Source: Thiohalomonas denitrificans
Lineage (GTDB): Bacteria; Pseudomonadota; Gammaproteobacteria; Thiohalomonadales; Thiohalomonadaceae
Assembly (NCBI RefSeq): GCF_016841685.1
Contig: NZ_JAENYR010000013.1
Span: 1-64,000, forward strand
Direction of reading: 5' to 3'
Length of the DNA: 64,000 bases
Under the pieces are notes generated by a model, which made no database searches, was not told where the DNA came from, and worked only from the letters and a program-made list of their open reading frames with translations. The stretch's first letter is position 1. Each line of letters opens with the position of its first letter. A program made the translations under genes and the position numbers. Positions 1 through 64,000 of this stretch are shown in pieces.

Positions 1-1582
1 CCTTGACGGCATCCATCCAGCCGCCGGCGCGTGGCAGTAGCTTGCCGCCGGCGGGGCCGATGGCGACCAGCGGGGCGCCCATGCCGAGGGAGAGGGCGAA
101 CAGGGCGGCCCCGCCCAACCAGGGGTCGCCGGTCTGACCGATGTAAATCAGCGCGCCCATCAGTGGTGGTGCCACGCACGGGCCGACGATCAGTGCCGAA
201 AGCAGCCCCATGATGGCCACCCCGGTCAGCGAACCGCCCTGCTGTCGGTTGCTGACCTCGCTCAGCTTGCTCTGCCAACGGGAGGGTAGCTGGAGTTCAT
301 AGAAGCCGAACATCGACAGTGACAGCAACACGAACACGGCCGCGAACGCGGACAGGATCCAGGGATCCTGGAAGGCAGCCTGCAGATTGGCGCCGAACAG
401 TCCGGCAATCACCCCTGCGACGGTGTAGGTCACCGCCATCGCCAGCACGTAGACCGACGACAGGGTGAATGCCTTGCGGGTGGTCAAGCTATCGCCCTGG
501 CCGACGATGATGCTCGAGAGAATCGGGATCATCGGGAACACGCAGGGGGTGAAGGCGAGCAGCAGTCCCAGCACGAAGAAGGTGCCGAGGACGAGACTGG
601 AGCTGCCGGTGGCCAGGGACTGAGCGAGACTATCCTGTTCGGAAAGCGGTTCGTCACTGGCTGGTGCGATCGGGGCCGGCTCCGCTTGTGTCGATTCCGA
701 CTCCGATGCCGTCGCTGCGCCGGCCGGCAGTTTCAGTGCCGCCTCTTTCTTCATGGGCGGATAACAGATCCCTGCATCGGCGCAGCCCTGGTATCCGGCC
801 ACCAGCGTCACATCGGTCGGTTCCAGGTTCTCGCGGTTGAGGGGAAGGCGGACTTCGGCCTCGTCATAGAAGACCTGAATGCGCCCGAAGAACTCGTCAT
901 TTTTCTCCTTGCCAGCGGGGATCCGCGGGGTACCCAGAGAAACCCCGTCGCTGTCTCGGAGTTCGAAGTTGAGTTTATCGCGGTACAGGTAATGTTCCGG
1001 CTCGATATCCCAACGGGCGACAAGCGTATTGCCATCGGTTACCTCTGTGGAAAAGACAAAGGCAACATCCGGATCGAGGACCTCGTCCTCTCCCCGGAAA
1101 CTACCGCCGCCGGCCTCGCCAAGGGTCTCGCGTGCATTGGAAGCGGCAGCTGATGCCATGGAAGCCAGGCGAACCGTCGCCTTCTGGCGATGCGGGGGAT
1201 AGCAGACCCCAAGGTCGGCACAGCCCTGAGAGCCGGCGTCGATAGTGACCGAGTCGGGAGCCCCTGCGGTGCGCTCTATGGGGATTTCGGCGCTAACCTG
1301 CCCCCGGTAGGTCTCCACCCTGCCAAAAAATTCGTCATTTTTGACCTTTCCGGGTGGGAGAATGGGTTCACCGAGGCTCACGCCTTCGGTTTCGCTCTTG
1401 AAATCGAGCTTGTCGCGATACAGATAGTAGCCATCGGCCACTTCCCAGGTGGCGCGCAGTGAATCGGGACCGGTCGCCTCCAGAGTGAACCGGAAGGCCT
1501 CTTCCGGCGCCAGCAACTCCTCCTCGGCAGGGGCAATCAGTGGCACAAGCAGTGCCAGCAGGGCAACTAAGCGACTTGTCAT
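1..1582 (-). CDS. dsbD: Thiol:disulfide interchange protein DsbD, 3' part outside the window
   Basis: DsbD carries electrons from cytoplasmic thioredoxin across the inner membrane to periplasmic disulfide isomerases and cytochrome c maturation. The frame opens at the ATG at 1582 with a hydrophobic leader (MTSRLVALLALLVPLIAPA) and stays open to the window edge. Two homologous periplasmic domains follow, roughly residues 20-130 and 155-265. Each carries the nDsbD cysteine pair, CADLGVC in the first and CADAGIC in the second, both followed by YPP. The membrane part then starts, with the signature FTPCVFPMIPIL and later VGPCVAPPLMG, the two redox cysteines of the transmembrane domain. The C-terminal thioredoxin-like domain would lie beyond position 1. 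Standard DsbD has one N-terminal domain, so the duplication is unusual. The gene lies 6 bp downstream of cutA on the same strand, the order also known from E. coli. Confidence 0.93.
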   Translation of the reverse strand, partial: MTSRLVALLALLVPLIAPAEEELLAPEEAFRFTLEATGPDSLRATWEVADGYYLYRDKLDFKSETEGVSLGEPILPPGKVKNDEFFGRVETYRGQVSAEIPIERTAGAPDSVTIDAGSQGCADLGVCYPPHRQKATVRLASMASAAASNARETLGEAGGGSFRGEDEVLDPDVAFVFSTEVTDGNTLVARWDIEPEHYLYRDKLNFELRDSDGVSLGTPRIPAGKEKNDEFFGRIQVFYDEAEVRLPLNRENLEPTDVTLVAGYQGCADAGICYPPMKKEAALKLPAGAATASESESTQAEPAPIAPASDEPLSEQDSLAQSLATGSSSLVLGTFFVLGLLLAFTPCVFPMIPILSSIIVGQGDSLTTRKAFTLSSVYVLAMAVTYTVAGVIAGLFGANLQAAFQDPWILSAFAAVFVLLSLSMFGFYELQLPSRWQSKLSEVSNRQQGGSLTGVAIMGLLSALIVGPCVAPPLMGALIYIGQTGDPWLGGAALFALSLGMGAPLVAIGPAGGKLLPRAGGWMDAVK

Positions 1583-1588
1583 TTCGTT

Positions 1589-1909
1589 CTATTTTCCGGT
1601 TTGTTCATCGATCCAGCGTAAATAACCGCCGAGTCCCGCTTCGATTGGCAGCGCGATCACCTCCGGCAACTCGTAGGGGTGGTGCTCGACAATCGCTTCT
1701 TCCAAACGGGGGTAGCGATCAGTGCGGGTCTTTATAAGAAGGACGAACTCCGTATCATTACAGACTTTGCCCTTCCATTGGTAGTATGAGCGCATGCCGG
1801 GAATCACATTGACGCACGCGGCAAACCGATGTTCGACCAGATAGGCGGCCAAATCGTCGGCCGAACTCTGGTCGGGACAGGTGGTAATGACCAAGCGGTA
1901 TTCACTCAT
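1589..1909 (-). CDS. cutA: Divalent-cation tolerance protein CutA
   Basis: This is a small trimeric CutA1-family protein, linked in E. coli to copper and divalent cation tolerance; its molecular role is still unclear. The protein (106 aa from the chosen start) shows the family pattern: LVITTCPDQ near the N-terminus, AACVNVIPG, the YYQWKGK stretch, LLIKT, and HPYELPEVIALP. The frame opens further upstream at 1957, but the internal ATG at 1909 (MSEYRLVITT) gives the usual family length. The stop is 6 bp before the dsbD start, so the two are probably co-transcribed. fxsA is divergent. Confidence 0.93.
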   Translation of the reverse strand: MSEYRLVITTCPDQSSADDLAAYLVEHRFAACVNVIPGMRSYYQWKGKVCNDTEFVLLIKTRTDRYPRLEEAIVEHHPYELPEVIALPIEAGLGGYLRWIDEQTGK

Positions 1910-2020
1910 AGGCTTCGAAGATAACGGATTGGGCGTTTTCAGGTAAAGTGTTGTCAAACCCGTGTATACTGACAGCTCCGTCGACCAAACATTCTATATC
2001 CCCCCGAACGGAAGATTGGC

Positions 2021-2452
2021 GTGTTCCGAATCCTGTTTTTGCTGTTCCTCTCCATTCCCCTGATCGAGATCTACATCCTGATTAAGGTGGGCAGTGCGCT
2101 TGGGGCTCCGTTGACCATCTTCCTGGTGGTGTTCACGGCGGCGCTGGGCGCACTGTTGCTGCGTTTTCAGGGGATCTATACGCTGCAGCGGGCGCGGATG
2201 GCGATCAACCGCGGAGAACTGCCCACTATTGCCATGCTCGAGGGCGTCGTGCTGGTGATCGCCGGGGCGCTGCTGCTGACCCCCGGCTTCTTTACGGATG
2301 CCATCGGGTTCTTGGCCCTGGTGCCGCCGCTTCGCCGTAAATTGATCTGGAAGATCATCGAGCGCGGGATGTTCGGGCCACCCGGCAGCGGGCCCGACCA
2401 CCGTGAGCGCGGTCCTCGCACGATTGAAGGTGATTTCCGCCGAGACGATTGA
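2021..2452 (+). CDS. fxsA: FxsA family membrane protein
   Basis: This is a 143-aa inner-membrane protein of the FxsA family. E. coli FxsA, when overproduced, relieves exclusion of phage T7 by the F plasmid; its normal role is unknown. The sequence starts with a hydrophobic helix containing PLIEIYILIKVG and continues with further membrane helices (TIFLVVFTAALGALLL and VLVIAGALLLTPGFFTD). It ends with a charged tail rich in R, D and G. The start is GTG at 2021 behind a weak GGAAGA; no better start precedes the PLIE helix. It lies next to groESL as in several gammaproteobacteria. Confidence 0.88.
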   Translation: MFRILFLLFLSIPLIEIYILIKVGSALGAPLTIFLVVFTAALGALLLRFQGIYTLQRARMAINRGELPTIAMLEGVVLVIAGALLLTPGFFTDAIGFLALVPPLRRKLIWKIIERGMFGPPGSGPDHRERGPRTIEGDFRRDD

Positions 2453-2511
2453 TTTTCCTCGAGTTTTCCCCTCCTGGTCGACGCCATCTTCACTGATCCG
2501 AACACACTAAC

Positions 2512-2530
2512 CTATTCTCGGACAGGCTCC
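2512..2530. repeat. Solo arm of the AGGAGCCTGTCCGAGAATAG repeat
   Basis: The 19 bases CTATTCTCGGACAGGCTCC match the right end of the MITE-like element seen complete at 30695-30858. No left arm is visible, so this is a remnant or a solo end. It lies about 85 bp upstream of the groESL -35 box. Confidence 0.6.
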
Positions 2531-2613
2531 GCAAAGAGACTGATACGGTGGGTTTTTAAATGAATTTTCCGAAACCTTCGGGCTAACTGCGGCTATATTT
2601 TTTCTGTCGTCCC

Positions 2614-2641
2614 TTGACTCTCAGCAATGTGGACATATTAT
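2614..2641 (+). promoter_or_regulatory. Sigma-70-type promoter of groESL
   Basis: TTGACT at 2614-2619 and TATTAT at 2636-2641 are separated by 16 bp. The -10 box ends at the first base of the CIRCE operator, a layout in which HrcA binding would block initiation directly. A sigma-32-type promoter was not obvious by eye. Confidence 0.7.
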
Positions 2642-2667
2642 TAGCACTCAACCGGGGTGAGTGCTAA
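2641..2667. promoter_or_regulatory. CIRCE operator (HrcA binding site)
   Basis: TTAGCACTC, a 9-bp spacer and GAGTGCTAA form the perfect CIRCE consensus inverted repeat. It is located 67 bp upstream of groES. It implies that the genome encodes HrcA, which is not in the window. Confidence 0.95.
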
Positions 2668-2734
2668 CAGCGCCACACCCGGTCACTTGTTTAGGCTCTC
2701 AATTTCAAAAATTGCTTAGGAGAGAGGAAGAATA

Positions 2735-3022
2735 ATGAGCATTCGTCCTTTGCATGATCGTGTTCTCGTCCGTCGTATGGAAGAGGAACGCACCACGTCC
2801 GGCGGTATAGTGATTCCGGACAGCGCCGCTGAAAAACCGAATCGTGGCGAAGTACTGGCTGTGGGCAACGGTAAGGTTAACGACAAGGGCGATGTGCGCC
2901 CCCTCGACGTCAAGGAGGGCGACACCGTCCTGTTCGGCCAGTACGCCGGCCAGAAGATCAAGCATGAAGGTGAAGACCTGCTGATCATGAGTGAGGACGA
3001 CATCCTGGCGATCCTCGACTGA
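2735..3022 (+). CDS. groES: Co-chaperonin GroES
   Basis: GroES is the heptameric lid of the GroEL folding chamber in the cytoplasm. The 95-aa product has normal length, the start [14 protein letters not shown], the mobile loop region around residues 16-32 (TTSGGIVIP) and the ending [15 protein letters not shown]. An AGGAGAGAGGAAG ribosome binding site precedes the ATG. It is the first gene of the groESL operon, under the CIRCE operator, and is followed after 65 bp by groEL. Confidence 0.98.
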
Positions 3023-3081
3023 GCGAGCGCCACGTCTTCTCTATCGATAATCAGGTTTTTCCAGGAACAGTCGAGAGGTAA

Positions 3082-4740
<1,659 letters not shown>

Positions 4741-4769
4741 GCCCTGCGCTCCAACGCAGTCGCTGATTG

Positions 4770-4807
4770 AAAAAGCCCCGCCGGGTTTGCCCGGCGGGGC
4801 TTTTTTA
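4770..4807 (+). terminator. Rho-independent terminator of groESL
   Basis: A long GC stem, AAAAAGCCCCGCCGGG with its complement CCCGGCGGGGCTTTTTT, has a TTTG loop and ends in a T run. It begins 30 bp after the groEL stop. Confidence 0.93.
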
Positions 4808-4943
4808 TGGAGTTGGTAACCACGGTGGACAGGGCGCGCGGGGGCGTTCTGGAAACGAAACTACGGGTGCGGACACAAAAAGCGAGGTTCCTCTCTCTCT
4901 CCTCTTGGTCCAAATCCCCTAATTTCCACTCTATCCTTCCGTT

Positions 4944-5579
4944 ATGGCCAATAAACCGCAAATGTCTGCCGTGCCGTTTGTGCCCGAGACCCGTGATTTG
5001 GGTCGGCTCAGGGCTGCCGTGGCAGAGTGCCGGGGTTGTCCCCTGTACGAGAGCGCCACTCAGGCGGTGTTCGGTGAAGGTCCGGAATCGGCCGAGGTCG
5101 TATTCCTGGGTGAGAAGCCCGGGGACAAGGAGGACCGGACCGGGAAGCCGTTTGTGGGTCCGGCGGGCCGTCTGCTGGACAAGGGCCTGCAGGCCGCTGG
5201 TATTCCCCGCGACAAGGCCTACGTCACCAATGCCGTGAAACACTTCAAATGGGAGTCCCAGGGTGGACGTCGCTTGCACAAGAAGCCCAGTGAACGCGAG
5301 ATCGCCGCCTGCCGGTCCTGGCTGCAGGCGGAAATGGCCGCCTTGCAAGCGAAAGTCCTGGTGTGTCTGGGGGCGAGTGCCGCCGTTTCGGCCTTCGGAC
5401 GCCACGTTCGCCTCATGGACCTTCGCAGTACCTTTTCCTCCACTGATCTGGCCGATACCACATTCGTGACCGTCCACCCTTCCGCGCTGCTGCGCATCCC
5501 CGATCCCGACCAGCGTCACCAGGAAACCGACAGTTTCATTGCCGATCTGCGTCGCGTGGCGGAACGGCTGGGTTATTAG
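4944..5579 (+). CDS. UdgX-type uracil-DNA glycosylase / uracil-DNA cross-linking protein
   Basis: This is a 211-aa member of the uracil-DNA glycosylase superfamily with an iron-sulfur cluster. Family-4 features are CRGC (C29, C32), two further cysteines at C123 and C141, and the motifs GEKPGDKED, GKPFVGPAGR and HPSALLR. The insert GGRRLHKKPS around residues 107-116 matches the basic KRRIH loop that defines UdgX. In mycobacterial UdgX the loop histidine forms a covalent bond to the sugar after uracil excision; H112 is its counterpart here. The acidic GEKPGDKED motif is also typical of UdgX. It is a single gene downstream of groESL, separated from it by a terminator. A plain family-4 UDG is the alternative. 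Confidence 0.88.
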   Translation: MANKPQMSAVPFVPETRDLGRLRAAVAECRGCPLYESATQAVFGEGPESAEVVFLGEKPGDKEDRTGKPFVGPAGRLLDKGLQAAGIPRDKAYVTNAVKHFKWESQGGRRLHKKPSEREIAACRSWLQAEMAALQAKVLVCLGASAAVSAFGRHVRLMDLRSTFSSTDLADTTFVTVHPSALLRIPDPDQRHQETDSFIADLRRVAERLGY

Positions 5580-5601
5580 TCACACACTGGCGGAATGACG
5601 G

Positions 5602-5666
5602 TTAACCACTGAGAATATAGAGGACCCCTCGCGAGAGGTTGCAGCCTCTGTGCTCTCAGTGGTTAA
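5602..5666. repeat. Inverted repeat with TTAACCACTGAGA arms
   Basis: TTAACCACTGAGA at 5602-5614 and its exact complement at 5654-5666 enclose a 39-bp middle that is itself partly self-complementary (TAGAGG and CCTCTG). It fills the gap between the UdgX gene and glnE and may belong to the same broad class as the CGCAAAGGCGCAAAG repeats, which also end in TTAA. Confidence 0.7.
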
Positions 5667-5764
5667 ACTTATGTACCCGTGGTTAGCAGCTGGCTGCTGT
5701 TCCCCGCCCCGGAACCGCTCTTCGCCTGTTACAATCAGATTTTTTCGGCCCGACGGTGTGAGCG

Positions 5765-8650
5765 GTGAGCAAGGTCAATACATCCTCGATGAAAAGGCTT
5801 CTGGAGGGGTTTGCGGAGCCAATCTGCGAACGGGTCCTGACCCACTGGCGCAATTATCTGGAGTGCGCGGACGAACCGGTTGAGCCGTCAACGGAAATGG
5901 CAAAGGTATGGGCGTTCAGCGATTTCGTCGCACAGAGCTGCAGCCGGAATCCCGCCTTGTTAAAAACGCTGCTGAGCAGTGGTGATCTGGAGCGGGCCTA
6001 TAAGGAAGGCGAGCTTGGCCAGCGACTCGATGCGGCTCTTGACGGAGTTTCGGACGAGAGCGATCTGGGCGGACGTCTGCGCCGGTTCCGGCGGCTGGAG
6101 ATGGTACGCATCGCCTGGCGTGATCTGGCCGGCCGTGCCGAGCTCGTTGAGGTGACCGCCGATCTCTCCGCTCTGGCGGAGGCCTGCATCGGCGGCGCCC
6201 TTGCCCGGCTTTACCACTGGCAATGCCAACAGAGAGGCACTCCCTACGGATCGGACGACCGACCACAGCAGCTGGTGGTATTGGGGATGGGAAAGCTGGG
6301 TGCCGGGGAGCTCAATTTCTCCTCGGATGTCGACCTTATCTTCGCCTATCCGGAGGAGGGCGAAACCCGGGGCGGCCGCCGCAGCATCTCCAACCAGGAA
6401 TTCTTCGTGCGCCTCGGCCAGCAGCTCATTACCGCCCTGGATCGCCCCACGGCCGAGGGGTTCGTCTTCCGGGTCGATATGCGCCTGCGCCCCTTTGGGG
6501 GCTCCAGCGCGTTGGCCCTCAGTTTCGACGCGATGGAGGCCTACTACCAGGCCCACGGCCGGGAGTGGGAGCGTTATGCCATGATCAAGGCCAGGCCGGT
6601 GGCCGGGGACCGGCAAGCCGGTGATGAACTGATGGCGCTGCTCAAACCCTTCGTGTTCCGCCGCTATGTCGACTACGGTGCTTTCGAATCCTTGCGCGAC
6701 ATGAAAGCGATGATCGAACGGGAGGTGAAGCGCAAGGGGTTGGAAAATAACGTCAAGCTGGGAGCGGGTGGTATCCGCGAAGTGGAATTCATCGGCCAGG
6801 CCTTTCAGTTGATCCGGGGTGGTCGCGAGCCCACTCTTCAATCTCGACCAATACTCACGGTGCTCGAGGCCCTGCGCGGCTTTCAGCTGCTGCCGGAGTT
6901 CGCCGTCGAGGAGCTGGTCGACGCCTATATCTTTCTGCGCAATGCCGAGCACCGCCTGCAGGAATTCGCTGATCAGCAGACCCATGATTTGCCGGAAGAC
7001 GAAGTCGACCGGCTGCGGATGGCGTTAGCCATGGGCTACGCCGACTGGCCTGTTTTCGAAACCGACCTGCGCCAGCATATGCGCCGCGTTCACGAACATT
7101 TTGATCAAGTCTTCGCTGCCCCTCAGCGGGAGCACGCCGAAAGTGACGTGTTGGATACCAAGGGTGTGTGGGTGGCGACGCAGGATGACGAGCAGGCACG
7201 GGATACGCTGGAAAAGCTCGGGTTTAGCGAGCCGGAGAAGGCGCTCGATGCGCTGGCCGATCTCCGTGAATCACATAGCTATCGCGCACTGTCGGCCCAC
7301 GGCAAGGAACGCATGGATCGGCTGATGCCGCTGTTGATTGGGGCCGTCGGGGCGACCGACGAGCCTGAGACGACCCTTGGGCGGTTGCTCAGCCTGATTA
7401 GTGCCGTTGCGCGGCGTACCGCCTATCTGGCGCTGCTGGTCGAGAACCCCATGGCACTTTCGCAGTTGGTGAAGCTTTGTGCCGCCAGCTCCTGGATTGG
7501 CCGGCTGCTGGAGAAGCATCCACAGCTGCTCGATGAGCTTCTCGACCCGCGCACGCTGTATGTGCCGCCCGGACGCGATGAGATGACGAATGAGCTGCGT
7601 CAGCGGCTCATCCGTATCCCGCCGGACGATTTGGAGCAGCAGATGGATGCCCTGCGCCACTTCAAACAGGCGATCCTCCTGCGCGTGGCCGCCGCGGACG
7701 TCTCCGGAGCTGTGCCGCTGATGGTGGTGTCGGACCACCTGACCGCGATGGCCGAGGTCATCCTCGATGAGGTCCTGGAACTGGCCTGGGGGCATATGGT
7801 GAATCGTCATGGCCGTCCCCAGTGCGGTGACGAACTCGCCTGTGACAAAGGGTTTGCCATTATCGCCTATGGCAAGATGGGAGGCATCGAGCTCGGCTAC
7901 GGCTCCGACCTGGACCTGGTTTTCATACACAGCGGTGCCAGTGAAGGGCGTGCCACCGATGGTGCGAAATCGGTGGATAATGCCGTTTTCTATGCCCGTC
8001 TGGCCCAGCGCGTCGTGCATCTGCTGACTACCCGCACCGCGGCAGGTGAACTCTATGAGGTGGACGTGCGTCTGCGCCCGAATGGTGCTTCGGGGCTTTT
8101 GGTGACCAGCGTGCAGGCGTTCGCGGATTATCAGCGCGAGCAGGCCTGGACCTGGGAACATCAGGCTCTGGTTCGTGCTCGGCCGGTGGCGGGAGACCCC
8201 GGTATCGCCGAGCGTTTTCGGGTCGTGCGTGCCGAGGTGGTGAGTCGGAAACGGAACGCCGGGAAGTTGCGGCAGGAAGTCCGGGAGATGCGCGAAAAGA
8301 TGCGCGCCAGTCTCGCCAAAGGTGGAAGCAACGGTTTCGACCTGAAGCAGGACCGGGGCGGTATCGCCGATATCGAATTTATGGTGCAATATGCCGTTCT
8401 GGCTTGGGCTTACACATATCCCGACCTCGTCGAATTCACCGACAACATCCGCCTGCTCGAGCGGCTTGGCGAACGGGATCTGATTCCGGCGGCCGAAGTC
8501 ACCCTGCTGACTGACGCCTTTCGGGCCTACCGGGCGCGCGTGCACCAGTTGACGCTACAGGACCGGCCTGCGGTGGTGGGAGCCGACGAGTTTGCCGACT
8601 ACCGCGACGGTGTAGTTCGTATTTGGCAGGAGTTGATGGAACCGGGCTGA
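5765..8650 (+). CDS. glnE: Bifunctional glutamine synthetase adenylyltransferase/adenylyl-removing enzyme GlnE
   Basis: GlnE adds AMP to, and removes AMP from, a tyrosine of glutamine synthetase in response to PII and glutamine, thereby tuning nitrogen assimilation. The 961-aa product has normal length and two nucleotidyltransferase-like halves. The N-terminal (de-adenylylating) domain has VLGMGKLGAGELNFSSDVDL near residues 175-190. The C-terminal domain has AYGKMGGIELGYGSDLDLVF near residues 703-720. The start is a GTG at 5765; downstream ATGs exist but would shorten the conserved N-terminus. It stands alone between two repeat-containing gaps. Confidence 0.96.
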   Translation: MSKVNTSSMKRLLEGFAEPICERVLTHWRNYLECADEPVEPSTEMAKVWAFSDFVAQSCSRNPALLKTLLSSGDLERAYKEGELGQRLDAALDGVSDESDLGGRLRRFRRLEMVRIAWRDLAGRAELVEVTADLSALAEACIGGALARLYHWQCQQRGTPYGSDDRPQQLVVLGMGKLGAGELNFSSDVDLIFAYPEEGETRGGRRSISNQEFFVRLGQQLITALDRPTAEGFVFRVDMRLRPFGGSSALALSFDAMEAYYQAHGREWERYAMIKARPVAGDRQAGDELMALLKPFVFRRYVDYGAFESLRDMKAMIEREVKRKGLENNVKLGAGGIREVEFIGQAFQLIRGGREPTLQSRPILTVLEALRGFQLLPEFAVEELVDAYIFLRNAEHRLQEFADQQTHDLPEDEVDRLRMALAMGYADWPVFETDLRQHMRRVHEHFDQVFAAPQREHAESDVLDTKGVWVATQDDEQARDTLEKLGFSEPEKALDALADLRESHSYRALSAHGKERMDRLMPLLIGAVGATDEPETTLGRLLSLISAVARRTAYLALLVENPMALSQLVKLCAASSWIGRLLEKHPQLLDELLDPRTLYVPPGRDEMTNELRQRLIRIPPDDLEQQMDALRHFKQAILLRVAAADVSGAVPLMVVSDHLTAMAEVILDEVLELAWGHMVNRHGRPQCGDELACDKGFAIIAYGKMGGIELGYGSDLDLVFIHSGASEGRATDGAKSVDNAVFYARLAQRVVHLLTTRTAAGELYEVDVRLRPNGASGLLVTSVQAFADYQREQAWTWEHQALVRARPVAGDPGIAERFRVVRAEVVSRKRNAGKLRQEVREMREKMRASLAKGGSNGFDLKQDRGGIADIEFMVQYAVLAWAYTYPDLVEFTDNIRLLERLGERDLIPAAEVTLLTDAFRAYRARVHQLTLQDRPAVVGADEFADYRDGVVRIWQELMEPG

Positions 8651-8664
8651 TTTCAGTGAATTTC

Positions 8665-8817
8665 TAACCGCACAGGCGCAACGAGCGCAAAGAAATCCGG
8701 ATAAAGGCTGGTTGCCGGGGCAAACAGCATAGGAGCGGCGCTGCCCGGCAAGATTCCAGGTCGCATCCGGAAAACCGCGTTAGCGAATCCTTAGCGCTCT
8801 TTGCGTCTTTGCGGTTA
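8665..8817. repeat. Inverted-repeat element with GCGCAAAGACGCAAAG-type arms
   Basis: The left arm at 8665-8692 (TAACCGCACAGGCGCAACGA...) and the right arm at 8794-8817 (GCGCTCTTTGCGTCTTTGCG...) are imperfect complements around about 100 bp of unique DNA. Related arms occur at 10025/10424, 36458/36635 and, as a single copy, 38270. It fills most of the glnE-ilvE gap. Confidence 0.7.
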
Positions 8818-8860
8818 ATACACCCTATCGAGAAACTGCTGCACCGAGGAGAACGAGACA

Positions 8861-9784
8861 ATGTCGATGGATGACCGCGACGGTGTCATCTGGTTTGACG
8901 GGGAGATGGTCCCCTGGCGGGACGCCCGGACACATGTACTGACCCACACACTTCATTATGGTATGGGTGTTTTCGAAGGGGTCCGTGCCTATAAAGGCGA
9001 CCAGGGCACGGCGATTTTTCGTCTGCAGGATCACACCGACCGGTTGTTCCGCTCGGCGCATATCCTCAACATGCCCATGCCCTATGACAAGGTCACCATC
9101 AACGAAGCCCAGCGGGCAGCGGTGCGTGAGAATGAACTCGAATCCGCCTATCTTCGCCCTATGGCCTTTTACGGTTCCGAGGGGATGGGCCTGCGCGCCG
9201 ACAACCTCAAGGTGCACGTGATTGTGGCGGCCTGGTCCTGGGGATCCTATCTGGGCAAGGAGGGTATGGAGAAGGGGATCCGCATCCGTACCTCCTCGTA
9301 CACCCGGCACCACGTGAACATTACCATGTGCAAGGCCAAGGCGAATGGCAATTATATGAACTCCATGCTGGCGCTGCAGGAAGCCCTGGCGTGCGGTTAT
9401 GACGAGGCCATGCTGCTGGACAACGAAGGCTATGTGGCGGAAGGTTCGGGAGAAAATATCTTCATCATCCGCAACGGCGTGATTTACACCCCGGATCTGA
9501 CCTCGGCCCTGGAGGGTATTACCCGCGATACCATCGTTCAGCTGGCGGCCGAAATCGGCGTCGAGGTCCGCGAAAAGCGCATTACCCGTGATGAAGTGTA
9601 CATTGCCGACGAGGCCTTCTTCAGCGGTACCGCCGCCGAGGTGACCCCGATCCGGGAGGTGGACAACCGCGCCATCGGTGAAGGCCATCGCGGCCCCATT
9701 ACCGAGCGTTTGCAGAGCATGTACTTCGACCAGGTGCTCGGGCGGCGCAACAGCCATCCGGAATGGCTGACCTACGTGCGATAG
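8861..9784 (+). CDS. ilvE: Branched-chain amino acid aminotransferase
   Basis: This is a class IV PLP-dependent aminotransferase performing the last step of leucine, isoleucine and valine synthesis. It is 307 aa, the usual IlvE length. The PLP lysine is K160 in KAKANGNYM. Other family marks are THTLHYGMGVFEGVRAY near residue 27, the RHHVNI substrate region, GYVAEGSGENIF and ALEGITRDTI. A GAGGAGAACGAG stretch precedes the ATG. The zinc-finger gene follows after 17 bp, probably in the same transcript. Confidence 0.96.
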   Translation: MSMDDRDGVIWFDGEMVPWRDARTHVLTHTLHYGMGVFEGVRAYKGDQGTAIFRLQDHTDRLFRSAHILNMPMPYDKVTINEAQRAAVRENELESAYLRPMAFYGSEGMGLRADNLKVHVIVAAWSWGSYLGKEGMEKGIRIRTSSYTRHHVNITMCKAKANGNYMNSMLALQEALACGYDEAMLLDNEGYVAEGSGENIFIIRNGVIYTPDLTSALEGITRDTIVQLAAEIGVEVREKRITRDEVYIADEAFFSGTAAEVTPIREVDNRAIGEGHRGPITERLQSMYFDQVLGRRNSHPEWLTYVR

Positions 9785-9801
9785 AACAGAGGGAACCATC
9801 T

Positions 9802-10014
9802 ATGAGCTCTGCCCCGCTTGAGCAGCAACGGACACTGAAAACCTCGAACACCGAAAACTTCTATGAGGTGACCGAGGCGGATCTGCCGGTGCATTGCCCG
9901 ATGGAGGGTACCACCTTGTGGAATTCCCATCCGCAGGTCTACCTGCCTCTCGAGGAGGCGGGCGAAGCGCGTTGCCCCTATTGTGGCGCCGTTTACCGAC
10001 TGAAGCGTGATTAG
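9802..10014 (+). CDS. Zinc-finger protein, zf-CHCC family
   Basis: This 70-aa protein resembles the NDUFS6-type CHCC zinc-finger family. The likely metal ligands are C and H in LPVHCP, NSHP and the CPYCG knuckle near the C-terminus. The frame extends upstream into the end of ilvE, but the ATG at 9802 has a GAGGGAA ribosome binding site at good spacing. Small CHCC proteins are commonly found beside ilvE in proteobacteria; no precise role is established for them. Confidence 0.85.
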   Translation: MSSAPLEQQRTLKTSNTENFYEVTEADLPVHCPMEGTTLWNSHPQVYLPLEEAGEARCPYCGAVYRLKRD

Positions 10015-10024
10015 CTTTGGGTTT

Positions 10025-10452
10025 CACCGCAAAGGTGCAAAGAGCGCAAAGAGAACCTAATCGGGCAGGGGACTGCGTCGACTCGCCGTACCTGGGGCAG
10101 TCGCTGATCGAGCCTATTCTGAACGGTGCGCCTTTCAACCAAAGAAGATTATGGCTGCTCGCCCGGGTGATCACGCACGGCCCAGGAAAGCCATCATCCC
10201 CACGTAGGCGGGATACAGGTGCGGCAAGAGCGCACCGCGCGGGTCGCAGCCCGTCATCCGCGGGTCGCAACCCGTTATCCGCGGGTCGCAATCCGTCATC
10301 CCCGCGTAGGCGGGGATCCATTTTGAGTTATGCCTCCGTCCTCTGGATTCCCGCCTACCCCCCCCCGCCTCCGCGGGGGTGACAGGGAATGAGGGAGGGT
10401 GTGAGTAGTTACCAAACGTTTTTCTTTGCGCTCTTTGCGCCTTTGCGGTTAA
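10025..10452. repeat. Large composite repeat island with CGCAAAGGCGCAAAG arms
   Basis: The gap between the zinc-finger gene and hldE is flanked by two complementary arms. The left arm is at 10025-10053 (ACCGCAAAGGTGCAAAGAGC...) and the right arm at 10424-10452 (CTTTGCGCTCTTTGCGCC...). Between them lie three tandem 21-bp units (10239-10301) and a CCCGCGTAGGCGGGGATCC palindrome (10302-10320). A second GC-rich palindrome sits around 10350-10385. No gene is credible here; open frames crossing it are repeat readings. Confidence 0.75.
10239..10301. repeat. Three tandem copies of a 21-bp unit
   Basis: Three consecutive units read GCGGGTCGCAGCCCGTCATC(C) with 1-2 substitutions each, at 10239-10259, 10260-10280 and 10281-10301. 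They run into a CCGCGTAGGCGGGG palindrome of the dispersed type often seen between genes in GC-rich proteobacteria. Confidence 0.85.
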
Positions 10453-10474
10453 CGGGTTTTGGCCAATAGTTTCG

Positions 10475-11917
10475 ATGAAAATTTCCCTCCCTCCTTTTGA
10501 AAATGCCCGCGTGCTGGTGGTCGGCGACGTCATGCTTGATCGTTATTGGCACGGCGACACTTCCCGCATCTCTCCCGAGGCGCCGGTTCCGGTCGTGACG
10601 GTGGGCGACGGGGAGGAGCGCCCGGGCGGCGCGGGCAATGTCGCCCTCAATATTGCGGCGCTGGGTAGCAGTTCCAGTGTCATCGGGCTGACCGGTGACG
10701 ATGAGGCGGCCGATGCCCTGGAAAAGGTGCTCGGCGGTGCATCCGTGGGCTGCGTCTTTGTGCGCCTGACGGGCTACCCGACAGTGACCAAACTGCGGGT
10801 GATGTCGCGTCACCAGCAGTTGATCCGGCTGGATTTCGAAAACGGTTTTCCCGGGTGTGATCACGATGCGCTAATCGAGCGCTTCCGTGCCGAACTGCCC
10901 AGGACGGATGTGGTCGTACTTTCGGATTATGGAAAGGGGGTTCTGCGCGAGACCTGCCCCGAGATCATCCGTCTGGCCCGGGAGGCGGGGAAACCGGTTC
11001 TGATCGATCCCAAGGGCAACGACTTCATCCGCTACCGGGGCGCCACACTGATGACGCCCAACATGCCTGAATTCGAGGCGGTCGTGGGGCTCTGCGCCGA
11101 CGACAACGAACTGGTCGAGCGGGGTGAGGAACTGCGTCGGGAGCTGGGGCTCGAGGCCCTGCTGATCACCCGTTCGGAGAAAGGCGTCACCCTGCTGCGT
11201 GCGGGGCATGTGCCGCTGCACCTTCCGACCCGCGCCCGTGAAGTATTCGATGTTACCGGCGCCGGTGACACGGTCATTTCCGTGCTGGCCGCCGCCGTGG
11301 CCGCCGGGCAGGACCTGGCCGAGGCCACCTCGCTGGCCAATATTGCTGCCGGCGTGGTGGTCGGCAAGTTGGGAACCGCGACCGTAACGCCCGATGAGCT
11401 TCGCAGGGCCATGCGCGAGCAGGACGAGGTCGTGCGCGGCGTGGTCGATGAGGAGCATCTTGTGGCCCTGGTGCAGGAGGCCAGGTCCCACGGAGAGCGG
11501 GTAGTGGTGACCAATGGCTGTTTCGACATCCTCCACGCCGGCCATGTGACCTATCTGCAGCAGGCGGCGGAACTCGGCGACCGGCTGATCATTGCGGTCA
11601 ATGACGATGCCTCGGTGAGGCGCCTGAAGGGGGAGGAGCGCCCGGTCAACACCATGGAGAACCGCATGCATGTGCTGGCAGCGCTGGGTTGTGTCGATTG
11701 GGTGGTGCCGTTTTTTGAAGACACCCCGGAGCGGCTGATCTGCCGCCTGGCGCCCGATGTGCTGGTCAAGGGCGGCGACAACGATCCCGATAACATCCCC
11801 GGCGGCGGCTGCGTTCAAGATGCCGGCGGCGAGGTGCTGGTGATGAGCTTCGTCGACGGCTGCTCCACTACCGGACTCATTCAGGCCATTCGCAGCAGCG
11901 AACAGAAAAAGGGCTGA
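10475..11917 (+). CDS. hldE: Bifunctional heptose-7-phosphate kinase / heptose-1-phosphate adenylyltransferase HldE
   Basis: HldE makes ADP-D-glycero-beta-D-manno-heptose for the LPS inner core. The 480-aa product has an N-terminal ribokinase-like kinase: [14 protein letters not shown] at the start, [10 protein letters not shown], and the [14 protein letters not shown] anion-hole motif near residue 260. From about residue 340 there is a cytidylyltransferase-like domain with [13 protein letters not shown] and a HAGH nucleotide-binding motif, ending [15 protein letters not shown]. It is the first gene of an LPS operon. The next gene starts 2 bp after its stop. Confidence 0.96.
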
Positions 11918-11919
11918 TC

Positions 11920-13140
11920 ATGAGTGCCGAGCCCCATGTAGTCCCTGTCGATGTGGCGGTGTTCGGTGGCGGCGTCGCCGGACTCTGGCTGCTGGGTCGT
12001 CTTCGTGCCGAGGGCTACCGGGCAGTGCTACTGGAGGCCAATGCGCTGGGATCGGGACAGACCCGCTACGCCCAGGGGATCCTCCATGGCGGCACCAAGT
12101 ATGCCCTCACCGGCAAGTTGAGCGATTCGGCGCAGGCGGTGGCGGCGATGCCCGGCCTGTGGCGGGACTGTCTCGATGGCAAGGGCGAGCTGGATCTGAC
12201 CCGTGTACGTGTTCTCTCACCCAATCAGTTCCTCTGGTCGACGGCGAATCTCACCTCGCGCATGGCGGGCTTCTTCGCCAGTCGCCTGATGCGGGGCCGT
12301 ACCGAATCCCTGCCGGAAATGGAGCGGCCGCCGGTTTTTCGCCATTCCGGGTTTCGGGGTCAGGTGTATCGGCTCGATGAGCCGGTACTGGATACGGCCT
12401 CGCTGATCGAGGCGTTGTCGGCGCCGCACAGGGACAGCCTGATCAAGTATGAGTGGCCGCAGGGTTTTCATCTTTCCCGGTGCGATGCAGACTGGCGCAT
12501 CGATCTGCATGATGGCAACGGACAGCAGCTTCGGGTCGAGGCGAAACGGCTGGTGCTGACGGCGGGCCGCGGCAACCGTGATCTGCTCGAGGCGGCCGGT
12601 TATACCCGGCCCGAAATGCAGCTGCGTCCTCTGGTCATGGTGGCCGCACGAGGCAAGCTGCCCGAGGGCGTCTATGCCCACTGTCTGGGTGCCAGCAGTA
12701 ACCCTCGCATCACCATCAGTACGCACCGCGATGCCGATGGCCGGGTGGTCTGGTATCTGGGCGGACAGTTGGCAGAGGAGGGTGTGGGTCGTACTCGTGA
12801 GGAGCAGATTGCCGCCGCGCAGCGTGAACTGCACATGCTCTTGCCGTGGGTCGATCAGAACGGGCTGGAGTGGACCACGCTGGACATCGAGCGCGCCGAG
12901 CCGCTGATGCCCGACGGCCGGCGGCCGGATACGGCTTTTGCCGGGCTGGTGGACAGTCTCATTGCCGCCTGGCCCACCAAGCTGGTGCTGGCGCCCCGTC
13001 TTGCGGCGGACATTCTCAGGATGTTGAAAGATGCCGGCGTAGTGCCACAGACCGATCGGAAAACCGCCGAGGTACCGGAGGCATGGCCGCGGCCGGTCCA
13101 GGCACCGTTGCCGTGGCAGGAGGAATCACGATGGAGCTGA
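11920..13140 (+). CDS. FAD-dependent oxidoreductase of the DAO / glycerol-3-phosphate dehydrogenase type
   Basis: The 406-aa protein begins with a dinucleotide-binding Rossmann motif (VAVFGGGVAGLWLLGRL) near residues 13-29. It then has LEANALGSGQTRYAQGILHGGTKYA-type DAO/GlpD features, LVLTAGRGNRDLLEAAG, and an FAD-contacting C-terminal part (WPTKLVLAPRLA). The substrate cannot be read from sequence. It starts 2 bp after hldE and overlaps the aldo/keto reductase start by 10 bp, so all three are translationally linked within a heptose/LPS operon. A role in LPS sugar or glycerol-type substituent chemistry is conceivable but unproven. There is no membrane helix or signal peptide. Confidence 0.82.
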   Translation: MSAEPHVVPVDVAVFGGGVAGLWLLGRLRAEGYRAVLLEANALGSGQTRYAQGILHGGTKYALTGKLSDSAQAVAAMPGLWRDCLDGKGELDLTRVRVLSPNQFLWSTANLTSRMAGFFASRLMRGRTESLPEMERPPVFRHSGFRGQVYRLDEPVLDTASLIEALSAPHRDSLIKYEWPQGFHLSRCDADWRIDLHDGNGQQLRVEAKRLVLTAGRGNRDLLEAAGYTRPEMQLRPLVMVAARGKLPEGVYAHCLGASSNPRITISTHRDADGRVVWYLGGQLAEEGVGRTREEQIAAAQRELHMLLPWVDQNGLEWTTLDIERAEPLMPDGRRPDTAFAGLVDSLIAAWPTKLVLAPRLAADILRMLKDAGVVPQTDRKTAEVPEAWPRPVQAPLPWQEESRWS

Positions 13141-13928
13141 GATTATTGGGTTCGACCGGCATCCGGGTGAGCCCGCTGGGGCTCGGTACGGTGAAGCTTG
13201 GCCGCGATCAGCAGGTGAAGTATCCGCGTGGCTTTCGCATTCCCGGCGATGATGAAGTCCGCAACCTGTTTGCCCTCGCCCGGGATTTGGGCATCAACTT
13301 TGTCGATACCGCACCGGCCTACGGCACCAGCGAAGAGCGGCTGGGTCGTCTGCTGCCGAATCGCAATGACTGGGTCATCGTGACCAAGGTCGGTGAAATC
13401 TTCGAAAACGGCCGCTCCCGCTTCGACTTCTCTGCCGAACATACGCGGATGAGTGTGGAGCGAAGCCTGAAGCGACTTGGCCGCGACCACGTGGATATCG
13501 TTCTGGTGCATTCCGATGGCGATGACCTGGATATCATCGAGAACCGGGGGGCGCTCGACTGTCTGGCCGATCTGAAGCGTGAAGGCCTGATCCGCGCCTA
13601 CGGCATGTCCACCAAGACCGAGGCAGGGGGCCTCTGGGTGGTCAGGAACTGCGACGTGGTGATGGCCACCTGCAATCCGGTGGATACCCATGACCTGCCG
13701 GTAATTGCCGAGGCCGAACGGCTGAACCGGGGCGTGCTGGTGAAGAAAGGCCTGCAGAGCGGACATGCGGACAGCAGCGCCGGCGGCTGCGGTATCGAGG
13801 AGGCGATGCGCTTTGTCTTCGCGCACCGCGGGGTGGGCAGTATGATCGTCGGCACCATCAACCCCGACCACCTGCGCCGGAATGTCGAAACCGTAAACCG
13901 CATCCTGGCTGCGCAGGAGACAGGCTGA
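13131..13928 (+). CDS. Aldo/keto reductase
   Basis: This is an NAD(P)H-dependent TIM-barrel oxidoreductase of 265 aa, shorter than the roughly 320 aa common in the family. The catalytic tetrad of the family is visible: D59 and Y64 in NFVDTAPAYG, K86 in VTKVG and H127 in LVHSDG. The C-terminal cofactor region is present (GSMIVGTINPDHLRRNV). The start ATG at 13131 has AGGAGGAA 6 bp upstream and lies inside the end of the FAD oxidoreductase gene, indicating translational coupling. waaF starts 3 bp after its stop. The substrate is unknown; the context suggests a partner of the FAD enzyme. Confidence 0.88.
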   Translation: MELRLLGSTGIRVSPLGLGTVKLGRDQQVKYPRGFRIPGDDEVRNLFALARDLGINFVDTAPAYGTSEERLGRLLPNRNDWVIVTKVGEIFENGRSRFDFSAEHTRMSVERSLKRLGRDHVDIVLVHSDGDDLDIIENRGALDCLADLKREGLIRAYGMSTKTEAGGLWVVRNCDVVMATCNPVDTHDLPVIAEAERLNRGVLVKKGLQSGHADSSAGGCGIEEAMRFVFAHRGVGSMIVGTINPDHLRRNVETVNRILAAQETG

Positions 13929-13931
13929 GCC

Positions 13932-14969
13932 ATGGGGGCAGAGCGGGTGCTGGTGGTCGGTCCGGCCTGGGTGGGCGACATGGTCATGGCCCAGAGCCTC
14001 TACCGCTATCTGAAAGAGGCCCGGCCCGCGGTTGAGATCGATGTCCTCGCGCCGGATTGGTCGCTGCCCCTGCTGGAGCGCATGCCGGAGGTGGCGCAGG
14101 GCGTGCGGATGCCGCTCGGCCACGGCGAGCTGGGTCTGCCGGTCCGTTTCCGGCTGGGTCGATCCCTGCGCGAACGGCATTATGATCAGGCCATCGTGCT
14201 GCCCCGGTCGCTGAAGGCCGCGCTGGTCCCGTTCTTCGCCGGAGCGCGGCGCCGGACCGGATACCAGGGCGAGATGCGCTACGGCCTGATCAACGACATG
14301 CGGCAGCTCGACCGCGAGGCATTGCCCATGGTGGTGCAGCGCTACATCAATCTCGGCCGGGTCACCACGAAACCGGAGCGCGTGCCCGACATTCCCAACC
14401 CGCAACTGCGGGTGGACGAGGCGAATGCCACTGCGCTTTTTGAACGCTTCGGACTGGATGGGAATCGGCCCGCGGTCGCTTTTGCGCCGGGCGCCGAATA
14501 CGGTCTCGCCAAGCAGTGGCCGCCGGAATATTTCGCATCGCTGGCCCGCCGCCTCGCCGAGCGCGGCGTTCAGGTGTGGGTTGTGGGTTCGGACAAAGAC
14601 AGAGCAGTCGGCGAGACCATCGTCGGCGCATCGGAGGGGGCCGTCCTCAATCTCTGTGGCAAGACATCGCTGACCGATGTCGTGGACCTGCTCTCTCTTG
14701 CGCAGGTGATGGTAACCAATGATTCCGGGTTGATGCATATTGGCGCGGCCGTGGGCACGGAAATCGTGGCACTGTATGGTTCCTCATCGCCAAACTACAC
14801 ACCGCCTCTGACCCGGCGAAAGGTCGTCTTCTTCCGGGAGCTGGAGTGTAGCCCCTGCTTCGAGCGAACCTGCCCGTACGGGCATACGCGGTGCCTGGGC
14901 GAGATCAAGCCGTCCATGGTGCTCGAGAAGATACAAGAAATTATCGATAGTATGAAGGAGCTCTCATGA
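13932..14969 (+). CDS. waaF: ADP-heptose:LPS heptosyltransferase II
   Basis: WaaF adds the second L,D-heptose to the LPS inner core at the cytoplasmic face of the inner membrane. The 345-aa GT9 protein starts RVLVVGPAWVGDMVMAQSLY, the classic WaaF N-terminus, and contains FAPGAEYGLAKQWPPEYF and MVTNDSGLMHIGAAVGTEIVALYG-type ADP-heptose-binding motifs. It also has the SPCFERTCPYGHTRCL region found in WaaF. It sits in the hldE operon. The following GT2 gene overlaps its stop by 4 bp. Confidence 0.95.
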   Translation: MGAERVLVVGPAWVGDMVMAQSLYRYLKEARPAVEIDVLAPDWSLPLLERMPEVAQGVRMPLGHGELGLPVRFRLGRSLRERHYDQAIVLPRSLKAALVPFFAGARRRTGYQGEMRYGLINDMRQLDREALPMVVQRYINLGRVTTKPERVPDIPNPQLRVDEANATALFERFGLDGNRPAVAFAPGAEYGLAKQWPPEYFASLARRLAERGVQVWVVGSDKDRAVGETIVGASEGAVLNLCGKTSLTDVVDLLSLAQVMVTNDSGLMHIGAAVGTEIVALYGSSSPNYTPPLTRRKVVFFRELECSPCFERTCPYGHTRCLGEIKPSMVLEKIQEIIDSMKELS

Positions 14970-15745
14970 CCCCCGCCCTGTCGGCTGTATTGATCGTCAA
15001 GGATGAAGCGGAAAACATCGACGCCTGTCTGCGCAGCGTGGCATTCGCCGACGAGATCATCGTGATCGACAGTGGCAGCAGCGACGATACGGTCGAAAGG
15101 GCCAGGCGTTACACCGAGCAGGTCTACAACCATGCTGATTGGCATGGCTACGGTATCCAGCGCCAGCGGGCGCAGGGCTACGCAACCGGGGACTGGGTGT
15201 TGATGATCGATGCCGATGAGCGTGTCACTCCGGAATTGCAGGGCGCAATTCGTGCGGCAGTGAAGGCAAATGATCAAGGCAGGGTGTATGCCCTGTCCCG
15301 GCTGAGCTTCTGCTTCGGGCGATTCATCCGCCATGGCGGTTGGTATCCTGATTGGGTGGAACGCCTGTTCCCCCGTGAGTGGGCCGCTTACGATGATGCG
15401 TTGGTGCATGAGCGGCTGCAGATCCCTGCGGACATGGTCTGTGACCGCCTGAAGGGCGACCTGCTGCACTATACCTACCGTGACCTCGAACACTATCTGG
15501 TCAAATCGGCCGGCTATGCCACGGCCTGGGCCAGGGTGCGGCAGAAGCGAGGACAGCGCGGCAGCCTGGCGGCGGGCATTGGGCATGGTCTGGCCTGCTT
15601 CCTGCGGATGTTTGTGGTGCGACTCGGTTTTCTGGATGGCCGCCAGGGCCTTCTGCTGGCCCTGCTTTCCGGCCACTCCACTTTTGCGAAATACGCAGAT
15701 CTTTGGGTGCGCCAACAGCCGGACGCGAACGATGTCTCTCCATGA
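14966..15745 (+). CDS. Family 2 glycosyltransferase, WaaE/KdtX-like LPS core transferase
   Basis: This is a 259-aa inverting GT-A glycosyltransferase. It begins SAVLIVKDEAENI, has VIDSGSSDDT near residues 33-42 and a DAD metal site at residues 82-84. The HGGWYPDWVERLF and LHYTYRDLEHYL segments are typical of the WaaE-type beta-1,4-glucosyltransferases acting on LPS heptose. The start overlaps the waaF stop by 4 bp (ATGA). The next glycosyltransferase overlaps its end in the same way, so the three are tightly coupled. Confidence 0.88.
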   Translation: MTPALSAVLIVKDEAENIDACLRSVAFADEIIVIDSGSSDDTVERARRYTEQVYNHADWHGYGIQRQRAQGYATGDWVLMIDADERVTPELQGAIRAAVKANDQGRVYALSRLSFCFGRFIRHGGWYPDWVERLFPREWAAYDDALVHERLQIPADMVCDRLKGDLLHYTYRDLEHYLVKSAGYATAWARVRQKRGQRGSLAAGIGHGLACFLRMFVVRLGFLDGRQGLLLALLSGHSTFAKYADLWVRQQPDANDVSP

Positions 15746-16860
15746 ATATCCTTGAATTGTGTCTTTCGCCCGGACTGGGTGGACTGGAGCTTTATGTGGC
15801 CCGCTGTGCCGAAGCCCTTTCCGGGAAGCACCGCGTGATTGGCGTGACGAGCACTGATACCCCGCTGATCCCCTATCTCGAACGGGTCGGTACTGCGCTG
15901 CATCACCTCCCAGCGTCGCGAGTACGAGCGGCACCGTTGTTCAATGCCCGACGCCTTGCAGCACTCATCGACCGCGAACAGGTGGATGTGGTGCATATGC
16001 ATTGGGGCAAGGACCTGCCCCTGGCGGCGTTGGCCAAGCGCCTCTCTCGCCGCCGGCCGGCTCTGGTCTACACCCGGCAGATGCAGGTTACCCGTCCAAA
16101 AGACGATTTTTACCACAACGTCCTCTACGGCCAGATGGATGTGATGGTGACCATCAGCGAACGCCTGGCGGCGGATGCCCGCCGTTTCCTCGGGCCATAC
16201 CATACTCAGAAGGTGCGCACCCTCTATTATGGTGTCCCGGAGCCGAAGCAAGCACTGAGCCGGGAGGCACGCAGGACACTGCGGGACGAGTGGGGCGTGC
16301 CGGATGGAGCGTTTCTTGTCGGGCTGTTCGCGCGCATCGAATCGTTCAAGGGACAGCACCTGCTGCTGGAAGCGGTGGAGCGGGCGGTCAGTGATGACAT
16401 TCCTTTGTATGCGCTCATCGTGGGACAGGCCATGGACGGAGATTACCTGGCATCGCTCAAGGCGCGTGCCGAGTCCGGCGGGTACGGCGATCGCGTGGTG
16501 ATTTGCGACTTTGTTGATGACCCGCAGCGCTGGATGCAGGCTTGTGATGCCGTTGCTCTGACTACTTACGAGGAAACCTTCGGTCTGGTCCTGCCGGAGG
16601 CGATGCGCGCCGGAGTGGCGGTGGTCGGCAGCAACGCCGGTGGTGTACCCGAGATCATCGACGATGATGAAACCGGACTGCTGTTCCAGCCGGGCGACGC
16701 ACAGGACCTCTATGCGCAGCTATCCCGGTTGGCTTTACACGGAGATTTGAGAAAAAGGCTCGCGGCGGCCGGGAAGGCCAAGGCGGATAGTGAGTTCAAC
16801 CCGGGCGACCACTTCTCCCGGCTGGAAGCCATCCTGCAGGGGGCGTCTGGAGCGTTTTAA
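15742..16860 (+). CDS. Family 4 glycosyltransferase
   Basis: This is a 372-aa retaining GT-B transferase. The N-terminal half starts MNILELCLSPGLGGLELYVAR, with the Gly-rich loop of the family. The C-terminal half has FARIESFKGQHLLLEAV and the E-x7-E type motif in YEETFGLVLPEAMRAG followed by GGVPEIIDD. The chosen ATG at 15742 overlaps the GT2 stop by 4 bp. It is the last gene of the hldE operon and collides tail to tail with the GT9 gene, sharing 4 bp with it. It probably adds an outer-core sugar; donor and acceptor are unknown. Confidence 0.88.
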   Translation: MNILELCLSPGLGGLELYVARCAEALSGKHRVIGVTSTDTPLIPYLERVGTALHHLPASRVRAAPLFNARRLAALIDREQVDVVHMHWGKDLPLAALAKRLSRRRPALVYTRQMQVTRPKDDFYHNVLYGQMDVMVTISERLAADARRFLGPYHTQKVRTLYYGVPEPKQALSREARRTLRDEWGVPDGAFLVGLFARIESFKGQHLLLEAVERAVSDDIPLYALIVGQAMDGDYLASLKARAESGGYGDRVVICDFVDDPQRWMQACDAVALTTYEETFGLVLPEAMRAGVAVVGSNAGGVPEIIDDDETGLLFQPGDAQDLYAQLSRLALHGDLRKRLAAAGKAKADSEFNPGDHFSRLEAILQGASGAF

Positions 16861-17900
16861 AACACTTCGTCTTGCCTACGGATGCGGCTTAACAGCGCAT
16901 CAATCTGCTCCGCAGCATCGGCGATATGACACCGGGAAACGTCCTTGGGATCGCCTTCACCCGGTGGGCTGAAAGTGAGCCGGACATCGGCATCATTCAG
17001 TGTCTGCCACCGCAGTGGTGATCCGGAGCGGTGGCCCGGATAAAACGTGGCAGTGGGTCGGTTCAGGGCGCCGGCGATGTGCAAGGGGCCGGTCGATCCG
17101 CTGATAAAGCAATCTGCCAGAGCCAAATGACGGGCCAGCGAAGGCAGGGCCTCGGGCGGCAGCACGGCAGCCGGGGCAACCCCCCGTAGTGAAGAGACGA
17201 GATCCCTGGCAACAGGCTCTTCGCCCGGCCCGGCGGTAAAGACAAAAGCACGTCCGGTCTTTGCCAGGCGGTGACAGAGATCCTGGTACTGCTCGGGTCG
17301 CAAGTTGTTGGCGGAACCGCCACTGCCGGCATGCACGAACAGCCACTGGGCGTCGGCAGGTAAGTCAAGTCGCTTTGATAACTCCGCACCAAATGTCTTG
17401 AGTTCGGCGGCTGGAAATTCCAGAAACGGTCCGTTTGGCGTTGCCGGTATAGCCTTTGCGTCGCGCCTAAGAAAATGCCGGACCAGATCGGCGTTATATT
17501 CGAATTCCGGTTTTTCCGAACGGGAGCGGCGCTGGACCACGCGATCGGTAAGCAGAATCTGGGCGAGTTTGGTTGCCGGTCCCAGCCGATATCTAACCCC
17601 GGCGAAAGCCAGTGCCGTGACTACCCTTGCTGTCGAAAACAACAAGATGGCCCGGTTGGCACCGGATTGACGGATTTGTCTGCTTATCTGCCGGATATCG
17701 CGGTATTGAGAACCGCCGGGATCGAGTACCACCTCATCAATCCATGGGCACAATTCCGCCATGCACCGGGTGTACTCCGGCACCAATGCGAGCACTCGCG
17801 CGTCGGGCAGTTGCTCCTTCAGCAGCCGGAAAGCCGGCCAGGCGAGCATGAAGTCACCTAGCTTGTCGTTGCGGACGACCAGTATGCGGGTGCGGGTCAT
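16857..17900 (-). CDS. Family 9 glycosyltransferase (heptosyltransferase-like)
   Basis: This 347-aa GT9 protein starts RILVVRNDKLGDFMLAWPAFRLL and has FVHAGSGGSANNLRPEQYQDL and DCFISGSTGPLHIAGAL, the usual GT9 donor-site elements. It differs clearly from WaaF and the WaaC-like gene in this window, so it may add a third heptose or another sugar. Its start lies 47 bp inside the O-antigen ligase gene, and its stop overlaps the oppositely directed GT4 by 4 bp. Confidence 0.86.
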   Translation of the reverse strand: MTRTRILVVRNDKLGDFMLAWPAFRLLKEQLPDARVLALVPEYTRCMAELCPWIDEVVLDPGGSQYRDIRQISRQIRQSGANRAILLFSTARVVTALAFAGVRYRLGPATKLAQILLTDRVVQRRSRSEKPEFEYNADLVRHFLRRDAKAIPATPNGPFLEFPAAELKTFGAELSKRLDLPADAQWLFVHAGSGGSANNLRPEQYQDLCHRLAKTGRAFVFTAGPGEEPVARDLVSSLRGVAPAAVLPPEALPSLARHLALADCFISGSTGPLHIAGALNRPTATFYPGHRSGSPLRWQTLNDADVRLTFSPPGEGDPKDVSRCHIADAAEQIDALLSRIRRQDEVF

Positions 17901-19326
17901 TATGTCTTAGTGGGGGCTTGTCACTGTTAACGAATGCCGGACTCGCTGATAGGCGAGTCAAGGTTCTCTGCCGAGCGTCGATCTGTCTCTGATATCGAGT
18001 GGTATAGGCTGCGCTCATGGCGAGGGTGGCGAGAAACTGAAAATCGAGTACAGCAAATCGGGAGTTTGCTAAATTGGACAAGAGCAGGATCAATAAGATG
18101 CCGCTGGTTGCTGCGCTGAGATCATCGGGTATCAGCTTTTTTCTATAAGCCGCCATTAATTGACGGAGGACGAAAATCCCCAGCAAACCGAAGAGGCCGG
18201 CACCCACAATCCCCAGCTGTGCCAAGATGGTAAGGAATCCGTTGTGCAGGTGTGCAAATCGCGGCAGATTGCTTGCCTGGAGTCTGTCGATGGGTTCAGA
18301 AAAATCTTGAGGGGAAAAGTGCTTCTCTATCTCCGTGCCAGGTCCCCACCCCAATAGCGGGCGCTCCAACCAACGTTTCAGGCCATAATGCAGAAGGTGC
18401 AGTCGTGCTCCCATTGATTGGAAAGGAATCTGCTCCATCTGTGCGCCATTCAGGAATGCCGATATGGTCGCGCGATCCTTGGTGAGGCGTTGCTCCACCG
18501 TGGAGGAGTTTTGCATCGCAATAAGCACTAATATGGAGAACATCACGCCGAAGATTGCCAGCTTTTTGCGGTCAAGATGACGAACAATGACCAAGGAAGC
18601 AAGCAGGAGTCCCAGACTTGTTGCGACCCAAGCGCCGCGCGATTGGGCTGTGATTTGAAGTTGCAACAAGATGGCAAAGCCTGCAAACCAGAGAAGGCCA
18701 ATAGCAAGTTTTGACAGGGGTCGGGACCGACTATTGAGTATCTTTGGCGTGAATATCAGCATTGCGATGAGGCAGGCGCCTGAAAGGATTCCTGCAAACA
18801 TGATCGAGTAGGCGAATCCGGTCCGCCCGCTTCGAAGGGCGATTTCGATATTCGAAAGGTCGAAGCTCACAACCAGGTGCACGAATAGACCAAGGAGTGC
18901 CAGCAGAAAGCTCCAGTAGATCCGTTTCGGATCTCCCCTCATCCACCAGGCAAGTACCAGGAAAACAACAAGACGTCCCCAGTTTCGGGCTCCCTTCCAC
19001 TGTTCGGTAGCGGTTCGAGGGAATTCGTTGGCCGCCAGATATGCATTCACTATGAGATAGAGGATGAAGGCGCAAGCCATCCAGAATGCCGGATCCCGGC
19101 TCAATTCCCTGCGAACTTCCCGAAACGAACCAGTAATGGCAATCAGCATCAGGAAAAGCCCAACCGCGGAGCCGACCTGGCCCAGGAAGGCGAAAAATGA
19201 AAACAGGTACAAACCTCCAAGCCCAATCTGTGTTGTCCACGTTGTTGATTGCGTCTTGTTGTACGCGATTGTTATGGCCAACGGATTTTTACACTCTGGC
19301 TTAGCTGTTTTATGAAAGGTGTCCAC
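17854..19326 (-). CDS. O-antigen ligase / polymerase family membrane protein
   Basis: This is a 490-aa polytopic membrane protein with roughly ten hydrophobic segments (for example YLFSFFAFLGQVGSAVGLFL and LVVFLVLAWWM). It has a large periplasmic loop in the second half containing RPLLGWGPGTE and FAHLHNGFLTILAQLG. The H-x2-N pattern and the position of the loop match the Wzy_C/WaaL family, which joins O-chains to the lipid A core or polymerises them. The last 15 or so codons overlap the GT9 gene in another frame. The name waaL is plausible from the core-gene context, but ligase and polymerase cannot be separated by sequence alone. Confidence 0.82.
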   Translation of the reverse strand: MDTFHKTAKPECKNPLAITIAYNKTQSTTWTTQIGLGGLYLFSFFAFLGQVGSAVGLFLMLIAITGSFREVRRELSRDPAFWMACAFILYLIVNAYLAANEFPRTATEQWKGARNWGRLVVFLVLAWWMRGDPKRIYWSFLLALLGLFVHLVVSFDLSNIEIALRSGRTGFAYSIMFAGILSGACLIAMLIFTPKILNSRSRPLSKLAIGLLWFAGFAILLQLQITAQSRGAWVATSLGLLLASLVIVRHLDRKKLAIFGVMFSILVLIAMQNSSTVEQRLTKDRATISAFLNGAQMEQIPFQSMGARLHLLHYGLKRWLERPLLGWGPGTEIEKHFSPQDFSEPIDRLQASNLPRFAHLHNGFLTILAQLGIVGAGLFGLLGIFVLRQLMAAYRKKLIPDDLSAATSGILLILLLSNLANSRFAVLDFQFLATLAMSAAYTTRYQRQIDARQRTLTRLSASPAFVNSDKPPLRHNDPHPHTGRPQRQAR

Positions 19327-19382
19327 GGTTTACATAACCCATAAGAGCGCGAGAAGCCCCAGCTTTAGTCGTGGGGAGGGTG

Positions 19383-20054
19383 TCAAAGTCGGAACACGTT
19401 CTTGGTGCGATAGAATACCGCTGTATTTTTTCGCTCGAAGAACCCGGGCTTAAAGCCCCAAAAATTTAGCTGGCGAAAACCGTTTTCTGCCAGATTGTCA
19501 GCCGCCGCCTGGTAGCGTTCTCTTTCGAAGTCATCGAAGACAATGACACCACGCTCAGACAAGGCTTCGATTGCCGCATGCGCACAGTTGACCCGATCTC
19601 GGCCATCTACTACTACGACATCGAAGCGCTCCTGTCGGGTTGGGGCCATCTTCTGATATTTCCCGCCATACTCCAGTTCACAGAAGATAATCTCTGCATT
19701 ATCAGGTGCAGAGGTTTTGAGGTGTCGAAACCACTCGGCGTGATGTTCAACAGTGGTGACCTTCTTTACCCGACTGGCGAAGTAGAGGGTCGAATTGCCG
19801 CCTCCGTACTCGAAGACGCTCATGTCAAGGTTCAGGCGCTCGTCAAGGAAGTCGATGGCGGGATAGGTGAACCAGGGCAGCGGGTTGTTCTCTCGATCCA
19901 CCGGACGGCCTTCAAGGAAGGCATTGATCCAGCCCGATTCTACAAAGAAGCCTTTATATAAGTGCGAAAGCATTCGCCTGACTATCTCAGGATTGGTGAC
20001 AAGATACCGCAGCACGGTGCCGGTCTTGTTCAATGCTTCGACAACTTTGGTCAC
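19383..20054 (-). CDS. SAM-dependent methyltransferase-like protein
   Basis: The 223-aa protein has a Rossmann-like core: VFEYGGGNSTLYFASRVKKV (motif I-like, with EYGGGNST), VTTVEHHAEWF, and FDVVVVDGRDRVNCA. This resembles class I methyltransferases near the FkbM group. The frame is open further upstream, but GTG at 20054 follows an AAGGAAG ribosome binding site and starts 1 bp after the stop of the preceding glycosyltransferase. It probably modifies a sugar or glycolipid of the surface polysaccharide; the substrate is unknown. Local base composition looks richer in A/T than the flanking operons. Confidence 0.7.
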   Translation of the reverse strand: MTKVVEALNKTGTVLRYLVTNPEIVRRMLSHLYKGFFVESGWINAFLEGRPVDRENNPLPWFTYPAIDFLDERLNLDMSVFEYGGGNSTLYFASRVKKVTTVEHHAEWFRHLKTSAPDNAEIIFCELEYGGKYQKMAPTRQERFDVVVVDGRDRVNCAHAAIEALSERGVIVFDDFERERYQAAADNLAENGFRQLNFWGFKPGFFERKNTAVFYRTKNVFRL

Positions 20055-20055
20055 T

Positions 20056-21243
20056 TTAACTTCCTTTCGGTTGGTAATGGGCCTGAATTTTTTCGTGCAG
20101 CGGTAGCATGACGGCCTGCCAGACGAGGTGCATGTCGGCATATTCGCGCGCTTGCTCCGACATCGCCTTGAGTTGTTCCGGATTCGCCATCAGTTGGGTC
20201 AATGCCCGGGCCGTAATAGCAGGGTCATCAGCTGGAAAAGTGATCCCGGTACGCCCATCATTGGTCAGATCTTGTACGGATGGCAGGTGTTCACTACCCG
20301 CGATTACGTTTCCAAAGTACTGCGCCTCCACCAGTACATTGCCGAACGTCTCGCGGCGTGAAGGGAGGCAAAAGATTTTCGATCGGCTGTACCATTGGTA
20401 AAGCAGGGCCTTATCGGCAATATGTTCCAGAAACGTCACTTTCCTGGCCTTTTCCGGGTTTAGCTGACGAAATTCGGCAATTGCGTTTTGGAATTCCGGA
20501 GTCTGTGAGCCGATGAAAACAAACTGCCAGCCCTCGGGGATCACCATTGCGGCGATAGTACTCAGCAAGTGCTCTGAGTTCTTCTGCGGGATACCCATCC
20601 TTGCCACATGAAGTACGATGTTTTCTTTATCTGGAAAGGCGCGTCGATGCACGCCGAGTCGGGCAACGATATCGGGATCAAAACCGCATGGCATCAACAT
20701 GAGTTTGTCACGATCGACCTGGGTGACACTATCAAATACCGGTCGCGACTCCACCGATACCGCATCGCAATGTTTCAAGAACAACTTTCCGAGCAGACGC
20801 ATCCACCAGCGGTATACAAAGAAGGCATTATCGACATAGAACCCGAAGCGTGGGCTCGAGGTGTCCGCCTTTGCATAGAGGAATCCACGAGGATTGAATA
20901 GTTTATAGAGAAGTCCGTTGTAAATGGGGCGCTTCTTTACGTTGTAAACCATCAGGACATCGATTGAACGAGCGTTGCGGGCGATATACCACCAAAATGG
21001 CAATTTGGCTTTCTTTGACCATAAGGAAGGCAGGAAGCGCAGCCTCAATGCTCCGCCCAACTCCCTCTTTGCATAGGGATACTCCCCATTGCGATAGGTA
21101 ACTACCTCAGCTTTGTAACCAAAGTGTTTGCCCATGGTATAGGGAACCATTCCGTGCGGTTTCATCAGCCGCACATTATCGATTACCTCGCAGGCGACCA
21201 CGAACTTGAGTTTTTTCTGCATAAACCCGTTGGAAATCTTCAA
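20056..21243 (-). CDS. Family 4 / group 1 glycosyltransferase
   Basis: This is a 395-aa GT-B glycosyltransferase. Visible features are an N-terminal acceptor domain and, in the second half, VLHVARMGIPQKNSEHLL and the donor-site region IFCLPSRRETFGNVLVEAQYFG. These are followed by SVQDLTNDGRTGITF. A second ATG at residue 8 (MQKKLKFVV) is an alternative start. The methyltransferase-like gene follows after 1 bp. It is part of the putative O-antigen or outer-core block read on the minus strand. Confidence 0.85.
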   Translation of the reverse strand: MKISNGFMQKKLKFVVACEVIDNVRLMKPHGMVPYTMGKHFGYKAEVVTYRNGEYPYAKRELGGALRLRFLPSLWSKKAKLPFWWYIARNARSIDVLMVYNVKKRPIYNGLLYKLFNPRGFLYAKADTSSPRFGFYVDNAFFVYRWWMRLLGKLFLKHCDAVSVESRPVFDSVTQVDRDKLMLMPCGFDPDIVARLGVHRRAFPDKENIVLHVARMGIPQKNSEHLLSTIAAMVIPEGWQFVFIGSQTPEFQNAIAEFRQLNPEKARKVTFLEHIADKALLYQWYSRSKIFCLPSRRETFGNVLVEAQYFGNVIAGSEHLPSVQDLTNDGRTGITFPADDPAITARALTQLMANPEQLKAMSEQAREYADMHLVWQAVMLPLHEKIQAHYQPKGS

Positions 21244-21828
21244 TAACAGGAGTGTCCGCGGACAGTTGCTTCGGAGTCTATAGATTATGGTTGCAGCTGA
21301 CTAATACAGGCGCCACATTTCCAACAAGATGTTCCACTAAGCCGGAGTGATATTTTGCCTCGTTTGGCGGGATTTTGTAATAAGCGTGTCGCCCGAAAAG
21401 CGAACACAACTACTGGGACACAGGGGTCGTCACCACGAGAGCGGAGCATGCCGGAAGTGGGCCAGAATCCTGATTCAGGAGCCTGTCGCACTCTTATCCT
21501 CTATGTTTTACCTTTTTGGGCCCGTGAAACACGCAGGAGCCGAGTGCGACGAGTTAAATCTATCGGAGCTCCGTGGACGACTACACTATAGGTTAGGTGG
21601 ATCCTAAAGGGCTACGATCCGGCGAGCAAGTCCATTATCAAGTAGCTTTGGAGCTGCCCCAACGATGAGCCCGGTTCCTGACCCGTATTCAGGAGGGCCG
21701 GGTAGTCCCTTCGAGACAGGGGGCTATTTTTTAGCAGCCACTGCGAAGATCTGATTCACGCTCTGGGGGCGTGCTCTCAGGGAAGCACCAAAGCTCAGAC
21801 CAAAAACCTAAGCAAACCATCGCACAGC
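21244..21828. other. Gene-free gap between divergent glycosyltransferases
   Basis: I see no credible gene here; open frames are short and lack ribosome binding sites. It contains a TCCTGATTCAGGA palindrome (21468-21480), a partial match to the AGGAGCC repeat end just after it, and the hairpin/terminator structure listed at 21669-21734. Promoters for both flanking genes should lie here. Confidence 0.6.
21669..21734 (+). terminator. Nested hairpin followed by terminator-like hairpin (possible sRNA end or attenuator)
   Basis: A hairpin with outer stem CCCGG/CCGGG and inner stem CCTGA/TCAGG (about 21670-21702) is followed directly by TAGTCCC / GGGGCTA and TTTTTT (about 21702-21733). The second hairpin has the form of an intrinsic terminator on the + strand, about 95 bp before the next glycosyltransferase. 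No matching riboswitch class was recognised. Confidence 0.5.
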
Positions 21829-22896
21829 ATGAGAATCCTTTTTGTCGATCCAAAGTCCACCACTCCTTACGATTTCCAGCTTATGGAGTCGGTCGGCATC
21901 GGGGGTACCGAGGCCTCCCTGGTGCGTGTCGCTGAAGGTGTGTCCCGGAAGCACGATGTGGTGGTGGCGCAGCTTGGACGCAAAGAGCCCTACTCGGCGC
22001 ATGCGGGTTTGCGTTATGTGTCCATGGATGAAAAGCCCTTCGGCACCGAAGATCCGGATGTGGTCGTGGTGGTACGCAAACATCGGCTGACGCCCGTTTA
22101 CCGGGAGCGATATCCCCAAGCAGCGATTTACTGCTGGATTCACAATTGGCAACGCGCGGAGAATGTATTGAAACGCTATTGGCTTGCGCGCAATGGCTGT
22201 GGTGTGATTGCCGTCTCCGACGCACATTTGGCGGCCGCGGATCGTATCATCAACGGCCTTCCTGCCCGACTGCTTGGAAAAATCGCGGGGGCCCCGGGCC
22301 TGGTGCCGATCCAGCGGATCTACAACCCCATCAATGATGAGTTAAACCCGGATTCGATGCCGGTCAATCCGGACCAGCTGATCTTTTTCAGTACCGCGAA
22401 CAAAGGACTGCGTGAGGTTCTGAGAACATTCGCCCGGGTTCGCGAACGCTTTCCTTTAATGAAACTGCTGGTGGCCGGCAATAGACCGGAAGGGCTGAGG
22501 GTGAATCTTGCCAAGGACCTTTCTCCGGGTGTGGAACTGGTCGGACGCCTGCCCCAGGCGGAGGTGTTGAAGCTGGTGCGCCAGTCGCTTTGCGTTTTTT
22601 ACCCACAGACCATCCATCCCGAGACCTTCGGGCTCATCTACGCCGAGGCCAACGCAGTCGGCACCCCGGTGTTGGCGCACGATTTCGGCGCCGCCCGGGA
22701 GGTATTGGGTGGGCATGAGCAACTGGTCGACGGCCATGATGTCTCCGCGGTGATTGCAAAGCTTGCCGAATGGCGCGATGGTGGTCGGCCCCGGGTCAGT
22801 GCGCGACCACAGTTTCGCACCACCCGAGTAATTGCCGCCTGGCATGAATTCATTGAACCACACCATCGCCAAGTTGCTGATTTACAGACCCGATAG
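21829..22896 (+). CDS. Glycosyltransferase, GT4-like
   Basis: This 355-aa protein starts MRILFVDPKSTTPYDFQLMES, with a VGIGGTEASLVRVAEG loop as in GT4 enzymes. Its C-terminal donor domain has FFSTANKGLREVLRTF, VELVGRLPQAEVLKLV and the motif YPQTIHPETFGLIYAEANAVGTP-like region. It is transcribed alone on the + strand and faces the phosphoglycerol transferase gene tail to tail. It probably acts on the same surface glycan as its neighbours. Confidence 0.82.
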   Translation: MRILFVDPKSTTPYDFQLMESVGIGGTEASLVRVAEGVSRKHDVVVAQLGRKEPYSAHAGLRYVSMDEKPFGTEDPDVVVVVRKHRLTPVYRERYPQAAIYCWIHNWQRAENVLKRYWLARNGCGVIAVSDAHLAAADRIINGLPARLLGKIAGAPGLVPIQRIYNPINDELNPDSMPVNPDQLIFFSTANKGLREVLRTFARVRERFPLMKLLVAGNRPEGLRVNLAKDLSPGVELVGRLPQAEVLKLVRQSLCVFYPQTIHPETFGLIYAEANAVGTPVLAHDFGAAREVLGGHEQLVDGHDVSAVIAKLAEWRDGGRPRVSARPQFRTTRVIAAWHEFIEPHHRQVADLQTR

Positions 22897-22934
22897 AGGT
22901 GGTGACGGATAACCACCCTGACACAGAAGGATAC

Positions 22935-25028
22935 CTATTCAGTCGCTGCTTCAGGAAGCTGGCTCCCTTTGCGCACCCGATACCAACCCAACGCCTTTAA
23001 GGCATTGTTGTATTCTCGTATTTCCGCCAAGTCATCGAGTACTGCCGGGGGTTCGCAGCCCGGCAAGGCCCAAGTGTTGGTGGGACCCGCATTGGTGGCC
23101 AAAAAGTTCTCGCCGATGATGAAGCTGGGTCCCAGGCCGTAGCTGGGCGAGGGTTTACTGAGCAGATCGCGCCCGAAGCTGTAATAGGTGAACCCGGCTG
23201 GAGCCGCCAGTTCGAACAGGGTGGCCGGGACGTCAAGGTGGCTGCCGGCGGTCGCCGGCGTTTCCCTGCGTTCTCCCAGCACTTCCGGCCCATAGAGTAC
23301 GAATGGGACGGCATCTTGCTCCACCACGCTGTCGCCGGGAAACCGGATCTCCAGGCGACGAGTGTGATCGCCGGTGATGGCGAAGAGCGAATCCCCAAAC
23401 TGCCGCTCCGCTTCGGCTACAAAGTGTCCCAGTTGTTGATCCGCATACCAGAGATGCCCGAGTTCCCGCATTGTGGTTCGTTTGGTTTCGACGAGCGGCT
23501 CGGGTAGCTCCTTTATCGGATAGCCCAGCCGTTCGAGGTCCAGATCGAATGGGGGATGGTTGGTGGTGGTCAGGATCAGGTTGAAACTGGGCTGGTTGTC
23601 GTCCATGGATTCAAGGACGAAATCGAACAGGTGTTTGTCATTCACCCCCCACTCGTTGGTGGAGGCACCCGCTCTCATGCTGCCGCCGCCCCATACTTCG
23701 TCGAAGCCCTGGGCAAGCGCAAAGGAATCGACCCGCTGCCAGCTCAGGTAGCCGCCGTAGTAGAAACGGGTGCGATACCCCATGCGCCGAAAGGTCTCTG
23801 CGGTGGACGAGGGGAGCGGTTTTTGGGTGCCCGGTTCATAATTCACGTTCAGGCCCGTGTCGGGTAGGCCTGTCATCATTACGTTGAGAGCGCCAATCGT
23901 ACCGGTGGTATAAGTCGGCAGGAAGTTGGCGAAGTAGATCCCTCGCTCCGCCAAATCGCTAAGCTGTGGAGCGAATCCGGTCCAGCGGTACTCGGGCATT
24001 ACTGTCCAGCCGTCGTGGCTCTCCATGAGTACCAAAAAGATGTGACGCGGTCTGGTCGCTGCGCCCGCCGCCTGCATTCGCAATCCTTCATCGATGTCGC
24101 GGGGTACCGGTCCGGTTTCTCCGTGAACGTCACGCACCGCGGCCAGCGCCGCATGCAGATCCCGGCTCGGCCATAGGGAATCCAGATTGCCCGAGCGCTC
24201 AAGCGCCAGTTTCGAATCCAGGGTATAGCGGAGTGCCGACAAGGGATTGACTACCATGCGGTTGAGCATCAGATCGTTCACCACATGGGCATGCTTCAAC
24301 CGGATTGGTTGGCCCCAGAGGGTTCCGCCTCTCATGAAAACGACGAACAGGAAAAATAGCACCAGCGCCAGTCCTGCGCGGGCAAGCCCTCCGCGCACCG
24401 CGGCCAGGGCGAAGACAAAGCGGGGATTCCAGAGTAGCCAGCGGCGCACTAACCAGAGGCTCAGAACCATGATCGGCGCCGTCGCGATCAGGAACAGCAG
24501 CGGGTGATACTCCTTCCAAACCGTGGTGAGAATTGCCATGGCATCGTCATGGAGCATCCCGAAGATGTGGTGATTGAACTGGTCGCTGTACTCGTGGAAA
24601 AAGACCAGATTAGCGGCCAGCAGGGGTAAGGCGAGTACTACGTAGCCGTAGCCCACATAGAGACGCAGGCGATGCAGGAGCTTGCCTGTCGGCAGGATGA
24701 GGATTGTAAGTGAAGCCAGGAAGGTGAGCGCCGCCCAGCTGGCCGCTGTGCTGATGTCGAAACGCAATCCCATGCCCTGCACCAGGAGCAGATCGCCGAA
24801 TCCCTTGTCGCCGATGCGTGCACTGAAGGCCCCTATCAGCACCGGTCGGTAGAGCTGGAGGATGGCGAAAACGAATACGAATAGTTGGAGATCCTTCCCC
24901 CACTGGTGCAACAGCGCACCGGTTCCCCGCCGCGCTGATGCTTCTCCTTCGCGGGCGGCACTCTCCGAAACAGCGCTCCAGCTGATTTGCCCCGTCCCTG
25001 TGCAGGCGTTTTCAGACACACTACTCAT
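22935..25028 (-). CDS. LtaS-like sulfatase-fold phosphoglycerol/phosphoethanolamine transferase, membrane-anchored
   Basis: The 697-aa protein has about five N-terminal membrane helices within the first 230 residues and then a periplasmic alkaline-phosphatase-fold domain of the LTA synthase family. The domain has LVLMESHDGWT, the presumed catalytic Thr in TYTTGTIGALN, DKHLFDFVLESM, and the metal-binding ITGDHTRR. The ATG at 25028 follows AAGGGGA. Gram-negative members such as OpgB transfer phosphoglycerol to glycans. The UDP-xylose synthase gene lies 28 bp upstream on the same strand, so a surface glycan is a likely substrate. Confidence 0.85.
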   Translation of the reverse strand: MSSVSENACTGTGQISWSAVSESAAREGEASARRGTGALLHQWGKDLQLFVFVFAILQLYRPVLIGAFSARIGDKGFGDLLLVQGMGLRFDISTAASWAALTFLASLTILILPTGKLLHRLRLYVGYGYVVLALPLLAANLVFFHEYSDQFNHHIFGMLHDDAMAILTTVWKEYHPLLFLIATAPIMVLSLWLVRRWLLWNPRFVFALAAVRGGLARAGLALVLFFLFVVFMRGGTLWGQPIRLKHAHVVNDLMLNRMVVNPLSALRYTLDSKLALERSGNLDSLWPSRDLHAALAAVRDVHGETGPVPRDIDEGLRMQAAGAATRPRHIFLVLMESHDGWTVMPEYRWTGFAPQLSDLAERGIYFANFLPTYTTGTIGALNVMMTGLPDTGLNVNYEPGTQKPLPSSTAETFRRMGYRTRFYYGGYLSWQRVDSFALAQGFDEVWGGGSMRAGASTNEWGVNDKHLFDFVLESMDDNQPSFNLILTTTNHPPFDLDLERLGYPIKELPEPLVETKRTTMRELGHLWYADQQLGHFVAEAERQFGDSLFAITGDHTRRLEIRFPGDSVVEQDAVPFVLYGPEVLGERRETPATAGSHLDVPATLFELAAPAGFTYYSFGRDLLSKPSPSYGLGPSFIIGENFLATNAGPTNTWALPGCEPPAVLDDLAEIREYNNALKALGWYRVRKGSQLPEAATE

Positions 25029-25056
25029 GCGTTTTCCCCTTATCGACGAGCACTGA

Positions 25057-26001
25057 TCAACCCAGCATCTCCTTGAAATAGCCAATGGTTTGCTCCAGTC
25101 CTTCGGCCAGCTTTACTTTCGGCTCCCAGCCCAGCTTTTCACGGGCCAGGTCGATGACGGGCTTTCGCTGCCTGGGGTCATCGAAGGGGAGGGGTTTGTA
25201 GACGATTTCGGATTTGGAACCGGTCATATCGAGGACCTTTTCGGCCAGCTCGGAAATCGTGAATTCGCCGGGATTGCCGAGATTGGCGGGACCGGTGAAA
25301 TCATCCGGTGACTCCATCAGCCGTACGAATCCTTCCACCATGTCGTCCACATAACAGAATGATCGTGTTTGCAGGCCCTCTCCATAGATGGTGATAGGCT
25401 CGTTTTTCAGCGCCTGCACGATGAAATTGGAAACCACACGGCCATCGTTGGGATGCATGCGCGGTCCATAGGTGTTGAATATTCGCGCAACCTTGATCTT
25501 GAGGCTGTGCTGACGGTAGTAGTCGAAAAACAGGGTTTCGGCGCAACGCTTGCCTTCGTCATAGCAGGAGCGACGGCCGATCGGGTTGACATGGCCCCAG
25601 TAGTTTTCGGGCTGCGGGTGTATCTCCGGATCGCCGTAAACCTCTGATGTAGAGGCTTGCATGATTTTGGCGCTGGTGCGCTTTGCAAGGCCGAGCATGT
25701 TGATGGCGCCGTGAACACTGGTCTTCGTGGTTTGAACCGGGTCGTGTTGATAGTGAATCGGTGATGCGGGACAGGCCAGGTTGTAGATCTCGTCGATTTC
25801 GACGTACAGCGGAAAGGTGACGTCATGGCGCAGAAGTTCGAAATGCGGGTTCGGCAGCAAATGCAGGATGTTGTCCTTACTGCCGGTAAAGAAATTATCC
25901 AGGCAGAGAACATCGTGGCCGTCCGCCAACAGTCTCTCGCAAAGATGCGAACCGAGAAATCCGGCCCCCCCGGTGATTAGTACTCTTTTTCTGGTGTGCA
26001 T
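25057..26001 (-). CDS. UDP-glucuronate decarboxylase (UDP-xylose synthase), SDR family
   Basis: This 314-aa extended SDR enzyme converts UDP-glucuronate to UDP-xylose. It has the NAD motif [11 protein letters not shown] at residues 10-20, the active site [16 protein letters not shown] with [11 protein letters not shown] (YxxxK), and the family signature [17 protein letters not shown]. The [14 protein letters not shown] segment points to UXS rather than a dTDP-glucose dehydratase. It is the first gene of a two-gene unit with the LtaS-like transferase. Its product would supply xylose for a glycan. Confidence 0.92.
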
Positions 26002-26052
26002 TGAGCGAGTCCAATTTTCTGAGAAAGTTCGAAGCGTTGTTTAATCTTGCCG

Positions 26053-26173
26053 GGAGCCTGTCCGAGACTAGCGACCGTCACGAAGGCTTGGCCGCACGAC
26101 TCCATGGATGGAGGAGCTAGAGCGAAGCAGGATGCCAGAGCCGAGTAGGTCGGTCTATTCTCGGACAGGCTCC
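26053..26173. mobile_element. MITE-like element with GGAGCCTGTCCGAGA ends
   Basis: The left end GGAGCCTGTCCGAGACTAGCG (26053 onward) is answered by the right end TATTCTCGGACAGGCTCC ending at 26173, giving a 121-bp non-coding element. The inner part TAGAGCGAAGCAGGATGCC is shared with the remnant at 46997-47054. It has no coding capacity. Confidence 0.75.
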
Positions 26174-26505
26174 ACCCTGATACCGCATCTCCTACTTCGC
26201 TGCTTTCGCGTGGAGCACCGAGTTGGCGGTACGAATCCAAGCTCTCTTGTAGCTCGAACCTTGTGAGTCGTTCATCATGCATGCGTGTGGAATCTTGCTG
26301 ACAGAGCAGACCCTGGTGTTGGCTTCCTCCTCGCACGCTACATGAGTTTTCAAGTGATTCTCCGAGCGAGAATTATATAGGGTATCTGCTCCGGCTGTCT
26401 CACTGGAAACGGGAGATGTTTGGTGTTACTGCATGGCGTGAAGGAAATCACCTCACCGCCAATGGCAATGCACAAAGACATCAGGATCAGCAGCTGGAAT
26501 CAAGG
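26174..26505. other. Gene-free gap upstream of the UDP-xylose synthase gene
   Basis: I see no gene, repeat or clear hairpin. A stretch richer in A/T around 26345-26385 (AGAATTATATAGGG) could hold a promoter. Confidence 0.4.
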
Positions 26506-27597
26506 TCAAGGTGAAAAAGGCGACTCAGACACTGTGGTATTTCCTGTGGGGCGGGTCATTGCCTGATCCAGGGTTTCGATAACCTCTTGCGGGGTAATGC
26601 GCTCCATGGTCCCCTCGGTACGTACGCGGGCACCCCAGCGAACTTGCTCCGGTGGTTTTCCGTAGCGCTCTTGAACCGCTTCGGCATACCGGCTGACGAC
26701 CAGGTCGAGGCTCCCGTAGGGGCCGGCCCGTTCCGGGTTGGTGGTCGCGTAGAGGCCGATGACCGGCGTCCCGGCGGCGTTGGCCAGATGGGCCGGTCCG
26801 CTGTCGGGGGCCAACACCAGGGTAGCCCTTTGGAGAATGGCGAACAGCTGTTTCAAGTCGGTCCGCCCAACCAGATTGAGAGATTCGTGGCGCATGAGGG
26901 TGACGATCTCGTCACCGTATTGATTTTCAATCGTGCTCAGCCCGCCGGTGATGACGACCCGCATGCCGTGATGCTCTACTGCATGGTCGGCCACCGTGGC
27001 ATAGCCTTCCGCCGTCCAGTTGCGGTATGCCTGGCTGGAACAGGGGCTGACCACGAGGGTCGGCTGTTCAGGGATCGCTTGCCGGGAACAGGTGCGGGCG
27101 TATTCCGGCACGGGAATATCCCAGCGCATCATCCGATCATTGATCCCGAGTGCTTCGCTGAATCCGAAGAAGCTTTCGATGACGTGCTGCCGGGGCCGAT
27201 AAGGAATACGGTGGTTGGTGAAAAGCCACTGGAAATCCCTGGCCCGTTTGCGGTCGAAACCGAGCCGAATATCGGCGTTGACCAGCAGGCTGATCAGGCT
27301 CGCGCGCAGGGACATTTGCATGTGCAGCAGGACATCGAAGTGCCGATCGGCCAGCTGCCGCCTGATTTCGGCGAAGGCGCTCCATCGCTTCGCCTTGTCA
27401 AAGGTGATAAATTCGATCCCTTCGATGTCCTCCACCAGGGAGTGTTCGGCCTTGCCGATGATCCAGGTTATCTGCGTTTCGGGCCAGTGTGCCTGAAGCG
27501 TACGGACCACGGGCAGGACGTGACTGACATCCCCGACTGCCGAGAGGCGGAGCAAACAGAGCCGCTCCGGCGGCGAGTTAAACGGCAGCTTGTTCAT
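26506..27597 (-). CDS. Family 9 glycosyltransferase, heptosyltransferase I-like
   Basis: This is a 363-aa GT9 protein. It starts MNKLPFNSPPERLCLLRLSA and then VGDVSHVLPVVRTLQ, the LRLSAVGDV beginning typical of WaaC-like enzymes. It also has VSPCSSQAYRNWTAEGYATVAD and LVLAPDSGPAHLANAAGTPVIGLY. It probably adds the first heptose to Kdo or a related core sugar. The frame is open further upstream, but the ATG at 27597 is the start that fits the family. That start codon overlaps the start codon of the divergent Kdo kinase gene by two bases. Confidence 0.87.
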   Translation of the reverse strand: MNKLPFNSPPERLCLLRLSAVGDVSHVLPVVRTLQAHWPETQITWIIGKAEHSLVEDIEGIEFITFDKAKRWSAFAEIRRQLADRHFDVLLHMQMSLRASLISLLVNADIRLGFDRKRARDFQWLFTNHRIPYRPRQHVIESFFGFSEALGINDRMMRWDIPVPEYARTCSRQAIPEQPTLVVSPCSSQAYRNWTAEGYATVADHAVEHHGMRVVITGGLSTIENQYGDEIVTLMRHESLNLVGRTDLKQLFAILQRATLVLAPDSGPAHLANAAGTPVIGLYATTNPERAGPYGSLDLVVSRYAEAVQERYGKPPEQVRWGARVRTEGTMERITPQEVIETLDQAMTRPTGNTTVSESPFSP

Positions 27598-28300
27598 GAA
27601 CCTAAAATATCTCAGGAACGGAAAAGAGCACATCCTATACGATGCCGATACTCCTGACCAAGTAGATGGGGCGTTCTTTGAGCCGGAGGTGTGGCAACGG
27701 CGCAACGATCTGATTGGCACCGCCCAGGGCCGCGGTGCGGCGATGTTTGTCCGCGGCGACGGCGGAGAGTATGTGTTGCGGCACTACCGTCGGGGTGGGG
27801 CGCCGGCCAAAATCTCCCACGATTGCTATTTCTGGTTCGGTCTGGGACGAACCCGCGCATGGCGCGAATGGCACCTGCTGGTGACGCTGCACCGTCGCGC
27901 CCTGCCCGCGCCGCGCCCTGTTGCCGTCCGGGTGGTTCGCGGAGGCCTCTGCTACCGGGCGGATATCGTCACTGCCCGCATTCCGGGGTGCTCGCTCGGC
28001 CAGCTTCTGCGTCATGAGGAGGTATCCCCCGAGACATGGAGGGCCGTGGGTCTCTGTATCCGCAGGTTTCACGACGCGGGCGTTTACCATGCCGACCTCA
28101 ATGCGAATAATATTTTGGTGGGGGAGAGCGGCGAGGTCTTTCTGGTTGACTTCGACAGGGGGCGGTTCCGTCCATCCGGGGGATGGCAGCAGGGCAACCT
28201 GGAGCGTCTGCAACGCTCGCTACGTAAGCTCTCGAACCTTGATGTGCGCTTCACCTACAGCGAATGCGACTGGGAGCACCTGCTGGTCGGCTATCGCTGA
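27596..28300 (+). CDS. kdkA: 3-deoxy-D-manno-octulosonic acid (Kdo) kinase
   Basis: This 234-aa protein belongs to the KdkA/InaA lipopolysaccharide kinase group, which phosphorylates Kdo of the inner core using ATP. Features are IGTAQGRGAAMF and LRHYRRGGAPAKI in the first third. The kinase active site is YHADLNANNILV near residue 165, followed by VFLVDFDRGRFR. The arrangement matches Haemophilus KdkA as I remember it. It starts with ATG at 27596 and is head to head with the WaaC-like gene with no gap; waaA follows in the opposite direction. Confidence 0.88.
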   Translation: MNLKYLRNGKEHILYDADTPDQVDGAFFEPEVWQRRNDLIGTAQGRGAAMFVRGDGGEYVLRHYRRGGAPAKISHDCYFWFGLGRTRAWREWHLLVTLHRRALPAPRPVAVRVVRGGLCYRADIVTARIPGCSLGQLLRHEEVSPETWRAVGLCIRRFHDAGVYHADLNANNILVGESGEVFLVDFDRGRFRPSGGWQQGNLERLQRSLRKLSNLDVRFTYSECDWEHLLVGYR

Positions 28301-28372
28301 ACCGTGGGTGGGCCTGGGCGAAAGGCCTTTCACTGCAGAGGCAGGGAGCTTAGGAAGAGTATAAACACCTAC

Positions 28373-29668
28373 TTACGTCGCTCTTTCAAAGTATGGGCTG
28401 TCCTGCCTCCGGAATACCTCGGGCAGACACGCTTCCAGTTCGTTCAGGTAGCGCTCGGCGATATCGCGCCTCTCCTGCACGGTGCGTCGCGCGGCCTCTC
28501 CCATGAGCTGGCGAATCGCCGGTTCTTGCAGGAGCCGGCGGAAAGCCTCGGCGAGTTCCCCCTCGGACGCCACTTGGCATACCGCCTCCTGTTCCTTCAG
28601 CAGTGCGGTTTCCGGCTGAAAATTTTCCATATGGGGCCCGACGATCACCGCCTTCCCCTGAGCTGCCGGTTCGAGCAGGTTCTGCCCGCCTTTGGGGACC
28701 AGAGAGCCCCCCATGAACACCAGAACGGCACCCGCGATGAAGCGCTCCAGCTCCCCAAAGGTGTCGGCGATGTAGATTTCCGTGTCCACGCCGATCTTCT
28801 CGCCTCGGCTGCGCACGGCCAGGCGCGACCCTTTCAAGTCGCGCAGGATGGTGGCCAGCCGTTTCGGATGGCGGGGTACGATTACCAGCAGGTGATCGTC
28901 CCGGCCGGCGTTTCGCCAGGCGCGGACCACCGCCTTTTCCTCTCCGTCGCGGGTGGAAGCCGCGACAGCGTAGGGGCGACCGAGTTCGATGGGCGTGATC
29001 GGCCGATCGGGCTCAAGCGCTGCGAATTTGATATTGCCTACGTTCCGGGCCGTCTCAGGGCGAGCTCCGAGCCGGATATAGTTGAGACGATCGCTTTCCG
29101 AGCGCGCGAGCACGCACGCCGTCCGGGCGAGGCACTGTCCATAGAGGCGACGGAACCAGGCGGCAGCGTCCAGGGTACGCAGCGAGAGTCGACCGTTGAC
29201 GATGGCCAGCGGAATGTCCGCCTCGGAGCATGCCTTGAACAGGCAGGGCCATAATTCGGTTTCCATGATCAGGCCGCATCTTGGCCGGAAGCGCCTCAGG
29301 AAGGCGGACACGGCCCGCGGGCGATCAAGCGGCAAATAAGCGTGTCTCACCGAGGCCGGTAGCCGGTCGCGAACCGCCCTTGCTCCGCTGGGCGTCACGG
29401 TGGTGACCAGCAGCTGCTGGTCTGGATACTGTAGAGATAGGTGCTTGACTAGCGGTGCCGCGGCGTGGACTTCCCCCACCGAGGCGGCATGCAGCCAGAC
29501 GTCTGCCGGCTCTCCTGGTCGATAACGGCCAAACCGTTCGCGCCAATATCGGCCATCCCGGTTCTGCAAGGCCTGCCATGCGGTGTAGGCGGCAAGCAGT
29601 GGCATCAGCGCCGTGAACAGGACCCGGTATCGGAGCCAATCGCCACGCTCGGCCTTCGTGACCTTCAT
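28373..29668 (-). CDS. waaA: Kdo transferase (WaaA)
   Basis: WaaA transfers Kdo from CMP-Kdo to lipid IVA at the inner membrane. The protein is 431 aa from the ATG at 29668 (MKVTKAERGDWLRYRVLFTA). It has an N-terminal membrane-associated helix, WLHAASVGEVHAAAPL, the catalytic-glutamate motif CGLIMETELWP, and GGSLVPKGGQNLLEPAAQGKAV in the donor domain. Its start overlaps the stop of the lpxL-like gene by 4 bp, so the two lipid A/core genes are coupled. Confidence 0.94.
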   Translation of the reverse strand: MKVTKAERGDWLRYRVLFTALMPLLAAYTAWQALQNRDGRYWRERFGRYRPGEPADVWLHAASVGEVHAAAPLVKHLSLQYPDQQLLVTTVTPSGARAVRDRLPASVRHAYLPLDRPRAVSAFLRRFRPRCGLIMETELWPCLFKACSEADIPLAIVNGRLSLRTLDAAAWFRRLYGQCLARTACVLARSESDRLNYIRLGARPETARNVGNIKFAALEPDRPITPIELGRPYAVAASTRDGEEKAVVRAWRNAGRDDHLLVIVPRHPKRLATILRDLKGSRLAVRSRGEKIGVDTEIYIADTFGELERFIAGAVLVFMGGSLVPKGGQNLLEPAAQGKAVIVGPHMENFQPETALLKEQEAVCQVASEGELAEAFRRLLQEPAIRQLMGEAARRTVQERRDIAERYLNELEACLPEVFRRQDSPYFERAT

Positions 29669-30585
29669 GAATAGACGCGCTTTTCGCCTTCCGGCATCGT
29701 GCGAAAGCGGCGGTGTAGCCACAGATACTGGTCGGGGGCTTTTCTCACCTGCTGCTCGATGAGCTGACTGATGCGGGCGGTATCGGCCTGATCATCCCCG
29801 GATGGGAAGTCGTCCAGCGCGGGGAGAAGCGTAAGATCGTAACCGCTGCCGTCCTCGCGACGAAACGGGAAAAAGGGCACGACGGCCGCTCCGGTGATGG
29901 CGGCAAACCGCGAGGTTGCGGTAACCGTCGCCGTCGGAACGCCAAAAAATGGTACGAACACGGCGTTCTTGCGACCGAAATCCTGGTCGGGCGCGTACCA
30001 GCAGGCCCGGTGCTCTTTCAGGCCGCGAATCATGCCTCGCACATCATGGCGCTGGATCGCCCGTCGGTAGTGACGCTCGCGCGAGCGTTTCAATACGGCC
30101 TCGAAGAGCGGGTTCCGCTGCCGTTTGTACATGACCTGAAACGGCTGATGAAAAGAGAGTAGTCGCCCGCCGATTTCCAGGCAGGTGATATGGGCGGACA
30201 ACAGAATGACACCGTTGCCCCGTGCCATCGCCGCCTCCAGATGCTCCAATCCCTCCATATGGCCGAGGGGTTCGAGCCGCTTCCGGTCCCCCCACCAGGA
30301 GAGTCCGCTCTCGAAAATCGATATCCCTCCGGAACGAAACACCCGTTGCACGAGACGCTCTCTTTCTGCCCCGTCGAGTTCCGGGAAGGCGAGTTCAAGG
30401 TTGGTGCGGGCGATCCGCCGCCGTGAAGGCAGGAGCCGATAGAGGAGCGCACCGAGTCCCGCCCCCAGCTTCACTTGCCAGCGATAGGGCAGGGCCACGC
30501 AGGTGCGCAAAAAACCCAGCGCCAGCCACATCGGCCAGTGTCGGGGGGAGAGAAAGCGGATCGGGTGGATGTCTTTATCGGACAT
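29665..30585 (-). CDS. lpxL: Lipid A acyltransferase, LpxL/HtrB family
   Basis: This is a 306-aa late acyltransferase of lipid A synthesis. The N-terminus has a membrane helix (WPMWLALGFLRTCVAL). The catalytic HX4E motif is in SAHITCLEIGG near residues 130-141, and the region KRQRNPLFEAVLKRSRER with ACWYAPDQDFGRKNAVFVPF is typical of the family. LpxL and LpxM types cannot be separated securely by eye. It is upstream of and coupled to waaA. Confidence 0.9.
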   Translation of the reverse strand: MSDKDIHPIRFLSPRHWPMWLALGFLRTCVALPYRWQVKLGAGLGALLYRLLPSRRRIARTNLELAFPELDGAERERLVQRVFRSGGISIFESGLSWWGDRKRLEPLGHMEGLEHLEAAMARGNGVILLSAHITCLEIGGRLLSFHQPFQVMYKRQRNPLFEAVLKRSRERHYRRAIQRHDVRGMIRGLKEHRACWYAPDQDFGRKNAVFVPFFGVPTATVTATSRFAAITGAAVVPFFPFRREDGSGYDLTLLPALDDFPSGDDQADTARISQLIEQQVRKAPDQYLWLHRRFRTMPEGEKRVYS

Positions 30586-30602
30586 TGGCGGCAGGCCGGC
30601 AG

Positions 30603-30690
30603 CGAGTAATTAGTAGCGAGTAGCTAGTGGCTGGTAGCGAGATGGCTGGCCGGTTACCCGTGCGGCTACTCCTCGCAACTCGTAACTCGT
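30603..30690. repeat. Short-period repeats TAGCGAGTA / ACTCGTAACTCG
   Basis: This is a stretch of degenerate short copies (GTAGCGAGTAGCTAGTGG..., then the complement-like CTCGCAACTCGTAACTCG). The two halves can pair as a long imperfect hairpin. It lies between lpxL and the MITE-like element. Confidence 0.5.
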
Positions 30691-30694
30691 CACT

Positions 30695-30858
30695 AGGAGC
30701 CTGTCCGAGAATAGCGACCGTCATGAGGGCAAGACTGATTGAGTCAGATTTTTCGGTCATTTGAGGCGAATAGTGGTTCTATTTAAACGAAAATGAGCGG
30801 GAAATCTGGCCAATCAGGCTTGGCCGCAATAGGTCAGGCTATTCTCGGATAGGCTCCT
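30695..30858. mobile_element. Complete MITE-like element, about 164 bp, CTAG at both junctions
   Basis: The left end is AGGAGCCTGTCCGAGAATAG and the right end CTATTCTCGGATAGGCTCCT, about 20-bp terminal inverted repeats with one mismatch. The tetranucleotide CTAG overlaps both junctions (30693-30696 and 30857-30860), suggesting target-site choice at CTAG. The inside is AT-richer and non-coding, with GAAATCTGGCC and GATTTTTCGG segments shared with 40464-40540 and, inverted, with 52537-52683. No transposase is in the window. Confidence 0.85.
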
Positions 30859-31381
30859 AGACACGCTGCCCGCGTCGGGATGCCATGGCTTTTCCGAGCC
30901 TCTTCAGCTGATCGGTGCTGAGCAGGTGTTGGGCGATGTCGAGAATATCCTCGTTTTCCGCGGCGATATGGTCACGGTAGGCGCTGTTGAATTCGTTGAC
31001 ATGCACCTCGAAGAGGTCCAGATCGTCCAACCGGCCCAGCCGCTCGAGTTCCGGTGCCAGTTGCTGCCAGGCCGCATCCATGCGCTCGTGGTCCTGCTTC
31101 ATGCGGTGTACCGAGTCGGCGAGCTTGAGCGAAACCTGGGAAAGGAGCGGAAACAGATCCTTCTCTTCGTCTTCGTGGTGATGTTTGCCGGCGGTGCTGA
31201 AATAGCGATGCACTTTCCCGGCCGCCTTGCGGGCATCGGCATCGACGCCTTTGTCCCGGAGGCGGGCGACCAGCCGCTCCAGGGTTTCGCAGTGACTCAG
31301 AATGCGATCGTGACAAGCGCGCAACAGACCCAGTGGATCATTGAAGTCAGGGGCGGCGGAGGGGAACGGGGATTCGCTCAT
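30857..31381 (-). CDS. Hemerythrin HHE domain protein
   Basis: This 174-aa cytoplasmic protein has the HHE cation-binding four-helix bundle: ACHDRILSHCETLERL, GKHHHEDEEKDLFPLL, MKQDHERMDAAWQQL and YRDHIAAENEDILDIA. Its His/Glu residues fit a di-iron site binding oxygen, nitric oxide or iron. The stop codon TAG at 30859-30857 falls in the CTAG junction of the adjacent MITE-like element. The element therefore supplied, or exactly preserved, the end of this gene. Confidence 0.9.
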   Translation of the reverse strand: MSESPFPSAAPDFNDPLGLLRACHDRILSHCETLERLVARLRDKGVDADARKAAGKVHRYFSTAGKHHHEDEEKDLFPLLSQVSLKLADSVHRMKQDHERMDAAWQQLAPELERLGRLDDLDLFEVHVNEFNSAYRDHIAAENEDILDIAQHLLSTDQLKRLGKAMASRRGQRV

Positions 31382-31426
31382 GATTTTAGTCTGCTGGAGT
31401 TTTCAGATCGGAAACAGGATGGTCGG

Positions 31427-32002
31427 TTACCTGACTAGCGCGGAGACGGCCTTGAACTGTCCATGGCGGGCGTCGCGAATCCATTCGAACAGCACCGACT
31501 CGACATTGGTGACTACGACCCCTGCCTGGCGGAGGCGTTCCAGGGCATTGCGGCGGTGCGACTCGTTTCGTGAACAGACGGCATCCTCTACTACGAACAC
31601 GGCATAGCCGTCGGCCTGGAGCTCCAATGCGGTCTGCAGCACACATACATGAGCCTCCATTCCGGCAAGAATCACCTGTCGTTTGCCGTTGCGGTTCAGG
31701 GCCTCCGAAAAGGCAGGCTCGCCGCTGCAGGCAAAGCAGGTCTTCTCGACGGCCTCGAGTGTCTTGGGAAAATGCCAGGCGACCTCCTCCTCTGTGGGGC
31801 CGAGTCCCCGTGGATACTGTTCGCTGGCAATCAGCGGGACGTCCAGAAGGCCCGCGGCCTGTATCAGTATCCCGGCATTGCGCATGACCCGGACCCGGTC
31901 TTCGGCCTGCATCGCACCGGCCAGGCGGGTCTGGATGTCCACCACCACGAGCTGGCTCTCGGCGGAATCGCAAAGACGATTCTGAAGGGCGGGTCTGGTC
32001 AT
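31427..32002 (-). CDS. Isochorismatase-family cysteine hydrolase (YcaC-like)
   Basis: This is a 191-aa alpha/beta hydrolase of the isochorismatase superfamily. The expected catalytic triad is visible: D in LVVVDIQTRLA near residue 23, K in HFPKTLEAVEKT and C in AGMEAHVCVLQTALEL. The substrate is unknown; family members act on amides or N-carbamoyl compounds. The ATG at 32002 is used rather than the GTG two codons upstream. It lies 19 bp downstream of tolC on the same strand and could be co-transcribed. Confidence 0.88.
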   Translation of the reverse strand: MTRPALQNRLCDSAESQLVVVDIQTRLAGAMQAEDRVRVMRNAGILIQAAGLLDVPLIASEQYPRGLGPTEEEVAWHFPKTLEAVEKTCFACSGEPAFSEALNRNGKRQVILAGMEAHVCVLQTALELQADGYAVFVVEDAVCSRNESHRRNALERLRQAGVVVTNVESVLFEWIRDARHGQFKAVSALVR

Positions 32003-32021
32003 CGGCACAGGGTTCCCTTGT

Positions 32022-33347
32022 TTACAGCGCCAGCCACTCGTTGATCGCCTTGATGTCCTCGGGAATCAGGGTGCCGGCCGCCTGTTTCAGGTTCAGGGTC
32101 GACAGGATGTAGTCGTAGCGGGACTGGGCGTAGTCGCGTTTGGCGCGGAACAGTTCGCGCTGGCCATTGAGCACGTCCACCGCCGTTCGGGTGCCTACCT
32201 CGAACCCGGCCTGGGTGGCCTCAAGGGCCGTTTGGGCCGACTCGACCGCCTGTTCTCGCGCCCTTACCTGACTGATGCCCGCCACCACGTTCAGGTAGGC
32301 CTGACGGGTCTGGCTGATCGTCGATCGGCGCTGCTGTTCGAGTTGTTGGCGTGCCTGGTTGTAGAGTGCGTGTGCCTCGCGGACCCGGGATGAAGTGAAA
32401 CCACCCTGATAGAGTGGCACCGAGAGCTGCAGGCTAATGGTGTTGCTCTCTTCATCTCTGCCGAAAAGCGGGGCATCGGTGTTGTCGGAACGACTGTGCT
32501 GCGCTTCGAGATCCACGGTCGGATAGTATCCGGCCCGCTGGTTGCGGATCTCCTGGTCGGCCACCTTGGTTGCGGCGGCGGCGGCGAGGAGTTCCAGGTT
32601 GCGGTCGGTCGCAGTTTCCACCCACGCATCGATGTCGGTGGGCTCGGGCGCCACCAATGGAATGTCATCCTGCAGGGGTGCCAGTGACTCGAAGGAGAGG
32701 CCGGTAATCTCCCGCAGTGCCTCCTGCGCCACGTCCAGCTGATTCCGGGCGCCGATCTCCTGGGCCACCGCTGCGTCATAGCCGGCGCGGGCCTCGTGCA
32801 CATCGGTGATGGCCGAAAGCCCGACCTCGAAGCGCTGCTCCGTCTGGCGCAGCTGCTGTTGGGTCGCCCTCTGCTCTGCCCGGGCAAACTCCAGGGCATC
32901 GCGGGCGGCCAACACATTGAAATAGGCCTGGGAGACACGAAGCGCAAGGCCCTGCTGGGCACTTCCGTACTGGGCTTCGGCCTGCCGGATGAGGCTGTCG
33001 GATTGCTGGTACTGAATCCAGGAGCCGTAGCGGAACAGTGCCTGGCTGAGGGTCAGCGAATAGCTGGTGGAGTTATAGTCCGTGCTACCGGTATCACCGA
33101 CGTTACTCTCCAGGATTTCGGAGTCGATGCGTGACAAGTTGGCGCCTGCATTGACCTGCGGCAGAAGCGCGGCGCGACTCTGCGGTCTGACCTCCCTGGC
33201 TGCCTGGAAGCCCGCCGCGGCGGCAGCCAGTTGCGGATCGCTTTCGGTGGCGATCTGGTAGACCTGCCACAGGTCGGTGCCTGGCGCCGGTGTGGCCGCT
33301 GCCAACAGACCGAGCACGGAGAGGGCCTTGAGAAGGGGCTTCTTCAT
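32022..33347 (-). CDS. tolC: TolC family outer membrane channel protein
   Basis: This is a 441-aa outer-membrane efflux protein, the exit duct for type I secretion and RND/MFS pumps. It has a signal peptide (MKKPLLKALSVLGLLAAATPAPG) and long alpha-helical coiled-coil stretches. The two structural repeats of the family show YSLTLSQALFRYGSW in the first half and ISLQLSVPLYQGGFTSSRV in the second. GTRTAVDVLNGQRELFRAKRDYAQSRYDYI, the TolC-specific C-terminal region, is also present. The pcm-like gene lies upstream on the same strand. Confidence 0.95.
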   Translation of the reverse strand: MKKPLLKALSVLGLLAAATPAPGTDLWQVYQIATESDPQLAAAAAGFQAAREVRPQSRAALLPQVNAGANLSRIDSEILESNVGDTGSTDYNSTSYSLTLSQALFRYGSWIQYQQSDSLIRQAEAQYGSAQQGLALRVSQAYFNVLAARDALEFARAEQRATQQQLRQTEQRFEVGLSAITDVHEARAGYDAAVAQEIGARNQLDVAQEALREITGLSFESLAPLQDDIPLVAPEPTDIDAWVETATDRNLELLAAAAATKVADQEIRNQRAGYYPTVDLEAQHSRSDNTDAPLFGRDEESNTISLQLSVPLYQGGFTSSRVREAHALYNQARQQLEQQRRSTISQTRQAYLNVVAGISQVRAREQAVESAQTALEATQAGFEVGTRTAVDVLNGQRELFRAKRDYAQSRYDYILSTLNLKQAAGTLIPEDIKAINEWLAL

Positions 33348-33545
33348 TTTGATACCTGCTGTGAAATCCTGTCGGGCAAAAGTAAACAGGCGCGCGGCGA
33401 CAAGGCGCCGTAAAGGCGTATAGGATGAGGCTCAATTGGGCCTGAATCAACACTCTGCTGAGTCGGGATCCCCTTCGATTGTAGCTTGGGACCGCACAGG
33501 TCACCTAGCCAAACCCCAACGCCGACCTGTTCGGGAAACAGCACA

Positions 33546-34208
33546 CTAGAGAACAAAATGGTGGCTTTCGGGCGCATTGGCCAACGGCGGTACCACGGTC
33601 TCGAACAGTGCCTCCTTCTGCCAGTCGTCTCTTCCGAGCCGAGTGATCAGGCAGGCCTCCATGACCGGTTCGCGGCCGATCACCGCAAACATTCGTCCAC
33701 CGATATTGAGATCTTTGCGGATATCCCCGGTCAACTCCGGCAGCGAGCCGGTGACGGCAATAATGTCGAACGTGCCGCGTCGGCCCCAGCCCCGGGCCGC
33801 GTCTCCGGTGTCCAGCGTTACGTCGTCGATACCGTGGGAAGCGAACCGTGTACCGGCGGACTCGACGAAGTCGGCGTGAAGGTCGACGCTGAACACGTGC
33901 TGGCCGAGCCTGGCCAACAGGGCGGTTACGTACCCGCTTCCGGTTCCGATCTCGAGGATGGTGTCGGCGGGATGGACATTCAGGGCCTGAAGCATCCTCG
34001 CTTCCACTTTGGGCTGCATCATCGCCTCGCCATGTCCCAGGGGAACTGCCATATCGTTAAAGGCGAGAGAGCGGAGGGCCTGAGGGACGAAGTCCTCCCG
34101 GGGAACCTCGAGCATGAGGTCGAGTACGCGCTCGTCAAACACGTCCCACGTACGAATCTGTTGCTCGACCATATTATGGCGGGCGCGCTCGAAATTCAGT
34201 TTGTCCAT
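33546..34208 (-). CDS. Protein-L-isoaspartate O-methyltransferase family protein
   Basis: This 220-aa SAM-dependent methyltransferase is of the PCMT family, which starts repair of isoaspartyl residues. It has RHNMVEQQIRTWDVFDERVL at the start, VPREDFVPQALRSLAFND, the family loop GEAMMQPKVEARMLQAL and the SAM motif ILEIGTGSGYVTALLA. The classic SQP loop reads MMQP, as in the tolC-linked PCMT-like group. It precedes tolC by about 200 bp, a common pairing. Confidence 0.88.
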   Translation of the reverse strand: MDKLNFERARHNMVEQQIRTWDVFDERVLDLMLEVPREDFVPQALRSLAFNDMAVPLGHGEAMMQPKVEARMLQALNVHPADTILEIGTGSGYVTALLARLGQHVFSVDLHADFVESAGTRFASHGIDDVTLDTGDAARGWGRRGTFDIIAVTGSLPELTGDIRKDLNIGGRMFAVIGREPVMEACLITRLGRDDWQKEALFETVVPPLANAPESHHFVL

Positions 34209-34362
34209 GGGGCATGTACCTGTTTACGTTAATAAAACTCGGCAAAGAGTAAGCGCTTTGGGCCCGCCAGGCAAGGTGGTCCGTCGGGGTTCGCACTGCG
34301 AGGTACAGAGCCCGCTTCGGTGAGTAGACTCTGCGGTGAGTCCGGTGAGGTAATAGCTTACC

Positions 34363-34389
34363 TTGAAACACGGGTAAGCTTCATATACC
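34363..34389 (+). promoter_or_regulatory. Possible promoter of the thiC transcript
   Basis: TTGAAA at 34363-34368 and TATACC at 34384-34389 are 15 bp apart, placing transcription start just before the TPP riboswitch. The -35 box is the loop of a perfect 8-bp hairpin (AGCTTACC / GGTAAGCT, 34355-34380), which might be an operator. The spacing is short. Confidence 0.4.
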
Positions 34390-34398
34390 TTTTGGTTA

Positions 34399-36448
<2,050 letters not shown>

Positions 36449-36457
36449 ACCGAATGA

Positions 36458-36666
36458 ACACCGCAGAGGCGCGGAGGTCGCAGAGAACAGATCATGTATT
36501 CTGTTCTCTATGCCTTTGGCGTTTGTCGACTGAAGGGCTTCGGCGGATCTTCTTGTAAGTGGCAGAGCGAACCCCATCCCCATCTGGCAATGATGGGGTT
36601 CGCAGCGCCCCCCATCCTGCGAATACTACGATTTCTTCTCTGGGTCCTCTGCGTCTCTGCGGTTTA
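36458..36666. repeat. Inverted-repeat element with CCGCAGAGGCGC-type arms
   Basis: The left arm (36458-36488, ACACCGCAGAGGCGCGGAGG...) and the right arm (36635-36666, CTCTGCGTCTCTGCGGTTTA) enclose a nested perfect 12-bp hairpin, GCGAACCCCATC / GATGGGGTTCGC (36567-36603). It fills the thiC/nitrilase gap. The right arm's TTAA end contains the stop codon of the GNAT-nitrilase gene. Confidence 0.75.
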
Positions 36667-38214
36667 ATCACGCTTTTCCGTCCAATCGACCCGATAAAGG
36701 TCCCCACGCCGGTCGCGCAGGTTGCGCACGCTGCCGTGCTCATGCAGCTCTTTTAGCGCATCCAGGTCGAGGTCTGCGATCAGGGTCATTTCCGTGTTGG
36801 GTGTCGCCTCGTCGGCGATGGCATCGTGCGGGAACGAGAAGTCCGCCGGCGTGAAGACAGCGGCCCGGGAGTACTGCAGGTCCATATTCTCCACCCGGGG
36901 CAGGTTGCCGACGCTCCCGGAGAGGACCACGTAGCATTCGTTCTCGATGGCACGGGCCTGGGCGCAGCGGCGTACTCTCAGGTAGGCACGCTTGGTATCG
37001 GTCCAGTAGGGGACGAAAAGGATCTGTAGCTGCTGGTCGGCCATGACCCGCGACAGTTCGGGAAACTCCACGTCATAGCAGATCAGGATGCCGACCCGCG
37101 CCACGTCGGTGTTGAACACGGCCAGTTGGTCCCCTCCCTGAAGACCCCACAGATCCCGTTCGTCAGGAGTTACGTGCAACTTGTACTGGCGCTCCCAGGT
37201 GCCATCTCGACGGCACAGATAGCTGACGTTCCGCAGCGTCTCGCCATCGTATTCGGGCATGCTGCCGGCAACGATGTTGACGTTGTATGCGAGCGCCAGC
37301 CGCTGCATCTCTTCCCGGATCGGATCGGTGAATTCGGCCAGATGACGAATGGCTTCGGCCGGGTTGTCCTGATTGAAGCGGGCCAGCAGCGGCCCGTTGA
37401 AGAACTCGGGAAACAGGATGAAGTCGGTCTGATAGCCGGAAACCGCATCGACGAAATACTCAATCTGTTCGAACAGTGCATCCTGGGTCTTCATCGGCCG
37501 CATCTGCCACTGTACGGCACCAATGCGCACCCGGCTCCTCGGGCCGCCGATCAGGTGTTCCTCCTCTTCGTAATCGATATTGATCCATTCCAGCAGCGTC
37601 GCGTAGGCGCCGGATGCGCGATCCTCCGGCATATAGCCGGGAATGAGCTTGCGGACGTGAAAGTCGTTGGAGAGCTGAAAGGTAAGGATCGGATCGAAAA
37701 TCTCGCGGGCCTTGACCTTGGCAACATACTCTCCGGGGGTCATCTCATCCCGGTACTTCCGGTACCCGGGAATGCGGCCGCCGGCGACGATGGCGCGCAG
37801 ATTCAGGTTGCGGCACAGCTCCTTGCGGGCATCGTACAGCCGACGTCCGAGGCGCATTCCCCGGTAGTCCGGATCCACAAAGATATCGACGCCGTAGAGG
37901 GTATCGCCGTGGGGGTCATGGGTAGTCAGATAGCCGTCGCCGGTGATCTTTTCGTAGGTGTGCCGATCACCGAACTTCTTGTAATCGACGATGACACTGA
38001 TCGCTGCGGCCACCACGCGTCCCTTGTCCTCGATGCAGATCTGGCCTTCGGGAAACTGAGCCAATTGCGCCATGAACTGCTCGCGGCTCCAGGCCCCGCC
38101 GAGGTCGGCGTAGACCCGATCCATTATGGCTCTGATATCGGGATAGTCTTCGGGGCGCGTATTGCGCAGTTTGAGCAAGTGTTCGGGAGCGTCGCTTTCG
38201 TGAGTATCGATCAC
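36664..38214 (-). CDS. GNAT acetyltransferase - carbon-nitrogen hydrolase fusion protein
   Basis: The 516-aa protein joins an N-terminal GNAT domain (residues 15-215; acetyl-CoA loop DYRGMRLGRRLYDARKEL) to a C-terminal nitrilase-superfamily domain (residues 230-510). The nitrilase triad is E270 (FPEFFNG), K345 (QYKLHVT) and C379 (LICYDVEFPE). The same two-domain layout is known in Bacillus YhcX-like proteins, whose substrate is unknown. The frame ends at a TAA within the right arm of the neighbouring repeat. It is probably cytoplasmic and monocistronic. Confidence 0.92.
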   Translation of the reverse strand: MIDTHESDAPEHLLKLRNTRPEDYPDIRAIMDRVYADLGGAWSREQFMAQLAQFPEGQICIEDKGRVVAAAISVIVDYKKFGDRHTYEKITGDGYLTTHDPHGDTLYGVDIFVDPDYRGMRLGRRLYDARKELCRNLNLRAIVAGGRIPGYRKYRDEMTPGEYVAKVKAREIFDPILTFQLSNDFHVRKLIPGYMPEDRASGAYATLLEWINIDYEEEEHLIGGPRSRVRIGAVQWQMRPMKTQDALFEQIEYFVDAVSGYQTDFILFPEFFNGPLLARFNQDNPAEAIRHLAEFTDPIREEMQRLALAYNVNIVAGSMPEYDGETLRNVSYLCRRDGTWERQYKLHVTPDERDLWGLQGGDQLAVFNTDVARVGILICYDVEFPELSRVMADQQLQILFVPYWTDTKRAYLRVRRCAQARAIENECYVVLSGSVGNLPRVENMDLQYSRAAVFTPADFSFPHDAIADEATPNTEMTLIADLDLDALKELHEHGSVRNLRDRRGDLYRVDWTEKRD

Positions 38215-38269
38215 CGCCTGGGGCTCCTTGCGGATGGTTCGGGAAGAGTGTCTGTGAGACCGGCGTTTC

Positions 38270-38292
38270 CAGGCACAAAGGACGCAAAGAAA
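38270..38292. repeat. Single arm of the CGCAAAG-type repeat
   Basis: CAGGCACAAAGGACGCAAAGAAA resembles the arms at 8665 and 10025 but no partner arm is seen nearby. It lies just upstream of the GNAT-nitrilase start. Confidence 0.5.
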
Positions 38293-38377
38293 CTATTCGG
38301 GCGATGAGATTAGACCGCTACCGAAATAAGCCGTTCGGTTTTTTTGTGACTCCGGGCTACAACTGTCGGTCCACTCT

Positions 38378-39034
38378 TTACCCGGCCAGCCGCTCTCTCG
38401 GTCGAGACGATACCAGTCCGAGCGGTGCGACGGTGTGGCCGTAGAGTTCATTGAGGACCTGGGCGAGTCCGGTATAGATGGCTAGTGCGCCACAGAGCAT
38501 CCCTTCGAAGCCCGCGATGGTCTGAATCAACGGGCTTTCCAGCGCATCACCAATCGCCAACAGGAAAAAGAGAATGGTCAGGGTGGCAAAAACGGCCTGG
38601 AGCGCCCGGTTCAGGCGGAGTGTGCCGATGAACATGACGGCGGTGAATATGCCCCACATGGAGAGATAAGACGCCATCGCAGCGGCGTTGGGCTCTTCGC
38701 TGACACCCAGCTTCGGAAACATCAGAATCCCGGACAGGCTGAGCCAGAAAAATCCGTAGGACACGAACGCCGTGGTGCCAAAGGTATTGTTTTTCCGCCA
38801 TTCCATAATCCCCGCCACGATCTGGGCCAGTCCCCCGTAGAAGATCCCCATGCTCAGGATCATGGCATCCAGCCCGAAGAACCCTGCATTATGCATATTG
38901 AGGAGTACTGTGGTCAGGCCGAAAGCCAGGAGTCCGAGTGGTGCCGGATTGGCGGTAGTATCGGTGATGGTCATGGCTCCGAAGCCGGCAGTTCCCGGCT
39001 GTGGTCCCGTCGCACCCTGTTCCAGACCTTCCAT
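38378..39034 (-). CDS. Acetate/succinate permease, GPR1/FUN34/YaaH (SatP) family
   Basis: This is a 218-aa inner-membrane protein with six hydrophobic segments. It carries the family signature NPAPLGL at residues 29-35 and [10 protein letters not shown] in the middle. E. coli SatP takes up acetate and succinate with protons. The frame extends far upstream, but the ATG at 39034 follows GGGGAGG at good spacing and gives the normal length. Confidence 0.9.
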
Positions 39035-39515
39035 GGCAAACCTCCCCGTCGAATGGACCCGCTTTGAGGAAACGTTAGCGCAAGGGGGATGGCGGCTCAA
39101 TAAGAACAAATTCAACGCAGGGGAACGCCAAAAGCGGTGGCATGAAGGCCTGACAAAACCGAGGAGCCCCCGGCCTGGAGAACGTTTTTCTCCGAAAGGA
39201 TGAGGGAGAGCTTTCGCATTGATGAAATTCGGGCCGGGTCCACCCGGGGGCACGGGAGGACGATTTTTCGCGGTGATAAGGTTGTCCCCTCCGGTTCGAC
39301 AGAGAAACACTTGCTGCTGCAGTTGTGAACCACAATTCTACAGGCCCTGGAAACTGAGACAGCGAGACGAATCGGTGGGAACGCGGGGCCGGGTGTGTTA
39401 CCGTGCGCCGCCTTAGGCGGCTCGACGTCGCCCGATCTCAAATGGTGGGTGTCCTCACGTCAGGCGGTATTTCGAACCGGCTGAGGCGCTCTTGCCAATT
39501 GTCTGGAGGAACCCT
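39035..39515. other. Gene-free gap between satP-like and RRM genes
   Basis: No convincing gene is visible. A perfect 15-bp palindrome GCCGCCTTAGGCGGC lies at 39407-39421, about 95 bp before the RRM gene, and could be an operator or terminator stem. The divergent promoters must lie in this interval. Confidence 0.5.
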
Positions 39516-39785
39516 ATGAAGACTCTTTTTGTCGCCAATCTCGCGCCCGAGACGACGGAGGATGATATCCGAGAGCTTTTTTCCGAATATGGAACTGTGC
39601 GCGGATTGCGCATGTCCCGGGACATCTTCAGCGGCCGCTGCCGCGGCCACGCCCTGATCGATATGGAAGGGCATGAAGCGCGTGCCGCAATCGACGGTCT
39701 GAACGGTAAGTCTTATAAAGGCAACTCGCTTCGTGTCAGTGAAGAGCGTAAGTGGGCCAAGGGTAAAAAAGGCCGGCGCCATTAA
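39516..39785 (+). CDS. RNA-binding protein with one RRM domain
   Basis: This 89-aa protein consists of a single RRM. RNP2 is LFVANL at residues 4-9 and RNP1 is RGHALIDM near residues 44-51, followed by a basic tail (RKWAKGKKGRRH). Such stand-alone RRM proteins occur in cyanobacteria and many proteobacteria and are often cold-responsive. The ATG at 39516 has TGGAGGA 5 bp upstream. One aromatic position of RNP1 is H/A rather than F/Y, so RNA binding may be weaker. Confidence 0.9.
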   Translation: MKTLFVANLAPETTEDDIRELFSEYGTVRGLRMSRDIFSGRCRGHALIDMEGHEARAAIDGLNGKSYKGNSLRVSEERKWAKGKKGRRH

Positions 39786-40209
39786 GTGCCACCAAAAGCC
39801 CGGATCCCCGATGAGAGTCATCGTAAAAACCCGGCTGCCACCAAGGCGGCATCTGATCGCCCTTCCCCCATCCAGGTAGGTGCCCTGCCAGCGGCTTGTG
39901 GTGCGAGCCCGTTACCTTTCAGTGAAGCGGCCAGCCGCGACCGCGCGTCACCAGCCCGCCCCGGCCAGCCGGGGTAATATCCAGCTGCACTCGATGTGAG
40001 ACTTCTTTGCTTTCAGGGAGCACAGAGGGCTCGAAATTGGTAGACCTTCTCTCTGTTTGTCGATGGTTTCCGGTGCCGTAAAGAATCGAATGGTATCGTG
40101 GAATCCGGCCAGCTCCGAACGGGTTTGGCAAGCATCGTTATCGGGTTCTGTCGTAAACTCGAAAAACGGCTACCTTTTGGATGAAACCGCAACGATGGAG
40201 GGAACCACG
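39786..40209. other. Gene-free gap upstream of the small lipoprotein gene
   Basis: I see no gene, strong hairpin or recognised repeat here. Open frames crossing it lack start signals. Confidence 0.45.
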
Positions 40210-40428
40210 ATGCGCAGGTTAATGGCTTTGGTAAATACGGGCTTTCTGGTCGTATTGCTTTCCGGGTGTGCCGCGGGCGTGGGGGCCGGTGCAGCCGCAG
40301 GCGCCTACGAATACCAGAATAAGCAGGCTCTGGAAGCGCTCGAGGAGCGGTACGAGGCCGGCGAAATCACGCAGGAAGAGTACCAGGAAAGGAAAGAGGA
40401 TATCGAAAGCGGATCGGCCATCTATTAG
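40210..40428 (+). CDS. Small SHOCT-domain lipoprotein
   Basis: The 72-aa protein has a lipoprotein signal with lipobox LLSGC and modified Cys at residue 20. A Gly/Ala-rich linker follows, then a short helical SHOCT-like unit (LEERYEAGEITQEEYQERKEDI). The ATG at 40210 follows GGAGGGAA. The frame is open upstream, but the signal peptide fixes the start. The role is unknown; SHOCT units often mediate oligomerisation. Confidence 0.8.
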   Translation: MRRLMALVNTGFLVVLLSGCAAGVGAGAAAGAYEYQNKQALEALEERYEAGEITQEEYQERKEDIESGSAIY

Positions 40429-40463
40429 CCGCCTGGCGGAGACGATCACAGGGAAAACGGGAT

Positions 40464-40540
40464 CGGCCGGATTTTTCGATCCTTGAGGCGGATAGCGTAG
40501 CTATTTACCGGTAGCTCGAGGAAATCCGGCCGCTATCCGC
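40464..40540. repeat. Palindromic repeat related to the interior of the MITE-like element
   Basis: CGGCCGGATTT (40464-40474) pairs with AAATCCGGCCG (40522-40532), and GCGGATAGCG (40488-40497) with CGCTATCCGC (40531-40540). The order GATTTTTCG..TTGAGGCGGATAG..CTATTTA..GAAATCCGGCC follows the interior of the element at 30695-30858, but the AGGAGCC ends are missing. It could also act as a terminator region for the two convergent genes. Confidence 0.65.
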
Positions 40541-40570
40541 CTATCGGCAGTAATAATGGCCCCGACAGTG

Positions 40571-41302
40571 CTATTTGAGCAGCAGGACACTTCCACTGCC
40601 GAGCAGAATCAATGCGACCAGTCGCACGAAGGCCTGGCGGCTCAGAGTGGTATGGACACGGCCTCCGGCATACATCCCTGCCGCCAGTAAGGGCACACCG
40701 AGCGCCGCTATCAGCAGGTTGTCCGCGCTATAGAGCCCGGTGACCGTGAAACCCGTCAGCCGCATTCCTCCATCCATCACGAAAATGGCGGCTACCGTTC
40801 CGCGGAAGGCCGTTTTGCCGAGGTCGCGCAGGCCCAGATAGATCACCGTAAACGGCCCCCCGGTGCCAAAGAGCGTACCAATGAGTCCTGCCAGGGTGCC
40901 CAGCGGTGCTGCCCAGAAGCGGGAGCCGTGCAGTGGCGGAAGCGGAAGCAGGGAGTAGACGGCATAGAGAATGACAAAGCCGCCAAGCGCTTTGCTCAGC
41001 AGCCCCGGATCGAGCTCCTGGAGCAGGAAAAGCGCCGAGAGAATCCCAACCATGGTGAATGGCAGCAGCGGCAGCAGGTCGCTCCAGCAGATGCGATGAA
41101 AATGGCGGATGCTGTGGCTGACTGAACCGACGTAATCGAGCAGGACGATGATGGGTACCACGAAGGGTACCGGCAGTACCAGTGCCAGTAACGGTACCGC
41201 GATCAGTGCCGAACCGAAGCCGGTGATGCCGCGCACGAAATAGGCAGCGAAAAGGACCGCTGCGGCGTAGGCCAGTTCGGTCGCGCTCAGAGCGTCGAAC
41301 AT
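40571..41302 (-). CDS. TauE/SafE family sulfite exporter-type membrane protein
   Basis: This is a 243-aa polytopic membrane protein with about eight helices. It shows the family pattern FVRGITGFGSALIAVPLLALV near the N-terminus and its counterpart LAGLIGTLFGTGGPFTVIYL in the second half. Relatives export sulfite, sulfoacetate or other small anions. The ATG at 41302 gives the usual beginning; the frame is open further upstream without a ribosome site. Confidence 0.88.
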   Translation of the reverse strand: MFDALSATELAYAAAVLFAAYFVRGITGFGSALIAVPLLALVLPVPFVVPIIVLLDYVGSVSHSIRHFHRICWSDLLPLLPFTMVGILSALFLLQELDPGLLSKALGGFVILYAVYSLLPLPPLHGSRFWAAPLGTLAGLIGTLFGTGGPFTVIYLGLRDLGKTAFRGTVAAIFVMDGGMRLTGFTVTGLYSADNLLIAALGVPLLAAGMYAGGRVHTTLSRQAFVRLVALILLGSGSVLLLK

Positions 41303-41859
41303 TCGAATCTCCAAACCGGGCAAGTGAAGGGGCGCGCAAAATAGCGTTTTTCTTCTGGTTAGTCCACCTGAACCCACCTTTGTAGAGAGGTGCCCCTTGT
41401 GTATCGCATCGCCCAGCCGACCAAGGCAGTTGGCATTTTTTTGATCTAGTCTTTAGCAGGCGGTTGAAAAACTCCCTCTTCCGAGGGAGAGGGCCGGCGT
41501 GAGGGGGCTCAATAAAGGTAGTTACTGACGCGGCCGTTTTGTTCGCTGGCAAGGCGCAGCGAGCGACGCGTAGTGGTTCTATATGAGCGAACTGCACGAA
41601 TTGGTCAGGAACGAATCGGACCGCCGAAGGCGCGTCCCGAAAGGGATGAACCCCTGGACGGGGCGAGGGCAGGATGGCCGGAGTCGCGGCCTGCGCAGCG
41701 CGCCTTGTACTCGGTGATTTCGGGCACAACAAAATCGCGGTGGGTGATTGGAAGTGCCCTTTGCTTCTGCCGCATCCCTTCATGAACGTATGGATTGTGA
41801 CAGGCAGGTTCTCGGGCTCGATCGCAGAATCCATCGGACCCTCTTGGTAACCCACGGGG
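41303..41859. repeat. Gene-free gap with GCGTAGTGGTTCTAT-type repeat
   Basis: About 560 bp without a credible gene. Around 41540-41590 there is a GTTCGCT ... AGCGAAC inverted repeat enclosing GCGAGCGACGCGTAGTGGTTCTATATG. The TAGTGGTTCTAT part also occurs inside the element at 30695-30858. The AI-2E family gene promoter should lie near the end of the gap. Confidence 0.5.
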
Positions 41860-43008
41860 ATGCTTGCTGCACTGCCCCGAGTGTCCCTATCACCGGATTT
41901 GCCGATGCCGCAGCCTTTGGAAGCGCCAGATATCCGACCGGCCCACCCGCGTTATGTGCTCGTCGGACCTGAAACACCCCTGATATGGCGGCTGGCGCTG
42001 GCAAGCGTGATTGTCATTGGCCTGTTTGCCGCGCTCTATATGGCCAGGACGGTGGTCCTGCCCATTGTGCTGGCGCTTCTGTTCAGTTTTCTGCTTAGTC
42101 CCATTGTCCGTTTTCTGGAGGGGTTTCGAATTCCGACCCCGCTGGGGGCTGCATTGGTGATGGTGACCCTTGTCGCGCTGGTTGGAACGGCACTGGTCGT
42201 ACTCGCGGAACCGGCCTCCCAGTGGGTGTCCCGGGCGCCGGAGGTTGCTACGGAGCTGCGGTTGCGGCTACACGGGGTGATGGAGGTGTTCCGCCGGATT
42301 TCCGAGGCGACCCGCCTGGTGGAACGGATTGCCTCCGGCCCCACCGCCGCCACTGCGGTAGAGATCCAGGGAGGGGGACTGCGAGGATTTCTGCTTGGAC
42401 GAACCTGGGGTTTCGTGGCGGGGCTCGTAATGGTGCTATTTCTTCTCTATTTCCTGCTCGCCACGGGGCACCTGTTTCTGCGTCGCCTGGTTACGGTGAT
42501 GCCCCGCTTCGGGGACAAGCGCCAAGCCGTGGTCGTGGTGCGACACATGGAGCGCGAGGTTTCCCGCTATCTCTTCACCGTCGGCGCCATCAATACAGTG
42601 TTGGGCGTGGTCGTGGGGCTGGTCATGTATGCGCTCGAGATGCCTAATCCGTTGCTGTGGGGGGCCATGGCGGGGTTGTTGAATTTTGTTCCCTACCTGG
42701 GGCCGATGGTGACGCTGGTGGTGCTGACGGCGGTGTCCGTGCTCAGTTTCGAAACCCTCACCGCCGCACTTTTGCGGCCTGCCGCTTTTCTGGCGTTGAC
42801 TACCCTTGAAGGACAATTGCTGACGCCCCTCATTCTGGGCGCACGACTTATGCTCAATCCGGTAGTGATCTTTATCAGCCTGATCTTCTGGGCCTGGCTG
42901 TGGGGTGTTGTCGGCGCGCTCATCGCCGTGCCGTTGACGATGATCATCAAAATCCTGATGGACGCCCTTCCGTCGCTGCGCGCGGCAGGCGCGCTGCTGT
43001 CGAGATAA
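41860..43008 (+). CDS. AI-2E family transporter
   Basis: This is a 382-aa inner-membrane protein of the AI-2 exporter / TqsA superfamily, members of which move small signalling molecules or ions. It has about eight helices. Pairs include LALASVIVIGLFAALYMA and LPIVLALLFSFLLSPIV near the N-terminus, and the family signature LLNFVPYLGP lies near residue 275. A start at residue 16 (MPQPLEA) is possible, since no clear ribosome site precedes the ATG at 41860. Confidence 0.9.
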   Translation: MLAALPRVSLSPDLPMPQPLEAPDIRPAHPRYVLVGPETPLIWRLALASVIVIGLFAALYMARTVVLPIVLALLFSFLLSPIVRFLEGFRIPTPLGAALVMVTLVALVGTALVVLAEPASQWVSRAPEVATELRLRLHGVMEVFRRISEATRLVERIASGPTAATAVEIQGGGLRGFLLGRTWGFVAGLVMVLFLLYFLLATGHLFLRRLVTVMPRFGDKRQAVVVVRHMEREVSRYLFTVGAINTVLGVVVGLVMYALEMPNPLLWGAMAGLLNFVPYLGPMVTLVVLTAVSVLSFETLTAALLRPAAFLALTTLEGQLLTPLILGARLMLNPVVIFISLIFWAWLWGVVGALIAVPLTMIIKILMDALPSLRAAGALLSR

Positions 43009-43011
43009 AGG

Positions 43012-43542
43012 TCAGTGGACTTGCTGCATCAAGGCAATGGTATGGGTTGCCGTTCGTTGGCCGCGCACCAAGGTGGCGTCGATCAAATCTTCCGCAACGG
43101 TTTGGGGCGGCTTATCGATCAGCGTGGCCAGCAAAACGTGGGCGGTATCGTGTTCGATCGGGTAGTCTCCCCGAGAACCGTTCGTTTCGGTGAGGTCGTG
43201 CAGGGCTATCAGCAGATCGCGCATGTAGTGGATATCGGCCGCAACCCGGTTGTGGCCCTCGGCGGTTTCAGGCTCTTTGGACTGGTCGTGTATCAGCGCC
43301 TCGATGGCGGTATTACAGATGCGGCTACCGACCTCGAGGGTGATGGGAAAGGCATTGGGAATCTCCGGGACCGCCGCGCGCATACCGGAAAACCCCGTTA
43401 GCGCGAGCAGCCAGCGATGCCCGACCCGTACACCCCGGCGTTTTACCCCCCAGAGCTCGTGGAGCGTCTGGAACAGGTTTTCCAGCTTATAGAGATGGTA
43501 TCCGATTGAACTGTGAGGGTCTGGTTCAATTTGGGGCATCAT
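43012..43542 (-). CDS. Conserved-looking protein of unknown function
   Basis: A 177-aa soluble protein that I do not recognise. It is His- and Leu-rich and mostly helical, with HLYKLENLFQTLHELWGVKRR near the start and HYMRDLLIALHDLTE further on. EHDTAHVLLATLIDKPP follows, and it ends ATHTIALMQQVH. Codon use is like its neighbours and the frame is long, so it is probably real. It lies tail to tail with the AI-2E family gene, 3 bp apart. The spaced His and Glu residues could bind metal, which is only a guess. Confidence 0.6.
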   Translation of the reverse strand: MMPQIEPDPHSSIGYHLYKLENLFQTLHELWGVKRRGVRVGHRWLLALTGFSGMRAAVPEIPNAFPITLEVGSRICNTAIEALIHDQSKEPETAEGHNRVAADIHYMRDLLIALHDLTETNGSRGDYPIEHDTAHVLLATLIDKPPQTVAEDLIDATLVRGQRTATHTIALMQQVH

Positions 43543-43688
43543 CGGACTCTCTATCCGGGCCGCTTGGTGTTCCGAATTACGATAGCAGTCCACGGCGCTG
43601 TTTCAACCGGAACGGCTCAAGAGGCTTGTCTGCGAACCGGTTCGCTGTTCGCATTTTTTTCGGGGCGTAACCTGCCCTATCATCGACT

Positions 43689-45686
43689 ATGTTTACCGGG
43701 GATATGGACGTGTTTGCGCTGCGTGTGGCTACGATGTTCGTTATTCTCTTTGGGGCCCCTGCGTGGGCGGGCCAGGCCGACTCTTCGCTGGAAGAACAGC
43801 GCGAGGCGTTTCGCGAGGCCCGCAGTGCACTCGAACGGGACGAGTTGGCGGAATTCCGACGGCTGTCGACAGAGTTGCAGGACTATGCTCTATACCCCTA
43901 CCTGCGCTATGCCTTCCTGCAGCGCTATCTCCGTTCGCGAGTCACTCATCAGGATGTGACCGACTTTCTCGACGAGTGGGGTGATACGCCCCTGGCGGGA
44001 CGCTTGCGAAAAGCCTGGCTGAACAGGCTCGCCGAACGCGGTCAGTGGGCGGCCTATCGACAGCTTTTCAGGCCCGGCGGGGCATCGACGCGCGCTTGCT
44101 TTCAGGCACGCGCCCTGTTTGAGACGGGTGAAAAGGTCAAAGCCATGCGTATGGCCGAACGCCTGTGGATGGTCGGCGGATCCCGGCCGAAGGCGTGCGA
44201 CCCGGTTTTTTCCGTCTGGATTGCGGAGGGTAATGCCACTCCCGAAAGGGCGCGGAAACGCATCCGGTTGGCGATCAATTCCGGACATCTCGCGCTGAGC
44301 CGTTACCTGGAGCAGTTTATCCCGGCCGATGAAAGAGAGTGGGTGAGCCGCTGGCGCCGACTCTATTCTCATCCAGAGCGGGAGCTGGCCCGAATCCGGC
44401 CCGAGGGCGAGTGGAGCGCGCAACTGTTCGTGTCCGGGATTCGGCGACTGGCCCGACGGGACATCGAGGCAGCGGACCGGGTCTGGCGTGAACGTGGCGG
44501 CGATTTCCCGCTGAGTGATGAGGCACGTGCGGATACTGCGCGTTACGTTGCCCTTGTCCTGGCCTGGAGGCACCATCCCGATGCATCGGCGCGGCTGAAT
44601 GCACTGCCGGTCGCCTGGCACAATGCAGAGAGTCGGGCCTGGAGGGTGCGAATGGCACTCTGGGGTGAGGATTGGCCGGCGGTACTGGCTGCCATCAATG
44701 CATTCGAGCCGGAACAGCGGGACCGGACCGTCTGGCGCTACTGGCGTGGCCGGGCCCTGGCAGTTCTGAACCGGGGTGAACAAGCGGACTCCATCTTCAG
44801 CGAACTGGCGCAGGACCGCAGCTACTATGGGTTCCTGGCCGCGGAGCGGACGGGCACGGTGCCGCGTATCGAAACCGTGCCCTTGAGTGTCACGCCGGAG
44901 CAGCTCGAAAGCCTCGCCAGCCGTCCGGATATGCAGCGGATCCGCGAACTGCTGGCGCTTTCGATGACGCTGGAAGCACGGCGGGAGTGGTGGGCCGCCA
45001 GTCGGAAGGTGTCGAGCGAGGCGGCCGTTGTGGCCAAGCTGGCGGATACCTGGGGGTGGCACGATCAGGCCATCATTGCTCTGGGTCGCGCCCGTTTCTT
45101 TGATGATCTGGAGATTCGGTTTCCGACTCCCTTTGAAACGCGGATCGATGCAGAAGCACAACGCAGGGAACTGGATACGGCCTTCGTTTATGCCGTAATG
45201 CGGCAGGAGAGCGCCTTTTTTCCCCAAGCCCGGTCATCGGCCGGCGCTTTGGGACTCATGCAGCTTATGCCGGACACCGCCCGTATGACTGCGCGACGTC
45301 TCAAACAACCGAGACCGGGGAATGGGGACATTCTTACCGAAGACACCAACATCCGGCTGGGAACGGCCCATTTGCGGCATCTCCTGGATCGCTATTCCGG
45401 CAACCGGATCTACACAATGGCCGCTTACAATGCCGGACCGCGGCGGGTAAAAGCCTGGCTGCCGCAGGAGAGCACCATTCCGGGGGATATCTGGGTGGAG
45501 TGCCTGCCGTTTGACGAAACACGCAAATATATCAAACGCATCTTTGCCTATACCGTGATCTACGAGTGGCGCCTCGGCCGGGAACTCACCCCGCTATCCG
45601 CGCATTTGCCGATGATCGCCCCGGAGCTCGCCAAAAGCGTGCTGCGGGAGCTGGATACTCCTGAAGAAGCTTCCGGGCCGAGTTGA
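43689..45686 (+). CDS. slt: Soluble lytic murein transglycosylase (Slt70 type)
   Basis: This is a 665-aa periplasmic enzyme that cleaves peptidoglycan to 1,6-anhydromuramyl products. A signal peptide ends at AWAGQA. A long alpha-superhelical U/L region follows, then the SLT catalytic domain from about residue 490. Catalytic E507 is in MRQESAF, followed by SSAGALGLMQLMP and MAAYNAGPRRV. The ATG at 43704 (residue 6) is an alternative start. It stands alone, convergent with a small membrane protein gene. Confidence 0.94.
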   Translation: MFTGDMDVFALRVATMFVILFGAPAWAGQADSSLEEQREAFREARSALERDELAEFRRLSTELQDYALYPYLRYAFLQRYLRSRVTHQDVTDFLDEWGDTPLAGRLRKAWLNRLAERGQWAAYRQLFRPGGASTRACFQARALFETGEKVKAMRMAERLWMVGGSRPKACDPVFSVWIAEGNATPERARKRIRLAINSGHLALSRYLEQFIPADEREWVSRWRRLYSHPERELARIRPEGEWSAQLFVSGIRRLARRDIEAADRVWRERGGDFPLSDEARADTARYVALVLAWRHHPDASARLNALPVAWHNAESRAWRVRMALWGEDWPAVLAAINAFEPEQRDRTVWRYWRGRALAVLNRGEQADSIFSELAQDRSYYGFLAAERTGTVPRIETVPLSVTPEQLESLASRPDMQRIRELLALSMTLEARREWWAASRKVSSEAAVVAKLADTWGWHDQAIIALGRARFFDDLEIRFPTPFETRIDAEAQRRELDTAFVYAVMRQESAFFPQARSSAGALGLMQLMPDTARMTARRLKQPRPGNGDILTEDTNIRLGTAHLRHLLDRYSGNRIYTMAAYNAGPRRVKAWLPQESTIPGDIWVECLPFDETRKYIKRIFAYTVIYEWRLGRELTPLSAHLPMIAPELAKSVLRELDTPEEASGPS

Positions 45687-45697
45687 TACGGCATCCT

Positions 45698-45886
45698 TCA
45701 GCTTTTCGCGCTTCTGGGGCCGGTGATCAGCCAGACAATAAAGCCGATGGCCGGAACCAGCAACAGAAAGACAATCCACAGCACCTTGGCTCCGGTCGAG
45801 CTTCGGCTCTGGATCGTCTGGACGATGGCCCAGACAACGAGGACCAACAGGATTAAGCCAAGCAGGCCTCCTACTTCCACATCCAT
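45698..45886 (-). CDS. Small membrane protein with PLDc_N domain
   Basis: This is a 62-aa protein with two transmembrane helices (GLLGLILLVLVVWAIVQTI and VLWIVFLLLVPAIGFIVWLI) ending GPRSAKS. It matches the phospholipase D nuclease N-terminal (PLDc_N) family of short membrane proteins. The start lies 1 bp after the stop of a 54-codon gene upstream on the same strand, so the two are probably translated together. Confidence 0.82.
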   Translation of the reverse strand: MDVEVGGLLGLILLVLVVWAIVQTIQSRSSTGAKVLWIVFLLLVPAIGFIVWLITGPRSAKS

Positions 45887-45887
45887 A

Positions 45888-46052
45888 TCAATGCCTCGCG
45901 ACGGTTGGCGGCTGCTGCACGGTTTTCTCTATGGACATCACGGCGCATTCGACCCGGGGAAGCGGGCTGCTGTGCACCGTTTTGGACATCGCCAATATTG
46001 CCATTCCGCTGATCAGCAGCATCATAAGCAAGAACAGCTTCCTGTTGAACAT
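45888..46052 (-). CDS. Small 54-aa protein with N-terminal hydrophobic helix
   Basis: A short gene of 54 codons reads MFNRKLFLLMMLLISGMAIL and then a polar tail (TVHSSPLPRVECAVMSIEK...) ending VARH. A strong ribosome site GGAAGGAG lies 2-3 bp before the ATG at 46052. The stop is separated by 1 bp from the start of the PLDc_N gene. The N-terminal helix looks like a signal peptide or anchor. I recognise no family. Confidence 0.6.
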   Translation of the reverse strand: MFNRKLFLLMMLLISGMAILAMSKTVHSSPLPRVECAVMSIEKTVQQPPTVARH

Positions 46053-46170
46053 GACTCCTTCCCTTGCGCCAGGTCGTGTCCGATGAAGTATAGCGATCCC
46101 GGCTCCCTTTGAGGGTCGTTCACCCCACCGATATTCGGGCCTGGGGCCATCGAGCCTGCACCGCGGGCAA

Positions 46171-46377
46171 TCAGGCGTTGAGGTCGGGAATCAACCGGCT
46201 CTCCAGCCGCGTGATGGCATCCTTCAGTACCAGCTTACGTTTCTTGAGTCGGCGTAACTGCAGTTGATCGGCGTAGCTCGTCTCCTGCAGTCCCGCGATC
46301 GCCGTATCCAGGTCACGGTGCTCCTGCCGTAGCTCGGCAAGTCGCGTCTGTAAGCTGGTTTGCTCCCTCTGGTGCAT
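46171..46377 (-). CDS. YdcH family protein (DUF465)
   Basis: This 68-aa helical protein has the YdcH pattern LAELRQEHRDLDTAIAGLQ followed by LQLRRLKKRKLVLKDAITRLE. It is predicted to form a coiled-coil hairpin. The ATG at 46377 gives the usual length; the upstream extension lacks similarity. The role of the family is unknown. Confidence 0.88.
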   Translation of the reverse strand: MHQREQTSLQTRLAELRQEHRDLDTAIAGLQETSYADQLQLRRLKKRKLVLKDAITRLESRLIPDLNA

Positions 46378-46586
46378 CGTAGTGGACCTTTGCACGTGTG
46401 GGCGAAATAGTATTGAGGTCCCGCTCTGCTGTCCATGGCACACCTCGATAAATCACCTACAGAGCGACAGAAGCCGCATAGCGAGCGCCTGAACCGGTGT
46501 CTATACTTTGGGTCGCAGCAGTTGATTGGGGCCATTGATGCTCATCCTGCCGCAACACGTGTCGGAATTTTTCAGAGGTCGTATTC

Positions 46587-46793
46587 ATGCGTACTGGTAC
46601 TGTCAAATGGTTCAATGAGGCCAAGGGTTATGGTTTTATCGCTCCCCAGGAGGGGGGGGATGACGTGTTCGTGCATTACTCTGCGATCCAGGGCTCCGGT
46701 TTCCGGACCCTGCTCGAAGGACAGAATGTCACGTTCGATATGGAGCCGGGTCCTAAGGGCATGCAGGCGCGAGAGGTTAACGTCAACGCCTGA
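46587..46793 (+). CDS. Cold shock domain protein
   Basis: This is a 68-aa CspA-family nucleic-acid-binding protein with RNP1 KGYGFIAP at residues 13-20 and RNP2 DVFVHYSAI at 26-34. It ends in [10 protein letters not shown]. Acidic and neutral changes (EGGDD after RNP1) are as in many proteobacterial Csp proteins. It is monocistronic and followed by two hairpins. Confidence 0.95.
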
Positions 46794-46821
46794 TCCCGGA
46801 AGGCCAATCCGCAGTCGCGAA

Positions 46822-46888
46822 GACCCCGCTCCGAAGAGGGGATTTCTCGTTAATGACCTCCCGAATTTCTCGGGAATTCGGGAGGTCA
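46822..46888 (+). terminator. Tandem hairpins after the cold shock gene
   Basis: CCCCGCTCCGAAGAGGGG followed by ATTTCTCGTT (46824-46850) resembles an intrinsic terminator with a bulged G. Directly after it, TGACCTCCCGAAT and its exact complement ATTCGGGAGGTCA (46854-46888) form a second, stronger hairpin without a clean T run. Confidence 0.7.
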
Positions 46889-47362
46889 CGATTGCGGCCG
46901 AAGGGGCGAGTTGCACCTGCCTGCATGGCGGTAGTAGAGAATGTCTGGAACCTATTCTCGATAATGCCTGAGGCGACGAGTGCAGGAAGCACTCGGTAGA
47001 GCGAAGCAGGATGCCCGAGACCGGGTAGGGCAGTCTATCCTCGGACAGGCTCCTCGATCGCCTTTCTCCAGTTTTGCACCAGGGTAAAACGCATACTCCC
47101 ATTTTGATGCCGGCGAGCGAACCAAGTCCTTGATAGCCGGTACAGCTGTGAAGACGACCTAAAGGGACGTAGGAAGTGAAGATTATGCAGGAGCAATCAT
47201 CTTTCATCCGTGTACGCTCGAGGGCAGCATCCCTCGACAAGTGTGCTCCTGCATTGTCGAACACTGCCATCCCCTGCTGGCGGCGTGCTGCCGACGACCT
47301 GCTATCAAGGACTGACACCGCTCGCTTCAAAGTAGGCGGTTGCCCTGGGTTTTACAGAACGG
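46889..47362. other. Gene-free gap before the peroxiredoxin promoter
   Basis: No gene is visible. It contains the repeat remnant at 46997-47054 and unique sequence after it. Open frames here cross the repeat and lack ribosome sites. Confidence 0.5.
46997..47054. repeat. Truncated MITE-like element, right half
   Basis: TAGAGCGAAGCAGGATGCC and the right end CTATCCTCGGACAGGCTCCT match the element at 26053-26173. The left end (around 46948, GGAACCTATTCTCGATAATG) is too altered to call. Confidence 0.6.
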
Positions 47363-47391
47363 TTGACCCGTCGACCGATCCGTCTTAAAAT
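47363..47391 (+). promoter_or_regulatory. Sigma-70 promoter of the peroxiredoxin gene
   Basis: TTGACC at 47363-47368 and TAAAAT at 47386-47391 are 17 bp apart, a near-consensus promoter. The predicted start near 47398 lies just before the operator-like palindrome at 47405-47421. Confidence 0.75.
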
Positions 47392-47404
47392 CCGCGACCC
47401 GCAG

Positions 47405-47421
47405 TTTAGAATCACTCTAAA
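47405..47421. promoter_or_regulatory. PerR-like operator palindrome
   Basis: TTTAGA-ATCAC-TCTAAA is a perfect 6-bp inverted repeat. Its core TTAGAATCACTCTAA differs from the PerR-box form TTAGAATNATTCTAA at one base. Position just after the predicted transcription start fits repression. An unrelated Fur- or Rrf2-family site is possible. Confidence 0.5.
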
Positions 47422-47454
47422 TAATTTCGCGTAAGGATTAAGGAGGTAGATACC

Positions 47455-48060
47455 ATGGGCGTACTGGTTGGCCGCAAGGCTCCCGATTTTACCGCTCCGG
47501 CCGTTATGGGCGACGGTACCATCAATGAACAATTCAAGTTTTCCGATTACGTCGGCGGCAAGTATGCCGTGGTCTTTTTCTATCCCCTGGACTTTACCTT
47601 TGTCTGCCCCTCCGAACTGATCGCCTTTGATCACCGCCTCGAGGATTTCAAGAAGCGCGGAGTCGAAGTTATCGGTGTTTCCGTGGACTCCCACTTCACC
47701 CATAATGCCTGGCGCAATACCCCGATCAACGAAGGCGGCATCGGCCCGGTCGGCTATCCGCTGGTCGCCGACCTGACTCACGCCATCGGCAAGGCTTTTG
47801 ACGTCGAGACTCCAACTGGCGATGTGGCCTTCCGCGGCTCTTTCCTGATCGATCGCGACGGTGTGGTGCGTCACCAGGTCGTCAATGACCTGCCCTTGGG
47901 CCGCAATATCGATGAGATGCTGCGCATGGTCGACGCCCTGCAGTTCACCGAAGAGCACGGCGAAGTCTGCCCGGCCGGCTGGAAGGAGGGCGCCAAAGGC
48001 ATGACGGCAACTCCGGAAGGCGTGGCCGAATACCTTTCGGAGGAAGCCGAAACGCTGTAA
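47455..48060 (+). CDS. 2-Cys peroxiredoxin (AhpC/TSA family)
   Basis: This 201-aa typical 2-Cys peroxiredoxin reduces hydrogen peroxide and organic peroxides in the cytoplasm. Peroxidatic C51 lies in FYPLDFTFVCPSE and resolving C172 in HGEVCPAGW. A C-terminal extension with YLSEEAETL resembles the AhpC helix linked to overoxidation sensitivity. The ribosome site is AAGGAGGTAG. It is followed by a strong terminator and preceded by a promoter with a PerR-like palindrome. No ahpF or dedicated reductase is adjacent. Confidence 0.96.
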   Translation: MGVLVGRKAPDFTAPAVMGDGTINEQFKFSDYVGGKYAVVFFYPLDFTFVCPSELIAFDHRLEDFKKRGVEVIGVSVDSHFTHNAWRNTPINEGGIGPVGYPLVADLTHAIGKAFDVETPTGDVAFRGSFLIDRDGVVRHQVVNDLPLGRNIDEMLRMVDALQFTEEHGEVCPAGWKEGAKGMTATPEGVAEYLSEEAETL

Positions 48061-48082
48061 AGCTTTTTTCGGACGAACGAAA

Positions 48083-48110
48083 AAAAGGGCCGGTTCAAAC
48101 CGGCCCTTTT
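48083..48110. terminator. Bidirectional intrinsic terminator
   Basis: AAAAGGGCCGG and CCGGCCCTTTT pair around a TTCAAA loop, flanked by A and T runs. It serves the peroxiredoxin gene and probably also the convergent bacteriohemerythrin gene. Confidence 0.92.
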
Positions 48111-48132
48111 CGTTTGGGACACTCTCTTGTGA

Positions 48133-48564
48133 TTACCAGAACTTCCGCAGCCAAGTCTTCTTGGCTCCATGCTTGTGGAAATGCCTGGTGTAGCGCTTGT
48201 CAACTTTGTTGATGTGGTCGAACAACCACTCTTTCAGGAATATCAGAAGCTCCATTCCCACTGAATCGTCACCGGAATGGAACTTCCCCTGGAGGTCAAG
48301 CACCCGGGCGACGATGCGATCGTGGATCTCCTTGTGGACGTCATATTCTTCGTAATGGAAGATACGCATCAAGGTCTCTTCCACCTCGAAATGCACCTTG
48401 GTGTACTCCACCAATTCATTCAGCACGGTGGCGACCTGATCCCTGTCCCTTTGGGCCGCAAGGGCCTCATACAGTTTGTTGATGATGTCGATAAGCCGCT
48501 TGTGCTGCTCATCAATCTCCTGGATTTCTACCGTATATTCGTCACTCCAGGTCACTATGGACAT
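48133..48564 (-). CDS. Bacteriohemerythrin
   Basis: This is a 143-aa single-domain hemerythrin that binds oxygen at a di-iron site. The expected ligands are visible: H21 in IDEQHKRL, HFEVEETLM (H and E), HKEIHDRI and DHINKVDKRY. The start ATG at 48564 (MSIVTWSDEY) follows GGGGAGAA and matches the usual beginning; the frame is open 15 codons further. It is convergent with the peroxiredoxin gene. Confidence 0.93.
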   Translation of the reverse strand: MSIVTWSDEYTVEIQEIDEQHKRLIDIINKLYEALAAQRDRDQVATVLNELVEYTKVHFEVEETLMRIFHYEEYDVHKEIHDRIVARVLDLQGKFHSGDDSVGMELLIFLKEWLFDHINKVDKRYTRHFHKHGAKKTWLRKFW

Positions 48565-48812
48565 AGCCGTTCTCCCCTCTGTTGGAATTGCTACGGTGTC
48601 ACCGTTCAAACGATCTTGCGTCGCTTCGAAGTTCCCCTGTAATCACAGGGGAATTATGGCCATAGCAGCGGTCACTGCACAAACCGGTGTATGCGCCGAG
48701 CAGTTTCGATGGAGTTGGATCCGTTACCGAAAGCGGTATTCGGAGCGGATTTTCCACGCGAACAAATGCCATTCCACCGGTACAATGGCCACTTTCCTAG
48801 CGGAGCAGCGGC

Positions 48813-50321
48813 ATGATGGCAGCGACGGAACCGGGGTCCCCCGACAGCATCGCAGCGGTCGATCTGGGATCGAACAGTTTTCATCTGATCGTGGCGCAGC
48901 CGCTCAATGGTCATATGCATGTTATCGATCGGCTGCGGGAAACCGTTCGTCTCGCCGCCGGTCTCGATGCCCGGGACCACCTCGGTGCGGACGCCCGCGA
49001 GCGGGCACTGGAGTGTCTGCGGCGCTTCGGACAGCGGTTGGAAGGATTGCCGCCCGGCAGCGTCCGGGTGGTGGGGACCAACACCCTGAGAAAGGCCCGG
49101 AATGCCGGGGATTTCATCGAAGAGGCGACCACCGCACTCGGTCACCCGGTTGAGATCATCGCTGGCCGTGAGGAAGCCCGCCTCATCTACCTGGGCGTCT
49201 CCCATTCCCTCCCGGATGCCCCCGACAATCACCTGGTCGTGGACATTGGTGGCGGCAGCACGGAAGTGATTATCGGCAGACGCTTCGAGGCCCTGCACCG
49301 CGAGAGTCTCTACATGGGCTGCGTCAGTTACAGCCAAGCCTACTTCTCCGAGGGTCGATTGACGGCATCAGCGATGGAGGAGGCGGTGCTGGCCGCGCGT
49401 CTGGAACTGGAGCCGGTGGAGGGGGATTACCGCGGTTTCGGATGGAGCGATGCAGTTGGGGCCTCGGGAACCATCAAGGCCGTGCGTCAGGTCATCGAAC
49501 AGAATAGCTGGAGTGAAGGCGGAATCACTCTCGCCTCCCTGCGCAGGCTCTCCCAGGCCATGGTCAAGGCAGGGCACGTGGACAATCTCGATCTCAAAGG
49601 CCTCAAGGAGGAGCGCCGGCCGGTTTTTGCCGGCGGGGTCGCGGTGCTGATTGCTCTCTTTGAGGCGCTGGAGATCGAGGTCATGCAGGTTTCCGATTGG
49701 GCGCTTCGTGAGGGTGTGCTCTACGATCTCATCGGACGTATTCGCCACGAGGATGTGCGCGAGCGGACTATCACCGCTATGGCGAAACGCTACAATGCGG
49801 ATGCGGCACAGGCGCAGCGCGTCGAAAAGACCTCCCTGGCCTTACTCGGAGGCATCGCCGATTCATGGGGTCTTGACGACGGCGAAGCCGAACACCTGCT
49901 GGGTTGGGCGGCCCGTCTGCATGAGATTGGTCTTGCGGTGGCCCACAGCCAGCATCACAAGCACGCGGCCTATCTGCTGGAAAACTCGGATATGCCCGGT
50001 TTTTCGCGCCTGGAGCAGCAGTCGCTGGCGTTGCTGGTTCGAAGCCACCGGCAGAAGTTTCCTGCTGGTCGATTCAAGGGATTTTCCTCTGCTACCGCCA
50101 CGCACCTGCAACGCATGGCGGTGCTCCTCAGGCTCGCCGTGACCCTGCATCGCAGTCGCAGTGGCGCTCCCCTATCGGGCGTCGGCATTGCCGTCGATGC
50201 AAAGCGCATCCGACTGCAGCTGCCGGAGGGATGGTTGGATGCGAATCCTCTTACCCGCGCCGATCTCGAAGTTGAAGCCGGCTTTCTGACGGCCGCGAAA
50301 TACCACCTCAAGTTCGACTAG
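48813..50321 (+). CDS. ppx: Exopolyphosphatase, Ppx/GppA family
   Basis: The 502-aa protein hydrolyses inorganic polyphosphate from the chain end and may act on pppGpp. The ASKHA-fold N-terminus has AAVDLGSNSFHLIVAQ, VRVVGTNTLRKARN, IIAGREEARLIYLGV and VVDIGGGSTEVIIG. The C-terminal HD-like part contains RLHEIGLAVAHSQHHKHAAYLL. Length fits Ppx rather than the shorter forms. It is convergent with ppk1, about 105 bp apart. Confidence 0.93.
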   Translation: MMAATEPGSPDSIAAVDLGSNSFHLIVAQPLNGHMHVIDRLRETVRLAAGLDARDHLGADARERALECLRRFGQRLEGLPPGSVRVVGTNTLRKARNAGDFIEEATTALGHPVEIIAGREEARLIYLGVSHSLPDAPDNHLVVDIGGGSTEVIIGRRFEALHRESLYMGCVSYSQAYFSEGRLTASAMEEAVLAARLELEPVEGDYRGFGWSDAVGASGTIKAVRQVIEQNSWSEGGITLASLRRLSQAMVKAGHVDNLDLKGLKEERRPVFAGGVAVLIALFEALEIEVMQVSDWALREGVLYDLIGRIRHEDVRERTITAMAKRYNADAAQAQRVEKTSLALLGGIADSWGLDDGEAEHLLGWAARLHEIGLAVAHSQHHKHAAYLLENSDMPGFSRLEQQSLALLVRSHRQKFPAGRFKGFSSATATHLQRMAVLLRLAVTLHRSRSGAPLSGVGIAVDAKRIRLQLPEGWLDANPLTRADLEVEAGFLTAAKYHLKFD

Positions 50322-50428
50322 ATCGGCTTCAGGCCCTCGTTGGAGCTTGACGGGCTGTAAAGTCCGACCTACGTCAGCGGGCCGGCGCAGGGCGGATTAG
50401 CGAAGCGTAGTCCGTCGTGAATGGCTGC

Positions 50429-52513
50429 TTACGCCATGGCCTCCACCCCGGCCAACTCCTCCAGCAGGATCAGCTGTGCGGAGCGCGGTTTTGCCCGCCC
50501 TGGTGCAGCACGCACATAGGTGCCATCGCTGTGAAGTTCCCAGGCCTGCACGTTGTCCTGCAGGTAATACTTGAGCTCCCGAATGATGCGCTGCTGAAGC
50601 TGCCTGTTCTCGATCGGGAAGGCGGTCTCCACCCGGTTGAGAAGATTACGTACCATCCAGTCGGCACTGGAGCAGTAGACCTCGGCATCGCCTCCGTTTG
50701 CGAAGTAGTTGACGCGGGTGTGCTCCAGAAAGCGGCCAACGATCGAGCGTACACGGATGTTGTCGGAAATGCCGGGTACGCCGGGTCGCAGCCCACAGAT
50801 CCCGCGTACCACGAGATCGATCTTTACACCGGCCCGCGAGGCGGTATAGAGAGCGCGGATCACCTTGGGCTCCACCAGACCGTTCATCTTCGCAATGATC
50901 TGCGCCGGTCGACCCTGGCAGGCATGTTCGGCTTCCCGTTCGATGCGCTCGATAAGCCCCTTGTGCAGCGTAAAAGGCGCCTGAAGCAGCTTTTTCAGCC
51001 GGCTGCCGCGCCCGAGGCTGGTCAACTGCAGAAACACCTGGTGGACGTCTTCGCCCAAGTCGCGGTCGCAGGTCAGGAGTCCATAGTCGGTATAGAGTCG
51101 GGCCGTGCGCGAGTGGTAATTGCCGGTGCCCAGATGTACATAGTGGCGCAGTTTTCCCTCTTCACGGCGCACCACCAGAATCATCTTGGCGTGGGTCTTG
51201 TAGCCCACTACGCCATACACCACGTGCGCACCCGCCTCCTGCAGTCGGTTGGCCAGAGCGATATTCGCCGCCTCATCAAAGCGCGCACGCAGTTCCACCA
51301 CTACCGTGACCTCTTTGCCGGCGCGGGCGGCGTCCACCAGGGCATCCACCACCGCGGATTCCGGCCCGGTGCGGTAGAGGGTCTGCTTGATAGCCAGCAC
51401 GTTCGGATCGGTGGCGGCCTGACGCAGAAAATCGATCACCGGAACGAAGGATTCAAAGGGATGATGGAGCAGGACGTCCCCGGTCCGAACAATCTTGAAG
51501 ACGTCCTTGGTGGAGAGGGTGAAGGGCTCCGGCATCCCCGGCACGTAGGAGGGAAATTTGAGATCGGGACGGTCTACCATGTCCGGCAGGTTCATCAGTC
51601 GGTTGAGATTGACCGGCCCGTTGACGATGAAGAGATCGTCGCGGCTGAGGCCGAACTGATCGAGTAGGAAATCCGTTACATCCGGCGGGCAGTTGTCGGC
51701 GGCCTCCAGCCGCACCGCTTCACCATAACGCCGGGACGGCAGCTCCCCCTCGACGGCCCGCAGCAGGTCCTTCACCTCCTCCTCATCCACGAACAGGTCC
51801 GAATTGCGGGTGACACGGAACTGATAGCAGCCCTTGACCCGCATCCCCGGAAACAGATCGCCCACATGGGCATGGATAATGGAGGAGAGAAACACATAAT
51901 CCTTGGGGCCGCTGCCGCACTCGGCCGGCAACTGGATCAGGCGGGGCAGTGCACGGGGGGCCTGGACGACGGCCATTCCGGAAGAGCGGCCGAAGGCATC
52001 TTTGCCCTCCAGCGTCACGATAAAATTCAGACTCTTGTTGAGGATCTTTGGGAAAGGATGGGCCGGATCCAGCCCCAATGGGCTCAGCACCGGAAGCAGT
52101 TCATGCTTGAAAAAATCCCGCACCCACGCAGCCTGCTCGCGGTTCCAGTCACCGCGTTTGACGAAACGAATTTGCTCGGCGGCAAGGAGCGGAAGCAGCA
52201 CTTCGTTCAGTACACGATACTGTTCGTCGACCAGCGCATGGCTGGTCTGACTGATGCGCTTCAGGATCTCGGTCGGACTCAGGTTATCCGGACCGTACTG
52301 CACCGATTCCGAAGCCGCCTTTTGCATCAGTCCGGCCACCCGGATCTCGAAGAATTCGTCCATATTGGAGCTGGTGATGCAGATAAACCGCAGCCGCTCG
52401 AGCAGCGGCATATTCTCGTCCTTGGCTTGGGCCAGAACACGGCGGTTGAACTCGAGCAGGGAGAGTTCGCGGTTGATATAGTATTCGGGCTTTTTAAGGT
52501 CGGGCGTATCCAT
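50429..52513 (-). CDS. ppk1: Polyphosphate kinase 1
   Basis: Ppk1 makes polyphosphate from ATP. The 694-aa product starts YYINRELSLLEFNRRVLAQA, the usual Ppk1 N-terminal motif. The phosphorylated histidine is H441 in GYKTHAKMILV, followed by HLGTGNYHSRTARLYTDYG. The C-terminal VRGICGLRPG region is intact. It is single and convergent with ppx; a MITE-like element lies right upstream of the start. Confidence 0.96.
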   Translation of the reverse strand: MDTPDLKKPEYYINRELSLLEFNRRVLAQAKDENMPLLERLRFICITSSNMDEFFEIRVAGLMQKAASESVQYGPDNLSPTEILKRISQTSHALVDEQYRVLNEVLLPLLAAEQIRFVKRGDWNREQAAWVRDFFKHELLPVLSPLGLDPAHPFPKILNKSLNFIVTLEGKDAFGRSSGMAVVQAPRALPRLIQLPAECGSGPKDYVFLSSIIHAHVGDLFPGMRVKGCYQFRVTRNSDLFVDEEEVKDLLRAVEGELPSRRYGEAVRLEAADNCPPDVTDFLLDQFGLSRDDLFIVNGPVNLNRLMNLPDMVDRPDLKFPSYVPGMPEPFTLSTKDVFKIVRTGDVLLHHPFESFVPVIDFLRQAATDPNVLAIKQTLYRTGPESAVVDALVDAARAGKEVTVVVELRARFDEAANIALANRLQEAGAHVVYGVVGYKTHAKMILVVRREEGKLRHYVHLGTGNYHSRTARLYTDYGLLTCDRDLGEDVHQVFLQLTSLGRGSRLKKLLQAPFTLHKGLIERIEREAEHACQGRPAQIIAKMNGLVEPKVIRALYTASRAGVKIDLVVRGICGLRPGVPGISDNIRVRSIVGRFLEHTRVNYFANGGDAEVYCSSADWMVRNLLNRVETAFPIENRQLQQRIIRELKYYLQDNVQAWELHSDGTYVRAAPGRAKPRSAQLILLEELAGVEAMA

Positions 52514-52536
52514 GAGAATCCTTGAGGGCGGTTGCC

Positions 52537-52683
52537 AGGAGCCTGTTCGGATTTAACACTGATCTACTGCGGAAAAGCCGGAGTTGGCCAATTTTCCGCT
52601 CTTTCTTGTTAAATAGACCAATCGAAAAACTTGTCTCAAACCGGCTCTCCCTCGCTACGATCGGTCAAGTCCGACAGGCTCCT
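52537..52683. mobile_element. MITE-like element, 147 bp, inverted relative to the copy at 30695
   Basis: The left end is AGGAGCCTGTTCGGATT and the right end AAGTCCGACAGGCTCCT. Interior GGCCAATTTTCCGCTC..TTAAATAGACCA is the reverse complement of the interior of the element at 30695-30858, with several changes. It lies in the ppk1/hrpA divergent intergenic region and may carry or move promoter sequence. Confidence 0.75.
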
Positions 52684-52784
52684 AGCCTGCCCTGAACTTG
52701 CGCAGATTGCCGGGGTCTTCATCCTACGGTGGGTTGCCGATACCGGCAACCGAGCAGTCGGGTGGTATGATACCCACCTTTATA

Positions 52785-55700
52785 ATGGATAGCTCCCGAC
52801 CTGGCGTGCCTGAAGTACTCGAAACACTCGAAACCCTTTTTCACGACATCCATGCCTGCATGCTGGCCGACCGTGGCCGGTTTCGCCGCCGTCTGGAAGG
52901 CCTGAAGCGCCGTCATTCGCAGGGCAAACCGATGGATCGCGGCCTGGAAGCCCTGCGGCGGGACGTCGCTACTTCGCGCGCACGTCGGCAACGTCGGGCC
53001 GAAACGATGCCAAGCCCCGATTATCCCGGGGAGCTGCCAATCAGCGACCGTCGGGCCGAGATCGCCGAGGCCATCGGAAACCATCCCGTGGTGGTCATCG
53101 CGGGTGAGACCGGTTCGGGTAAGACCACGCAGATCCCGAAGATTTGCCTGGAGTTGGGGCGAGGTGTCGACGGGCTTATCGGCCACACCCAGCCCCGGCG
53201 CATCGCAGCCCGCTCGGTGGCCGCCCGCATCGCCGAAGAGCTGCACACCGAGATTGGCCGTTCGGTCGGCTATAAGGTGCGCTTTACCGATCGGTCCGGC
53301 CCCGACAGCCATATCCGATTGATGACCGACGGCATCCTGCTGGCGGAGATCCAGTCCGATCCGCTGCTGGAGCATTACGACACGCTGATCATCGACGAGG
53401 CCCACGAGCGCAGCCTCAATATCGATTTTCTGCTGGGCTATTTGAAGCGCCTGCTCCCCAGGCGGCCCGACCTGAAGCTGATCATCACCTCCGCCACCAT
53501 CAATACCGAGGCCTTCTCGCGTTTCTTTGGCGGCGCGCCGGTGGTCGAGGTCTCGGGTCGCACCTATCCGGTGGAGGTCCGCTATCGCCCGGTGGCCGGC
53601 GACGACCCGGACGATCGCGACCGGGACCAGCCGCAAGCCATCTGCGAAGCCGTGGACGAGCTGGCGCGGGAAAACCCGCTGGGCGACATCCTCATCTTTC
53701 TGCCCGGTGAGCGTGAGATTCGCGAAACCGCCGAGGCCCTTCGCAAACATCGATCGCGGAACCCCGTACCCACCGAGATCCTGCCGCTGTTCTCGCGACT
53801 CTCCGCTGGCGAGCAGGACCGGATTTTCCGTTCCCACGCGGGCCGGCGCATTGTACTGGCTACCAATGTGGCGGAGACCTCGCTGACCGTACCCGGTATC
53901 CGCTTCGTGATCGATACGGGCTATGCCCGCATCAGCCGCTACAGCTACCGTACCAAGGTGCAGCGGTTGCCCATCGAATCCATTGCGCAGGCCTCCGCCA
54001 ACCAGCGCGCCGGGCGCTGTGGCCGGGTCGCCAACGGGATCTGTATTCGTCTCTACTCCGAAGAGGACTTCCTCGGCCGTCCGGAGTTTTCCGACCCGGA
54101 AGTGCGCCGGACCAATCTGGCTTCGGTGATCCTGCAGATGGCGAATCTAAAGCTTGGGGACGTGGGCGAGTTTCCGTTTCTCGAACCGCCGGATCGCCGC
54201 TTTATCACCGACGGTTATCGCCTGTTGCATGAGCTGCACGCGGTCGATGAGCGCAACTGCCTAACCGAAATTGGTCGCAAGCTGGTGCGCCTGCCGGTGG
54301 ACCCGCGTATCGGCCGCATGCTGATTGCCGCCGACACGGAGGGTAGCCTGAAGGAGGTGCTGGTGATCGCCTCGGCGCTCTCCATTCAGGACCCCCGCGA
54401 GCGACCGATGGAGGCGCAGCAGCAGGCGGATGAGTGCCATCGTCGATTCATGGATGAAGAGTCCGACTTCATCGCCTTCCTGAGCGTCTGGGACTATTAC
54501 CACGAGCATGCGCGACACCTCTCCAACAGCAAACTGCGCAAGCTCTGCCGTGCCGAGTTCCTCTCCTACCTGCGGATGCGGGAGTGGCATGATATCCACG
54601 GGCAGCTGGTGGCACTCGTCCGCGAACTGGGCCTGACACCCAACCAGGAATCCGCGGAATACGGCGCTATTCACCGCGCCCTGCTCAGCGGGTTGATGAG
54701 CCATGCGGCCCTGAAGATCGAAGCCGGGGAGGACAAGCGTCAAAGGGAGAGTCGTAAGCGGCGTCGGCCACTGGTCGGGTATCAAGGCGCCCGCAACATC
54801 AGGCTGGCCATCTTCCCAGGCTCGGGAGTGGCGAAAAAACCGCCCCGCTGGATTATGGCCGCCGAGCTGGTGGAGACCTCTCACCTGTTCGGCCGGCTGG
54901 TGGCCCGCATCGACCCCCGCTGGCTGGAATCGCTCGGCAAGCATCTGATCAAGCGCAGCTATAGCGAACCGCACTGGGAGCAGCGGCCGGCCCAGGTTGG
55001 AGCCTTTGAGCAGGTCACGTTGTATGGCCTGATCATCGTGGCGCGCCGGCGCATCAACTACGGGCCCATCGACCCGGCCCTGTCGCGGGAGATTTTTATC
55101 CGCCGGGCACTGGTGCACGGCGACTACCGGACTTCCGCCGCGTTTTTTAGCCACAACCGTCGCCTGGTAGAGGAGCTGGAGAGCCAGGAAGCCAAGTCCC
55201 GTCGCCGCGATATCCTTGTCGATGAGCAGGTGCTGTTCGAATTTTACGATACCCGAATCCCCGAGAACATCTACAGCGGCCACGGTTTTGACCAGTGGCG
55301 CAAGCAGACCGAACGTGAGAAGCCAAAATGGCTGTTTCTGACGCGGGAGGAGTTGATCCGCGAGGACTCGGAGGGCGTGGATGCAGTGCAGTTTCCCGAT
55401 CATCTCGGCATCGGCGGCGCGGAACTTCCCCTCGGATATCACTTCGAGCCGGGTCATCCGGCAGATGGGGTAACGGTAGTGGTTCCGGTGGAGCTGCTCG
55501 GTCAGCTGAAACCGGCCCGTTTCGAGTGGCTGGTGCCGGGATTGCGAGAAGAGAAACTGATTGCCCTGATCAAATCCCTGCCCAAGTCGTTGCGGCGCAA
55601 TTTCGTACCGGCGGTGAACTTCGCCCGGGCTGCTCTGGAGGCGCTGCGCGCCGATGATGCTCCGCTCACTGAGGTCTTCGCCAGGCAACTGCTTCGCATG

Positions 55701-56753
55701 ACCGGCATCGAGGTCCCAGCGGATGCCTGGCAGCTCGATGCCCTTCCGCAACACCTGCTCATGAATTTCCGGGTGACGGACGAAAAGGGTAAGACCCTCC
55801 AAGAGGGGCGTGATCTGGTGCGCCTGCAGCAGGCAATGGCCGGACAGGTACGCCAGACGCTGTCGGAAAAGCCCCTTGCGGGCATTGAACGGAAGGGGAT
55901 AACCGCCTGGGACTTCGGAGAACTGCCGGAAACCGTAGAGACGCAGAGCGGCGGGCTGACCTTACGTGCCTGGCCGGCGCTGGTCGATTGCGACGAAAGC
56001 GTAGCCATTCGCCTCTTCGAATCGAAAGCCGCCGCCAAGGGGAAAAACCGGGCAGGACTGCGGCGCCTGTTCACTCTGGAGGCCCGGGACAAGGTGAAAT
56101 ACCTGCGCCGCAGCCTGCCGGACCGACAGACGCTCTGTCTGCTGTTTGCGCATCGGGGTGGTTGCGACCCGCTGTGCGACGACATCATCGCCGCCGCTAT
56201 CGACCGGGTACTTTTCGCGAAGGATGAGGCGCCCCGCAACGCATCCGAGTTCGAGGCGCGCCTGGCCGAGGGGCGCAGAACACTGGTGCCGGTGGCGGCC
56301 GAAATTGCCAGCTATGTCAAAGCGGCCCTGGAGCAGGAGCGGCTGGTTCGCAAGGCCCTGAAGGGCCCGCTGGATCCGCAGGCCATCCAGACGGCGGCGG
56401 ACGTCAATGTGCAGATCGAGCGGTTGGTCTACCCCGGCTTTGTCAGCGCCACCCCCTCCGAATGGCTGCCGCGGTTACCGGCCTACTTGAAAGCGGCGCT
56501 CTCGCGTCTGGAGAAACTGCCGCGCAGTCCCGCCCGCGATCGGCAGGCGGCGCAGGAGCTCGCGCCGCTGGTGGAGCGTCTGGAGACGCGCTGGGCGGCG
56601 ATACCGGAAGGTGAAAGCCCCGAATCGGAACTGCAGCGCTTTCGCTGGTTGCTGGAGGAATTTCGGGTATCGCTGTTCGCCCAGGAGCTGGGTACCGTAG
56701 AAAGGGTTTCGGCGACACGCCTGCAGCGACAGTGGAAGGAATCTGTCGCCTGA
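52785..56753 (+). CDS. hrpA: ATP-dependent RNA helicase HrpA
   Basis: HrpA is a DEAH-box helicase active on mRNA and on collided ribosomes. The 1322-aa product compares with 1300 in E. coli. Motif I is GETGSGKTTQ near residue 107, motif II DEAH near 204, motif III SATINTEAF, and motif VI NQRAGRCGR. HA2 and OB-fold parts and the long DUF3418 C-terminal extension follow. The frame opens earlier (52698), but the ATG at 52785 aligns best with known N-termini. TATAATGG at the chosen ATG resembles a -10 box, so a later GTG near 52806 is not excluded. Confidence 0.93.
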   Translation: MDSSRPGVPEVLETLETLFHDIHACMLADRGRFRRRLEGLKRRHSQGKPMDRGLEALRRDVATSRARRQRRAETMPSPDYPGELPISDRRAEIAEAIGNHPVVVIAGETGSGKTTQIPKICLELGRGVDGLIGHTQPRRIAARSVAARIAEELHTEIGRSVGYKVRFTDRSGPDSHIRLMTDGILLAEIQSDPLLEHYDTLIIDEAHERSLNIDFLLGYLKRLLPRRPDLKLIITSATINTEAFSRFFGGAPVVEVSGRTYPVEVRYRPVAGDDPDDRDRDQPQAICEAVDELARENPLGDILIFLPGEREIRETAEALRKHRSRNPVPTEILPLFSRLSAGEQDRIFRSHAGRRIVLATNVAETSLTVPGIRFVIDTGYARISRYSYRTKVQRLPIESIAQASANQRAGRCGRVANGICIRLYSEEDFLGRPEFSDPEVRRTNLASVILQMANLKLGDVGEFPFLEPPDRRFITDGYRLLHELHAVDERNCLTEIGRKLVRLPVDPRIGRMLIAADTEGSLKEVLVIASALSIQDPRERPMEAQQQADECHRRFMDEESDFIAFLSVWDYYHEHARHLSNSKLRKLCRAEFLSYLRMREWHDIHGQLVALVRELGLTPNQESAEYGAIHRALLSGLMSHAALKIEAGEDKRQRESRKRRRPLVGYQGARNIRLAIFPGSGVAKKPPRWIMAAELVETSHLFGRLVARIDPRWLESLGKHLIKRSYSEPHWEQRPAQVGAFEQVTLYGLIIVARRRINYGPIDPALSREIFIRRALVHGDYRTSAAFFSHNRRLVEELESQEAKSRRRDILVDEQVLFEFYDTRIPENIYSGHGFDQWRKQTEREKPKWLFLTREELIREDSEGVDAVQFPDHLGIGGAELPLGYHFEPGHPADGVTVVVPVELLGQLKPARFEWLVPGLREEKLIALIKSLPKSLRRNFVPAVNFARAALEALRADDAPLTEVFARQLLRMTGIEVPADAWQLDALPQHLLMNFRVTDEKGKTLQEGRDLVRLQQAMAGQVRQTLSEKPLAGIERKGITAWDFGELPETVETQSGGLTLRAWPALVDCDESVAIRLFESKAAAKGKNRAGLRRLFTLEARDKVKYLRRSLPDRQTLCLLFAHRGGCDPLCDDIIAAAIDRVLFAKDEAPRNASEFEARLAEGRRTLVPVAAEIASYVKAALEQERLVRKALKGPLDPQAIQTAADVNVQIERLVYPGFVSATPSEWLPRLPAYLKAALSRLEKLPRSPARDRQAAQELAPLVERLETRWAAIPEGESPESELQRFRWLLEEFRVSLFAQELGTVERVSATRLQRQWKESVA

Positions 56754-56853
56754 CGGTGAGTCACCTCAAAGGATTCGAGTATCGGATGGTCGGGTCGACG
56801 CTCTTTGACCATACTTGTTTTCTAGTCCTTCAAACAGACGTAAGGGGACAAGT

Positions 56854-57588
56854 ATGAATGCCGAACACCCGTGGGTAAAAGAGGTTCGTGCGGCCCTGGA
56901 GCGCGAACCCCGGATCAACCTTCACCGCAATCCCATCGATGTCGAAATGGACGGGGAGACCCTCGCTCTTGGCGGGGAAGCCGGCTCCATTGCTGCCAAG
57001 CGGCTGGCCTTTCGGACCGCCTCCGCGATTGCCTCGCGTGTGTCGGATCATATTCGGCTGGTTCCGACGGAGGTCCGGGATGATGGTGCCGTCAAAGATG
57101 CCATCGTGCTCGCCTTTGAACAGGAGTCCGCCTTTCGTGAATGCAACATTGCCGTGAGCTGGCACAATCAGCACGAGGTGATCCGCGCCACCCAGTCGAC
57201 ACTTGCCTGCACCTTCCACATCACCATCCGTGAGGGCACCGTAACGCTCGAGGGTGCCGTCGAGAGTCTCTCGCACCGGCGATTGGCCGAGGCACTGACC
57301 TGGTGGTCCACCGGAGTGACCGATGTGGTCGACCGGGTTCGGATCGTACCCGAGCAGCCGGATAGCGACCACGAGATCACCGATGCGGTCAAGCTGGTGC
57401 TCGAAAAAGATCCCCTTGTGCACAGCGGCCAGATTTACGTGACCACCACCGGCGGTACGGTGATGCTGGAGGGACTGGTGCGTGAAGAGCAGGAGCGGGA
57501 GATGGCGGAAATGGATGTCTGGTTTCTGGAGGGTGTGGACGATGTGGTGAATCGCATAGAGGTGCGCCAGGGGATGCCGGTCAGTTGA
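56854..57588 (+). CDS. Protein with three BON domains
   Basis: The 244-aa protein contains three consecutive BON-like repeats at about residues 5-75, 85-160 and 170-240. Repeats two and three show the family motif GTVTLEGAVESLSHRRLAE and GTVMLEGLVREEQEREMAE followed by VDDVVNRIEV-type ends. The first is more divergent. Unlike OsmY, no signal peptide is present, suggesting a cytoplasmic location. The ATG at 56854 follows TAAGGGGA. BON domains are thought to bind phospholipid or other hydrophobic ligands. Confidence 0.85.
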   Translation: MNAEHPWVKEVRAALEREPRINLHRNPIDVEMDGETLALGGEAGSIAAKRLAFRTASAIASRVSDHIRLVPTEVRDDGAVKDAIVLAFEQESAFRECNIAVSWHNQHEVIRATQSTLACTFHITIREGTVTLEGAVESLSHRRLAEALTWWSTGVTDVVDRVRIVPEQPDSDHEITDAVKLVLEKDPLVHSGQIYVTTTGGTVMLEGLVREEQEREMAEMDVWFLEGVDDVVNRIEVRQGMPVS

Positions 57589-57855
57589 CACGGACGTTAA
57601 TGGAGCTGCACGAAAGGTTGCCAATAAAACGGGGGTGTAATTACACGGGGCACAGGTTCGCATTCTCCGTAGTTCACGTCAGTTTTTTCGTAAGTCGGCC
57701 TTCAGACCGTCGGGTTTTGACGGGGTAAAGCCCTACTTACATCTGAGGTCATAAGAGGGCGGCGGTTCAGCTATGGGGCACGGATTCACACTTCCCGTGT
57801 TCTCCGTGTTTCATCGGTCAGTGCCTCGGTAGGTCGGCGCCGTGCGCGGTCGAAG
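57589..57855. other. Gene-free gap upstream of the encapsulin operon
   Basis: It contains the hairpin repeat at 57690-57740 and, around 57780-57825, a degenerate TTCCCGTGTTCTCCGTGTTTCATCGG stretch resembling repeat arms. No gene is visible. Confidence 0.5.
57690..57740. repeat. Long imperfect hairpin GTAAGTCGG...ACTTAC
   Basis: GTAAGTCGGCCTTCAGACCGTC pairs imperfectly with GACGGGGTAAAGCCCTACTTAC. A related segment, GGGCTGTAAAGTCCGACCTACG, is present at 50353-50374 between ppx and ppk1. This looks like a dispersed hairpin repeat. Confidence 0.6.
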
Positions 57856-57883
57856 TGGACATCGGGCATCCCCTTTCTATGCT
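57856..57883 (+). promoter_or_regulatory. Possible promoter of the encapsulin operon
   Basis: TGGACA at 57856-57861 and TATGCT at 57878-57883 are 16 bp apart, about 45 bp before the EncFtn start codon. I saw no Fur box or other operator. Confidence 0.35.
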
Positions 57884-57929
57884 TAGCTACAGCGGTATTG
57901 CTTTTCAGAAAAATCAAAAGGGGTTTGTC

Positions 57930-58325
57930 ATGAGCCACGTTGGCTACCATGAACCGTACGAAATGCTTTCACAAAATACCCGTGACATGCATCGCGCCCT
58001 GCGGTCACTGGAAGAAGAGCTGGAGGCGATCGACTGGTATCGCCAGCGGGCGGACGTCACCGAGGATGGCCCGCTGCGTGAAGTCCTGCTCCACAACATG
58101 CGTGAAGAGATTGAGCACGCTGCGATGGTGCTTGAGTGGATTCGTCGCAGCGACAGCGATTTCGATCAACAGCTGCGCACCTATCTGTTCGCCGAAGGGG
58201 ACATTGCGAAGATCGAAGAGGAGGCGGAAGGCGAAGGAAAGGCAGACGAAGAAGCTTCTACAAGATCCACGGAAACCCGTCCATGGCTGACCATCGGCAC
58301 GATGAAAGGAGATGGCCGCGTATGA
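57930..58325 (+). CDS. Encapsulated ferritin (EncFtn) with encapsulin targeting peptide
   Basis: This is a 131-aa ferroxidase cargo of encapsulin nanocompartments. The two-helix core reads RALRSLEEELEAIDWYRQRAD and HNMREEIEHAAMVLEWIRR. By comparison with Rhodospirillum rubrum EncFtn from memory, E30, E60 and H63 are the likely iron ligands at the dimer interface and W36 the conserved tryptophan. After an acidic linker the C-terminus carries LTIGTMKG at residues 120-127, matching encapsulin targeting peptides. The ATG at 57930 follows AAAAGGGG. Its stop overlaps the encapsulin start (ATGA). Confidence 0.94.
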   Translation: MSHVGYHEPYEMLSQNTRDMHRALRSLEEELEAIDWYRQRADVTEDGPLREVLLHNMREEIEHAAMVLEWIRRSDSDFDQQLRTYLFAEGDIAKIEEEAEGEGKADEEASTRSTETRPWLTIGTMKGDGRV

Positions 58326-59119
58326 GCTATCTGAACCGGGACGCCGCAGCATTTGATGCCCACATCTGGGAGCGAATCGACAGCGAGGCCGTCGATGCGG
58401 CCCGAGCTCTGATCACTGCCCGTTGTTTTCTTCCGGTGAATGGTCCCTATGGGGTCGGACTGACATCGGTTGAGCTGGGCGAGGATGGATTCCACACCGA
58501 GGCCCGCGAGGGAGAGGCCGAGGCGGTGATCAGCCGCGCGGTCTCGGTTCCGATGTTGGGCCAGGCGTTCTCCCTAAGTATTCGTCGCATCGACGCACAC
58601 CTGCACATGGGCCAGCCCATGAACTTCGCGCCGGTGCAGGACGCAGCCGAAGCCATAGCCCGGCGCGAGGAACGCTTTATTTACTACGGCGCTCCCGAAA
58701 TGGGCCTGGAGGGCCTGTTGACCTGCAAGGGTCACCATGAGGTAAAGGCTGGCGACTGGTCCAAGTTCGACAAGGCACTGGAAGATGTTCTGTCCGCAGT
58801 GAATACTCTGGATCACTCCGGATTCCACGGACCCTACGCGCTGACCCTGTCTCCGGCCCTCTACAACAATCTGTTTCGGCGTTACGAAGGCACGGACATG
58901 CTGCAGCTGGAGCACCTGAGGCGACTCTGCGAGCTCGGTGTGTACAAGGCTCCCATAGAGGGCGGAGCGGTAGTCGATGCGCACGTCGGGCAGATCGTAA
59001 TCGGACAGGACATGTCGGCGGGCTACTCCCGGCAGGACGGCATTCACTATCACCTCTATCTGAGTGAAAGCGTAATCACGATGGTCGAGGAGCCCGAGGC
59101 TGTCTGTATCATCGGCTGA
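58322..59119 (+). CDS. Encapsulin shell protein (family 1)
   Basis: This 265-aa HK97-fold protein self-assembles into a nanocompartment. It begins MSYLNRDAAAFDAHIWERID, includes TARCFLPVNGPYGVGLTSV, the E-loop region with AVSVPMLGQAFSLSIR, and the C-terminal IVIGQDMSAGYSRQDGIHYHLYLSES stretch typical of the family. The upstream extension of the frame is only the other-frame reading of EncFtn. Start and EncFtn stop overlap by 4 bp, so shell and cargo are made together. The expected task is iron oxidation and storage in the lumen. Confidence 0.95.
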   Translation: MSYLNRDAAAFDAHIWERIDSEAVDAARALITARCFLPVNGPYGVGLTSVELGEDGFHTEAREGEAEAVISRAVSVPMLGQAFSLSIRRIDAHLHMGQPMNFAPVQDAAEAIARREERFIYYGAPEMGLEGLLTCKGHHEVKAGDWSKFDKALEDVLSAVNTLDHSGFHGPYALTLSPALYNNLFRRYEGTDMLQLEHLRRLCELGVYKAPIEGGAVVDAHVGQIVIGQDMSAGYSRQDGIHYHLYLSESVITMVEEPEAVCIIG

Positions 59120-59238
59120 CCGGGGCGTCTTGGTGCGATTTCCCTGGTCATTCACAGGGCGGGCATAACGGTTAACCGGTATCCTTCCGGGACAGGACAG
59201 GAACAGGACAGGGTAAACACAAGCAAATACTCGGGCTC

Positions 59239-59469
59239 CTAGAGCCCGATCAGTTCGGCATGCAATCCCTGTCGCTGCACATGGTCCAGAACCGCATGGC
59301 TGTCGACGGCATCCGGATCGAATTCCACGACGATAAGATGCTTTTGGTGTTCTGCACAACGTACACGCTGAATGCCGTTCACTCCTTCCAGGGTGGAGCA
59401 GACCTGTGAAGTGCGGGCATCGTCGAGTTCCTCGTCGATATGGACCGTCACGTCCGCTTTTTTGCCCAT
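59239..59469 (-). CDS. Small HMA-fold protein without the CxxC metal motif
   Basis: The 76-aa protein has the beta-alpha-beta-beta-alpha-beta pattern of heavy-metal-associated domains: KADVTVHIDE, TSQVCSTLEGVNGIQRVRC, KHLIVVEFDP and SHAVLDHVQRQGLHAELIGL. The usual metal loop MxCxxC is absent; the loop reads DEELDDARTS. Metal binding by this loop is therefore unlikely. The ATG at 59469 is preferred over an upstream start. It is convergent with encapsulin and ends near a GGGCTCCTAGAGCCC hairpin (59233-59247). Confidence 0.7.
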   Translation of the reverse strand: MGKKADVTVHIDEELDDARTSQVCSTLEGVNGIQRVRCAEHQKHLIVVEFDPDAVDSHAVLDHVQRQGLHAELIGL

Positions 59470-59946
59470 CGCGCGATCTCCCAAAAAACCCGTTTCGATT
59501 GATCGAAAAGTAGCAGGTTCGGTTTGCTGCGCAATGCGGCTCGCGCGGCATGCAGGTCGGTCTTAACATCAAATAGTCAGCCAATTCACTAGTGTGTGTT
59601 CGCGCTCAGCGCCTGCTGTTTGATGAACTTGTTTGAGTTGGTGAACGACGCGAACCGGGGGGCTTCTGGATCGGGTGATTGATGGGCCGCAGACGGCGGC
59701 GGCTCTGCCTAGCTTATCTCTATCTGTCGGGTGGCCGCTTGATGGGGCTGCCTCTGAAGAGATTCCGTTTCCCGGGTGGCTGCTGATCGGCATCGGCAGG
59801 TGATGCCTTACGGCATTGGCCCACCAGTCGTTTATCGGACCTGGCGATAGTCACGGGTCCGCTCTTATGTAGTCGAGCGGCCTGAGCCGACAGGCTACCG
59901 GTGCGTCAACTACAGTTAAGGGGGTCTCCCCACCGATCCACCAATC
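59470..59946. other. Gene-free gap between the HMA-like gene and marC
   Basis: I see no gene or strong repeat. Promoters for the two divergent genes should lie here. An open frame at 59569-59793 on the minus strand has no ribosome site or recognisable sequence. Confidence 0.5.
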
Positions 59947-60579
59947 ATGACCGAATTGCTGGTCAACAATCTGGTCACCCTGTTTGTGGTCGTCGATCCC
60001 ATCGGAATCGCCGTGATCTTCAGTGGTCTGACGCGCCACGGCGACCGGGTTTTCCGGAGCTCGATGGCTCTGCGCGCCACCATCCTTTCCACCTTCATTC
60101 TGGTAGCCTTCTTTTTCATCGGGGAAATGCTGCTGCGCACCCTGGGCATCGGTCAACCGGCCTTTCGAATCGCCGGCGGCATTCTTCTGTTCATGTTGGC
60201 TATCGACATGGTGTTCGCCCGCCAATCCGGGTTGCGTTCGGCAACTTTCCGGGAACGGGAAGAGGCCTTTGCGAAGGAGGACATCTCGGTTTTCCCGCTG
60301 GCCTTCCCGCTCCTGGCCGGCCCCGGAGCGATGACCACCGTTCTGCTGATGGCGGACAGCGGCAAGACACCTGCCGTTACTGCCGGCATGGTGGCGATTA
60401 TCTTCATCATCATGGGTTTCACCCTGCTCTCCCTCATGCTCTCCGCCCGGGTGATGGATTGGCTTGGCGAGACCGGCGCCAACGTCATCAGCCGGTTACT
60501 GGGGCTGATCCTCGCCGCCCTCGCGGTCCAGTACATCGTCGATGGCGTACGGCAGATCGCAGCCTCACTGGGGATCTGA
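59947..60579 (+). CDS. MarC family membrane protein
   Basis: This is a 210-aa inner-membrane protein with six helices, of the MarC/UPF0056 family. Features are LVTLFVVVDPIGIAVIFSGLT at the N-terminus and FPLAFPLLAGPGAMTTVLLM in the middle, followed by a long hydrophobic C-terminal half. The function is unknown; despite the name, it is not linked to multiple antibiotic resistance. Its last 15 bp overlap the end of the convergent tesA frame. Confidence 0.9.
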   Translation: MTELLVNNLVTLFVVVDPIGIAVIFSGLTRHGDRVFRSSMALRATILSTFILVAFFFIGEMLLRTLGIGQPAFRIAGGILLFMLAIDMVFARQSGLRSATFREREEAFAKEDISVFPLAFPLLAGPGAMTTVLLMADSGKTPAVTAGMVAIIFIIMGFTLLSLMLSARVMDWLGETGANVISRLLGLILAALAVQYIVDGVRQIAASLGI

Positions 60580-61305
60580 CTCGGAGGCCACAAAGACAAA
60601 ACTAGGAGCCTGTCCGAGAATAGCGGCCGTCACGAGGGCAGGATTGACTGAGTCAGACTCTGTGTTTTCAGTGGTTTCTCTCAACAGCGGTTCCAGATGC
60701 TTCCAGACACTATTGAGCAGTTTCGGCTGCGCGGCAGCGGTGGCGTGCATGCCGTCGGGTTGCATGAGGGTGCTGTCACCGGCCACGCCTTCCAGCAGGA
60801 AAGGCACGAGGGCGACCATCATCTCTTCGCTCAACTCCCGGTAGACTGCACTGAAGCGGCGGGTGTATTCGGGACCGTAATTGGGTGGCATCTGTATGCC
60901 GACCAGGAGCACGCGGGCGCCGGACTCCCGGGCCTGTCGGATCATCATTGCCAGGTTCGACTTTAGCCGTTCCAGAGGTAAGCCGCGCAGGCCGTCATTG
61001 CCGCCCAGTTCGATTACGACCACCTGCGGTTCGTGTCGCTTCAGCAGCGCAGGCAGCCGTTCGCGGCCGCCGCGGCTGGTTTCGCCGCTGGTGCTGGCGT
61101 TTACTATCCGGTGCGAATAGCCGCGCTGTTCAAGCCGTTGAGCCAGCAGATGAACCCAGCCCTTTTCCATCGGCAGGCCGTAGGCGGCACTGAGACTGTC
61201 GCCCAGTACCAGTAGAGCCGGCCGTTCATCGGATTCGCAAGGGCTTGCTGCTATAGTCCCGCAGACCCACAACAAGAGAATGACTACGCGTCTAATGATG
61301 AACAC
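60565..61305 (-). CDS. tesA: GDSL esterase/lysophospholipase TesA with repeat-derived C-terminal tail
   Basis: This is a periplasmic SGNH hydrolase with thioesterase and lysophospholipase activity. The signal peptide MFIIRRVVILLLWVCGTIAAS leads to block I LVLGDSLSAAYG (catalytic S37). Gly and Asn blocks are at STSGETSRGG and LGGNDGLRGL, and the D/H pair is in QPDGMHATAA. The E. coli enzyme ends about where KHLEPLLRE occurs here. The remaining roughly 35 residues (including NPALVTAAILGQAPS) are encoded by a MITE-like end and run into the marC 3' end. It is divergent from ybbA with overlapping starts, as in many proteobacteria. Confidence 0.9.
   Translation of the reverse strand: MFIIRRVVILLLWVCGTIAASPCESDERPALLVLGDSLSAAYGLPMEKGWVHLLAQRLEQRGYSHRIVNASTSGETSRGGRERLPALLKRHEPQVVVIELGGNDGLRGLPLERLKSNLAMMIRQARESGARVLLVGIQMPPNYGPEYTRRFSAVYRELSEEMMVALVPFLLEGVAGDSTLMQPDGMHATAAAQPKLLNSVWKHLEPLLRETTENTESDSVNPALVTAAILGQAPSFVFVASESDPQ
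60604..60655. mobile_element. Left part of a MITE-like element inside the tesA 3' end
   Basis: AGGAGCCTGTCCGAGAATAGC and the next 30 bases are nearly identical to the start of the element at 30695. CTAG is again at the junction (60602-60605). No right end was found, so it is a partial copy. It lies within the last codons of the tesA frame. Confidence 0.75.
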
Positions 61306-61987
61306 CGCGTCCTCCCATCCGATGATTCAGACCCGTAATCTTGGCATGGAGGTGGACAGTCCGGAAGGGCGTCTTCACCTTCTCCAGGATATCGACCTGT
61401 CCGTAATGCCCGGCGAGGCAGTTGCCGTCCTGGGCATATCGGGTTCCGGAAAATCCACCCTGCTGGGTCTGCTGGCCGGCCTGGACACACCGACCCGGGG
61501 TCAGATTTGGCTCGATGGTACCGAGATCACCGCCCTCGATGAGGATGGCCGCGCCGCGATGCGTGCGCAGTTGCTCGGCTTTGTCTTTCAGTCCTTTCAG
61601 CTGCTGCCAAATCTCACGGCACTGGAGAATACCATGCTGCCGCTGGAGCTGGCCGGCGCCGATGCGCCGCACGAGCGTGCCGCAGAGTTACTGGCGGTGG
61701 TAGGGCTGTCGGAACGGGCCCGTCATCTGCCGCATCAGCTATCGGGCGGGGAGCAGCAGCGGGTTGCCATCGCCCGCGCGTTTGCCACTCGGCCGCGGCT
61801 GCTGTTGGCCGACGAGCCGACCGGCAATCTGGACACCCGCACCGGGGCCCAGGTGATTGATCTTCTGTTCGGTCTGAACGCCGAACAAGGCACCACGCTG
61901 TTGCTGGTGACCCATGATGCGGGGCTGGCCGGACGTTGCGACCGTGCATTGGAGCTGGAGGCGGGGCGCCTCCCGCACCCGGCATGA
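61280..61987 (+). CDS. ybbA: ABC transporter ATP-binding protein, YbbA type
   Basis: This is a 235-aa LolD/YbbA-like ATPase. Walker A is GISGSGKST, the Q-loop FVFQSFQLLP, the signature LSGGEQQRVAIARA and Walker B LLLADEPTGN, with the H-loop THD. The ATG at 61280 is used; ATGs at 61298 and 61322 are possible because all lack a good ribosome site. The start overlaps the divergent tesA start. The permease gene overlaps its stop by 4 bp. Confidence 0.93.
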   Translation: MTTRLMMNTASSHPMIQTRNLGMEVDSPEGRLHLLQDIDLSVMPGEAVAVLGISGSGKSTLLGLLAGLDTPTRGQIWLDGTEITALDEDGRAAMRAQLLGFVFQSFQLLPNLTALENTMLPLELAGADAPHERAAELLAVVGLSERARHLPHQLSGGEQQRVAIARAFATRPRLLLADEPTGNLDTRTGAQVIDLLFGLNAEQGTTLLLVTHDAGLAGRCDRALELEAGRLPHPA

Positions 61988-64000
61988 ACGTTGTGCGGTT
62001 CGCCTGGCGCAGCCTGCTACGCGACTGGCGTGCGGGAGAGCTGCGGCTCATTGTCCTGGCGCTGGTGATCGCCGTAGGCAGTGTCTCCGCGGTGGGGTTT
62101 TTCACCGATCGCGTGCGTGGCGCCATGGAGCGCCAGGCCGGCGAGCTTCTGGCTGCTGACCGCGTACTGGAGAGCGGCCAGCCCCTCAACCCGGAGTGGC
62201 TGGCACGTGCCCGGGAATCGGGGTTGGCGACGGCCCGTACCCAGTCCTTCCGCACGGTGGTGAGCGCCAAAGACGCCTTGCAGTTGGTGGAGGTCAAGGC
62301 CACCGGTGAAAATTATCCCCTGCGGGGCGAGTTGCGGGTGGCTCCGGAACCGTTTGCGCCCGACCATCCCATCGAATCCGGACCTGAGCCGGGCGGGGTA
62401 TGGCTGGAGGCCCGACTGGCAGCTTTGCTGGATGTGGAGCCGGGCGATGCGGTTCGGCTCGGCAGTGAGGAATTCACCTTTTCCAGAGTATTGGTGTATG
62501 AACCGGACCGCGGAGGGGAGCTGTTCGCCATCGCGCCCCGGGTGATGATGAACCTCTCCGATGTGCCGGCTACTGGTCTGGTACAGACCGGCAGCCTGGT
62601 CACCTATCGCCTGCTACTGTCCGGTGGGGCGTCGGCGCTCAATCGCTTCGGGCGCTGGATAGAGCCGCAACTGGCTGGTGGCCAGCACTGGCGGGGCAGC
62701 AGCGAGGCGCGGCCGGCAGTGGGTTCGGCGCTGGAGAAGGCCGAGCAGTTTCTCGGCCTGGCGGCCCTGGTCGCCGTTCTGCTCGCCGGGGTAGCGGCCG
62801 CTACCGCGGCTCACCGACACGCCTATCGTCAGTACGATGCCACCGCGGTGATGCGCTGTCTTGGCGCCTCGCAAGCGTGGGTGACGCGGACCTACCTGCT
62901 GGAACTGCTCTTCCTCGGCATCATCGCCTCGGCGATCGGATGTGTGGTGGGCTTTATCTCCCAGGCGGTGTTGGCGGGGATCCTCGCCGAGCTGTTCACC
63001 CAGGCGCTGCCCGCGCCCTCGTGGTGGCCATTGGTCAGCGGCATGGCGGCCGGTCTGGTGACCCTTGCCGGGTTTGCCGTTCCGCCCCTGCTTTCACTGA
63101 AGGGTGTCCCGCCGATGCGGGTATTGCGTCAGGAGCTGGGCCCGGTGCGGCCCAGCGGCATGGTCGTCTATGGCGGGGCCTTGGCCGCGCTGCTGGTACT
63201 GATGTTGTGGCAGGCGCAGGATGTGCGGCTGACCCTCTATGTGTTCGGTGGCGCGGCGGCAACCCTGGCGATATTGGGAGCGGTGGCGGCACTGCTGGTG
63301 GGCGCGCTGACTCCACTGCGCAAACGGGTCGGGGTCTCTTGGCGGTTTGGCCTCGCCAATATTCCGCGACGGGCGCGGGAGAGTCGAATCCAGGTGGTGG
63401 CGTTCGGGCTTGGTATTACCGTGCTGTTGCTGCTCTCCATCGTCCGTGGCGACCTGCTCTCCGATTGGCGCGACAGCCTGCCGCCGGATGCACCGAACCA
63501 CTTTCTGATCAACGTGCAGCCCGGACAGGTCGAAAAACTGGAGGCCTTCCTGCAGGAGCGGATTGGTACAGCTCCGACCTTTCAGCCGATGATCAAGGGC
63601 CGGCTTTCGGCTATCAACGGTGAACCGGTGACTCCGGAAGAGTACGAAAACCCGCGTGCACAGCGGCTTTCCGAGCGGGAATTCAATCTCTCCTCGGCCC
63701 GGCAGCTCGCTCCGGATAATCGCATCGTAGCCGGGCAGTGGTGGGGGGCTCCATCCCGATCCGAGGCGCTTCACCAGTGGTCGGTGGAGGAGGGCATCGC
63801 AGAGACGCTGGGGATCGAACCGGGCGACCGTCTACGGTTTCAGGTTGCGGGAAAACCCGTGGAAGGGACGGTCACCAGCCTTCGGGCCGTCGAGTGGGAT
63901 TCGTTCCGGGTCAACTTCTTCGTGATCGGAACACCCGCGCTGCTTGAGGACGAACCGGCCAGTTTTATCACCAGTTTTTTTGTCCCGGAGGCCGAGAGGG
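61984..64000 (+). CDS. ybbP: FtsX-like ABC transporter permease, YbbP type, cut by the window end
   Basis: The first 672 codons of a large permease partner of YbbA are present. One membrane helix near residues 21-40 (LRLIVLALVIAVGSVSAVGFF) is followed by a periplasmic MacB/FtsX-type domain. The FtsX core helices start from about residue 255 (LGLAALVAVLLAGVAAATAA). A second set continues after residue 380, including VVAFGLGITVLLLLSIV. E. coli YbbP has about 800 residues, so about one sixth is missing. The frame remains open to position 64000. Confidence 0.93.
   Translation, partial: MNVVRFAWRSLLRDWRAGELRLIVLALVIAVGSVSAVGFFTDRVRGAMERQAGELLAADRVLESGQPLNPEWLARARESGLATARTQSFRTVVSAKDALQLVEVKATGENYPLRGELRVAPEPFAPDHPIESGPEPGGVWLEARLAALLDVEPGDAVRLGSEEFTFSRVLVYEPDRGGELFAIAPRVMMNLSDVPATGLVQTGSLVTYRLLLSGGASALNRFGRWIEPQLAGGQHWRGSSEARPAVGSALEKAEQFLGLAALVAVLLAGVAAATAAHRHAYRQYDATAVMRCLGASQAWVTRTYLLELLFLGIIASAIGCVVGFISQAVLAGILAELFTQALPAPSWWPLVSGMAAGLVTLAGFAVPPLLSLKGVPPMRVLRQELGPVRPSGMVVYGGALAALLVLMLWQAQDVRLTLYVFGGAAATLAILGAVAALLVGALTPLRKRVGVSWRFGLANIPRRARESRIQVVAFGLGITVLLLLSIVRGDLLSDWRDSLPPDAPNHFLINVQPGQVEKLEAFLQERIGTAPTFQPMIKGRLSAINGEPVTPEEYENPRAQRLSEREFNLSSARQLAPDNRIVAGQWWGAPSRSEALHQWSVEEGIAETLGIEPGDRLRFQVAGKPVEGTVTSLRAVEWDSFRVNFFVIGTPALLEDEPASFITSFFVPEAER

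What the first reader, a model, noticed from the sequence alone, without database searches (positions are those of the whole stretch)
57930..59469. Encapsulin iron compartment: coupled EncFtn and shell genes, with a convergent HMA-fold protein that lacks CxxC
EncFtn and encapsulin overlap by 4 bp and the cargo ends in LTIGTMKG, a clear targeting peptide. This is a known system type. The less usual parts are the neighbouring small HMA-like protein without metal-binding cysteines and the absence of a visible Fur box. The HMA-like protein could be an accessory that handles iron or shell assembly, but the genes are convergent and that link is inference.
Basis: partly seen in the sequence, partly recalled or inferred. 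Interest (0 to 1): 0.6.

Follow-up and report, generated by a model that had tools for sequence, protein, structure and literature searches.

The report
Encapsulin iron-storage compartment with bystander gene
The sequence encodes an ordinary bacterial protein shell that stores iron together with the iron-oxidising enzyme it packs; the small neighbouring metal-domain-like gene is real but belongs to a separate, widespread family that is next to the shell only in this one genus.

Summary
EncFtn (57930-58325, 131 aa) and a family 1 encapsulin shell (58322-59119, 265 aa) overlap by ATGA, and the cargo ends in LTIGTMKG, a slight variant of the standard targeting peptide. Both pass curated family cut-offs and the EncFtn iron-site residues are intact: a new member of a known system. 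The convergent 76-aa gene (59239-59469, minus) is under purifying selection and its predicted fold is HMA (Z 13.7), without CxxC. They are not linked in the other 19 encapsulin-bearing genomes of the class sample, and 41 further HMA-like loci have no EncFtn or shell within about 6 kb. Genome-level co-occurrence is raised (11 of 20 versus 66 of 349) but not corrected for relatedness, and weakens to p = 0.07 against genomes with shell-less EncFtn. The HMA-like family has a small interest of its own: no CxxC in 52 members, but three conserved histidines that topology places at the end of the fold where CxxC normally sits. No Fur box exceeds chance, which is uninformative.

The parts
57930..58325 (+). 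EncFtn, encapsulated ferritin-like ferroxidase cargo, 131 aa
   Evidence: PF22277 and TIGR04535 over cut-off; iron-site residues conserved
58287..58313 (+). C-terminal targeting peptide region (W)LTIGTMKG of EncFtn; coordinates approximate
   Evidence: sequence; matches consensus LXI of PMC11202242; LTIGAMKR in the congener
58322..58325 (+). ATGA overlap of EncFtn stop and shell start
   Evidence: sequence
58322..59119 (+). Family 1 encapsulin shell protein, 265 aa
   Evidence: NF041155 238.5 bits, PF04454 211 bits
57856..57883 (+). Weak sigma-70-like promoter candidate TGGACA-16-TATGCT in a block conserved in the congener
   Evidence: number of such sites in the region equals the shuffled expectation
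59239..59469 (-). Neighbouring 76-aa HMA-fold protein without CxxC; judged a bystander, not part of the system
   Evidence: fold, family, no recurrent linkage
59231..59249 (-). Terminator-like hairpin at the 3' end of the HMA-like gene, between the convergent genes
   Evidence: not above shuffled expectation

Best explanation
A two-gene operon encodes a family 1 encapsulin iron-storage compartment. EncFtn and the shell are probably translated in coupled fashion (ATGA). EncFtn forms a decamer whose subunit interfaces hold the di-iron ferroxidase site; its LTIGTMKG tail docks on the inner shell wall, and Fe(II) entering through shell pores is oxidised and stored inside as mineral. Shown here: gene structure, family membership, conserved iron-site residues, targeting peptide, conservation. 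Inferred from characterised relatives: decamer, encapsulation, iron storage. The convergent HMA-like gene is an independent neighbour: a stand-alone small HMA-fold protein, perhaps binding a metal through a conserved histidine triad rather than CxxC, located here by chance and kept by synteny within the genus.
For: Curated family cut-offs passed for both genes. Best solved relatives are encapsulated ferritins and encapsulins. Residues E32/E62/H65/Y39 of R. rubrum EncFtn (PMC5012862) correspond to E30/E60/H63/Y37 here. The tail matches the published minimal consensus (PMC11202242); the 17 shell-linked loci have a tailed or C-terminally extended EncFtn while the 83 shell-less loci lack a recognisable targeting tail. 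HMA-like: of 11 genomes of the class sample with both genes, only the window has them adjacent; the next closest pair is 16 kb apart and the rest are on different contigs or hundreds of kb apart. 43 HMA-like loci (window and congener included) show no recurrent partner beyond ubiquitous ABC ATPases, and no EncFtn or shell apart from those two.
Against: Encapsulation and iron storage were not tested. The targeting peptide differs slightly from the norm (TM, or AM in the congener, for SL). HMA-like genes occur in 11 of 20 encapsulin-positive genomes against 66 of 349 others (Fisher p = 6e-4), so a functional tie in trans cannot be excluded; against genomes with shell-less EncFtn the excess is not significant (11/20 vs 24/78, p = 0.07), and neither figure corrects for relatedness or lifestyle.
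Confidence: 0.9

Rival explanations
1. The HMA-like protein is an accessory of the compartment that delivers or buffers iron for EncFtn or helps shell assembly, encoded next to it in this genus and in trans elsewhere.
For: Adjacent in both genomes of the genus; genome-level co-occurrence with encapsulin raised, 11/20 vs 66/349; conserved histidines could bind Fe(II).
Against: Convergent, no shared operon; no linkage in 19 other encapsulin genomes; nine encapsulin genomes lack it; it is common in genomes without any EncFtn (42 of 271); no targeting tail.
Confidence: 0.06
2. EncFtn here acts mainly as a free ferroxidase, as the short shell-less form must, and the shell is a secondary or inactive partner.
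For: Most EncFtn in the class sample and in the window's taxonomic family have no shell; the targeting peptide is off-consensus at two positions.
Against: The shell has dN/dS about 0.07, overlaps the cargo gene, and the tail is kept in the congener.
Confidence: 0.04

Closest known systems
EncFtn-encapsulin systems of Rhodospirillum rubrum (Rru_A0973, 5da5) and Haliangium ochraceum (5n5f, 7oe2)
   Same: Cargo upstream of shell, iron-site residues, linker and C-terminal targeting peptide (PMC5012862, PMC11202242)
   Different: Targeting peptide LTIGTMKG rather than LGIGSLKG/LGIGSLRQ; the shell scores nearer to longer encapsulins (9i8e, 6nj8, 4pt2) than to the H. ochraceum shell although it is only 265 aa, so the T number is open
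Short shell-less EncFtn (s-FLP, Nitrosomonas europaea NE0167, 3k6c)
   Same: Same PF22277/TIGR04535 family and iron site
   Different: No recognisable targeting tail and no shell gene; the common form in the class sample (78 of 98 EncFtn genomes) and in other genera of the window's own taxonomic family
HMA / CopZ / MerP small metallochaperones (PF00403, NF033795) and NF041115 metal-binding (seleno)protein
   Same: Predicted beta-alpha-beta-beta-alpha-beta HMA fold, Z 13.7 to an ATP7B domain, 6a71; sub-threshold NF041115 matches in 6 of 14 members
   Different: No CxxC; an acidic HIDE-x-L-D stretch follows strand 1; three conserved histidines; below every curated cut-off

Membership tests
Family 1 encapsulin | HK97-type shell protein matching the family 1 model | tested here: met
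   NF041155 238.5 bits over cut-off 100, full length; PF04454 211 bits
Family 1 encapsulin | Cargo gene directly upstream with C-terminal targeting peptide | tested here: met
   ATGA overlap, LTIGTMKG tail; minimal consensus LXI per PMC11202242
Family 1 encapsulin | Self-assembly into an icosahedral shell that loads the cargo | not testable with these tools
   needs expression and electron microscopy
EncFtn (PF22277/TIGR04535) | Sequence over curated cut-off | tested here: met
   132.8 and 134 bits
EncFtn (PF22277/TIGR04535) | Di-iron site Glu32, Glu62, His65, with Tyr39 and entry site Glu31/Glu34 | tested here: met
   E30, E60, H63, Y37, E29, E32 by alignment to 5da5
EncFtn (PF22277/TIGR04535) | Decamer with ferroxidase activity | not testable with these tools
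   needs biochemistry
HMA metallochaperone (PF00403) | HMA fold | tested here: met
   AlphaFold2 single-sequence model, mean pLDDT 86.5; Z 13.7, rmsd 1.2 over 72 residues to 6a71; Foldseek top hits are HMA domains
HMA metallochaperone (PF00403) | Sequence over curated cut-off | tested here: not met
   no PF00403 match for the window protein; only 2 of 14 relatives match it at E up to 1
HMA metallochaperone (PF00403) | CxxC metal-binding motif | tested here: not met
   absent in all 52 family members
Encapsulin accessory gene (for the HMA-like gene) | Recurrent linkage to encapsulin loci | tested here: not met
   only in the genus; 0 of 19 other encapsulin genomes of the class sample

The most novel reading that the evidence does not exclude
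The HMA-like protein represents an unnamed HMA-fold family that swapped the thiol CxxC site for a histidine triad (H10, H44, H70, with D12/E13), making it a chaperone or buffer for a metal such as Fe(II), Zn or Ni; in encapsulin-bearing cells it could feed iron to EncFtn in trans (the trans link alone is much less likely, about 0.05).
Probability: 0.25. Interest if true: 0.5.

Novelty: new member of a known kind. Interest (0 to 1): 0.24.

Why it matters
As an encapsulin it adds one more instance of a characterised iron-storage system, in a lineage whose other sampled genera carry only shell-less EncFtn. The survey is more useful than the locus: most genomes of this class with an EncFtn have no family 1 shell at all, so the short form cannot be loaded into one in those cells, a point left open in PMC11202242. 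It also removes a tempting guilt-by-proximity link for the HMA-like gene.

Tried and rejected
Linkage of the HMA-like gene to encapsulin: tested on 100 EncFtn loci (most about 8 kb each side, shorter at contig ends), on genome coordinates of 20 encapsulin-positive genomes, and in reverse on 43 HMA-like loci; rejected outside the genus. Conserved neighbour of HMA-like genes: none except common ABC ATPases and scattered others. Fur box: none beyond chance. Structured RNA in 56500-60500: none at gathering score. Genome-contig search with the single HMA-like protein: one weak match (L001, 32% identity) in a frame inside a 463-residue ORF, judged chance. Tree of EncFtn cores: the window sits in a well-supported group (100/96) with seven other shell-linked EncFtn, but shell-linked forms as a whole are not one resolved clade on 96 columns. 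The HMA-like protein was folded as a single sequence because proteins from whole-genome loci are not among the sources the folding tool lists; histidine distances could not be measured as coordinates are not returned.

Full report
What is there. The window holds a two-gene operon on the + strand: EncFtn at 57930-58325 (131 aa) and an encapsulin shell at 58322-59119 (265 aa), overlapping by ATGA. A 76-aa gene lies convergent at 59239-59469 (-). Upstream is a three-BON-domain protein, and beyond the HMA-like gene a MarC family membrane protein.

Identity of the operon. EncFtn passes PF22277 and TIGR04535; the shell passes NF041155 and PF04454. The closest solved EncFtn is that of Haliangium ochraceum (7oe2), E 1.1e-34. 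Aligned to R. rubrum EncFtn (5da5), the iron ligands Glu32, Glu62, His65, the nearby Tyr39 and entry-site Glu31/Glu34 described in PMC5012862 are all present, as E30, E60, H63, Y37, E29 and E32. The tail LTIGTMKG satisfies the minimal LXI rule of PMC11202242; it is LTIGAMKR in the congener, against for example LTVGSLKG or LGIGSLKN elsewhere. All three genes evolve under purifying selection in the genus.

Context in related genomes. In a class-level sample of 369 genomes (unnamed; the gene content looks gammaproteobacterial, which is inference), 98 have a strong EncFtn and 20 a family 1 shell, by NF041155 and independently by PF04454; all 20 also have EncFtn. Of 100 EncFtn loci fetched (most with 8 kb each side), 17 have the shell next door and a tailed or C-terminally extended EncFtn; 83 have an EncFtn without a recognisable targeting tail and no shell nearby (one of the 17, L151, ends soon after FTVG). 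In the sample of the window's own taxonomic family (20 genomes), only the window's genus shows the tailed form; six other genomes with a strong EncFtn match have the short form. The window EncFtn groups with seven other shell-linked EncFtn at 100/96 support. Horizontal acquisition and differential loss of the shell operon are both possible.

The HMA-like protein. A profile finds relatives in 77 of 369 genomes, and the window's genome has a second copy on another contig. Among 52 members none has CxxC; H10 is kept in 98%, H44 in 96% and H70 in 79%, with D12 and E13 common. H10 lies near the end of strand 1, while H44 and H70 directly precede strands 3 and 4, which pair antiparallel with strand 1 in this fold; the three should therefore lie together, next to the loop that carries CxxC in ordinary HMA proteins. 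That last step is inference from topology, not a measured distance, and metal binding is untested.

Is it linked to the compartment? The evidence says no. Eleven of the 20 encapsulin genomes have an HMA-like gene, but only in the window are the two adjacent; in G328 they are 16 kb apart, and in the others on different contigs or hundreds of kilobases away. The congener G019 keeps the adjacency, but there the whole 18 kb compared is collinear at 75-90% DNA identity, so adjacency carries no independent information. In the reverse direction, 43 HMA-like loci include no EncFtn or shell other than in these two genomes, and no recurrent partner. Genome-level co-occurrence is raised (Fisher p = 6e-4), but against genomes with shell-less EncFtn it is p = 0.07, and neither is corrected for relatedness.

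Regulation. A weak sigma-70-like site at 57856-57883 lies in a conserved upstream block. No Fur-like site exceeds chance, and no known RNA element was found.

Verdict. The compartment is an ordinary new member of a characterised system; the neighbour is a real, conserved but most likely unrelated gene whose histidine signature merits a note of its own.

Noticed in passing
L077, L079, L091, L132, L146 and about 20 further EncFtn loci (e.g. L079:7365-10153): Shell-less short EncFtn genes often sit in the rubrerythrin - Fe-S oxidoreductase (CCG domain) - DUF3501 cluster, frequently between the oxidoreductase and DUF3501: DUF3501 is present in 27 of 83 shell-less loci (26 on the same strand within 300 bp) and in 0 of 17 shell loci. 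The three-gene cluster is described in PMC5114695; the passages I read do not mention EncFtn as a fourth member.
   Followed up: partly
class sample of 369 genomes: 78 of 98 genomes with a strong EncFtn have no family 1 encapsulin in the assembly by two independent models, so short EncFtn there works without a family 1 shell.
   Followed up: partly
L205:1489-2895 (-) (G214, contig 227): One open frame joins an EncFtn domain directly to the C-terminal part of an encapsulin (about residues 113-261 of the model), lacking the shell's N-terminal part; a deletion fusion or a misassembly in a fragmented assembly.
   Followed up: no
59239-59469 and relatives; paralogue at G000 contig 72, 32315-32533 (-) (L211): Unnamed HMA-fold family with no CxxC but three conserved histidines, scattered as single genes with no constant neighbour.
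   Followed up: partly
57635-57646 and the corresponding region of L057: Perfect palindrome GTGTAATTACAC about 280 bp upstream of EncFtn and just after the BON gene, also present in the congener; possible regulator site, not tested.
   Followed up: no
56857-57588: Protein with three BON domains directly upstream of the operon; among the loci examined, present next to it only in the window and the congener.
   Followed up: no
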